A stretch of 39,176 nt of DNA from Bacteroidota bacterium (GTDB lineage Bacteria; Bacteroidota; Bacteroidia; SXHM01), in the NCBI GenBank assembly GCA_947479755.1, contig CANKAM010000035.1, positions 1 through 39,176 on the forward strand, in the 5' to 3' direction. Positions within the stretch are counted from its first letter, which is position 1, and every line of letters begins with the position of its first letter. Below are positions 1 through 39,176 of the stretch, one piece after another. The notes under the pieces are model-generated. The model saw only the letters and a list, made by a program, of their open reading frames with translations. It had not been told where the DNA came from and made no database searches. Made by a program: the position numbers and the translations under genes.

Positions 1-3000
1 AATATAGGCAATAGTGGTTGCTAGATCCGCCAGTATTTATTCGTTCATTGTAAAAGATATTATTTCTTAATACCAATGTATTAGATGTGTAAGTTTGAAT
101 AAAAGCGGCAGTAGTGTTGGTGCCTGTGTTTTGACTTCCACCGATATATACCGAATTATAAAAATAATTTGTTGCCTGGCCAGTGCAATCATTTATTCCG
201 TAAGCTCTCACATAATTTGTATTGCTTCCGTTGGTAATTATTATCTGATTGTTATAAACCTTCCATGCGCCATCCCAAAGTCTAATTCCCTGTATACCTG
301 GTTGCAGGAATGCGGTCGTGCCTGTTGCAGTATTTGTAAATCCAAAAATCTTATTTCTAAAGATCTGTCCGGTTATGTTTCTGTCAATTCCAATTCCGAC
401 AATACCAGGTCCAACTGCGGTTGTTGCAGCACATTTAAGATTTGAAATAGTGTTATCTGAAATAGTAGGGCTACCACCGGAGTTTGTATTGCTTATTAAT
501 ATTCCGCATAACTGATAAGTATTGCTTGCATATGATGTTTGTGTGCCATCGTAATAAGAGTAATTGTTGGTTCTGCCGTAAGAAGTAAGGTCAGAAATTG
601 TATTGTGATCAATTGAAATGCCTGGTCCGGATGCATCTGCTTTAATACCTCTTAAACTTCCGGCAGTACCAGTTCCATTATCAATGATATTTGATATAGT
701 GTTATATGAAATATTCACTACGTCTGCAGAACTGCTCCCAATTGTGAAAATACCTCTGCTTAATGTATTGTTCGCACTAGTACCTCCTACCGTTATACCA
801 AGAGAAGCTGAAGCATTTCCGATCGTATTACCTGCACCTGATTTACCAATGTTTGCCTTTCCACTTTCTATATCTATTCCATAAAAGTAAGGTGAATTGT
901 TACTTGTCAATGAAATATTCTGAATTTGATTGCCCGAGATATCTGAAGGAGTTCCTCCAGCTGCACCGGCAAAATAAATACCAGTAAACTGACCATTGCT
1001 TGTTATTGTATAAGCTGAACCTGTTCCTGTTGAATTATCACCTCCGATAATGTTGCCTGTAACGATATGGCTGTTTCCGGCATTTAAGAAAATACCATAA
1101 TTAATAGAGGTTCCAATAGCAATAGAAAATCCACTTAAATAGCAGCTGTTGTCTGTAATGGTGCAATTATTTGAAACTGAATTAAAGTAAATGCCTCCTA
1201 CAAAGTAATTATAAACTTTATTATTAGTAACTGTTACAGTAGCTGAAGAATTACCTACATAAAGTCCGTAATTTGGGAGTGTGGTCGTGTTTGTAACATC
1301 ATTGTGCAAATCATTATTGTCAATGATAACACTTGCGGTGGCCGGTATTGCAGCATATACCTGAATGCACGAACCATTGTTCTGAACATCGCAGTTATTT
1401 ATTTTATCTCCAACACAGTCATTAGCAAAATTTATAGTTCCATAGGTTCCGTCTGTATTTCTGAGAATAAGATTTCGGGTTGTTCCTGTTCCTCCATTAA
1501 ATGTTACTCTGTCTGCACCGTTTATTCGGAATAGAAGATCGATAGAGTAGGTGCCTGATAATGTTCTAACGGGTCCACCGTTAGTTGATAAACCATCTGA
1601 CTGTATGGTAAGTTTGTATCCACCAATACCGCATTCACTCCATTCGTTTAGTCCATTGATGCCTGTTTCGGCAGTATTATTAGTAATATTTACAGTTAAA
1701 TCTCCACTCAAACCATTTGTATTAATAGCAGCAAACAAACCGCCTGCCCCGGTAAGAGTTGGGTATGTGCCCGGTACTGTAACCGTTCCTGAAAGTGGAG
1801 TGCCACCACCTGTTGTTGTAAAAGTTGATGGTACTGCATTAACAGGAGAAGGTGTGGCCGATACACTTGTATGAACCGGTGTAGTTGCATTATAAGAGCT
1901 GTACCAAACATTTGGAGTGCTAGCCTGATCCTGCGCAGCAACATAGTATTCATAAGTTTGCCCGGTAGTAAGGCCGGTTAAATTTAGGTCATAAGTAAAT
2001 GTACTGCCACTTGATGATGTTGGGAGTAAAGCAGCGTATGTACCTGTGCTAAGTCTCCACCAAAGTGTTGGAGCTAAAGCGCCTGTTGCTAAACCAATAC
2101 CTGCATCTGTAACAGTAGCAGTAATTGTAACTGTTGCTGTTGTTCCGCAACTGATACTTAGTGGCGAAACGGATGAGACTGAAACAACAGGTGTATAAAT
2201 ATCGGTTGTTGCATCTAGTGCTGCAAAACTTCCTTCATCAGCGCCAATATCTGGCGGGTCAAGGCGTGTTGCAGGGCTTCCATCGCGGTCAGTGGTAATG
2301 GTAGAAATTGCAATACCTGCATCTGCAGCTGAGGTGCTTGAGTTAAGACGCAAATCTACAGCTGAAGAATTGCCTGCAGCATTGACAAAATTAATTTTAC
2401 TGAACGTTGCAATACCACTGTGAAGGTTATTCCCTGCAGGAGCATTAGCCCTCATTGCCTGAAGGCGCAAAGCAGGTGTTGCAGCACCGCTTAAATTGGT
2501 TGAGCCATTATTAATGCTGAATTCAGTGTTTGTAAGCGAATGAAAAATGTTGTAATCAAACCCCGCAGCAGTAAGTCCTGTTACGCCATTTGTTGAAAAA
2601 GCAAAATGTATTGGGGTGCCCGAACCGGTTCTGTTGTTAGCAAAGATGTTATTTCTTATATCATCGGCTCCGCTTGCTACTATTCTTCTATATGCATAGG
2701 TTTTATTGGTAGAAGCTGAAGCTGTACCGTTTATAAGTACAGTATTAAACCATATATTTTGAGCATTTGAACTTCCATCACTTATACCTGAGAGAATGAT
2801 ATCTGCTCCGAAATCACTACCATCTGCTTTTTTCCCAAGTCGTATCATGTTATTGCTCACGGTTGCAACTCCTGAACCAGCCGGAACTTCAATACCCATC
2901 TGTTGAGATGTTGAACTGTTAACTGTATGGTTAAAACTATGGATAAAATTGCCATTTATCTTGTTTGATGTGCTGCTTCCTCCGTTATAGGTAATACCAA

Positions 3001-6000
3001 TTATTGCAGCGTTATTTGAGGCACCGTTTGCAGTCAGGTCATAAATAGTATTATTACTTATGCTGAGGTCAGAAGAATTACCTGTAACCATACTTATTCC
3101 AAATACAGCTGCACCTGAACCGGTAGAAGCCTGAGTTCCTGAACTTGTTAATGCAGATATGGTGTTTCCGTTTATAATAAATTGACCGCCCGATGAACTT
3201 ATTATACCACCAGTTGTACTTGAAGATGTTACAGCTCCGTTGGTAATGTTTTTTATATTGTTGGTTAATACAGAGTCTGTATATGCAGCGCCTGCAGCTG
3301 TGCGAATACCGGAAGCTGTTGAGCCCGTTGATCCGCCAGCGTTTGAAACAATTTGAATGCTGTTAACAGTTGAGCCTCCAATCGTATTTCCTTTTACTGA
3401 TAAACTTCCATTGTTAACATAAATTCCGTCAAGATAAGTTGCAACATTACCACTTGCATTTGTTAATGTTATTGAACCGATATTGTTATTGCTGATAGTT
3501 TGACCGCTGGCAGTTGAATTAACCATTATTGCCGCTACAGGGTTGATTGTACCCAAAGCACTTGAAACGGTTACTGCAAGTGCACCTGTACCAGTTAAAG
3601 AACCAATAGTATTATTGTCAATTAAATATTTTCCTGATGAAACATAAATACCGCTGAATGTAGGTGTTGCAAGTGAGCCTCCACTTGAAGTTCCTAGGGA
3701 AATATTAGCAATAGTATTTCCGGTAATGTTATTAATTGTACCGGTGTTAGATGCAGTAAGATATATGCAGTTAAAGCGATTGGTTGCTCCAGGACTAAAA
3801 GTTAATGTTCCAGTACCGCTTGAACTTGAGTATCCAATAATATTGTTGTTGATATTGTATCCGCTTCCGGCATTATTTACAAAAACACCATAATAATTTG
3901 CACCTCCAGCCCTGGTTGCAGTTTGAAAAAGGCGATTTCCGGTAATTGACCATTGCGTGTTATTCGTAGAAACAGATATTCCGCATGGGCTTGCGCTAGT
4001 GCTATAGAAATTATATATATTACAATTAGAAATTGTGATATTGCTATTTTCCTTTGAGGCTGTTCCTAAAGAATAGATGCAATTCATTGGAGTTGATGCA
4101 CCATCTTTTATATCGCAATAATCCAGAGTATTATTATCATTACCCGTGCCACTCCCTGCAGTGCCAAACACAACCACGCCACTTGTTGTTGATGTGTTTA
4201 CACCTGTTATGGTGCAGTATTTAATGACGTTGTATTGTGCATCATTAGTGAAAGAAAAAGTCTGCCCGGATGTGTTCAGATTACTGAAAGTAAGATAAGA
4301 TGTAGTGCCAGTTCCGTTGTATCTTCCATCAAAGGTTACGTTATCTGCCCCCGTTAAGCTAATTAATGCCCCTGCAAAATTCCCCGACAGAGTTCTTAGT
4401 GATGTAGCCGAAGGAACTATATTAACAGTATACCCGCTGCCGCAACTCTCTGTCCATTGGTTCAGTGCATTTGCACCTGTTTCAGTTATGTCAGCTGTAA
4501 TATTAACTGTTAAATTACCTCCAAGACCGTTTGTATTAATTGCATTAAATAATCCACCTGCACCTGTAAGTGTTGGATATGCTCCAGGTACGTTAATAGA
4601 ACCTGATAATGGAGTTATAACTGTTACATCAAATCGTGTTGTGCTTTCACACCCGGTTAACGTTTGTGAAGCATAATAATGTGTACCGGCTACAAGTGCA
4701 GTGCTGGAAGCAAGCGGACTACCACCTGTTGCTGCTGCATACCATTGAATGGCCGTACCTGTTGCAACAAGGTCAGCTACTGTAGCTCCGGGGCAGACGG
4801 CTTGTGGTGTGGTGCCCGTAGGTGCTGCGGTAGCTGCTGTAATAGTTACAGTAAATGAAGGACAGTTACCTAATCCAGGTCCGTTGTAAGTACAATTGTC
4901 ATATCCATTGATAGAGTTTTTTGGATTAATATAACCTGTGTAAGTGCCGGGCTGAACTCCGGCAGGTATTGTAACTACAATAGGGCTTGAAGGCAGGGTA
5001 ATATAGTTTGCCCCACAAGAAGTGTTTGATGCATTGCTTGAAGGATTATTTACAAAGCCTGCTGTTGCTGCAGCCGTGTTCCAGATAAGTTGATACTGGT
5101 TGGGCACCCCGCTTGGGAAAGTATAAGAAAGGTTAAATGAAGACCCGGTGTTATTACATGAAGTACCGGAAGGTGCTACATTTGTAATAACAGGCGCCAT
5201 ACTCGCCAGGTTCCATGTGCCGGAATATTTTGTATTGCAGGATGCGCCAGAAGAGTAAGAGTAAATAGTAAAGTAATAAAATTGATTAGCTGCTAAGTCA
5301 GCACCACCTTGAGCATTTGCATCATAAGTCCAGGTAACGGTAAAATTGCTACCACTCACACCGCCAGGTGATACTGTTCCACCTTTGTAAACTACAATTT
5401 GAGTACCTACAACATCACCAACATTATAATCTGTAAAATCTACTGGTGAGGCCGTTGAATTGGTTGTATTGGCAAAGATAATTACTCCTGTTACATTGGT
5501 ATTAAATTGTAAACCCACATCTCCGGACATTGTTACAGGTGTGGAAGTATTGCTGATGGATGTAAGGTGAAAAGTTTGCGGACCGGAAGGATTTGAACAG
5601 GAAATATTACCCCCTGTAAAATACATGGCTGTCGTATTCAGTTGTGTTGCTGAACCTGTTAGATCTAGGGTTTTGGCTGTTGTATTTACAGTACCCCCAT
5701 ATGTAATAGCATAAGTGGACGCAGTATTATAACCTGCAAACATTTTGCTTTCAGTGCCATTGATATCACCTGTTGTGCCATTATAAGGCAAGCTAGCGGA
5801 CCAGTTGAATGTACCTGTTGCGATTGAAGCATTACTCACCCAATAACGGGATATATAATCACTGGGAGGGCTGGTAAGAGCTGCATCTACAACTCTATAT
5901 CCTACTTTACGATTGTTTGAGGAATTAGAACTGACTGATAAGGTAAAACCGCTATACTCGCCTGCTGTAACACCAACAATCTCACCAATCGGGTAAAGTT

Positions 6001-7303
6001 TGCTGCTGGAACCGGTGGAAGAAATCCGGTGAACAAAATAACCTGAAGAAGCGCTAGTAACAATCATGTTTGAAGTTGAAGGGGACCCTACAATGCTAGC
6101 TACTGCTGCCAATGCCAAATCGCCTCCTAGTGTTGTTTGACCCGCTGTCAGATTAAAAGTAGTATTAACTAAAACCGCTTCGGTACCTGCTGTACCACCT
6201 ATGGTAAGTGTACCGCTTGAGGTTCTGTTAATGGTTAACGTACCTAGGGTATGGTTAGTGGTGTTAAACCATAGAGTACCTAATGCTCCTGAACCTCCTA
6301 TGGTAAGTATAGAAGATGTAGGGGCACTGCTTAAATTGCCGTCTGCCCCGCTGAGCCCTGTAAAGGTGCCATTTAAAACAAGTTCCTGTGCATTCATCAG
6401 AATTAGGCCGTGGCCTAAATTACATGTTGTGCCTATTTCAAGTTTATTCCCGAGAGTAACAGTATGTGTAGCTGTTCCTGTGGTTGATGTGTAGGTGGCT
6501 ATAGTTCTTGTAGCGGCACTTGTTTGATCAAAAAATACTGTTCCGACTGCAGCAGTTCCCCCAAAAGTTAGGTTTGAAGTTGCTGAACCAGTAAGACTTC
6601 TTGCAGCTGTCATCCCACTAACAGTGCCATTAAGGTTAAGGGTGTTGCTTCCTATACCAAGTTTGTAATCTGCACCGAAAGACAAAGCACCAGTTACAGT
6701 AATACTTGTAGACAATGTTTTGTTTCCGGTTCCTGCAACATTTAAATTATAGAAAGATGGGTTTAATGCGCCACTGATATTTTGTCCCGCACCCGTTAGA
6801 TTTAATGTTCCTGCTGAATGAGTAAAAGTGCCGCTGGTAAAAACTAAGTTTCCAACTACGTTTAATACTCCTGTACCCGAAATAGTTAAAGTGCCTCCAC
6901 TTATAGTAAGAATACCATTTACCGTCAATGTTCCAGAAGAGATATTTAATATTCCAGCACTAATTGTAAGATTATTGCATGTCATGGTTGCGCTTGGATT
7001 AGTTGTTTTGGTAGCACAGTCAATAAAGACATTGTCAGTTGAAGTTGGAACTGCAGTTGTTCCTGTACCGCAGGCTGCTCCGCTTAACCAGCAGTTTGTG
7101 CCAGCAGCCCAAATAGCGGGTGTAGTTGTTGACCGGTGATAATCAATACACCAACTCTCACTCACCCCAACAACCAGCATCAACACTGCCAGCGATAAAT
7201 ATTTAATAAAACGTTTTCCAGCAAAAGGTGAATTGTCAGAAGTTTTTACAGAAACCTTGCTGCTGTAAATTCCTGATGAGTTGGTAGAGTAATTTGTATT
7301 CAT
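1..7303 (-). CDS. Giant secreted beta-helix/Ig-like surface protein (3' end beyond window)
   Basis: The frame starting with ATG at 7303 stays open to the left edge, giving at least 2,434 codons with no stop; the C-terminus is missing. Residues 1-32 are a polar, basic n-region, followed by a hydrophobic segment (about 33-52) that reads as a signal peptide or anchor. Residues 60-560 are Thr/Ser/Gly-rich beta repeats. An Ig-like region follows at about 700-815 and another at 835-893 (CPGATVADL...IQWY). Two long parallel beta-helix regions then follow, each opened by a near-identical module (VPG.YPTLTGAGGLF.AINTNGL), at about 896-1690 and from 1834 on. Between them lies an FN3-like domain (1690-1812). 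Asn-rich rungs such as NNTIGSLTG and RNNIFYN are typical of right-handed beta-helices. By family this is a Bacteroidota surface adhesin or glycan-binding protein, usually exported by T9SS; the sorting domain would lie outside the window. The exact function is unknown. Confidence 0.9.
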   Translation of the reverse strand, partial: MNTNYSTNSSGIYSSKVSVKTSDNSPFAGKRFIKYLSLAVLMLVVGVSESWCIDYHRSTTTPAIWAAGTNCWLSGAACGTGTTAVPTSTDNVFIDCATKTTNPSATMTCNNLTISAGILNISSGTLTVNGILTISGGTLTISGTGVLNVVGNLVFTSGTFTHSAGTLNLTGAGQNISGALNPSFYNLNVAGTGNKTLSTSITVTGALSFGADYKLGIGSNTLNLNGTVSGMTAARSLTGSATSNLTFGGTAAVGTVFFDQTSAATRTIATYTSTTGTATHTVTLGNKLEIGTTCNLGHGLILMNAQELVLNGTFTGLSGADGNLSSAPTSSILTIGGSGALGTLWFNTTNHTLGTLTINRTSSGTLTIGGTAGTEAVLVNTTFNLTAGQTTLGGDLALAAVASIVGSPSTSNMIVTSASSGYFVHRISSTGSSSKLYPIGEIVGVTAGEYSGFTLSVSSNSSNNRKVGYRVVDAALTSPPSDYISRYWVSNASIATGTFNWSASLPYNGTTGDINGTESKMFAGYNTASTYAITYGGTVNTTAKTLDLTGSATQLNTTAMYFTGGNISCSNPSGPQTFHLTSISNTSTPVTMSGDVGLQFNTNVTGVIIFANTTNSTASPVDFTDYNVGDVVGTQIVVYKGGTVSPGGVSGSNFTVTWTYDANAQGGADLAANQFYYFTIYSYSSGASCNTKYSGTWNLASMAPVITNVAPSGTSCNNTGSSFNLSYTFPSGVPNQYQLIWNTAAATAGFVNNPSSNASNTSCGANYITLPSSPIVVTIPAGVQPGTYTGYINPKNSINGYDNCTYNGPGLGNCPSFTVTITAATAAPTGTTPQAVCPGATVADLVATGTAIQWYAAATGGSPLASSTALVAGTHYYASQTLTGCESTTRFDVTVITPLSGSINVPGAYPTLTGAGGLFNAINTNGLGGNLTVNITADITETGANALNQWTESCGSGYTVNIVPSATSLRTLSGNFAGALISLTGADNVTFDGRYNGTGTTSYLTFSNLNTSGQTFSFTNDAQYNVIKYCTITGVNTSTTSGVVVFGTAGSGTGNDNNTLDYCDIKDGASTPMNCIYSLGTASKENSNITISNCNIYNFYSTSASPCGISVSTNNTQWSITGNRLFQTATRAGGANYYGVFVNNAGSGYNINNNIIGYSSSSGTGTLTFSPGATNRFNCIYLTASNTGTINNITGNTIANISLGTSSGGSLATPTFSGIYVSSGKYLIDNNTIGSLTGTGALAVTVSSALGTINPVAAIMVNSTASGQTISNNNIGSITLTNASGNVATYLDGIYVNNGSLSVKGNTIGGSTVNSIQIVSNAGGSTGSTASGIRTAAGAAYTDSVLTNNIKNITNGAVTSSSTTGGIISSSGGQFIINGNTISALTSSGTQASTGSGAAVFGISMVTGNSSDLSISNNTIYDLTANGASNNAAIIGITYNGGSSTSNKINGNFIHSFNHTVNSSTSQQMGIEVPAGSGVATVSNNMIRLGKKADGSDFGADIILSGISDGSSNAQNIWFNTVLINGTASASTNKTYAYRRIVASGADDIRNNIFANNRTGSGTPIHFAFSTNGVTGLTAAGFDYNIFHSLTNTEFSINNGSTNLSGAATPALRLQAMRANAPAGNNLHSGIATFSKINFVNAAGNSSAVDLRLNSSTSAADAGIAISTITTDRDGSPATRLDPPDIGADEGSFAALDATTDIYTPVVSVSSVSPLSISCGTTATVTITATVTDAGIGLATGALAPTLWWRLSTGTYAALLPTSSSGSTFTYDLNLTGLTTGQTYEYYVAAQDQASTPNVWYSSYNATTPVHTSVSATPSPVNAVPSTFTTTGGGTPLSGTVTVPGTYPTLTGAGGLFAAINTNGLSGDLTVNITNNTAETGINGLNEWSECGIGGYKLTIQSDGLSTNGGPVRTLSGTYSIDLLFRINGADRVTFNGGTGTTRNLILRNTDGTYGTINFANDCVGDKINNCDVQNNGSCIQVYAAIPATASVIIDNNDLHNDVTNTTTLPNYGLYVGNSSATVTVTNNKVYNYFVGGIYFNSVSNNCTITDNSCYLSGFSIAIGTSINYGIFLNAGNSHIVTGNIIGGDNSTGTGSAYTITSNGQFTGIYFAGAAGGTPSDISGNQIQNISLTSNNSPYFYGIDIESGKANIGKSGAGNTIGNASASLGITVGGTSANNTLSRGIFTIGSSSADVVNISYNTISNIIDNGTGTAGSLRGIKADASGPGISIDHNTISDLTSYGRTNNYSYYDGTQTSYASNTYQLCGILISNTNSGGSPTISDNTISNLKCAATTAVGPGIVGIGIDRNITGQIFRNKIFGFTNTATGTTAFLQPGIQGIRLWDGAWKVYNNQIIITNGSNTNYVRAYGINDCTGQATNYFYNSVYIGGSQNTGTNTTAAFIQTYTSNTLVLRNNIFYNERINTGGSSNHYCLY
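1620..1810 (-). repeat. Intragenic module repeat, copy 2
   Basis: This segment encodes the opening module of the second beta-helix region of the giant surface protein (about residues 1832-1895). It matches the module at 4430-4620 in protein and largely in DNA: both read VPG.YPTLTGAGGLF.AINTNGL followed by LTVNIT....ETG..LN.W.E. It looks like a domain-level duplication inside one gene. Confidence 0.75.
4430..4620 (-). repeat. Intragenic module repeat, copy 1
   Basis: This is the opening module of the first beta-helix region of the giant surface protein (about residues 895-958). It is the partner of the copy at 1620-1810, about 2.8 kb further along the same reading frame. The two halves of the protein therefore probably arose by internal duplication of a beta-helix block. 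Confidence 0.75.
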
Positions 7304-7370
7304 AATTATTGGTATTAATTAAGGAAATATTTTTATTTCTTATTATCTTAAGGTTTACTTATTCAAATTA

Positions 7371-9857
7371 TTACTTTATAATTTCAATTTTCTGTATTGT
7401 GCTGCCTTCGGGTGTTTCCACACTTAGGTTGTAAATTCCAGGTGCAAAATTCGTCTCCATATTTTTCCTGTAATTCCCTGCTGAAACAGTCTCATTTATA
7501 GAGTAAATCAACTGCCCTGATAAATTACTGATTTCAATTTTTATGCTTCCGTTTTTTATAAACAAGGTTTCAACATAAATGTTCCCACTGGTCGGGTTAG
7601 GGTAAATAACAACCAATGGGTTTGCATTGTTTGTTGCAATTCCTGTAATAGTTATGTTAACAGTATCAGACGAAACGGAGCAGCCGTTATTATCGGTATA
7701 AATAAAATAATAATCACCACCCTGAGTGGCAGTATAGGTTTGTCCGTTTCCAAGTGGGGCAGGGTTGCCCAATAAATACCATTGATTTCCGGTTGCACTT
7801 CCTGATTGAAGAAATGTGGCGTCAAATGATATAGAAGGGGCAGCAGGCAGGGTGTAAACCACAACAGTAGTCTGAGTTGATGTAGCCTGGCAATTATTAC
7901 CTCCGGTAACAGTAACGGAATAATTTCCGGCATCAGTAACTGTTATACTTTGTGTTGTTTCGCCCCCCGGTGACCATAAGTAGGTGTTAGCAGCGCTTGA
8001 AGTAAGTGTAACACTTCCGCCATCGCAAAAACTGGTTGCTCCGCTTGGTGTGATTGAAGCTGTTGGTGCCTGATTTACAGTTACTGTTGTTTGACCTGAG
8101 GTAGCAGAGCAATTGTTTGTTGTTACAGTTACAGTATAACTTCCCTGACTGGTAGCGCTTATACTTTGTGTAGTTGCCCCCCCCGGTGACCACAGGTAGC
8201 TGCCTCCCGAACTTGAAGTAAGTGTTACGCTTCCCCCCTGGCAAAAGGTGGTGTTTCCGGTTGGCGTAATGGTTGCCGATGGTAAAGCATTAACAGTAAT
8301 GCTGGTTGTAACGGAATCTTTGCAGCTGCCATTAATAGCTACCAAACGGATTATAAAAGTTCCGTTAGTATTAAATGTTCTGCTGGCATCAGTTGAAGAT
8401 GAGAAAAGTACGCCATTCTCTTTCCATTGATACGATGTGGCGTTTGTGCTTGTGTTTGTAAAATCAACTGTTGTTCCCACGCAAACGCTAGTAGCGCTTG
8501 AGGTAAATGAAGCCGCAGTATTGCATCCACCGCTTTCGCATTCAACTCCAATTTGTGAGTTGCTTCTGCGTGTTGCTGTTACGGGATTTAAATTTGTACT
8601 TGGCCCCGTTCCTTCAGTAGCGCCAGTTCCGTTAGTTACAGTGGGACTGCCTGTTGTTGTACTTGCTGTTACTTCAGCGCATCCGCTGTTACCATTTGCA
8701 TCTGTTTTTACCAGATAGGCATCTCTTATGCCCGCTCCAAAACTGGTGGTATAGCCTGTAAGCAGATATCCGCCATCAGCTGTTTGAATCATATTTCCTG
8801 CCTGGTCAACATTAGCGCCTCCGTATGCTTTTGACCACTCATGTGTTCCGGAAGAACTTGTTTTTACCAAAAAATAATCACCATCAGCATCACCATTGCT
8901 GGCCGTTCTTCCGGCTATTGCAAAGCCTCCATCGCTGGTTATTTTTACATTCAGACCGTAATCATCACCGCTGCCACCATAAGTTTTGCTCCAGGTGATA
9001 GCGCCTGCCGATGTAAGTTTCATAAGAAGAACATCGCGACCACCAGCTCCGTAACTATCAGTATACCCAGTAAGAATATAACCTTCGTCACTGGTTTGTT
9101 GTATTGAATAACCTAACTCCAAACCACCACCACCAAAATTCTTTGACCAGGTAACCACCCCCGATGAATTTGTTTTAACCACATACGCCTGATAGCCGTT
9201 GCTATAGCTTTGAGTAAACCCGCAAAGAATAAAGCCACCGTCTGATGTTATTTCAACTGTTCTTCCTTCATCATCCGAAGCACCTCCATAAGTTTTTGAC
9301 CATTGTACGGCACCGCTTGAATTTGTTTTTACCAGCAACATATCTCTTCCACCTGCACCTGCGCTGGCAGTTAATCCAAATACTATATAACCGCCATCTG
9401 AGGTTTGTCTAACACAATAACCAAAGTCTGCAGTTCCTGCTCCGCCAAAAGCAGTTGACCATGCAACCACTCCGCTGGCATCAGTCTTTACAAGATATAC
9501 ATCACCTGCAAAATTTATGTTATCTGTTTGTCCGGTCATTATAAAACCGCCATCACTGGTTTGCACAATATTCTGTGCTTCATCATAACCAACATTACCA
9601 TAAGTTTTTGTCCAAACAGTATCACCGGCAGCATCCAGACGCAGAAGATAATTGTCGAAACCGCCAACACCATAGCTGATGGTTCTTCCGCACATAATAT
9701 AACCGCCATCACTTAGTTGCTGAGTGGTATACCCGTATTCATCGGAGCTGCCACCATATGTTTTCTGAAATGTTTGCTGCGCAAAAGCATTGTTAAAAAT
9801 CAGAGTTGCGAAAACAATAATTGTAAAGATACCGCTGAGAGTATGGCATTTTTTCAT
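7371..9857 (-). CDS. Secreted beta-propeller/PKD/Ig-like protein with T9SS sorting domain
   Basis: An 828-residue secreted protein. Residues 1-26 form a signal peptide ending NNAFA before QQTF. Residues about 30-390 contain seven repeats of about 50 residues with the pattern K.YGG..D..G....Q.SDGGYI..G.T...G..D..L.K....G...W, which suggests a seven-bladed propeller. A PKD-like domain (about 445-530) and two Ig-like repeats (ITP.G...FC.GGSVTLTSS...YLWSPGG.TTQSI) follow, then a third, more divergent one. The last 75 residues (VVIYPNPTSG...LSGQLIYS...PGIYNL) match a type A T9SS C-terminal sorting domain, so the protein should cross the outer membrane and be anchored or released there. Its ligand cannot be read from sequence. 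It lies 20 bp after the small proline-rich gene and 67 bp before the giant adhesin, probably in one transcript. Confidence 0.9.
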   Translation of the reverse strand: MKKCHTLSGIFTIIVFATLIFNNAFAQQTFQKTYGGSSDEYGYTTQQLSDGGYIMCGRTISYGVGGFDNYLLRLDAAGDTVWTKTYGNVGYDEAQNIVQTSDGGFIMTGQTDNINFAGDVYLVKTDASGVVAWSTAFGGAGTADFGYCVRQTSDGGYIVFGLTASAGAGGRDMLLVKTNSSGAVQWSKTYGGASDDEGRTVEITSDGGFILCGFTQSYSNGYQAYVVKTNSSGVVTWSKNFGGGGLELGYSIQQTSDEGYILTGYTDSYGAGGRDVLLMKLTSAGAITWSKTYGGSGDDYGLNVKITSDGGFAIAGRTASNGDADGDYFLVKTSSSGTHEWSKAYGGANVDQAGNMIQTADGGYLLTGYTTSFGAGIRDAYLVKTDANGNSGCAEVTASTTTGSPTVTNGTGATEGTGPSTNLNPVTATRRSNSQIGVECESGGCNTAASFTSSATSVCVGTTVDFTNTSTNATSYQWKENGVLFSSSTDASRTFNTNGTFIIRLVAINGSCKDSVTTSITVNALPSATITPTGNTTFCQGGSVTLTSSSGGSYLWSPGGATTQSISATSQGSYTVTVTTNNCSATSGQTTVTVNQAPTASITPSGATSFCDGGSVTLTSSAANTYLWSPGGETTQSITVTDAGNYSVTVTGGNNCQATSTQTTVVVYTLPAAPSISFDATFLQSGSATGNQWYLLGNPAPLGNGQTYTATQGGDYYFIYTDNNGCSVSSDTVNITITGIATNNANPLVVIYPNPTSGNIYVETLFIKNGSIKIEISNLSGQLIYSINETVSAGNYRKNMETNFAPGIYNLSVETPEGSTIQKIEIIK

Positions 9858-9877
9858 AAATAAATGTAGTTAGTTGT

Positions 9878-10078
9878 CTAAAGTGAAAACTTCTTTTTTG
9901 CTTTATTAAGCCTGTAAACAGCAAACAAAGCAGCAGGAATAATAAAATACAAAACATCGGTATCAATGGGTGTTGATGTTCCGGGTGGTGGTGGAACAGG
10001 AGGCGGTGGAGGCGGTGGTTGTGCCCACACCGTTGCAGTAACAACAAAAAATAAGAGCAACAGTAAAATTTTCTTCAC
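9878..10078 (-). CDS. Small proline-rich protein with PID-type C-terminal sorting signal
   Basis: A 66-residue protein starting at GTG (10078). It has a signal peptide (KKILLLLLFFVVTATVWAQ), a run of prolines (about residues 21-32), then TPID, a hydrophobic segment (VLYFIIPAALFAVY) and a basic end (NKAKKKFSL). That tripartite tail, a PID motif plus membrane segment plus Lys/Arg cluster, resembles the PID-CTERM class of Bacteroidota proteins thought to be sorted by exosortase-like enzymes; the assignment is from memory of the family and is inference. It is the first gene of the minus-strand surface block. No exosortase is visible in the window. The GTG start is the only one that gives the full signal peptide. 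Confidence 0.7.
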   Translation of the reverse strand: MKKILLLLLFFVVTATVWAQPPPPPPPVPPPPGTSTPIDTDVLYFIIPAALFAVYRLNKAKKKFSL

Positions 10079-10108
10079 AGGTTTGCGAGCGTGGTTTTAA
10101 TTTTTTAG

Positions 10109-10145
10109 CCAAGAATGGCATTGAGAAAACCAATGCCATTCTTGG
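10109..10145. repeat. Perfect 15-bp hairpin upstream of the small proline-rich gene
   Basis: CCAAGAATGGCATTG and its exact reverse complement are separated by a 7-nt loop (AGAAAAC). An outer TTAGC/GCTAA pair can extend the stem with a bulge. It lies 31-67 nt upstream of the GTG at 10078, in the divergent gap. No T-run follows it on either strand, so it is not a standard intrinsic terminator; a leader structure or a dispersed palindromic repeat is more likely. Confidence 0.75.
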
Positions 10146-10314
10146 GGTTGCTAAATTAAATGATTTCTTAACATAAAATTAACCAATATTTAAAATTCGA
10201 TGTAATCAATGCAATGGTCGGCAAGCCGTTTGTAAGCCCCTACATATAACTTGCCATTATTAAAATAGACTTAAACTTGGGTTCTTGTATAAAATAATTT
10301 GTTGACTAATGTGG

Positions 10315-10357
10315 TGTATCTGCTCAATAAACTGACACAGTTTATTGAGCAGATACA
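10315..10357. repeat. Perfect 20-bp hairpin with 3-nt loop in the divergent gap
   Basis: Arm 10315-10334 and arm 10338-10357 are exact reverse complements (core CTGCTCAATAAACTG / CAGTTTATTGAGCAG) around the loop ACA. No T-run follows on either strand. It sits 89 nt upstream of the YkgJ-family gene. The rest of the 10079-10445 gap holds the other hairpin, a candidate promoter near 10434 and AT-rich sequence with no convincing gene. Confidence 0.8.
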
Positions 10358-10433
10358 GTGTCGTTTGCAACCTGGCACGCAAATAAATTGAGGTGACAGA
10401 CAAAAGAATTAAGCTGGAAAGTTTATATAGTCC

Positions 10434-10441
10434 TACTTTTG
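10434..10441 (+). promoter_or_regulatory. Candidate -7 box TACTTTTG
   Basis: This matches the Bacteroidota TAnnTTTG -7 consensus exactly but ends only 4 nt before the GTG start at 10446, so a transcript from it would be nearly leaderless. No clear -33 element was seen at the expected spacing. Confidence 0.4.
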
Positions 10442-10445
10442 CCCC

Positions 10446-11012
10446 GTGCAAGAAAAGATAAAAGCAGTAGAACAGGTTTTTCAAGAACTGGATAAAGAGA
10501 TTGCTACATTTCAAAGCCATACCAAGCTGCATTGTATTGCAGGTTGCGGTGCCTGCTGCAAAAAGCCCGATATTGAGGCTACGCCTTTAGAGTTTATTCC
10601 CTTTGCGCATTATCTGTATCAGAAAGGCGAAGCCGAAAAGGTGCTGGAGCAACTGGAAAGCAATCCGCAAGACATCTGCATCATCTTTAAATCTTTTGAA
10701 ACTGCAAATGGCGGAACCTGCACCGAGTATAAATACCGCGGCCTGATTTGCCGTTTATTCGGTTTCTCAGCACGGGTTGATAAGCACGGTAAATCTGAGT
10801 TGGCTACCTGCAAAATAATCAAAGAAACACAGAGTGAAGATTATACAAAAGCTGTGAACGAAATAGGTGAGGGGATTGCTATACCTGTAATGCGTGATTA
10901 TTATTTTAAACTGCGCTCAGTTGATGCCAGCTTATCGGATAAGTTTTATCCGATAAATATTGCAATAAAAGAGGCTATTGAAAAAGTGCTGTTGTATTAT
11001 GCTTATCGCTAA
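10446..11012 (+). CDS. YkgJ-family cysteine cluster protein
   Basis: A 188-residue protein with the YkgJ/CxxCxxCC signature near its N-terminus (HCIAGCGACCKKP, about residues 29-41), followed by further cysteines (GGTCTEY, GLICRLFGFS, ATCKI) at spacings typical of this zinc- or iron-chelating family. The cellular role of the family is not well established. No signal peptide or membrane segment is visible, so it is probably cytoplasmic. The start is GTG at 10446; an in-frame TAG at 10428 rules out a start much further upstream, and no ATG lies near. It converges on the MBL-fold gene, with a palindromic repeat in between. Confidence 0.85.
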   Translation: MQEKIKAVEQVFQELDKEIATFQSHTKLHCIAGCGACCKKPDIEATPLEFIPFAHYLYQKGEAEKVLEQLESNPQDICIIFKSFETANGGTCTEYKYRGLICRLFGFSARVDKHGKSELATCKIIKETQSEDYTKAVNEIGEGIAIPVMRDYYFKLRSVDASLSDKFYPINIAIKEAIEKVLLYYAYR

Positions 11013-11014
11013 TT

Positions 11015-11076
11015 CGTCATGCTGAACTTGTTTCAGCATCTCATATAAAAGACCCTGAAATAAATTCAGGGTGACG
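11015..11076. repeat. Dispersed palindromic repeat, family A, copy 1
   Basis: CGTCA...TGACG ends enclose two hairpins: TGCTGAA/TTCAGCA (11020-11026, 11032-11038) and ACCCTGAA/TTCAGGGT (11052-11059, 11065-11072). It closely matches the element at 24814-24877. It fills the gap between two convergent genes (stop codons at 11012 and 11081), so it may also act as a weak bidirectional terminator. Confidence 0.85.
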
Positions 11077-11080
11077 GTTT

Positions 11081-11929
11081 TTACTCTCCAAAAAATTCTT
11101 TCAGCGAAAACTTTTCTTTCAGCCTAATTCCTTTGTCGGTATGTTGAACAGTGCAGCATTCATTCACCGGGTCGTGTTCCAGAAAAAGAATGTATTCCTC
11201 ATCGGCAGCGCGTTTCATAAACGGTTCGCGCTCCTGCATGGTCAGCAGCGGACGGGTATCATACCCCATCACATAGTTCACCGGAATATGCCCTACTGAA
11301 GGCATCATATCGGCCATATACACCAGTGTTTTGCCTTTGTACTTTATGTGCGGAACCATCATGCCATCGGTATGTCCGTTGGCAAAAATTACCGAAATGT
11401 TTTCAGTAATGCTTTCTCCTTCCTTCAAAAGCTTCAGTTGTCCGCTTTGCTGTATAGGTAAAATGTTCTCCGATAAAAAACTTGGTTTCTCACGCGGGTT
11501 AGGTTCTGTTGCCCATTTCCAGTGGCGTTCGGCACTATAATATATCGCATTTTTAAACGCAGGTTCAAAACCGGTTTTGTCTTTGTTATGTTGTATGCTT
11601 CCACCACAGTGGTCAAAATGCAGATGCGATAAAATCATGTCGGTAACATCATCAGCAGTAAACCCGGCTGCGTTCAGTGATTTCTCCAGCGTGTCATTGC
11701 CATGCATATAATAATAGCCGAAAAACTTTTCGCTTTGTTTATTTCCCATTCCGTTATCAATCAAAAAAAGGCGGTTGCCGTCTTCAATAAGCAGGCAGCG
11801 CATGGCCCATGAGCACATGTTGTTATCATCTGCCGGATTTAATTTATTCCAGATTGATTTCGGCACCGTGCCGAACATGGCACCACCATCTAATTTAAAG
11901 TGTCCTGCGTTTGCGGAGTAGAGTTTCAT
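11081..11929 (-). CDS. MBL-fold metallo-hydrolase
   Basis: A 282-residue metallo-beta-lactamase-fold hydrolase without signal peptide. The metal-binding motif is SHLHFDHCGG (HxHxDH, about residues 101-106), with the later ligands in FANGHTDG, YMADM and LEHDP, so the dinuclear zinc site appears complete. The overall form, with an N-terminal DNGMGNK segment and a C-terminal EHDP motif, is like the AHL-lactonase/YtnP branch. The substrate cannot be assigned; a lactone or other ester-like compound is plausible. A TATCTTTG -7 box lies upstream on the minus strand (11949-11956). Confidence 0.88.
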   Translation of the reverse strand: MKLYSANAGHFKLDGGAMFGTVPKSIWNKLNPADDNNMCSWAMRCLLIEDGNRLFLIDNGMGNKQSEKFFGYYYMHGNDTLEKSLNAAGFTADDVTDMILSHLHFDHCGGSIQHNKDKTGFEPAFKNAIYYSAERHWKWATEPNPREKPSFLSENILPIQQSGQLKLLKEGESITENISVIFANGHTDGMMVPHIKYKGKTLVYMADMMPSVGHIPVNYVMGYDTRPLLTMQEREPFMKRAADEEYILFLEHDPVNECCTVQHTDKGIRLKEKFSLKEFFGE

Positions 11930-11948
11930 TGCTTACAAATTATGTTGC

Positions 11949-11956
11949 CAAAGATA
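11949..11956 (-). promoter_or_regulatory. -7 box TATCTTTG for the MBL-fold gene
   Basis: An exact TAnnTTTG match on the minus strand, 20 nt upstream of the ATG at 11929, a normal leader length. A -33 TTG at standard spacing is not obvious. Confidence 0.55.
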
Positions 11957-12109
11957 GATATTGCAATCTGTTTGCATTAAATTGAACTTTAAATCCATTC
12001 CTTTCGTAATCAGTTTGCAATTTTTAACAGAACCTTTGTAATAAAACGTTGTTTATAGCGTTACCTTAGTATCCGCATTCACGAAAAACAAAACAGAAAG
12101 CCAAATTTT

Positions 12110-13822
12110 ATGATGAATAATACAGTAAAAAAAGTATCAGCTCTTTTAATTGCCGCAACTTTTATTTTCAATTCTTTAAGCCTTACAGCGCAGGAAAGAA
12201 CCATTTCAGACGAAGCCAAACTTAAGTTTGATGATGTGCTCTCGTTACTAAAGACACGTTATGTTGATACCGTTAATATGGATGTGCTGGTTGAAGATGC
12301 CATTAAAGGAATGATGAAAGATCTTGACCCGCACAGTGAGTATTATACTGCCGAAGAATACGAGAAGATGAACGAACCTTTGCAGGGAAACTTTGAAGGC
12401 ATTGGCGTTCAGTTCAACATTACCCGTGATACCATTGTGGTGCAATCACCCATTTCAGGCGGTCCATCTGAAAAACTCGGCATCCGTTCGGGTGATAAAA
12501 TTGTAAAAGTGGAAGGCAAATCAGTTGCCGGAATAAAAATCACCAACAACGATGTTATAAAAAAACTGCGTGGCGATAAAGGCACAACGGTAAACGTAAG
12601 CATTTACAGACGTGGTGTAAAAGACCTTATTGAATATGCCATTGTTCGCGATAAAATTCCGATTTTCAGTGTTGATGCTTCCTATATGCTTACCCCTGAA
12701 ATCGGTTACATCAAGGTAAACCGCTTTGCTGAAACTACAATGGACGAATTTCGTGCAGGATTGGATAAGTTGAAATCTAAAAACATGAAACACCTTGTTC
12801 TGGATTTGCGTGGAAACTCAGGTGGCTATTTAAAAACATCCATTGAACTTTCTGATGAGTTTTTAAAAGACCGCGAAATGATTGTTTATACCGAAGGTGT
12901 TACCAGTCCTAAGCGCGATTACATTGCTACCACACGCGGAGCATTTGAACAAGGTAAATTAGTGGTGCTGATTGATGAAGGCTCTGCTTCTGCTTCCGAA
13001 ATTGTTTCGGGTGCGGTGCAGGACTGGGACAGAGGATTATTAATTGGCCGAAGGTCATTCGGAAAAGGATTGGTACAGGGGCCATTCCGCTTGCGTGATA
13101 ATTCATGGTTGAAAATTACAACTGCACGATATTACACTCCAACAGGGCGCTGCATACAACGCTCGTATGAAGAAGGTATTGATGAATACCGTAAAGAGGA
13201 TGAAAGACGCGTAGCAAGTGGCGAACTTTTTCATCAGGACAGCATCAAGGTTGCAGATTCGCTAAAGTATTATACACCTAACAATCGTGTGGTATTTGGT
13301 GGTGGTGGTATTATGCCTGATATTTTTATGCCATTGGATACATCTGAAAACTCAAGATTTCTGACGGAGATTTATGCGCAGGGAATCCTGAATGATTTTG
13401 TAAATGAATATACAGACGAGAGACGTCAGGAGTTTGCAAGTCTATACCCCGACTTTGAAACGTTTGACAAAAAGTTTGTGGTTGACCAGAAACTGTTTGA
13501 TGAGTTTCTTGCCTATGCAGATAAAAATCTGGCAGAGAAATCAAAAGCAGATTCTATAACTGTTGTTGATGATGACGGTGAGGATGTTAAAATCCTCAAT
13601 ACTAAAGTTGCAGGCGACAAAACTCCTGAACAGATAAAAGCGGAAGGAATAAAAACTTCAGGTGCGCATATTAAAAACCGTATCAAAGCATACATTGCCC
13701 GCACCTTCTGGCAAACAGAAGCATTTTTCAGAATTATCAATCAGGTTAGCCCTGAAGTGCAGAAAGCTATAAAGGTTATTAATGACAAAACTTTTGAAGA
13801 AATGAAGATTGCGAATAAGTAA
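12110..13822 (+). CDS. S41-family C-terminal processing peptidase
   Basis: A 570-residue exported serine protease of the CtpA/Prc type. Residues 1-28 form a signal peptide (FIFNSLSLTAQ). An N-terminal helical segment contains the family motif MMKDLDPHSEYYT. A PDZ domain follows (about 90-170; GIGVQFN...GGPSEKLGIRSGDKI), then the S41 catalytic domain with the Ser segment EGSASASEIVSG (about 289-299) and the general-base Lys in SFGKGLVQ (Lys319). The Ser/Lys dyad is intact. The C-terminal 190 residues are a family-typical extension. It acts in the periplasm, cleaving C-termini of envelope proteins. Two adjacent ATGs make the start 12110 or 12113. It stands alone and ends at a strong terminator. 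Confidence 0.93.
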   Translation: MMNNTVKKVSALLIAATFIFNSLSLTAQERTISDEAKLKFDDVLSLLKTRYVDTVNMDVLVEDAIKGMMKDLDPHSEYYTAEEYEKMNEPLQGNFEGIGVQFNITRDTIVVQSPISGGPSEKLGIRSGDKIVKVEGKSVAGIKITNNDVIKKLRGDKGTTVNVSIYRRGVKDLIEYAIVRDKIPIFSVDASYMLTPEIGYIKVNRFAETTMDEFRAGLDKLKSKNMKHLVLDLRGNSGGYLKTSIELSDEFLKDREMIVYTEGVTSPKRDYIATTRGAFEQGKLVVLIDEGSASASEIVSGAVQDWDRGLLIGRRSFGKGLVQGPFRLRDNSWLKITTARYYTPTGRCIQRSYEEGIDEYRKEDERRVASGELFHQDSIKVADSLKYYTPNNRVVFGGGGIMPDIFMPLDTSENSRFLTEIYAQGILNDFVNEYTDERRQEFASLYPDFETFDKKFVVDQKLFDEFLAYADKNLAEKSKADSITVVDDDGEDVKILNTKVAGDKTPEQIKAEGIKTSGAHIKNRIKAYIARTFWQTEAFFRIINQVSPEVQKAIKVINDKTFEEMKIANK

Positions 13823-13843
13823 TCCTTCTTCTTGATAAAAAAA

Positions 13844-13875
13844 GCGGGCTCGCCAATGGCGAGCCCGCTTTTTTT
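13844..13875 (+). terminator. Intrinsic terminator of the S41 protease gene
   Basis: An 11-bp GC-rich stem GCGGGCTCGCC/GGCGAGCCCGC with loop AAT is followed by seven Ts. It is preceded by an A-run, so it could work from either side. It begins 21 nt after the stop codon. Confidence 0.95.
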
Positions 13876-13987
13876 ATGCCGTAAAAATATTTTTCAAAAG
13901 ATGTAATATTTCACATTTGTCTGCGTTATGAAAGTATAGTCATCTAATTATTGGAAAAATTCTACTTGTTTTTTAAATCTCCAAACC

Positions 13988-15151
13988 ATGAAAACAGTAA
14001 ACGTTTTGCTCTTCGTGCTGCTCATCTCTTCGGGATTGATGGCACAGATATTTCAGACTTCACAACTTTCTGCAGTAATTAAAAAATGCAACATCGACTC
14101 GGTACAGAAAACCGAGCGATTGGCAGCGCTTAAATTTCACAAACTCATTAATAAGTACCGAAAAGAAAATAAGATAGATACACTTTGTTGGGATGATACG
14201 CTGTGGCTTACTTCGCGCAATCACAATATCTGGATGGGTGAAAATGCCAAACTCTCGCATTCACAAACAGAGGCTACCAAATACTTTACAGGTAAAAATC
14301 CGGGCGACAGGTATAATTATACAACTGATAATAAAGGTGGCAGTTCATGGTCGGGCGAAAATGCATTGTATAACTACAATGACGCTGGCTCATCTGTTGA
14401 AGAAATAAGTGAAACGATGGCTAATACTGCATTCAAACAGTGGAAGGATTCGCCCGGCCATGATGAGAATATGCGCGCTCCGCATAGCCATTCGCATGGT
14501 ACTGCGTTTTTTCTGGAACCTGACGGACCGGTTTGGGCAACCGATCTGTTCTCGTATAAAAAGTTTGACGATAATTTCCAGTGGGCAAAGGCTGACCTGG
14601 CTTCACTTGAAAAGGAAGCAGCAAAAACAGTTGCTAAAAATGTTAAAACTAAAACTGAGTCGGTAAAGAAAATCAGAATTAGAGATGCTCAGCAATTAAG
14701 TGCTAATCTGCTTTCAATACTGGAACAGAGCAGCGAAGTAAAAACAGGTAAATCAATTAAGAAAGCTGCGCAGAGCCATGCTTATTATATTGCGTGTTCA
14801 AAAAAACTTACTCATGAAGAAAAGAAAAATAAACCGGGCTATTATGGAGCAACTGAAAAACAACGAATGCTGAAAGCTTCATTTGGCTGGTATCTTTTTC
14901 AGCAGCGCAAAACTCCTGTCTCTGAAAGTATAGCATTAATAGAACTTACAGAGATACCTGCTGATTTATCTGCTCTTGCTGCTGAAGTAATAATTGAACT
15001 GGATGAAGAGAAACAATTACAAGGTACTCCTGTTTCAGCTGCATATGGTGTTGCTTTTAAGCAAGTGAAGAACACCCTCAATATATATGTTGTAAGAGTT
15101 GAGCGGGTGAAGCCTGAAGATCAGGGTTACTCTGAGTTGACTGATAAGTAA
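13988..15151 (+). CDS. Secreted CAP-domain protein
   Basis: A 387-residue protein with a signal peptide (residues 1-19, ending GLMAQ). Residues about 40-195 form a CAP (SCP/PR-1) domain: FHKLINKYRKEN, a His in KLSHSQTE, GENALYNY, and W.DSPGHDENM with the second His and Glu. The later part (about 235-385) contains QSHAYYIACSKKLTHEE and resembles a second, degenerate CAP-like unit lacking the full motif set. Bacterial CAP proteins are extracellular and their activities are poorly known. There is no T9SS tail, so the likely site is the periplasm. A terminator-like hairpin follows at 15173. Confidence 0.88.
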   Translation: MKTVNVLLFVLLISSGLMAQIFQTSQLSAVIKKCNIDSVQKTERLAALKFHKLINKYRKENKIDTLCWDDTLWLTSRNHNIWMGENAKLSHSQTEATKYFTGKNPGDRYNYTTDNKGGSSWSGENALYNYNDAGSSVEEISETMANTAFKQWKDSPGHDENMRAPHSHSHGTAFFLEPDGPVWATDLFSYKKFDDNFQWAKADLASLEKEAAKTVAKNVKTKTESVKKIRIRDAQQLSANLLSILEQSSEVKTGKSIKKAAQSHAYYIACSKKLTHEEKKNKPGYYGATEKQRMLKASFGWYLFQQRKTPVSESIALIELTEIPADLSALAAEVIIELDEEKQLQGTPVSAAYGVAFKQVKNTLNIYVVRVERVKPEDQGYSELTDK

Positions 15152-15172
15152 TTTAAATTCTATCTTAATATG

Positions 15173-15204
15173 GAGGGCGTATCTTTGTACGCCCTCTTTT
15201 ATTT
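15173..15204 (+). terminator. Terminator hairpin that also contains the next gene's -7 box
   Basis: GAGGGCGTA (15173-15181) and TACGCCCTC (15188-15196) form a perfect 9-bp stem around the loop TCTTTG, followed by TTTTATTTT. It would terminate the CAP-domain gene, whose stop is 21 nt upstream. The promoter box described at 15180-15187 lies within the same stem-loop. Confidence 0.8.
15180..15187 (+). promoter_or_regulatory. -7 box TATCTTTG for the MarR-type regulator
   Basis: An exact TAnnTTTG match, 21 nt before the ATG at 15209. It uses the last two bases of the left arm and the whole loop of the terminator hairpin, so transcription would start in the right arm. The GAGGGCGTA palindrome is also a plausible operator for the dimeric regulator it precedes. 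Confidence 0.65.
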
Positions 15205-15208
15205 TAAC

Positions 15209-15655
15209 ATGAAGTTAGAAGACGAAATATCTCAACCAAAGTTCAAAAGCGAATACCAGAAAGCTGCGTTGAATATCATTTATACGTGCAACTGGTTTAC
15301 TTCGCAGCATTCGGCAAAGCTAAAGCCGCATGGAATTACGCAACAACAGTATAATATTCTAAGGATATTAAGAGGGCAACATCCAAAGCCTGCCTCTATA
15401 AAGCTGTTGAAAGAACGCATGATGGATAAAATGTCGGATGCTTCGCGCTTGGTTGAAAAATTACGATTAAAAGGTTTTGTCGAGCGCAAAATAAATAGAG
15501 ACGATCGCAGAAATGTTGATGTTGTTATTACTCAAAAGGGCTTAGACCTGCTTACCTCACTTGATTATTTAGATGATAATTTCAAAGAAATTATTGCTCT
15601 TGATAATTCGGAAGTACAACAACTCAATGAATTACTGGATAAACTGAGAGGATAG
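15209..15655 (+). CDS. MarR-family transcriptional regulator
   Basis: A 148-residue winged-helix regulator. The start is ATG 15209 (MKLEDEISQPKF); a longer frame opens upstream at 15170, but that would translate the terminator and promoter. The central region matches the MarR fold: LKPHGITQQQYNILRIL, then the recognition part MDKMSDASRLVEKLRLKGFVERKINRDDRRNVDVVITQKGLDLL, in which DRRNVDV is the wing. It has helical ends for dimerisation. Target genes are unknown; autoregulation through the palindrome at its promoter is plausible. Its stop lies 2 nt from the stop of the convergent lipoprotein gene. Confidence 0.92.
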   Translation: MKLEDEISQPKFKSEYQKAALNIIYTCNWFTSQHSAKLKPHGITQQQYNILRILRGQHPKPASIKLLKERMMDKMSDASRLVEKLRLKGFVERKINRDDRRNVDVVITQKGLDLLTSLDYLDDNFKEIIALDNSEVQQLNELLDKLRG

Positions 15656-15657
15656 TT

Positions 15658-16194
15658 TTAAAAGGAACTCCAGGTAAATTCCACCGGCTTTGCAGGTTCT
15701 GCACCGGCTTTTATTCTTCCTTTAAAAACAACAGTTTCATTTTCCTCCACACCTTCGCTCCAAGGGTTTACTGTAAAATGTCCTGTGATACTGATTGTTC
15801 CTAATTCCTTATGCGAAAACTGAACAGCTAATGTATCCTGTGAAGCGGTGAATTTTTTTGCAGTCAGATCAATCATTTCAGCAGTTTCTTCAATTTCTAA
15901 TGATAACGTTGCTGCTTCACTTTTTTGCAACGAAAGACTGCGGAACGTGTATTTGCCAACCGCTACTGGCTCGCTTAATTCAGTCTGCCAGTAAGCGCCA
16001 TCTGCATCAAATTCGGTCTTGTATTCTTTTTCCGTCTCTTCAGGGATTGCTTTTTTAGAAGATTCGAAAATTCCTTTTTCCTCTTCCTCAACCACCGCCT
16101 CATCTGATGGCGGCTGCAAAGGACTAACTTCTTTTTTCTCCTGTCCGCATGCAACTAACAGAGCAAATACAGGAACGAGCCAAACTTTTTTCAT
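15658..16194 (-). CDS. Small lipoprotein of unknown function
   Basis: A 178-residue lipoprotein. ATG 16194 gives a proper signal (MKKVWLVPVFALLVACGQ) with lipobox LVAC; the frame extends 9 codons further upstream but those residues do not fit a signal peptide. An acidic, low-complexity linker (EEEEKG...) follows, then a beta-rich domain from about residue 50 (YWQTELSEPVAVGKYTFRSLSLQ...). I do not recognise the domain. It is likely anchored in the inner or outer membrane facing the periplasm. Confidence 0.8.
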   Translation of the reverse strand: MKKVWLVPVFALLVACGQEKKEVSPLQPPSDEAVVEEEEKGIFESSKKAIPEETEKEYKTEFDADGAYWQTELSEPVAVGKYTFRSLSLQKSEAATLSLEIEETAEMIDLTAKKFTASQDTLAVQFSHKELGTISITGHFTVNPWSEGVEENETVVFKGRIKAGAEPAKPVEFTWSSF

Positions 16195-16335
16195 TATCAC
16201 TTGTTTTGAGTTGTTGGGCAAACCTAAATGATTTTTTTGTAGAAAAAAAATCGGAGTATGGTTCTCTCTGTCAACTAAAAATCAAATTATAATCAGAGAA
16301 AAGATAAAATGTAATTTCGCCTAAAATATTATCTA

Positions 16336-18111
16336 ATGAAAAAATTTATTATTCCTTTTATTGCCATTGTAATTACTTCCTGTGGCAACAGCACCAAACC
16401 AACCGAAAGTCAGGATAAAACCTTTGATGTTTTTAAAGAAGCTTTTGTAGAAGAGCTTTGGAAAAACAATCCTGAATGGGCATCTTATAACGGCTACTAT
16501 AAATACGATTCGGTGCTTTCTGTTCCAGATGATAATTACAGAAAAGCTCAACTCTCTTTTTCTTCTGTCTGGCTTGATTTGTTGAAAAAGTTTGATGTAA
16601 AGCTTCTTTCATCGAGCAATAAAACAGATTACCTGATGATTGAAAACCAGTTAAAATCAAATGAGTTTTATATCAACGAATTCAAATCATACGAATGGAA
16701 TCCTTCAAACTATAACCTTGGCGAAACCTTTGCCAAGATGATAAATGAGCAGTATGCTCCTTTGGATGAGCGTTTGAAAAATCTTTACAAAAGACTGCAA
16801 AAAGTTGATGCTTATTATGCTGCTGCAAAAACAAATATCAAGCAACCAACTATTGTTCACACTACTCTTGCTATATCACAAAACAGAGGTGCCGCAGAAG
16901 TTTTTGGTGCTGCTGTAATTGATTCTATTGATAAGTCTGGCCTTACTGCTCAGGAAAAAGTGGATTTAAAGACTGCTGTGGAAGAAGCAAAAGAAGCTGT
17001 TTTGGGCTATTCTGATTGGTTAGAGAAAGATATTCTGCCTACATTGAATGAGCAAACAGCGCGTTCGTTCCGTTTAGGAAAAGAGTTGTTCACTAAAAAG
17101 TTTGATTACGAAATAACTTCAAGCTACAGTGCCGATCAGATTTACAACAAGGCATTGGAACACAAAAAGAATTTGCATTCTGAAATGGCAAAGCTTACCA
17201 AACAGCTTTGGCCAAAATATTTCAAGGATAAAATAATGCCAACTGATAGCTTGTTAGCAATTAAAGAAATGATTGGGGTGCTTTCATTAAAGCATGTTCA
17301 TCGTGATTCATTTCAGTTTGCTATTGAAAAACAAATTCCTGAACTGACTGCATTTGTGAAGGATAAAGACCTGCTTTATCTGGACCCTTCAAAACCTTTG
17401 GTGGTGCGTGTGGAACCTGCTTACATGCAAGGTGTGGCAGGTGCTTCCATTTCTTCACCCGGACCGTATGAGAAAAATGCGAATACGTATTACAATGTTG
17501 GTCCGCTTACAGGTTACTCTCCCGAAGCTGCTGAAAGTTACCTGCGCGAATACAATCATTACATGCTGCAAATTCTGAATATCCATGAAGCAATTCCCGG
17601 ACATTACGCGCAATTGGTTTACAGCAATCAATCGCCAAGTATTATTAAAAGTATTCTCGGAAATGGCGCGATGGTAGAAGGTTGGGCAGTATATACCGAG
17701 CGCATGATGCTGGAAGAAGGTTATGGTAACAATGAACCGGAAATGTGGCTGATTTATTACAAATGGAATTTACGTGCTACTTGCAACACTATATTGGATT
17801 ACAGCATTCACACGGCAAATATGAGTGAAGAAGATGCGATGAAACTGATGGTGAATGAGGGTTTTCAACAGGAGAAAGAAGCTGCGAATAAATGGAAACG
17901 CGCCAACCTTACTCAGGTTCAGTTATGCAGCTATTTTACAGGCTATCGTGAGATTTATGATTTCCGAGAGGAAGTTAAAATGCAACAGGGCGATAACTTT
18001 AAATTGAAAGCTTTTCACGAGAAATTCCTTAGCTATGGCAGTGCTCCTGTAAAGTATATCCGTGAATTGATGCTGGAGGATTTGAAAGAAGGCAGCCAAT
18101 TGGCCAATTAA
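16336..18111 (+). CDS. DUF885-family lipoprotein, putative metallopeptidase
   Basis: A 591-residue lipoprotein (signal MKKFIIPFIAIVITSC, Cys16). The rest is one DUF885 domain of usual length, mostly helical. The family's metal-binding motif HEAIPGH (residues 417-423) is intact, with the downstream Glu in MVEGWAVYTERM. By family resemblance it is a zinc carboxypeptidase-like or dipeptidase-like enzyme acting in the periplasm or at the cell surface; the substrate is unknown. It stands alone, 224 nt after the end of the divergently oriented neighbour's start region, with an AT-rich leader. Confidence 0.88.
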   Translation: MKKFIIPFIAIVITSCGNSTKPTESQDKTFDVFKEAFVEELWKNNPEWASYNGYYKYDSVLSVPDDNYRKAQLSFSSVWLDLLKKFDVKLLSSSNKTDYLMIENQLKSNEFYINEFKSYEWNPSNYNLGETFAKMINEQYAPLDERLKNLYKRLQKVDAYYAAAKTNIKQPTIVHTTLAISQNRGAAEVFGAAVIDSIDKSGLTAQEKVDLKTAVEEAKEAVLGYSDWLEKDILPTLNEQTARSFRLGKELFTKKFDYEITSSYSADQIYNKALEHKKNLHSEMAKLTKQLWPKYFKDKIMPTDSLLAIKEMIGVLSLKHVHRDSFQFAIEKQIPELTAFVKDKDLLYLDPSKPLVVRVEPAYMQGVAGASISSPGPYEKNANTYYNVGPLTGYSPEAAESYLREYNHYMLQILNIHEAIPGHYAQLVYSNQSPSIIKSILGNGAMVEGWAVYTERMMLEEGYGNNEPEMWLIYYKWNLRATCNTILDYSIHTANMSEEDAMKLMVNEGFQQEKEAANKWKRANLTQVQLCSYFTGYREIYDFREEVKMQQGDNFKLKAFHEKFLSYGSAPVKYIRELMLEDLKEGSQLAN

Positions 18112-18165
18112 GGATGCAGCCAACTAGTTCACTTGAACACACAAACTTATTAATACCAGAATACC

Positions 18166-19428
18166 TTGCTTGAAGCTATAAAGAAAAAACTACAGTCCAT
18201 ACGCCTGCGTTGCAATGAGAGTGAAGAGCAACACGATTTTGATATTGCCTTGTTCAGCTCGGTTGATGATATCCCGTTTGAACATTGGAACAAGGTGTTA
18301 AACAAAGAGAAGTTGCCGCTCACCATTCCTTACCTGGCTGCAGTGGAAGTGAAACCAGCGCGAAACATGAGCTTTCATTATGCAATCGTTTACAAGGATA
18401 TTGTTCCGGTAGCTGTATTATATTTTCAGGAGTTTGATTTTTCACTTGCTAATATCAGCCGCAATGTAAATATGGCTCGTATTGAAAATGTACTTAATGG
18501 ACTAAAGAAATTAGCAGGTGTTTCAGTTAACGGAAGTGAAGGTGTTGCTGCCCGTTTACTGGTGTTTGGAAACACTTATACCACGGGTGAATATGGCTTT
18601 CATTACAACTCGGATTTTCCTGAAGAGAAACTGAGCGATGTTATTTTACAGACAACTGAAAAAATTATTGCCGGTCAAAAGAAGAGCGGAAAAATCAATG
18701 CCATTCTGCTCAAGGATTTTTACAAAACAAGAGAGAAGCAACTGACTGGAATAAGAAATAATAGTTTCCATGTTTTCAATGTTCAGCCTTCGATGGAGCT
18801 GACCATACAGCCGGAATGGAAAATATTCGAAGATTACTTAGCAGCATTTTCTTCCAAGTACCGTGTGCGTGCAAAGAGTGCTTTGAAAAAAGGAGTAAGG
18901 CTAACTCAACGAGAATTTACGGCAGATGATATTGTGATGCATTACGATAAAATTCATCAGCTATATTTAAATGTGGAAGAGAAAGCAGATTTTCAATTGG
19001 TGACCATCAGTAAAACGTATTTCTACGATTTAAAAATTGCATTGGAAAATAATTTCATTTTCAAAGCATTTTTTCTGGAAGATGAGTTGGTGGCTTTTGC
19101 AACCTTGCTTCATGGAAAAGATTGTCTGGAAGCAAATTTTGTAGGCATGAACTACGATTATAATTTAGAGAACTGCATCTATCAGAATATACTTTACGAT
19201 GATGTGAAAATGGCGATTGAACGTAAGGTGAAAGTTCTTTATTTCGGCAGAACTGCATTAGAAATAAAAAGTACGTTAGGAGCAGAGCCTTTGGATATGT
19301 TTCTCTTTGTGAAACACAATAACAGCATTACCAATTCAATTCTTGGTACTGTGATGGCAAACCTTAAACAAGCGGAGTGGATTCAACGCAGGCCGTTTAA
19401 GGGTGTGGAGGAGAAGGTGGAGGGATAG
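18166..19428 (+). CDS. FemAB/GNAT-like acyltransferase-fold protein
   Basis: A 420-residue cytoplasmic protein with TTG as the most likely start (18166; LEAIKKKLQSIRLRC). The C-terminal half (about 200-410) looks like a GNAT/FemAB-type fold: WKIFEDYLAAFSSKYRVRAKSALKKGV, FFLEDELVAFATLLHGKD, LEANFVGMNYDYN, and LYFGRTALEIKSTLGAEPLDM near the end. Similar Bacteroidota proteins are often loosely labelled peptidoglycan biosynthesis/recognition or BioF2-like acetyltransferases. The substrate is unknown. It is convergent with the aminotransferase, separated by a palindromic repeat. Confidence 0.65.
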   Translation: MLEAIKKKLQSIRLRCNESEEQHDFDIALFSSVDDIPFEHWNKVLNKEKLPLTIPYLAAVEVKPARNMSFHYAIVYKDIVPVAVLYFQEFDFSLANISRNVNMARIENVLNGLKKLAGVSVNGSEGVAARLLVFGNTYTTGEYGFHYNSDFPEEKLSDVILQTTEKIIAGQKKSGKINAILLKDFYKTREKQLTGIRNNSFHVFNVQPSMELTIQPEWKIFEDYLAAFSSKYRVRAKSALKKGVRLTQREFTADDIVMHYDKIHQLYLNVEEKADFQLVTISKTYFYDLKIALENNFIFKAFFLEDELVAFATLLHGKDCLEANFVGMNYDYNLENCIYQNILYDDVKMAIERKVKVLYFGRTALEIKSTLGAEPLDMFLFVKHNNSITNSILGTVMANLKQAEWIQRRPFKGVEEKVEG

Positions 19429-19441
19429 AGCGATAGTTATC

Positions 19442-19530
19442 CGTCATTGCGAGGGTTTTTCACCCGAAGCAATCTTATAAATTCTGCAGTATTTTAATTG
19501 TGAGATTGCTTCGCTATGCTCGCAATGACG
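19442..19530. repeat. Dispersed palindromic repeat, family B
   Basis: An 89-bp element with outer arms CGTCATTGCGAG (19442-19453) and CTCGCAATGACG (19519-19530) and inner arms CGAAGCAATCT (19465-19475) and AGATTGCTTCG (19503-19513). CGTCATTGCGAG...AAGCAATC repeats are widespread in bacterial intergenic DNA. Here the right half overlaps the end of the aminotransferase frame, which reads through it as IASIAKQSHN before the stop at 19494. Confidence 0.88.
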
Positions 19531-20690
19531 TTCAAAATCACATCACACGCTTTCATTATTTCAGCAGTAGTAATTATCAACGGTGGCGCAATGCGCATAG
19601 AGTTATCGCAGAACAAAAACCAGTCGGTTATAACACCCTGCTGAATACAGCGGTCAATCACTGCTTTATTAAACTCAAAACTTTCAAATTCAGCAGCAAG
19701 CAATAAACCTTTTCCTCGCACCTCTTTAATAGCAGGGTGGGAGAGCAGCTGTTTTATCAGTTCGCCTTTTTGTGTTGCTTCTTCAATAAGGTGTTTTTCG
19801 CGTAATAAGAATTTGAGTGCAGCAAGTCCGGCAGCGCAACAAACCGGGTGTCCTCCAAAGGTGGTAATATGACCCAGCATGGGGTTATGCGTAAAGCTCT
19901 GCATGATTTCCTGCGGAGCAACAAATGCGCCCAACGGCATTCCACCGCCCAATGATTTGGCAAGACAAAGAATATCAGGTTCAATACCATAATGCTCAAA
20001 AGCAAAAAGTTTTCCCGTTCTTCCGAAGGCGCATTGTATCTCATCAAGAATTAACAAGGTGCCTGTTTCGTCACAACGTTTTCTAAGTGATTGCAAAAAC
20101 GCTGTGCTGAACTCGCGAACCCCTGCTTCGCCTTGTATGGTCTCGATAATTACGCAGGCTGTTTTCTCAGTAATCACCGGCAGCGAGTTGGTATCGGCAA
20201 TGATCACATCAGGCAGAAGCGGCCTGTATGCCTGCTTCAGTTTTTCATTACCCATAATGCTCAGCGCTCCTTGTGTGCTTCCGTGATAAGCATCTTTGAA
20301 AGCAATTATTTCGGTTCTTCCGGTAAAACGCTTAGCTAATTTCATGGCACCTTCAATAGCTTCGGCACCTGAGTTGGTAAAATAAACACTGTTCAGTTTT
20401 TCGGGTAAAACCGAGCAAAGCAAAGTTGCCAGTTCAACCTGCGGTGTTTGCACATACTCGCCATACACCATCAGGTGCAGGTATTTTTCGCTTTGCTCGC
20501 GAATGGCTTTTACCACCTCAGGATTACAATGCCCCACATTGCTTACGGCAATACCGGAAATCAGGTCCATGTATTTTTCACCCGCTTTACCATAAAGGTA
20601 TATACCCTCGGCACGTTCTATTTCCAGAGCAAGCGGGAAAGGAGTGGTTTGGGCAAGGTGCTGATAGAAAAGCTCGCGTTGGCTAGGCAT
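19494..20690 (-). CDS. Class III PLP-dependent aminotransferase
   Basis: A 398-residue class III aminotransferase, of the acetylornithine/aspartate aminotransferase-like group. Key features: YMDLISGIAVSNVGHCNP, FTNSGAEAIEGAMKLAK, AYHGST, ETIQGEAG, LILDEIQCAFGRTG, and the PLP Lys245 in LCLAKSLGGGMPLGAF. All catalytic motifs are present. It transfers an amino group between an amine or amino acid and a keto acid with PLP as cofactor; no arginine or lysine biosynthesis genes lie nearby, so the exact substrate is open. The last dozen codons (VIASIAKQSHN) come from the family B repeat, so the ancestral C-terminus was probably slightly different. Confidence 0.9.
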   Translation of the reverse strand: MPSQRELFYQHLAQTTPFPLALEIERAEGIYLYGKAGEKYMDLISGIAVSNVGHCNPEVVKAIREQSEKYLHLMVYGEYVQTPQVELATLLCSVLPEKLNSVYFTNSGAEAIEGAMKLAKRFTGRTEIIAFKDAYHGSTQGALSIMGNEKLKQAYRPLLPDVIIADTNSLPVITEKTACVIIETIQGEAGVREFSTAFLQSLRKRCDETGTLLILDEIQCAFGRTGKLFAFEHYGIEPDILCLAKSLGGGMPLGAFVAPQEIMQSFTHNPMLGHITTFGGHPVCCAAGLAALKFLLREKHLIEEATQKGELIKQLLSHPAIKEVRGKGLLLAAEFESFEFNKAVIDRCIQQGVITDWFLFCDNSMRIAPPLIITTAEIMKACDVILNVIASIAKQSHN

Positions 20691-20799
20691 GGGGGTAAAA
20701 GTAGTTGGAATTTGGAAAGTTTAAGGTTGGAAAGTTGTTTCGGACAGCCTGAACAAGATTATTTACAGGAATGCCCCTATTTTGCATTATATGCATTTA

Positions 20800-20858
20800 A
20801 ACGGCAGAATGGCTTTTGATAGTCTCCAAAGCCAAAATGCCATTTTATTCGTGCCGTT
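20800..20858. repeat. Imperfect inverted repeat beside the 41-bp array
   Basis: AACGGCA (20800-20806) pairs with TGCCGTT (20852-20858), and inside them AATGGC (20808-20813) can pair with GCCATT (20839-20844), or GGCTTT (20811-20816) with AAAGCC (20828-20833). It lies between the aminotransferase start and the tandem array and may be another dispersed palindrome. Confidence 0.5.
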
Positions 20859-20875
20859 GTCAATTGGCTTTATCC

Positions 20876-21188
20876 GATTACCTCCGTAACCGTTACGGCA
20901 AGACTTTGTATTGTCCGATTGCCACCGTAACCGTTACGGCATGACTTCGGATTGTCGGATTAGCTCCGTAACCGTTACGGCAAGACTTCGAATTGACTGA
21001 TTGCCACCGTAACCGTTACGGCATGACTTTGCATTGTCGAATTACCTCCGTAACCGTTACGGCATGACTTTGTATTGTCGGATTACCTCCGTAACCGTTA
21101 CGGCAAGACTTCGGATTGTCGGATTACCTCCGTAACCGTTACGGCAAGACTTCGGATTGACGGATTAGCTCCGTAACCGTTACGGAGG
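20876..21188. repeat. Tandem array, eight copies of a 41-bp unit with palindromic core
   Basis: Copies start at 20876, 20917, 20958, 20999, 21040, 21081, 21122 and 21163, a constant 41-bp period. Each holds the invariant core CCGTAACCGTTACGG (CCGTAA/TTACGG arms around CCG). The 26 bp between cores are also conserved, with substitutions confined to a few positions (CAAGACT or CATGACT; GATTACCT, GATTGCCA or GATTAGCT). The last copy diverges after the core (GGAGGCAGTT). 41 bp is close to four helical turns, so the cores lie nearly on one face of the DNA. 41 is not a multiple of three and no frame through it looks coding. It lies between the aminotransferase start and the end of the reductase gene. 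Confidence 0.95.
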
Positions 21189-21228
21189 CAGTTGGCTTTA
21201 AGAAAAGCAGGTAAATTACATGCAGAAC

Positions 21229-22287
21229 CTATATCCCGCTTTGCACAGCATTATAAACATCTTCCACGCTCATGCCTTCAAAGCCGGCATTGCCGAATTG
21301 CTCATTGCAAAGCCTGTAAACAACTCGGTTATAAGGTGCAGACATGTTATGCTTATCAGCCAGTGAAAGCAGATAGCCATTGATGTCGTCCAGTTCGGTA
21401 TCGGTAGCGTTGCGACTGAAAATATCCTGTGCCATGCTGCTCATACCCATTTTCTTCAGGTTTTTGCGGAAGAGCGGAGCGGTAATCAGTTGAGGCAAAA
21501 CAGCACTTGCTTTCAGTAAAGTCCAGGAGGGCAAGCCTTTGATGCGTTCTTCTTTTATGCCTTCGGCTTTCAGGATGTTCATGCCTTCCATCATCATGTT
21601 AGAGATTATCTTTTGCAGCAAGTCGGGCCGTGTTGTGCTTTGGAAATTCTTGCCCAATAAAGTGGTGATAGAATTTCCGAGGTTAATCAGCAGCTTGGTA
21701 TGTGCCACATTCTGCCAGTCTTTGGCAATAAAGGTTTCGATGCCTTTATTGAAAACAGCTGCAACGTTTTTTAGTTCCTGTTGTTGTGTACTATTAGCAG
21801 AGCCGATAACCAAAACACCCTTGTGCTGATAGCCTACCACACCGGGTGCATCCAACCAGGCATTGTAAGCCAGCACTCCAAAGAGCACCTTTGCTCCCTC
21901 TCCCTCGGAGAGGGTTGGGGTGAGGCTTCTCTGATTAGCCACACCGTTTTGCAATCCCAAAACAACAGTGTTCTTTTTAAATTTCCCTTCCAGATTTTTT
22001 ACAATTGCGGGCAGCGAATAATTCTTCACCGCCAAGGCAATCACATCAGGGTTTTCTACTTCATCAATGCTTTCAATAACTTTTACAGGGACAATCTTAC
22101 TCCCTTTTCTTTCAAGAGGGTCGGGGTGAGGTGATGAATAAATCTCTAATCCTTTCTCTCGTATCCGCTTTGCACTTTCACCGCGACACAATAAATAAAC
22201 ATGCTCATGCTTTTCACTCAGCCATGCAGCTAAAGTGCAGCCGATAGCGCCCCCACCGTAGATAATTATTTTAGCATCTTTTGTCAT
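21229..22287 (-). CDS. Ketopantoate reductase-family protein with two repeat-derived insertions
   Basis: A 352-residue NAD(P)-dependent reductase from ATG 22287 (MTKDAKIIIYGGGAIG; an in-frame upstream start at 22326 adds 13 unlikely residues). Residues 6-16 carry the Rossmann GGGAIG motif; ALAVKNY, VLGLQNGVAN and a C-terminal helical domain (NLGNSITTLLGK) fit the ApbA/PanE family, which reduces 2-dehydropantoate to pantoate or related keto acids. The protein is longer than the usual 300-310 residues, partly because of two insertions: SPHPDPLERKGS at about 52-63 and LTPTLSEGEGAK at about 121-132. Both derive from the same palindromic DNA repeat read in different frames. Both are in frame, so the gene may still be functional. 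True pantoate synthesis is uncertain. Confidence 0.85.
   Translation of the reverse strand: MTKDAKIIIYGGGAIGCTLAAWLSEKHEHVYLLCRGESAKRIREKGLEIYSSPHPDPLERKGSKIVPVKVIESIDEVENPDVIALAVKNYSLPAIVKNLEGKFKKNTVVLGLQNGVANQRSLTPTLSEGEGAKVLFGVLAYNAWLDAPGVVGYQHKGVLVIGSANSTQQQELKNVAAVFNKGIETFIAKDWQNVAHTKLLINLGNSITTLLGKNFQSTTRPDLLQKIISNMMMEGMNILKAEGIKEERIKGLPSWTLLKASAVLPQLITAPLFRKNLKKMGMSSMAQDIFSRNATDTELDDINGYLLSLADKHNMSAPYNRVVYRLCNEQFGNAGFEGMSVEDVYNAVQSGI
21893..21925 (-). repeat. Palindromic repeat, family C, inserted in the reductase gene (copy 2)
   Basis: CCCTCTCC (21896-21903) and GGAGAGGG (21907-21914) form a stem around CTC, followed by TTGGGGTGAGG. Read on the minus strand it encodes LTPTLSEGEGA within the reductase. 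CCTCACCCC...CTCTCC repeats are common intergenic elements in many bacteria. Confidence 0.85.
22101..22131 (-). repeat. Palindromic repeat, family C, inserted in the reductase gene (copy 1)
   Basis: A degenerate copy of the element at 21893-21925: an imperfect CCCTTTTC/CAAGAGGG stem followed by TCGGGGTGAGG. It has the same orientation but is read in a different frame, giving SPHPDPLERKGS in the reductase. Confidence 0.8.
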
Positions 22288-22315
22288 TTTTCTGATTGTA
22301 AATGTACTTGAAAAT

Positions 22316-22345
22316 CTATGGACCATCGACTATGGTCTGTGGACT
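22316..22345. repeat. Short inverted repeat, GACCAT...ATGGTC
   Basis: GACCAT (22321-22326) and ATGGTC (22332-22337) with loop CGACT, within a CTATGGACCATCGACTATGG stretch followed by TGTGGAC. It resembles another simple dispersed Bacteroidota repeat. The rest of the 22288-22496 gap holds the leader of exbB; no clear promoter was found. Confidence 0.45.
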
Positions 22346-22496
22346 TTTTTACTCATACTTTTCAGCCCTGCATTGTGAATATCTATTTGCGAGTCACCCA
22401 AAATTCCGCTGCTTGTTTTGCGAATATTGCAAGGAAAATAAGATTGAACACAATAAATCAATTCAGTCTGCCGTTATCATAAGAAACATATATACT

Positions 22497-23210
22497 ATGA
22501 AACCCATACTTCTTCAAGTTACATCAGCAATTGATACTGTAAACAGAGTTGCATCAGCCGTTCCAGCTATTCCTGTTCAGCCCGTTCCCGAGCCCATGAC
22601 AGTGATGGAAATACTCATCAAAGGCGGATTGATTATGATACCGATTGGTATTCTTTCCGTAATAGTTATTTACATTTTTATTGAGCGTTACCTCACTATC
22701 AGAAGGCACGCCAGCATGGACGAAAATTTCATGAACAGCATTCGCGAATATATCCGTGATGGTAAAACTGACTCGGCTTTAACGCTATGCAAAAACACAC
22801 AGAAGCCAATTGCGCGAATGATTGAAAAAGGTATTTCGCGCATCGGAAAACCAATCAAAGAAATTGAAGAGTCAATTGAGATTGCCGGGAAATTTGAAGT
22901 GTACAGCATGGAGAAAAATATTCAGATACTGGCCATCATTGCAGGTATTGCGCCTATGTTTGGTTTCCTTGGAACCATCATCGGGGTTATCAAAATTTTC
23001 TATGACATATCCGTTACCAGCGATGTAAGTATCGGAAGCGTTTCAGCCGGACTATATGTGAAGATGGTAACGAGTGCTGCAGGTCTTGTTGTTGGTATCG
23101 TTGCTTTCATTGCCTACAACTGGTTGAACATTATGGTAAACAAAGTAGTGCAAAAATTAGAGTGGAATGTGATGAATTTCATTGACCTTCTTAACGAACC
23201 ATCCAAATGA
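22497..23210 (+). CDS. exbB: ExbB/TolQ/MotA-family proton channel subunit
   Basis: A 237-residue inner-membrane protein from ATG 22497 (MKPILLQVTSAIDTVNRV); the longer frame from 22302 has no homology-like N-terminus. Membrane segments lie at about 44-62 (LIMIPIGILSVIVIYIFIERY), 145-170 (ILAIIAGIAPMFGFLGTIIGVI) and 195-215 (TSAAGLVVGIVAFIAYNWL). The APMFGFLGTIIGVI motif with the following VSAGLYVKMVTSAAGLVVGI segment defines the MotA/TolQ/ExbB family. With ExbD it forms the proton-motive-force-driven motor that energises TonB- or Tol-type transport across the outer membrane. It overlaps exbD by 4 nt. Confidence 0.93.
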   Translation: MKPILLQVTSAIDTVNRVASAVPAIPVQPVPEPMTVMEILIKGGLIMIPIGILSVIVIYIFIERYLTIRRHASMDENFMNSIREYIRDGKTDSALTLCKNTQKPIARMIEKGISRIGKPIKEIEESIEIAGKFEVYSMEKNIQILAIIAGIAPMFGFLGTIIGVIKIFYDISVTSDVSIGSVSAGLYVKMVTSAAGLVVGIVAFIAYNWLNIMVNKVVQKLEWNVMNFIDLLNEPSK

Positions 23211-23602
23211 TTAATCTCCGCAAGAAAAAAGAAATGGGAGCCGAGGTTTTTACTTCGGCAATGAATGACATCATGTTCTTTCTCATGCTGTTCTTCATCA
23301 TCATCTCTACGCTTTTAAATCCAAGTATGATAAAGGTATCGCTGCCTAATTCGCAAAGCAGTCAGAACCTGCACAAGAAAGAGATTAACCTGAGCGTAAA
23401 TAAGGATATGTCTTATTTCGTGAACAACAAGCAGGTTGGTTTTGAAAGCCTTGAAACAGAATTGCAGGCCGAAATAAAACTGCATCCCGAAGCAATTGTT
23501 ATGCTGCGTTTTGATAAAGAACTTACCATTCAGGATTTGGTGAATGTGCTTGCCTTGGGCAATAAGCTGAACGTGAAAATGGTGCTTGCTACCAGCAAGT
23601 AA
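23207..23602 (+). CDS. exbD: ExbD/TolR-family biopolymer transport protein
   Basis: A 131-residue protein with a short cytoplasmic N-terminus (INLRKKKEMGAEVFTSAMND), one membrane segment (about 22-42, IMFFLMLFFIIISTLL) and a periplasmic domain. The conserved membrane Asp is Asp21 in AMNDIMFFLM. The periplasmic part (KVSLPNS...INLSVNKDMSYFVNNKQV...ALGNKLNVKMVLAT) matches ExbD/TolR. The ATGA overlap with exbB indicates translational coupling. Bacteroidota often carry a second exbD and a tonB next to the pair; neither is present here. Confidence 0.93.
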   Translation: MINLRKKKEMGAEVFTSAMNDIMFFLMLFFIIISTLLNPSMIKVSLPNSQSSQNLHKKEINLSVNKDMSYFVNNKQVGFESLETELQAEIKLHPEAIVMLRFDKELTIQDLVNVLALGNKLNVKMVLATSK

Positions 23603-23608
23603 AGTTTT

Positions 23609-24802
23609 CTAAGCTTCTGGTTCCTTCTTCTCTTTGCCTTCTAACTTGTGAATTTTCTTTGTTCCCTCGTAAATAGAGAACTTCAGAAACCTACACTCCA
23701 GCGGACCATTGAACACGGTTATTTTACGGGTAGGTTTTAAGCCGATATGCTTAACCGCTTCCATGTTGGAAGTAATCATCCAGCAATCGTAACCGGCATA
23801 TTTCTTCTTGAAAACATCACCAATACTTTTGTAAAGTTCGTTCACGTTTTCGCCCATACGTTCACCATAAGGTGGGTTGATAATCACAGTTCCCATGCCT
23901 GGTGGTGGCGTAAAATCTTCAATAGAAGAGCGAAAAGTTTTTACCGTATCTTCCACCTTTGCATTTCTAATATTCTCTTCTGCTTTTCCTAAATCCTGAC
24001 GGTTAATATCAGATGCATAAATGCGTGTGCGGTCGTCATCACTTATTTTCTTGATTGCTGAATCCATGATGACCTGGAATAGATCAGCATCAAAATCTTT
24101 CCACTTCTCAAAACCAAATTCATTTCGGAAATAACCGGCCGGAATATTATTAGCAATCAGCGCGGCTTCTATGGCAATGGTTCCTGAACCGCACATGGGA
24201 TCAATAAAATTAATAGGAGGAGTCCAATCCGTAAGCATTACCAAGCCTGCCGCCAATACCTCGTTGATAGGCGCAACACCTGTTTCTTCGCGGTAGCCCC
24301 GCTTGTGCAGAGATTCCCCTGAACTGTCCAATGAAATAGTGAAATCATCTCCCCTTACGTGAACATTAATTTTGACATCGGGCTTCTCTAAATCAACATT
24401 CGGGCGCTTGCCAAACTTATCACGAAAGCGGTCGGCAATGGCATCTTTGGTTTTCTGTGAAAGAAATTTTGAATGGTTGAAAAGCTCTGAATTTACAGTG
24501 CTGTCAATGGCAAAGGTGTTCTCTAAACCAAAAATATCCTCCCATGGCATTTCAAAAATTTTCCCGTAAAGCTGTACCTCATTCTCAGCTTTAAAAGTAT
24601 GAATAGGTTTTAAAATCCGGAGTGCAGTGCGCAACTGTATGTTAGCTTTATACATAAAGCCTTTGTCGCCTTCAAAGCTGACAGCACGGTTGTGCGCTTC
24701 CACTTTTTGCGCACCCAGTTTCATCAACTCCTTTGCAAGAATTGGTTCAAGACCTGCCATTGTTTTGGCAGTCATTTTAAATAGTTGTTCTTCTGCTTTC
24801 AT
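23609..24802 (-). CDS. THUMP-domain class I SAM-dependent RNA methyltransferase (RlmL-like)
   Basis: A 397-residue cytoplasmic enzyme from ATG 24802 (MKAEEQLFKMTAKTMAGLEPILAKEL). The frame is open upstream to 24841, but those codons (MLKQVQHDEQ) are a translation of the family A repeat and are not credible protein. A ferredoxin-like/THUMP RNA-binding region (about 5-160) precedes the Rossmann methyltransferase domain with SAM-binding DPMCGSGTIAIEAA (about 200-212), YASDIN and the catalytic NPPYGER. The family includes RlmL, which makes N2-methylguanosine at G2445 of 23S rRNA; this protein corresponds to the RlmL N-terminal half only. It is convergent with exbD, 6 nt apart. Confidence 0.9.
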   Translation of the reverse strand: MKAEEQLFKMTAKTMAGLEPILAKELMKLGAQKVEAHNRAVSFEGDKGFMYKANIQLRTALRILKPIHTFKAENEVQLYGKIFEMPWEDIFGLENTFAIDSTVNSELFNHSKFLSQKTKDAIADRFRDKFGKRPNVDLEKPDVKINVHVRGDDFTISLDSSGESLHKRGYREETGVAPINEVLAAGLVMLTDWTPPINFIDPMCGSGTIAIEAALIANNIPAGYFRNEFGFEKWKDFDADLFQVIMDSAIKKISDDDRTRIYASDINRQDLGKAEENIRNAKVEDTVKTFRSSIEDFTPPPGMGTVIINPPYGERMGENVNELYKSIGDVFKKKYAGYDCWMITSNMEAVKHIGLKPTRKITVFNGPLECRFLKFSIYEGTKKIHKLEGKEKKEPEA

Positions 24803-24813
24803 TTTCTTCTGTT

Positions 24814-24877
24814 CGTCATGCTGAACTTGTTTCAGCATCATTTTATTTAGAGACCCCGAAACAAGTTCGGGGTAACG
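24814..24877. repeat. Dispersed palindromic repeat, family A, copy 2
   Basis: It matches the element at 11015-11076 in the first 26 bases (CGTCATGCTGAACTTG then TTTCAGCATC or TTTCAGCATCA) and in layout: CGTCA end, TGCTGAA/TTCAGCA hairpin, then ACCCCGAA/TTCGGGGT (24853-24860, 24866-24873). It lies between the flavin reductase stop (24878) and the methyltransferase start (24802), only 11 bp upstream of the latter. Confidence 0.88.
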
Positions 24878-25774
24878 TTATTCCAACGACAACAACAACT
24901 TCCACGCTTCCCCCACATTATCTGCATTCAGCAACTGCTGCGCATTTTGATGAAGGATTTTCTCCAGTTCCTTTTTATCTCTTTTGTGAACTTCCAAAAT
25001 CTTTTTTATCCCGGGTTGTTCTTTAAATACGTTAATCTCTTCTTCTGTCGGCATTGCCTCTACATTGCCAAGTTTACCCAAATCATTTCCGGTAAGAATA
25101 TTGCTATCTCTTATTTGTTCGGGCAAGGCATCAATGCCGATTCCTTTGCCTGTTGGCTTGGCTACTTTAAAGATAGCACTGCATGAAGCGCGTGAATACC
25201 AGTCACCCCCCATGCGACCAACTAAATCAATTTTGTTTGGGTCAATTACTCCGTTGGTATCCAAAATATCTTCGCTTACGTGCATCAGTAGTATTTCACA
25301 GATGATAAGATTAGCAGCACCGCCTTCATTTCCCATTGAAATAATATCTACAACCTTGCACTCCATCTGCACAGGCGATTCCTTTACACGAAAGGGTTTT
25401 ATTAGTTCCGATTCAAGTTTTGTTAAACCTGCTTTCACAAATTCATCAACGCCTTTAGGATACTCTGTGCTTGACAGAGAACTTTGCTGCACCAAATCAT
25501 AATTCACCACATTAATCACCACTTCCTTTGTTTCAAGGCAATTGTCTAAGGTGTCCTTGGTAGTGTTTCCCCTTACTCTACGGGCAGGAGAAAAAACAAT
25601 TGTAGCAGGATTAGAACCAAAAGCATTGAAAAAACTAAACGGACTTAAGTTGGGATTTCCGTCTTTATCTACCGTGCTTGCAAATGCAATAGGGCGGGGA
25701 GCAATAGCACCAAGCATATAGGAATGAAGCACTCCTGTTGACACTTCTCCGGGTTTAATTCGTTTCATGGACAT
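24878..25774 (-). CDS. Flavin reductase-family protein (FMN-binding split barrel)
   Basis: A 298-residue cytoplasmic flavoprotein. The first 200 residues match the flavin reductase/split-barrel family: APRPIAFASTVDKDGNPNLSPFSFFNAFGSNPATIVFSP (about 24-62) is the flavin-binding core, followed by KDTLDNCLETKEVVINVV and the conserved ESPVQMECKVV. The C-terminal 90 residues are an acidic, helical extension common in Bacteroidota relatives. Such proteins use NAD(P)H to reduce FMN or bind FMN as oxidoreductases; the partner is unknown. The start may be 25774 or, two codons later, 25768 (MKRIKPGEV). Confidence 0.87.
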   Translation of the reverse strand: MSMKRIKPGEVSTGVLHSYMLGAIAPRPIAFASTVDKDGNPNLSPFSFFNAFGSNPATIVFSPARRVRGNTTKDTLDNCLETKEVVINVVNYDLVQQSSLSSTEYPKGVDEFVKAGLTKLESELIKPFRVKESPVQMECKVVDIISMGNEGGAANLIICEILLMHVSEDILDTNGVIDPNKIDLVGRMGGDWYSRASCSAIFKVAKPTGKGIGIDALPEQIRDSNILTGNDLGKLGNVEAMPTEEEINVFKEQPGIKKILEVHKRDKKELEKILHQNAQQLLNADNVGEAWKLLLSLE

Positions 25775-25880
25775 AAAAATGAGGTTGCGAAGTTAGTTTT
25801 AAAATTTGGTGTCGTTAGAACAATAGCATATCTTATTTGTTTGAAAAAATACGGAAATGATATTTGTTTTAAATAAAATC

Positions 25881-25888
25881 TATCTTTG
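25881..25888 (+). promoter_or_regulatory. -7 box TATCTTTG of the tRNA-Leu(UAG)-tig unit
   Basis: An exact TAnnTTTG match ending 23 nt before the tRNA 5' end. TTTG occurs at 25863-25866 but the spacing (14 nt) is shorter than usual. No other good promoter lies between here and the tig start, so the tRNA and tig are probably transcribed together. Confidence 0.7.
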
Positions 25889-25911
25889 CGCCCTGTTCAA
25901 AAAAATCACAT

Positions 25912-25992
25912 GCGGATGTGGCGTAATGGCAGCCGCGCCAGACTTAGGATCTGGTGCCGAAAGGCGTGGGGGTTCGAGTCCCTTCATCCGCA
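25912..25992 (+). tRNA. tRNA-Leu (anticodon TAG)
   Basis: An 81-nt class II tRNA. The acceptor stem GCGGATG pairs with CATCCGC (25985-25991), with discriminator A at 25992. The anticodon stem CCAGA/TCTGG surrounds the loop CTTAGGA, giving anticodon UAG for CUN leucine codons. The long variable arm TGCCGAAAGGCGT and the T loop GGTTCGAGTCC are as expected for leucine tRNA. The 3' CCA is not encoded and must be added. Confidence 0.96.
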
Positions 25993-26010
25993 CAAAAAAT
26001 GACACAATTG

Positions 26011-27375
26011 ATGAATATTAAAGAAGAAAGAAATGATGCTCTGAACGGGAGCATCATCATTGACCTCAAAGCAGACGAATATCTTCCCAAAGTTGATAAA
26101 GCGCTGAAAGAACACCAGAAAAAGGCTTCTATGCCGGGCTTTCGTCCGGGTAAAGTACCTTTCGGAGTGGTAAAAAAAATGTACGGCAAATCGGTATTGC
26201 TGGACGAGGTGAATAAAATTCTTTCTGATAGTCTTTACAATTACATCAACGAAAAACAACTTAAAATTCTCGGAAACCCAATTCCTAACAACGAGAAAAC
26301 AGGAAAGGTAGATTTTGATAACCCTTCTGATTTAAATTTTGTTTACGATTTAGGGTATGCGCCTGAATTTACATTAGACATTTCAAACAACCAGGCTTTT
26401 AAGTTTTACGAAATAAAAGTTACCGAAGAAGAATTGGTGCGTGCTGTTGAAAATATTACTATACGCAATGGCAAATTAGTAGATGTGGAAGTAGCAGGAG
26501 AAAATGATTTGCTTCACGGGATTTTTACAGAGGTTGACGACAACGGAAATGTTGTAGAAGGAGGAGTAACCAGTCATGCAGATGTGGCTTTGGCTCGTGT
26601 TAATGATGACAATCTTCGCAATACACTTTCATTATTAAAGAATGGTGCAAACACTATTGTAGAGCCGGAGAAAATCAGCGACAATGATACCGACCGTGCA
26701 GCAATGCTTGGCATTACTAAAGAGCAGGAAGCAACGATTGCAGGCAAGAAGTTTAAATTTGAACTGGAAGCAATCAAACATCTTGAACCGGCTGAAATCA
26801 ATGAAGAGTTGTTGCTGAAAATGTATCCTGCAGGCGATGTTAAAACGCTGGATGAGTTGAAAAATAAGATTGAGCAGGACATTAAAAAATACTTTGAAGT
26901 AGAAAGTGAGCGCAAACTGAAGAACGATATTGTATTAGAGTTGCTGAAGAAAACAAATCTTACATTACCTGATGAATTTTTAAAGCGTTGGTTACTTGTT
27001 ATTAATGAGAAAGGAGCAACTGCAGAACAGATTGAGCAGGAATACGACAGCTATAAAGACGGCTTAAAATGGCAGTTGATAGAAAATAAAGTTATCTCTG
27101 AAAACCAGATTGCTGTTAATGAAGAAGAACTGAAAAACGGTATCCGCAAAGAAGTATTGCGTCAGTTCGAATACTTTGGAATGCCCGACCCTGGTGAAGA
27201 GGTATTGCAAAGTATGATTCAAAACTTCATGAAAAATAAAGATGAAATCCGCAAGGTGAATGACAAGATGTATGACGAGAAAACCTTAGCACTTTACAAA
27301 GAGAAGTTTAATATTCAGAAGGTAGAAGTTACTCAGGAAGAATTCTATAATTTAGCAGCCGCTCAAACGGTATAA
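26011..27375 (+). CDS. tig: Trigger factor (ribosome-associated chaperone and peptidyl-prolyl isomerase)
   Basis: A 454-residue protein of usual Bacteroidota trigger factor length. The start chosen is ATG 26011 (MNIKEERNDALNGSIIIDLKADEYLPKVDKALK), which aligns with the family; ATG 25999 would add four residues and sit only 6 nt after the tRNA. The ribosome-binding loop is GFRPGKVPFGVVKKMYG (about residues 45-61). The middle domain is weakly conserved, as is normal in this phylum, and the C-terminal helical arms are present. It binds near the ribosomal exit tunnel and shields nascent chains. The order tig-clpP-clpX is a conserved bacterial arrangement. Confidence 0.96.
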   Translation: MNIKEERNDALNGSIIIDLKADEYLPKVDKALKEHQKKASMPGFRPGKVPFGVVKKMYGKSVLLDEVNKILSDSLYNYINEKQLKILGNPIPNNEKTGKVDFDNPSDLNFVYDLGYAPEFTLDISNNQAFKFYEIKVTEEELVRAVENITIRNGKLVDVEVAGENDLLHGIFTEVDDNGNVVEGGVTSHADVALARVNDDNLRNTLSLLKNGANTIVEPEKISDNDTDRAAMLGITKEQEATIAGKKFKFELEAIKHLEPAEINEELLLKMYPAGDVKTLDELKNKIEQDIKKYFEVESERKLKNDIVLELLKKTNLTLPDEFLKRWLLVINEKGATAEQIEQEYDSYKDGLKWQLIENKVISENQIAVNEEELKNGIRKEVLRQFEYFGMPDPGEEVLQSMIQNFMKNKDEIRKVNDKMYDEKTLALYKEKFNIQKVEVTQEEFYNLAAAQTV

Positions 27376-27391
27376 AAAACTAATTGTTGTC

Positions 27392-27413
27392 ACCCTTAGC
27401 GTAGTCGAAGGGT
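27392..27413. repeat. Short inverted repeat between tig and clpP
   Basis: ACCCTT (27392-27397) and AAGGGT (27408-27413) around AGCGTAGTCG. GTCACCCTTAGCG...AAGGG sequences are recurrent intergenic elements in Bacteroidota. There is no T-run, so it does not look like a terminator that would split tig from clpP. Confidence 0.5.
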
Positions 27414-27434
27414 ATCAAATAAAAACTTAAAATT

Positions 27435-28094
27435 ATGCAAAACGAATTTCGCAAATACGCCATACACCACAAAGGAATCAGCAGTCATTATTTTGATGAC
27501 TATACCCGTGCAATGACTCCTTATATCATTGAAGAGCGTCAGTTAAACGTTGCACAAATGGACGTTTTCTCACGTTTGATGATGGACAGAATCATTTTCC
27601 TGGGAACAGGAATTGATGACCAGATTGCAAACATCATCCAGGCACAATTGCTTTTCCTGGAATCTACTGATCCTAAAAAAGACATTCAGATTTATCTGAA
27701 CTCACCGGGAGGTTCTGTTTATGCAGGTCTTGGAATTTATGACACCATGCAATACATCGCTCCAGATGTAGCAACTATCTGCACAGGTATGGCAGCAAGT
27801 ATGGGTGCAGTATTAATGTGTGCCGGAACAAAAGGTAAACGCACAGCTTTGAAACATGCACGTGTAATGATCCACCAACCAATGGGTGGTGCACAAGGCC
27901 AGGCTTCTGACATTGAAATCACAGCGCGTGAAATTCAGAAGTTGAAAAAAGAATTGTACGAAATCATTGCTAAGCACTCAGGTCAGGATTTTGCAAAAGT
28001 TGAAGCAGACAGCGACCGCGATTATTGGATGATTGCCGAAGAAGCAAAAGCCTATGGTATGCTGGATGAGGTGTTGGTGAGAAAAGAGAAATAA
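27435..28094 (+). CDS. clpP: ATP-dependent Clp protease proteolytic subunit
   Basis: A 219-residue serine protease subunit. The catalytic triad is in place: Ser122 in GMAASMGAVL, His147 in VMIHQPMGG and the Asp in DSDRDYWM. The family motifs LNSPGGSVYAGLGIYDTMQ and IDDQIANIIQAQLLFLE are intact. The N-terminal 30 residues (YAIHHKGISSHYFDDY) are a short Bacteroidota-type extension that is probably processed. Fourteen subunits form a barrel that degrades proteins fed by ClpX, encoded 500 nt downstream with a lipoprotein gene between. Confidence 0.97.
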   Translation: MQNEFRKYAIHHKGISSHYFDDYTRAMTPYIIEERQLNVAQMDVFSRLMMDRIIFLGTGIDDQIANIIQAQLLFLESTDPKKDIQIYLNSPGGSVYAGLGIYDTMQYIAPDVATICTGMAASMGAVLMCAGTKGKRTALKHARVMIHQPMGGAQGQASDIEITAREIQKLKKELYEIIAKHSGQDFAKVEADSDRDYWMIAEEAKAYGMLDEVLVRKEK

Positions 28095-28101
28095 TCACAC
28101 T

Positions 28102-28476
28102 ATGATTAAGAAACTGTTGTTGTCTGTATTTGTTGTTGCGGCTCTTACGAGTTGCAATAAAGACAAATACGTTGTAGAATATGTAGTTGACTGTAATACC
28201 TGCACCGTCAGCTACTGGGATGAAAACTCAACTTACATTGAGCGTATTCCTTCTACAGGAAACTGGACTTATAGTTTTGAAGGTACACAAGATAACAAGA
28301 TTTCTGTTGCTGCCCAAAGCCAGCTTTGTCTGGATACAGCAGCATGTGCAGATACCTTGCAATTGCTTGCCGATAGCGTTTACGTTTCGGTTAAAGTTGA
28401 TGGCAAAGTAATAGAAAGCGCAAGCCAGGGAAATCGTGAGTTTGCAGCTGCATGGGTTGAGATTTTCTTAGAATAA
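28102..28476 (+). CDS. Small lipoprotein of unknown function between clpP and clpX
   Basis: A 124-residue lipoprotein: signal MIKKLLLSVFVVAALTSC with lipobox LTSC, Cys18. The mature part has several cysteines (DCNTC, LCLDTAAC) and alternating hydrophobic strands (YVVEYVVDC, SVYVSVKVDGKVIESAS), suggesting a small beta-sandwich. I do not recognise a family, though a similar DUF-type beta-sandwich would be common in this phylum. It starts 7 nt after clpP's stop, so it is co-transcribed with clpP. The 117-nt gap to clpX contains a TACCTTTA box at 28561 and no terminator. Confidence 0.8.
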   Translation: MIKKLLLSVFVVAALTSCNKDKYVVEYVVDCNTCTVSYWDENSTYIERIPSTGNWTYSFEGTQDNKISVAAQSQLCLDTAACADTLQLLADSVYVSVKVDGKVIESASQGNREFAAAWVEIFLE

Positions 28477-28560
28477 CACTACGTTGTTAATAACCTCTTA
28501 TCAGGTTACTGAACCCTCAGCACAATTTGTGGGTATAATTACCGTTTAAATAATAGTTTA

Positions 28561-28568
28561 TACCTTTA
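28561..28568 (+). promoter_or_regulatory. Candidate -7 box TACCTTTA for clpX
   Basis: One mismatch (final A for G) to TAnnTTTG, 25 nt upstream of the clpX ATG. No -33 element at normal spacing was seen. Confidence 0.35.
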
Positions 28569-28593
28569 CAATTCACATTTCTCCACTCACATC

Positions 28594-29829
28594 ATGGATA
28601 AAGAAAAAATAAAATGCTCGTTCTGCGATCGCGATAAACGCGATACAGCAGTTTTGATAGCTGGAATTTCAGGACACATTTGCGATAAATGCATTGAGCA
28701 GGCGCAGTTCATTATCCGTGAAGAATTGAGCGGAAAAGAAAAAGGTCAGTTCTCTAACCTGAACCTGCTGAAACCCCAGGAAATAAAGAAATACCTTGAT
28801 GAATATATCATCGGACAGGATGAGGCTAAAAAGGTATTGGCGGTTGCTGTTTACAATCACTTTAAACGCCTTACCCAAAAGATTGGAAGGAAAGATGAGG
28901 ATGTAGATATTGAAAAATCAAACATCATTATGGTGGGCGAAACGGGAACAGGAAAAACCCTATTGGCGCGCACCATCGCTAACTTATTGCATGTTCCTTT
29001 TTGTATTGCTGATGCAACTGTTTTGACCGAAGCCGGTTATGTGGGTGAAGATGTGGAAAGCATTCTTTCTCGCTTATTGCAGGCAGCGGATTACGATGTG
29101 GCAGCAGCAGAGCGCGGAATAGTATTTATTGATGAGATTGATAAAATTGCCCGTAAAGGAGATAATGCTTCCATCACACGTGATGTATCAGGTGAAGGAG
29201 TTCAACAAGGTTTATTGAAACTGTTGGAAGGTTCAACTGTAAATATTCCACCTCAAGGCGGAAGAAAACATCCTGAGCAGAAATTAGTTTCGTTAAACAC
29301 TCGCAACATCCTTTTTATTTGCGGTGGCGCGTTTGATGGCATCGACAGAATTATCGGAAAACGTATGCTTACGCAGTCTATTGGTTACACTAAAGACAAA
29401 GGTGCTGAGAATGTGGATAAAACTAATTTCCTGCAATATATTACTGCTCCTGACTTGAAAAAATTCGGACTTATTCCTGAGTTAATTGGAAGGTTGCCGA
29501 TTGTTACACACCTGAACCCACTTACAAAAGATGTGCTTCAGCGTATTCTGGTTGAGCCAAAAAATGCACTCATAAAACAATACGTTAAGTTGTTTAAGAT
29601 TGACGGTGTTGATTTGAAAATTGAAAAAGATGTACTTGAACTTATAGTTGATAAAGCGGTTGAATTCAAGCTGGGTGCCAGAGGCTTACGCTCTATTTGC
29701 GAAGCAATACTTCTGGATACTATGTTTGACCTTCCTTCTCAAAAGGACATCAAATCAGTAAATATCACGCTTGATTTTGCACTCGAAAAATTAGAGAAAG
29801 CAAAGATTTCAAAGTTGAAAGCAGCTTAA
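28594..29829 (+). CDS. clpX: ATP-dependent Clp protease ATP-binding subunit ClpX
   Basis: A 411-residue AAA+ unfoldase. The N-terminal zinc-binding domain has CSFC and HICDKC. Walker A is GETGTGKT (residues 115-122), Walker B IVFIDEIDKIA, and the box VII/sensor 2 region GARGLRSICEAILLD is present near the C-terminus. The ClpP-docking IGF-type loop appears as IGYTKDKG or lies close to it; I cannot place it with confidence. It recognises tagged substrates and threads them into ClpP. Length and motifs are normal. The TAA stop lies within a palindrome shared with the convergent neighbour. Confidence 0.97.
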   Translation: MDKEKIKCSFCDRDKRDTAVLIAGISGHICDKCIEQAQFIIREELSGKEKGQFSNLNLLKPQEIKKYLDEYIIGQDEAKKVLAVAVYNHFKRLTQKIGRKDEDVDIEKSNIIMVGETGTGKTLLARTIANLLHVPFCIADATVLTEAGYVGEDVESILSRLLQAADYDVAAAERGIVFIDEIDKIARKGDNASITRDVSGEGVQQGLLKLLEGSTVNIPPQGGRKHPEQKLVSLNTRNILFICGGAFDGIDRIIGKRMLTQSIGYTKDKGAENVDKTNFLQYITAPDLKKFGLIPELIGRLPIVTHLNPLTKDVLQRILVEPKNALIKQYVKLFKIDGVDLKIEKDVLELIVDKAVEFKLGARGLRSICEAILLDTMFDLPSQKDIKSVNITLDFALEKLEKAKISKLKAA

Positions 29830-29839
29830 GCTTTAAGCT
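29823..29839. repeat. 17-bp palindrome holding the stop codons of two convergent genes
   Basis: AGCTTAA (29823-29829) and TTAAGCT (29833-29839) around GCT. The clpX stop TAA is 27-29 and the desaturase stop (TTA on the plus strand) is 29833-29835, so each arm holds one stop. There is no T-run; only a 3-nt gap separates the genes. Confidence 0.6.
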
Positions 29840-30744
29840 AAATTCTGATCCTTTCTCAATTCATCTGAAGTCTTGGTAGAACCATCATGACTCCATCCCG
29901 GAGGCATGAAAAGATATTTCAGTTTTGTTATAAAATCAGGGGCACGTTTTAAATCCTTTGCAATCGAAAAATATTCATGACTTGCGATTTTAAAAAGGTT
30001 GTAGGTGTGAATATTTGTAGTCAATCCATAAACCACAGGTTCTGAATCTTCTTCCTTTGCAAAGGTTCCAAGCAGTCTATCCCATATAATGAAAATGCCT
30101 GCGTGGTTACGATCAAGATAACGCACATTGCTGGCATGATGCACACGGTGATGAGAAGGCGTATTCATAAACCACTCTAAAAAGCCCAATGTTTTTATGG
30201 TTTTGGTGTGTACCCAAAACTGGTAAATGAGACTGAAACTCATCATAATCATAACCATCAGCGGAGGAAAACCAATGACAGGAAGCCACAGCCAGAAAAC
30301 ATATTTGTAAAGTATCTCGGTCCAGCTTTGACGCAAGGCAACAGCCAGATTATAATTCACTGAGGAGTGATGATTAACATGTGCAGCCCAGAGAATTCTG
30401 ACGTGGTGGCTTAAACGATGATGCCAGTAAAAACTAAAATCGTCCATGAACAGCAGAAGCAGCCAGGCCCACCAGTATTTCAGATTATCAGCCATGCTCA
30501 TCACATTGATTTCGCGCAACTGTGGAAATATGGCAAACTGATTTAGCCATGTGAAGATGCCAAACGCAGCAGCTTTCACAAATACGCCTATGGCTAATGA
30601 ACCAAGTCCCATTCCGATACTTGAAATGCTGTCGATGGGCTTATGCACATGCATGCGCATTTTATGGCTCAGGTAAAGCTCAATAAAAATAAGTGCTAAA
30701 AAGCCGGGAATAAACCAAACGGTGGGGTCTTGCCAAGGTTCCAT
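29833..30744 (-). CDS. Sterol desaturase / fatty acid hydroxylase superfamily membrane oxidase
   Basis: A 303-residue multi-pass membrane protein with four or five hydrophobic segments (starting WFIPGFLALIFIELYL). The di-iron histidine motifs of the family are all visible: HHRLSHH (about residues 108-114), HVNHHS (121-126) and HHRVHH (about 198-203), plus NHAGIFIIWDRLLGTF. The enzyme family uses a di-iron centre and O2 to hydroxylate or desaturate lipid substrates; bacterial members act on fatty acids, sterol-like lipids or carotenoids, and the substrate cannot be told here. It stands alone, convergent with clpX. Confidence 0.9.
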   Translation of the reverse strand: MEPWQDPTVWFIPGFLALIFIELYLSHKMRMHVHKPIDSISSIGMGLGSLAIGVFVKAAAFGIFTWLNQFAIFPQLREINVMSMADNLKYWWAWLLLLFMDDFSFYWHHRLSHHVRILWAAHVNHHSSVNYNLAVALRQSWTEILYKYVFWLWLPVIGFPPLMVMIMMSFSLIYQFWVHTKTIKTLGFLEWFMNTPSHHRVHHASNVRYLDRNHAGIFIIWDRLLGTFAKEEDSEPVVYGLTTNIHTYNLFKIASHEYFSIAKDLKRAPDFITKLKYLFMPPGWSHDGSTKTSDELRKDQNLA

Positions 30745-30858
30745 AAAAAAAATGTTTTCGCGAAATTACTCCATTTGTGTTTATAAAGCATTGATTGTCT
30801 AATGATATTTATCAAGACTTTACAGCATTGAATAATTAGTTGCGGAAAGAAAATATTT

Positions 30859-30866
30859 TACCTTTG
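30859..30866 (+). promoter_or_regulatory. -7 box TACCTTTG of the tRNA-Leu(GAG) unit
   Basis: An exact TAnnTTTG match, 9 nt before the tRNA 5' end, so the pre-tRNA leader would be only a few nucleotides. Confidence 0.7.
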
Positions 30867-30875
30867 CGCCTCGCT

Positions 30876-30958
30876 GCCCGGGTGGCGAAATTGGCAGACG
30901 CACCATCTTGAGGGGGTGGCGCCTTACAGGTGTACGAGTTCGAATCTCGTTCCGGGCA
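30876..30958 (+). tRNA. tRNA-Leu (anticodon GAG)
   Basis: An 83-nt class II tRNA. Acceptor GCCCGGG pairs with TCCGGGC (30951-30957, one G-T), discriminator A at 30958. Anticodon stem CCATC/GGTGG (one T-G pair) around TTGAGGG gives anticodon GAG. Variable arm GCGCCTTACAGGTGT and T loop AGTTCGAATCT are normal. CCA is not encoded. Confidence 0.96.
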
Positions 30959-30975
30959 CAACAAATAAAATAACA

Positions 30976-31869
30976 ATGAACAAAGCGAAAATAGCAGTTA
31001 CATTTATTACTCTGGCATCGCTTTGTCTCTTTTCGTACTCGGTTTCGGCTCAAAAACTTTATTTCTGCAAAGGATATTCTGAAACTGGCGAGCCAAAGGG
31101 CGTTGCCGAAGACTTTACTTTTGATAGCAAAGGAACTGAAGTGACCTTTCTTTATAACAACGGAAGAACAACATTCAATTTTGCTTCGCTGTTTTTTGTA
31201 ATTGAAAATACAGGCACAAAAAAAACTGACAAGGTTGAGTTTAAAGTTGCGCAAAACCGCAACTGGGATGCCACTAAATATACCTTTAAAGAAGAGGGCT
31301 ATTATTCAGTTTCGGTTTTTGGTAACGATAATAAACTGTTAGCAAAGTCTCTTGTAAAGATAGGCTCGCCTAAAACAAAGGAAACGGTAAAAGAAGAAGT
31401 GAAGAAAGAGGCTGTGAGTAAAGAAGTTGTTAATGTTGAACAGAAAAAAGTTGAGGAAAAAGAGGTTGTTGCGGAAGTAAAAGTTGAACAGCAACAAGAA
31501 AGCAAAAAGGTGAAAGAAATACTATATTATGATGACTTGAAAGTGATTTTTTGCGAACAATTTAAAGAAGGGAAAATTGTAAATGAGAAAACCAATTATA
31601 AAATGAGTGACCTTGGCGCTTATGTAGAGATAGTGCTGCAAAGCCCGAAAATATTAAATACAGGAAGCATCACTGTTGACATTTGGAAAAAAGAAACCGA
31701 AGGCAACTCCTACAGCGAGCATGTAGATGAACAGGAATTGAAACTTGAACGCAAAAGCAAACAAGTTAATTTTCACCGTTCGTTTTTCAAGCCTGGAGAA
31801 TATAAGTTCTCTTTTTTTAATGAGAATGCAGTGTGGATGACTACCGGTTACATTACCGTTACTCACTAA
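30976..31869 (+). CDS. Secreted protein of unknown function with internal duplication
   Basis: A 297-residue exported protein from ATG 30976, 17 nt after tRNA-Leu(GAG); a longer frame begins inside the tRNA and is not credible. Signal peptide residues 1-26 (LCLFSYSVSAQ). The mature protein has two beta-rich halves joined by a Lys/Glu/Val-rich linker (about 135-185). The halves look homologous: YFCKGYSETGEPKGVAEDFT against IFCEQFKEGKIVNEKTNYKM, and EEGYYSVSVFGNDNKLL against KPGEYKFSFFNENAVWM. I do not recognise the family. No membrane anchor or T9SS tail is seen, so it is probably periplasmic. Confidence 0.8.
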   Translation: MNKAKIAVTFITLASLCLFSYSVSAQKLYFCKGYSETGEPKGVAEDFTFDSKGTEVTFLYNNGRTTFNFASLFFVIENTGTKKTDKVEFKVAQNRNWDATKYTFKEEGYYSVSVFGNDNKLLAKSLVKIGSPKTKETVKEEVKKEAVSKEVVNVEQKKVEEKEVVAEVKVEQQQESKKVKEILYYDDLKVIFCEQFKEGKIVNEKTNYKMSDLGAYVEIVLQSPKILNTGSITVDIWKKETEGNSYSEHVDEQELKLERKSKQVNFHRSFFKPGEYKFSFFNENAVWMTTGYITVTH

Positions 31870-31945
31870 GAATGATTTTTATCATTACCTGATTGCTTTA
31901 AAACATATTATCTACTTTCGTTTAATAAACCTAAATACAAACACA

Positions 31946-32701
31946 ATGAAAAAAATAATTTCTTACTCATTTGCCATAATGATTTCAACATCATTGGCAT
32001 TTGCACAAAACAGCTACACAGCTAAAAAAGATATGACTTTGAAATTTAAAGGCGAAGACGGAACCAATGCAAGTGCAGTAGTTTGGAATCCTGACAAACA
32101 TGTATATTATTCCGTTATCGCGGGTAATGGTGATTTTCCATTGGAAACATTTTCGCAAAGCGGCAATGTTCAATATACAGCTACAGCAGGCGTTGACACC
32201 CGAGGAATTTGGTATAACGCCTCAACAGGAAAATTGGAAGGTAACGGATACGGTGACGTAGGTTATTTTAATTGCAACCTGAATGCCAGTGGTGAGCCCC
32301 GTGCAGCTGAAGTAACTTACATCGGACAAAATCAACCTGATGGTAACTGCGTAGCTGCATTTGACGGTAAAAAGGTTTACTTTTATTATGAGGGTAAAAT
32401 CTATTCCTACAGCACAAAAGGAAAAGCTGGAAAATCATTTGAAGCCCAAAACTTGCCTGCTGGTATTTCAGTATTAAATACCACCACTGTTGTTTACACA
32501 GGCAGAAAAGGCGAAGAATTTGGTTTGCTTGATTATGATGCTAAAAGAGTTTATCTACTTGATAAAAAAGGAAAATATAAAGCATTCGTAATTCTTCCTT
32601 CATCAGCTGTTACTCACGATATGTTTCGTTTTTCTTTTTCCAACGGAAATATCTGGCTCTACGATGTGGACACCCGCAGTTGGACAGGCTTCTCTTTTTA
32701 A
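31946..32701 (+). CDS. Secreted beta-rich protein of unknown function
   Basis: A 251-residue exported protein: signal peptide residues 1-20 (ISTSLAFAQ). The mature part shows repeating beta-strand blocks (KHVYYSVIAGNG, GIWYNASTGKLEGNGYGD, KKVYFYYEGKIYSYSTKGK, GLLDYDAKRVYLLDKKGKYK, GNIWLYDVDTRSWTGF) that suggest a small propeller. No catalytic motif is recognisable. It follows the previous secreted protein gene by 76 nt and ends at a strong terminator, so the two may form one unit with the tRNA. Confidence 0.8.
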   Translation: MKKIISYSFAIMISTSLAFAQNSYTAKKDMTLKFKGEDGTNASAVVWNPDKHVYYSVIAGNGDFPLETFSQSGNVQYTATAGVDTRGIWYNASTGKLEGNGYGDVGYFNCNLNASGEPRAAEVTYIGQNQPDGNCVAAFDGKKVYFYYEGKIYSYSTKGKAGKSFEAQNLPAGISVLNTTTVVYTGRKGEEFGLLDYDAKRVYLLDKKGKYKAFVILPSSAVTHDMFRFSFSNGNIWLYDVDTRSWTGFSF

Positions 32702-32721
32702 GTGAAAATATTTTTAAATGA

Positions 32722-32754
32722 AATAGCTCACCAGAAATGGTGGGCTATTTTTTT
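32722..32754. terminator. Bidirectional intrinsic terminator
   Basis: AATAGCTCACCA (32722-32733) and TGGTGGGCTATT (32738-32749) form a 12-bp stem with one T-G wobble and loop GAAA, followed by a T-run. An A-rich left flank lets it serve the minus-strand gene too, whose TAA stop (32753-32755) lies in the T-run. Confidence 0.9.
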
Positions 32755-34378
32755 ATTGCTTAATAAATCTGTGAATCGAGAATTCATCACCCTTTAAAAG
32801 CCGCAGAAAGTAATTTCCTGATGCAAGGTTTTCAATGTTCAGCAATTGTTCTCCCTCATTGAAATCTTTTTTAAGAACCATTTGACCTGTTAAATCATAT
32901 ACACTTGCAGCGTTGATTTTCATACCTTTAATATAAAGCGTGTTGTTTGCAGGATTAGGATATATCTCAATATGGTTTTCTGTTGCAGCAGGAATTCCTG
33001 TAACCATTTCACAAGTATAGTTCAGTGGATTAAGTTCAAGTGGAGCACCCGGAGTGAGGTCTTTGCCTGCAAGGCCTGCATATTCAGGTTCATACAATGT
33101 GCAGCGAAAAACAATATTGTTTCCAGCAACAGTTCCCTGACTTATTGGCCCATTTAGCTGCACAGGATTGATGTATTCCCAAACAATATTTTCATTGGCG
33201 TCAATTTCGAAAAATTTTCCTTTTGTTCCTTCGCAAACCAAGGTATTGCCATTGCTTAATCGCTGCGCTCCTGAAATATTGGATGCATAAAAATCTGTAG
33301 GAGAGGGAGCGGTGTAAGTCCATGAACTTGCCGATGGTAAATATGCCTGTCCGCTGGGGATAGTATAACTTCCGTCTGTTTGTAAAGGAGGTGAAATAAT
33401 ATCAACAGTAGAATAGTTTCCAGTATGCTGATTATTGAAAACCATAATCTTGTTTTCATCTGCAAAATCTGGCTCAATCCAATACGCATTATGCTGACCG
33501 AATAATTTTTTGTTGCCTGGATTTCCTCTGTCATATGAAGCCGGATTTCCCCAGCGGTAAAGCAAATCACCACCTTTGTTTTGAGTGCCCCCGCTGTGTG
33601 AAGCAGATTGGGAGGAACTTGTACTATGGTCAATAATCCATATTTCATTAAAGTTGTGAGAACTTAAAAGTACTTGATCAAGCGTAGGATTATAATGAAC
33701 TGAATTTAGGTGAAGCCAGTCTGAGTTCATTGAAGTTGCTGAAAAATTGAGGTCAATCAGTTCTGGGTGGTCAGCTACTGCAGCATAATTATCTTTAGTG
33801 TTATCATAATCCTGAATCAAATGATCCCAGGAATGCCATTCCCAAACAATCGTTGCGCTATTATTTCCAACAGGTTGCAGCTCAATAATTTTTTCGCTCC
33901 AGATGGTTGTGTTGGTCAATGAGGGATTTCTTCCCTCTGCAATAGCTTCAGTGTTGGTGTGAACCTCCCAAACAATTGCAAGAATATTTCCATTTGGCAT
34001 TGGATATATATCATGATGCTGACATTCTGTAGTACTTGAAATGGTATAGCTCCAAACAATGTTTCCGTTCCAGTCAATCTTTTCAATAATGCCTCCTGTG
34101 CCGCCACCGTTTAATATTGAATTGTTTGTATTGCCAGTTCGTAACAAATTTCCGTCTTCCAATAAGTATACGGCCTGTCCCGGGCGATATGTGCTGCTCC
34201 ATGTATGAACCAACTTGCCGCATTTATCAATCAGGTAAGTGTTTGTTGAAGGTATTGGCGAGAAAAGTACATAGCCATCTAATTGCCCTGTCTGATTTGT
34301 AAAAAGTCCAATAGTTTGTTGGGAGTAAGAAAAGTGGGAAAGTATAAAGAGGGCTAAAAGGAGGAATTGTTTTTGCAT
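32753..34378 (-). CDS. Arylsulfotransferase-like beta-propeller protein with T9SS sorting domain
   Basis: A 541-residue secreted protein from ATG 34378 (MQKQFLLLALFILSHFSYSQ; an upstream TTG at 34384 is less likely). Signal peptide residues 1-20. The body matches the aryl-sulfate sulfotransferase (ASST) propeller family: CGKLVHTWSS, GGIIEKIDWNGNIVWSY, QHHDIYPMPNGNILAI, WEWHSWDHL, DWLHLNSVHYNP, SSHNFNEIWIIDHS and LFGQHNAYWI. Several active-site-like histidines are present; the position after LLSS is His where I expect Arg in characterised ASSTs, so activity is uncertain. The C-terminal 75 residues (IEIYPNPANNTLYIKG...LTGQMV...LASGNYFLRL) are a T9SS sorting domain, predicting surface display. 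Confidence 0.87.
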   Translation of the reverse strand: MQKQFLLLALFILSHFSYSQQTIGLFTNQTGQLDGYVLFSPIPSTNTYLIDKCGKLVHTWSSTYRPGQAVYLLEDGNLLRTGNTNNSILNGGGTGGIIEKIDWNGNIVWSYTISSTTECQHHDIYPMPNGNILAIVWEVHTNTEAIAEGRNPSLTNTTIWSEKIIELQPVGNNSATIVWEWHSWDHLIQDYDNTKDNYAAVADHPELIDLNFSATSMNSDWLHLNSVHYNPTLDQVLLSSHNFNEIWIIDHSTSSSQSASHSGGTQNKGGDLLYRWGNPASYDRGNPGNKKLFGQHNAYWIEPDFADENKIMVFNNQHTGNYSTVDIISPPLQTDGSYTIPSGQAYLPSASSWTYTAPSPTDFYASNISGAQRLSNGNTLVCEGTKGKFFEIDANENIVWEYINPVQLNGPISQGTVAGNNIVFRCTLYEPEYAGLAGKDLTPGAPLELNPLNYTCEMVTGIPAATENHIEIYPNPANNTLYIKGMKINAASVYDLTGQMVLKKDFNEGEQLLNIENLASGNYFLRLLKGDEFSIHRFIKQ

Positions 34379-34414
34379 AACCAATAGACTTAACTTATCA
34401 AAATTGGTTTAAAC

Positions 34415-35620
34415 TCACTCAAAATCTTTATACAGTAAATATTTCTTACGTATAGCTTTAAATGTTTTCAACCCCGGTTGCCAGGTTTTGCGGATTTCTT
34501 CTTCTGTTTTTCCGGCAATAATTTGTTCTTTCAGTGTTGCGGTGCCGGCTAATTTGATGAAGTAATCGGTGAAGAAATTTTTCTTGTCGTCTGCACTTTT
34601 GTAGCTTTCAATCAACCAAAAGAGGTAAAGTTTACCAAGGTTTTTTACATAAATATCACCGAAGTCTGTAACATCAAAGCCGCGACAGAGTTGGTCTTTG
34701 TAGGGCGGGTTGGTTGAGCTCTTCATGCTTTTGGGAGTAAAGCTGTAGCTGCCTTCTTTCATGCCGGGATAACCGAATGACAGAAAAGGTTTATCTGTTC
34801 CGCGACCTACGCTTACCACCGTGCCTTCAAAAAAGCAAAGCGAAGGATAAAGATAAATCGCAGTCATGTTGGGCAGGTTGGGCGAGGGGCGCACGGGCAG
34901 CAAATAAAAATCATTGTGTCCATAGCCTTGCAAAGGAATAACGGTAAGGTTGCATTTAACACCGCCCTTCAGCCAGCCTTCGCCATTTAACATTTGTGCA
35001 TATTCGCCAATGGTCATGCCGTGCACAACTGGTACCGGGTGCAAACCCACAAACGATGAAAACTCTTTTTCCAGAATGGGACCGTCAACAAAATAGCCGT
35101 TGGGGTTGGGGCGGTCCAGCACCATAACAGGTATTCCTTTTTCGGCACAGGCTTCCATCACATAGGTCATGGTAGAAATAAAGGTGTAGAAGCGTGCGCC
35201 TACATCCTGTATGTCAAATACAACAATGTCAATGCCGTCTAATTGTTCGGGCTTTGGTTTCTTGTTATCACCATACAGCGAAATGATTGGCAAACCTGTT
35301 TTCGTATCGGTGGTAGAATTCACCACTTCGCCATCAGCAGCCTCCCCGCGGAAACCGTGCTCAGGACCAAAAACTTTCCTCACGTTAATGCCAAGCGATA
35401 ACAGCGTATCCACCAAATGCTTCTTGCCGATAACCGAAGTCTGGTTGGCAACGATAGCAACGTTTTTATTTTTCAGAAATGAAATGTACTTGTCTGTTTG
35501 TGCTGCACCTGAAAGAATATCCTTATCCGTTTTTACTGAATAATTCACGCGCTCAAGTTGCTGAGCGCAGGAAGTGAAAATGAAAGCAGATGCGAAAAAA
35601 AGTAAAAAAAGATGCTTCAT
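34415..35620 (-). CDS. DUF1343 lipoprotein, putative exo-beta-N-acetylmuramidase (NamZ-type)
   Basis: A 401-residue lipoprotein (signal MKHLFLLFFASAFIFTSC, Cys18). From about residue 40 it is a single DUF1343 domain: NVAIVANQTSV, KVFGPEHGFRGEAADGE, LPIISLYGDNKKP, DGIDIVVFDIQDVGARFYTFISTM, VLDRPNPNGYFVDGP, and GRGTDKPFLSFGYP. Characterised members (NamZ) remove terminal MurNAc from peptidoglycan fragments, consistent with cell-wall recycling in the periplasm. Length is normal and motifs look intact. No other cell-wall recycling gene is adjacent. Confidence 0.9.
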   Translation of the reverse strand: MKHLFLLFFASAFIFTSCAQQLERVNYSVKTDKDILSGAAQTDKYISFLKNKNVAIVANQTSVIGKKHLVDTLLSLGINVRKVFGPEHGFRGEAADGEVVNSTTDTKTGLPIISLYGDNKKPKPEQLDGIDIVVFDIQDVGARFYTFISTMTYVMEACAEKGIPVMVLDRPNPNGYFVDGPILEKEFSSFVGLHPVPVVHGMTIGEYAQMLNGEGWLKGGVKCNLTVIPLQGYGHNDFYLLPVRPSPNLPNMTAIYLYPSLCFFEGTVVSVGRGTDKPFLSFGYPGMKEGSYSFTPKSMKSSTNPPYKDQLCRGFDVTDFGDIYVKNLGKLYLFWLIESYKSADDKKNFFTDYFIKLAGTATLKEQIIAGKTEEEIRKTWQPGLKTFKAIRKKYLLYKDFE

Positions 35621-35633
35621 AAAAATTGAAATT

Positions 35634-35664
35634 CTTTGCGACCTTTGCGTCTCTGCGGTTAATT
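35634..35664 (+). repeat. Simple leader repeat TTTGCGACCTTTGCGTCTCTG
   Basis: A TTTGCG-type repeat followed by CGGTTAATTAATTA just before the permease ATG (35670). Sequences of this CTTTGCG...CTTTGCGTCT form recur upstream of genes in Bacteroidota. GACCTTTG (35640-35647) also resembles a -7 box with one mismatch. Confidence 0.45.
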
Positions 35665-35669
35665 AATTA

Positions 35670-36908
35670 ATGAATACTGAGTTTTTCATAGCATCGCGCA
35701 TCATCCGCGCAAAAAAAGCACCCGAAAGTAATACTATTTCCGGTACGCGACCTATTGTTCGGATAGCAGTTGCCGGTATCTCCATCGGCTTGGCAGTAAT
35801 GATTGTTGCGGTAAGCATAGTAACAGGTTTTCAAAAAGAAATACGTGATAAAGTTTCGGGCTTTAGCGCACATATTGTCATTACCAATTATGATTCCAAT
35901 ACTTCGTATGAGCCCGAACCGATAAGTACTTCGCAAAGTTTTTACCCGTCTATTGATACAGCAAAAGGCATCCGCCACATTCAGGTTTTTGCCACCAAAG
36001 CAGGCATCATTAAAACCGATGATGAAATTGAAGGTGTGGTGGTGAAAGGACTTGGTAAAGATTTTGACTGGAGCTTTTTTGAAAAGCATATAATAGAAGG
36101 TAAATCATTTCGCACAGGTGATAGCACCGCCTCAAAATCAGCACTTGTTTCGGAGCAGATTGCTAAGAAACTAAAACTGAAAACAGGCGACAAGCTCTAT
36201 ATGTATTTTATTCAGGGACAAGACCAGAAAGCCCGCATATTCAACATCTCAGGTATTTACAAAACTGGTCTGGAAGAGTTTGATAATCTGTATGTGCTGG
36301 CTGACATTGCCCATATTCAAAAACTAAACGACTGGGAAGCAGACCAGGTGGCAGGTTTTGAAATTTTTATTGATGATTTCAAGGACATTGACAACATGGG
36401 CAATTATGTTTACAACCAAATTGGTCAGGAGCTAAATGCGCAAACCATTAAAGAAATCAAGCCGCAGATTTTTGATTGGCTGGGTTTGATGGATACCAAC
36501 GTTGTCATCATTATTGTGCTGATGTTATTGGTGGCAGGCTTTAATATGATTTCAGCCCTTCTGATTATGATTATTGAGCGCGTGAATATGATTGGAATTT
36601 TGAAAGCCTTGGGCATGAACAACGGCAGCATCCGCAATATCTTTATTTACAATTCGGTTTACCTTATCTCCATGGGCATGTTGATTGGAAATGCGATTGG
36701 AATAGCTGCCTGTCTTATTCAAAAGCATTATGGTTTTATCACGCTTTCCGAGGAATCATATTATGTAAAAGTTGTTCCCGTAAACCTTGAATTGCTTCCT
36801 GTGCTTTTACTAAATGCAGGAACATTAGTAGTCTGCACACTGATGCTGATAATTCCTTCTTACCTTGTTTCGAGGATTAGTCCGTTGAGGGCGGTGAGGT
36901 TTAATTAA
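35670..36908 (+). CDS. ABC transporter permease, FtsX/LolC-LolE-like
   Basis: A 412-residue inner-membrane permease. Four membrane segments in the expected layout: one at about 33-55 (VAGISIGLAVMIVAVSIVTGF), then a large periplasmic domain (about 60-270), then three near the C-terminus (VVIIIVLMLLVAGFNMISALLIMIIE; IYNSVYLISMGMLIGNAIGIAACL; LLPVLLLNAGTLVVCTLMLI). The coupling motif ERVNMIGILKALGMNNGSIRNIF is typical of MacB/FtsX-type permeases, closest to LolC/LolE, which extract lipoproteins for transport to the outer membrane. The ATPase partner (LolD-like) is not in the window. Confidence 0.9.
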   Translation: MNTEFFIASRIIRAKKAPESNTISGTRPIVRIAVAGISIGLAVMIVAVSIVTGFQKEIRDKVSGFSAHIVITNYDSNTSYEPEPISTSQSFYPSIDTAKGIRHIQVFATKAGIIKTDDEIEGVVVKGLGKDFDWSFFEKHIIEGKSFRTGDSTASKSALVSEQIAKKLKLKTGDKLYMYFIQGQDQKARIFNISGIYKTGLEEFDNLYVLADIAHIQKLNDWEADQVAGFEIFIDDFKDIDNMGNYVYNQIGQELNAQTIKEIKPQIFDWLGLMDTNVVIIIVLMLLVAGFNMISALLIMIIERVNMIGILKALGMNNGSIRNIFIYNSVYLISMGMLIGNAIGIAACLIQKHYGFITLSEESYYVKVVPVNLELLPVLLLNAGTLVVCTLMLIIPSYLVSRISPLRAVRFN

Positions 36909-36915
36909 AAATTTT

Positions 36916-36974
36916 ACCACTAAGTGCACTTAGCTCATTAAGAGAAAACTGAGTGAACTTGTGTCCTTAGTGGT
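36916..36974. repeat. Inverted repeat ACCACTAAG...CTTAGTGGT
   Basis: ACCACTAAG (36916-36924) and CTTAGTGGT (36966-36974) flank a 41-nt spacer between the convergent permease and cdaA genes. CACTAAG/CTTAGTG inverted repeats of this kind are common in Bacteroidota intergenic DNA and may help transcription end there. Confidence 0.65.
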
Positions 36975-36977
36975 GAA

Positions 36978-37775
36978 TTAACTAAACTCTTTTTCCAACG
37001 CAATCCTCAGCTGTTCAGGCGAAACATTGGGTGTAAGTTCACCTTCAATTGCGTAAGCAATTTCACCTGTTTGTTCCGAAACCACAATGGCAAACGCATC
37101 AGAATGCTCGGTAATGCCAACAGCAGCTCGGTGACGCATTCCCAAAGCCGCAGGAAAATTTTCATTCTCCGTTACAGGCAAAACACAACGTGCTGCAGTA
37201 ATCATGTTGTTGCTGATTACAATTGCACCGTCATGCAACGGACTGTTTTTAAAGAAAATGCTTTCAATCAGTCGCGGTGAAACCTTTGCATTAATGGGTT
37301 CTCCTGTTGAAGTATAAAAACGAATATCCGTATCTTTTGCAATAATTAAAATGGCACCGGTGTTGGTTTCGCTCATATTTTTACAGACTTTAACAATGGA
37401 GGCAATATCTATTTTTCGTTGTGGCTTTACCGTTTTTGTAAATGAAAATATTTCGCGTGTAAGGTTTTTGTTTCCAAGAATTCCCTTGGTTCCAACAAGC
37501 AGAAGAAATCTACGTATTTCCTGCTGAAACACCACAATCAGCGCAATAACTCCTACACCTATAAATTGCCCGAGAATAGAACCAAGCAGTTGCATGTTCA
37601 GTGCTTTCACAAACAGCCAAAGCAGATAAAACGAAAGTATTCCTGCGAAAATGTTAATCGCAACGGTGCCGCGCACAATGTGATACAACTGGTAAAGCAG
37701 AAACGACACTAATAAAATGTCCAACGCATCTAACCAGCGGAACGTGATAAAAAGATATGCAGCTATTTCAGGCAT
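36978..37775 (-). CDS. cdaA: Diadenylate cyclase CdaA
   Basis: A 265-residue membrane-bound cyclase that makes c-di-AMP from two ATP. The N-terminus has three hydrophobic segments (about 18-35, 39-58, 70-85). The DAC domain follows (about 110-250) with both signature motifs intact: SPLHDGAIVI (DGA) and MRHRAAVGITE (RHR). Length and order match the TIGR00159 CdaA family. c-di-AMP regulates osmolyte and potassium balance and cell-wall homeostasis. It is divergent from the lipoprotein gene at 37824, with 48 nt between starts. Confidence 0.95.
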   Translation of the reverse strand: MPEIAAYLFITFRWLDALDILLVSFLLYQLYHIVRGTVAINIFAGILSFYLLWLFVKALNMQLLGSILGQFIGVGVIALIVVFQQEIRRFLLLVGTKGILGNKNLTREIFSFTKTVKPQRKIDIASIVKVCKNMSETNTGAILIIAKDTDIRFYTSTGEPINAKVSPRLIESIFFKNSPLHDGAIVISNNMITAARCVLPVTENENFPAALGMRHRAAVGITEHSDAFAIVVSEQTGEIAYAIEGELTPNVSPEQLRIALEKEFS

Positions 37776-37823
37776 GTTGCAATATTAATCTTTTTAGAGA
37801 ATTAAAATTCCCAACTTTGTGAA

Positions 37824-39107
37824 ATGAAGAAATTGCTTTTTCTGTTTTTGTCGCTTTCAGTTGTTTTGCTTTCCTGCAAGAAGAAGGATGAAGTTTCGCC
37901 TTATATCCAGATTACTTCTCCCAATGAGTATTCAAATCACGATGTATTGGATACACTTGCTGTTGTTGGCACTATAAGCGATAACGAACAGCTTGAATAT
38001 GTGAAGTTATCGTTGTTGAATGAAGATAATATCACCGTTGCATCAGTAGTAACTTTATTTCCTGAAACAAAAGAATATTCACTTAATCATGAATTTATAA
38101 TTGACAACATTTTACTGGAGAGCGGTGAGTATAATTTACTAGTAACCGCTTCTGACGGTGAGAATGAAACACGGGAATATATTGAGATAACGCTGAATGA
38201 AGCAGTAACTGAACTCACAGGAATCTTGTTTGTGGAAATGCCTTCTTCTAATTCCGTTGAGATAAAAAAGATTAAACCCGACCTGTCTGTTCAGCAGGTT
38301 GCGTTTGCTGCCGGTGATTTTTCATCGGCTGCTGCAAGTTCTAAAAATCAGGCGTTTTATATGGCAGGCAGCGAAACAGGTTCGTTGCGTGCTTTTGAAA
38401 TTCTTAATAATGCTGAACTCTGGAGTGTGCAGGCAAATCCGCTTTCAGGTGCTCCCTATTTCAGCGATGTGTTCGAAGATGACGGAACACTTTATGTTTC
38501 ATTTTTTGAAGGAATAATAAAAGCCTTTGATAAAAACGGAACAGTAAAACAGCAGATTGATGTAAGCGGTTACAATTGTTTTAAAGTCTGGAAAACGGAC
38601 AACCTTATTTTTTCTGAGCAGCAGCAAATAGGAACATCCGATCGGAGACTGGTTTTGTATGATGCGTCTACTGCAGTAGAAGTTCAGAGTGTTCAAATGG
38701 ATATGGAAATTGTTACTTTCTGCAAACGGAATGATGACAATATTTTTGTTTTCGGAAATAGCGGAACACAAGGATTTATGAAGAATTATGTAATCAGCGA
38801 TAATGACTTTTGGGAACCGCATCCGCTTGAAACAGGCAAAGTGCTCTCGGCAGAGCGTATAGATGATAATACATTTCTGATTGGTCAGGAAAATGCAGTA
38901 AGTAAATACACATATAATCCAAATAGTCTTACAGAGTATCTGCCTGCAGTTTCTGCATCTTTCATCAAGTATGAGCGGCTAAACAATCTTGTTGTACTTG
39001 CACAGGAAAATGTTGTAAGGTTTTATGATTACAGCAATGCTTCATTGGTTAATACTGTTAATGGCTCATCAGAAATAAAAAGTTTAAGTTTGCTGTATAA
39101 TAAATAG
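37824..39107 (+). CDS. Lipoprotein with Ig-like domain and propeller-like C-terminal part
   Basis: A 427-residue lipoprotein: signal MKKLLFLFLSLSVVLLSC, Cys18. An N-terminal Ig-like/FN3-like domain (about 25-130; ITSPNEYSNHDVLDTLAVVGTISDN...LLVTASDGENETREYIEI) is followed by a repeat region (about 135-427) with WD40/propeller-like strands (SKNQAFYMAGSETGSLRAFEI, DDGTLYVSFFEGIIKAFDKNG, VVLAQENVVRFYDYSNASLV). No catalytic residues are evident; a structural or ligand-binding role is likely. The next lipoprotein gene starts 1 nt after its stop. Confidence 0.85.
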   Translation: MKKLLFLFLSLSVVLLSCKKKDEVSPYIQITSPNEYSNHDVLDTLAVVGTISDNEQLEYVKLSLLNEDNITVASVVTLFPETKEYSLNHEFIIDNILLESGEYNLLVTASDGENETREYIEITLNEAVTELTGILFVEMPSSNSVEIKKIKPDLSVQQVAFAAGDFSSAAASSKNQAFYMAGSETGSLRAFEILNNAELWSVQANPLSGAPYFSDVFEDDGTLYVSFFEGIIKAFDKNGTVKQQIDVSGYNCFKVWKTDNLIFSEQQQIGTSDRRLVLYDASTAVEVQSVQMDMEIVTFCKRNDDNIFVFGNSGTQGFMKNYVISDNDFWEPHPLETGKVLSAERIDDNTFLIGQENAVSKYTYNPNSLTEYLPAVSASFIKYERLNNLVVLAQENVVRFYDYSNASLVNTVNGSSEIKSLSLLYNK

Positions 39108-39108
39108 C

Positions 39109-39176
39109 ATGAACAAAATCCTACTCGTTATTTTTCTGGCCTTAGTTTCTTTAACTTCTTGTGATAAAGAAGATAA
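39109..39176 (+). CDS. Lipoprotein, 5' fragment cut by the window edge
   Basis: ATG 39109 opens a frame reading MNKILLVIFLALVSLTSC with lipobox LTSC (Cys18), then DKED up to the edge. It starts 1 nt after the stop of the preceding lipoprotein gene, so the two are co-transcribed. Only 22 codons are visible, so the rest of the protein is unknown. Confidence 0.75.
   Translation, partial: MNKILLVIFLALVSLTSCDKED

Follow-up and report, generated by a model that had tools for sequence, protein, structure and literature searches.

The 41-bp tandem array found in the 39,176-nucleotide stretch of Bacteroidota DNA analyzed here (the window; G000:C35, from an assembly of 3.9 Mb in 112 contigs) belongs to a noncoding satellite family that is dispersed and confined to one genus. 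Across this family, the combination of a fixed repeat length with retained self-complementarity suggests a structural or protein-binding role at the level of DNA.

TRF identifies a single array in the window (20876..21185), with a period of 41 bp, 7.6 copies, 88% matches and 0% indels. The palindromic core of the unit, CCGTAACCGTTACGG, has eight exact matches at 41-bp steps, with starts from 20884 to 21171 (20884..20898, 20925..20939, 20966..20980, 21007..21021, 21048..21062, 21089..21103, 21130..21144 and 21171..21185), against a mean of 0.02 matches at ≤2 mismatches, both strands counted, in shuffled controls (n=100). The eight copies at an exact 41-bp period noted in a previous sequence-only reading are thus confirmed, but not as eight full units, since no family spacer follows the last core. 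The spacers are 26 bp long (the first, CAAGACTTTGTATTGTCCGATTGCCA, lies at 20899..20924 on the plus strand) and vary in the patterned way then described (CAAGACT/CATGACT; ACCT/GCCA/AGCT), with a mean pairwise difference of 0.18. Isolated single strands of the core form hairpins, with a 6-bp stem and a 3-nt loop in the first copy. All six frames are closed across the array, which falls within no long ORF. Genes being called as simple ORFs, its neighbors outside the element are a class-III aminotransferase (PF00202; 19494..20690) and a ketopantoate reductase, PanE/ApbA (PF02558, PF08546; 21229..22326). The array had been placed directly upstream of the former, and it does lie upstream, 185 bp from the start codon (left flank, 20691..20875); both genes, however, are on the minus strand and the array sits between them, 43 bp from the PanE/ApbA stop (right flank, 21186..21228). 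Elsewhere, the window carries two tRNA-Leu genes (25912-25993 and 30876-30959; anticodons tag and gag).

The core was held to be invariant and less variable than its flanks. Within the window array this is so, with 0/15 variable columns in the core versus 9/26 in the spacers, but the difference is modest (Fisher p=0.015) and tandem homogenization can mimic conservation. In the rest of the family the letters of the core do change, and in the G000:C49 array the core is as diverse as the spacers, owing to a switch between AA and GG variants. The swaps preserve the palindrome (AA..TT to GG..CC, G..C to A..T, CC..GG to TT..AA), and this covariation supports the proposed constraint on the palindrome, more strongly than the window alone could show. 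Over 97 distinct units, core pairs are Watson-Crick in 92% of cases, versus 10-28% after a shift of the 3' partner by 1-3 bases; pairs 3, 5 and 6 lie above all 1000 shuffles, and a second Watson-Crick type is found at five of the seven pairs. Pairs 5 (A-T 57, G-C 35), 6 (A-T 54, G-C 36) and 3 (G-C 83, A-T 8) each occur in two forms, and at pairs 1 and 2 C-G becomes T-A; looseness is limited to the innermost pair. Paired changes are seen in several arrays and at several positions, although related units are not independent, so that counts of covariation exaggerate how many events took place. The first units of the C49 array, for instance, carry CCGTAACCGTTACGG and the last ones CCGTGGCCGCCACGG, and the AA/GG variants occur there in blocks, which points to few events instead of many. 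Imperfect core pairs favor neither strand (G-T 24, A-C 19; p=0.54), so the constraint looks DNA-level; an RNA hairpin specified by a single strand would not be expected to show similar frequencies of G-T and A-C. Two further arrays of the same genome are of related interest. One copy of a 42-bp array with nested palindromes (G000:C10:3276-3563, L311) changes CGTGTT..AACACG into CATGTT..AACATG, which is, on its letters, a compensatory change in an unrelated family, and along a 41-bp array at G000:C5:53488-53718 (L293) the palindrome moves from GTATGCA..TGCATAC to GTTTGCA..TGCAAAC.

The genome search argues against a single conserved functional site, which the sequence-only reading had considered, and reveals instead a dispersed family with copy numbers of 3 to 17 at shared loci. 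At least five arrays of the family are present in G000 (C18, C24, C35, C49 and C3), all of them noncoding. This genome has 27 exact matches to the core, all inside four arrays and at 41-bp steps throughout (C18, 8 units; C24, 10; C35, 8; C49, 17). The fifth array (C3:1939-2234; L283, C3:1898-2226) has CCATAACGGTTATGG as its core, a two-unit period of 82 bp and longer palindromes, such as CCGTTGTAACCGTTACAACGG and TTCTCCTCCATAACCGTTATGGAGGAGAA. Since C18 and C24 have in common their left flank and a paralogous neighbor gene, one of these two arrays probably arose by segmental duplication, apparently of array and gene together; of the paralogs (L030:7358-8266 and L031:8216-9193), the one tested has no Pfam match.

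The order and family of the source organism are represented in our collection by seven genomes of one genus, four of which carry arrays. The window unit occurs in three of the six congeners and is absent from the other 388 of the 395 genomes sampled in the class. Among the matches listed in a pattern scan of public contigs, three records were relevant, all from congeners, and the rest were mostly chance GC-rich hits; searches among phages and viruses were uninformative, with one viral match. At the C49 locus, where flanks are common to four genomes, copies number 17 (G000:C49), 13 (G003:C191), 6 (G004:C86) and 3 (G005:C67), all of them minima because MAG assembly may collapse repeats. The G004:C10 array equals that of C18 unit for unit, and G003:C175, with the same left flank as C18, bears 16 units with GG..CC-type cores.

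At the window locus itself, G004, with an aminotransferase 99% identical, and G006 retain both neighbor genes, at most a few tens of bp apart and without an array, and a link between array and aminotransferase is not supported. In G002 both flanks are homologous, including the left flank and the terminal ATGCAGAACCTATATCCC.. of the right one, and between them lie ten units of a different 41-bp palindromic repeat, composed of TTGGCNAAATGCCAA and a 26-bp spacer. Arrays of this second family, also at 41-bp steps, are found at G000:C48, G002:C2, G003:C48 and G004:C4. Hence, the sequence of the unit differs between species at one locus while its length and palindromic design are the same, an arrangement that could stem either from replacement or from two independent gains. 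A spacer motif, TAATCC..TCCGAA, is common to the CCGTAAC and TTGGC families with weak significance (p=0.011) and is given no weight here. In the left flank in the window (20833-20870), CAAAATGCCA and TTGGC may be left over from an array of the TTGGC family, but they are out of the 41-bp register.

The claim that a 41-bp step would place the cores on nearly the same face of the DNA finds support at the level of the genus. At 10.5 bp per turn 41 bp amounts to 3.9 turns, so faces drift by about 35 degrees per copy, and exact phase is attained only at 10.25 bp per turn. The period is slightly below 2 x 21. We scanned 2.1 Mb with TRF (non-targeted 0.8 Mb of G002 and about 1.2 Mb of G000, plus targeted loci) and found periods near 21n in 57 of 66 noncoding arrays (G000, 38/44; G002, 19/22), with values of 21, 41-43, 63 and 82-84, versus a background of 20% obtained simply by counting integers. 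Without the four targeted loci, 34/40 arrays of G000 remain in phase. As 21, 42 and 63 are all divisible by three, we also took a narrower set of arrays closed in all six frames, and 15/18 of these are in phase (10/11 in G000 and 5/7 in G002; 6/7 and 5/7 without the four targeted arrays). A fixed period inside one array is automatic for tandem copies. No motif common to all arrays and no shared k-mer was detected beyond shuffles. Strong palindromes characterize the 41-bp families and some 42-bp arrays (C1:345, C2:115035, C9:57816), but no palindrome beyond shuffles was found in most 42-bp, all 63-bp and all but one of the 21-bp arrays, and the palindrome is therefore not a general feature. Co-directional, divergent and convergent gaps hold arrays in background proportions (17:10:5 versus 177:94:38). 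The 21n pattern may not be confined to this genus, because a non-genus control of only 228 kb yields five noncoding arrays with periods of 21, 21, 22, 28 and 46. One 21-bp noncoding array, of 12 copies, lies at G002:C1:56232-56487 (L229), and G002 contains many further arrays of 21, 42 and 63 bp.

Noncoding satellites of 22/44 nt were reportedly the subject of a 2020 paper by Subirana and Messeguer. These authors have described puzzling tandem repeats of bacteria whose size is constant while their sequence varies, with several families per genome and only partial conservation between strains, and have proposed that a constant repeat size may be required for a protein to polymerize on DNA (PMC8161180); a survey of prokaryote satellites is also available (PMC6749651), and their Bacillus satellites measure 20-21 and 52 nt (PMC8161180, PMC6749651). 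On the features tested, the window array belongs with these constant-size, variable-sequence satellites. Like them, it is a noncoding tandem repeat, and the arrays of its genus comprise unrelated families of one repeat size per genome, with lineage-specific sequences that are conserved in part and variable in length between relatives. Repeat sizes in the genus (21, 41-43, 63 and 82-84) accord with the 20-23 nt (or double) or 52 nt of the described satellites, although at about 21/42 and 41 they depart from the 52-nt class. Unlike those satellites, the genus also displays compensatory palindrome changes, several loci with one sequence family and one locus with different families in two species; a word search of PMC8161180 finds no mention of palindromes. 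The apparent novelty thus resides in compensatory palindrome evolution and in the occupation of one locus by different families at a fixed period.

Other known systems resemble the family less. CRISPR likewise combines a palindromic repeat with regular spacing, but the spacers of the window array are all slight variants of a single sequence, the repeat measures just 15 bp, the family diverges in core and spacer alike, and there are several loci; no cas gene is found among the five proteins around the array, which match other Pfam families. Plasmid centromere and iteron arrays are helically phased tandem protein sites. The window family, in contrast, occupies multiple genomic loci and has no match among 72,556 plasmids, and no partition or Rep gene is found among the immediate neighbors of the window array.

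The reading we prefer, at a little short of an even chance, is that the palindromic, helically phased satellite offers a ladder of binding sites to protein on duplex DNA, with four-turn spacing. The intergenic arrays of the genus would keep a period near 21n (two helical turns), with their sequence free to change. A dimeric DNA-binding protein would find a symmetric site in each palindrome, the four-turn spacing would align these sites so that the protein could assemble along the array, and the assembled complex might be nucleoid-structuring or DNA-bridging. The arrays, in turn, would expand and contract in whole 41-bp units by slippage or unequal recombination. A protein ladder of this kind would explain why the period is conserved across unrelated sequences.

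A serious, if somewhat unlikely, competitor is a neutral minisatellite with no function, generated by slippage or unequal recombination and with palindromes perfected by hairpin template switching (quasipalindrome correction). Template switching yields paired changes without selection, and a neutral origin accounts, with no need of a protein, for these changes and for the lability of copy number. It is also consistent with the two congeners that have no array at the window locus and with the many in-phase arrays without palindromes, but it leaves unexplained both the periods near 21n common to unrelated arrays and the substitution-free core of the window array beside its varying spacers. Quite unlikely is a transcript of the array whose RNA hairpins would serve as small-RNA source, RNA sponge, transcript stabilizer or terminator. 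Hairpin formation by the isolated strands and the transcription of some bacterial satellites (PMC8161180) would accord with it, but strand symmetry and position disfavor an RNA function: G-U-type pairs lack strand bias, gene ends are not preferred and the neighbor genes manage without the array in congeners, while no Rfam match was obtained for the array, a tRNA being the only hit in the window at gathering score.

We regard as distinctly improbable a REP/BIME-like element mobilized by a RAYT (Y1) transposase. REP/BIME are short extragenic palindromes too, and this origin looked likely at C18, where a Y1/IS200-like (RAYT-like) transposase gene (L030:8848-9384), one of only two Y1 genes in the genome, lies at a distance of 85 bp. 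It fails at the other arrays, because the array at C18 is alone in having a Y1 gene beside it, with none at C24, C35 or C49, and that gene is adjoined by a different hairpin repeat of its own, GGCGCGAGCGTCCCGCTCGTGCC. Moreover, the copies are arranged head-to-tail in 41-bp arrays and not as singletons, there is no consistent transposase, and the GTAG and CGTC tags of REP (PMC3733652) are absent next to the cores in aligned units. An operator array regulating the adjacent aminotransferase is hardly credible in spite of its upstream location, because relatives without the array keep the genes, and other arrays of the family adjoin unrelated genes.

Why bacterial satellites unrelated in sequence should keep a fixed repeat length is a puzzle, and this genus amounts to a natural experiment on it, in which orthologous loci differ in copy number, palindrome letters or unit family while the period stays constant. 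CCGTAACCGTTACGG, CCGTGGCCGCCACGG and TTGGCNAAATGCCAA, all at 41 bp, provide specific sequences for telling protein-scaffold from neutral ideas. An unlikely variant is that a protein of the genus reads geometry and not sequence, recognizing hairpins or cruciforms every four helical turns, which would explain how one locus can vary in letters and families and still keep both the palindrome and the 41-bp step. If this were true, satellite arrays would represent a class of structural chromosomal element.
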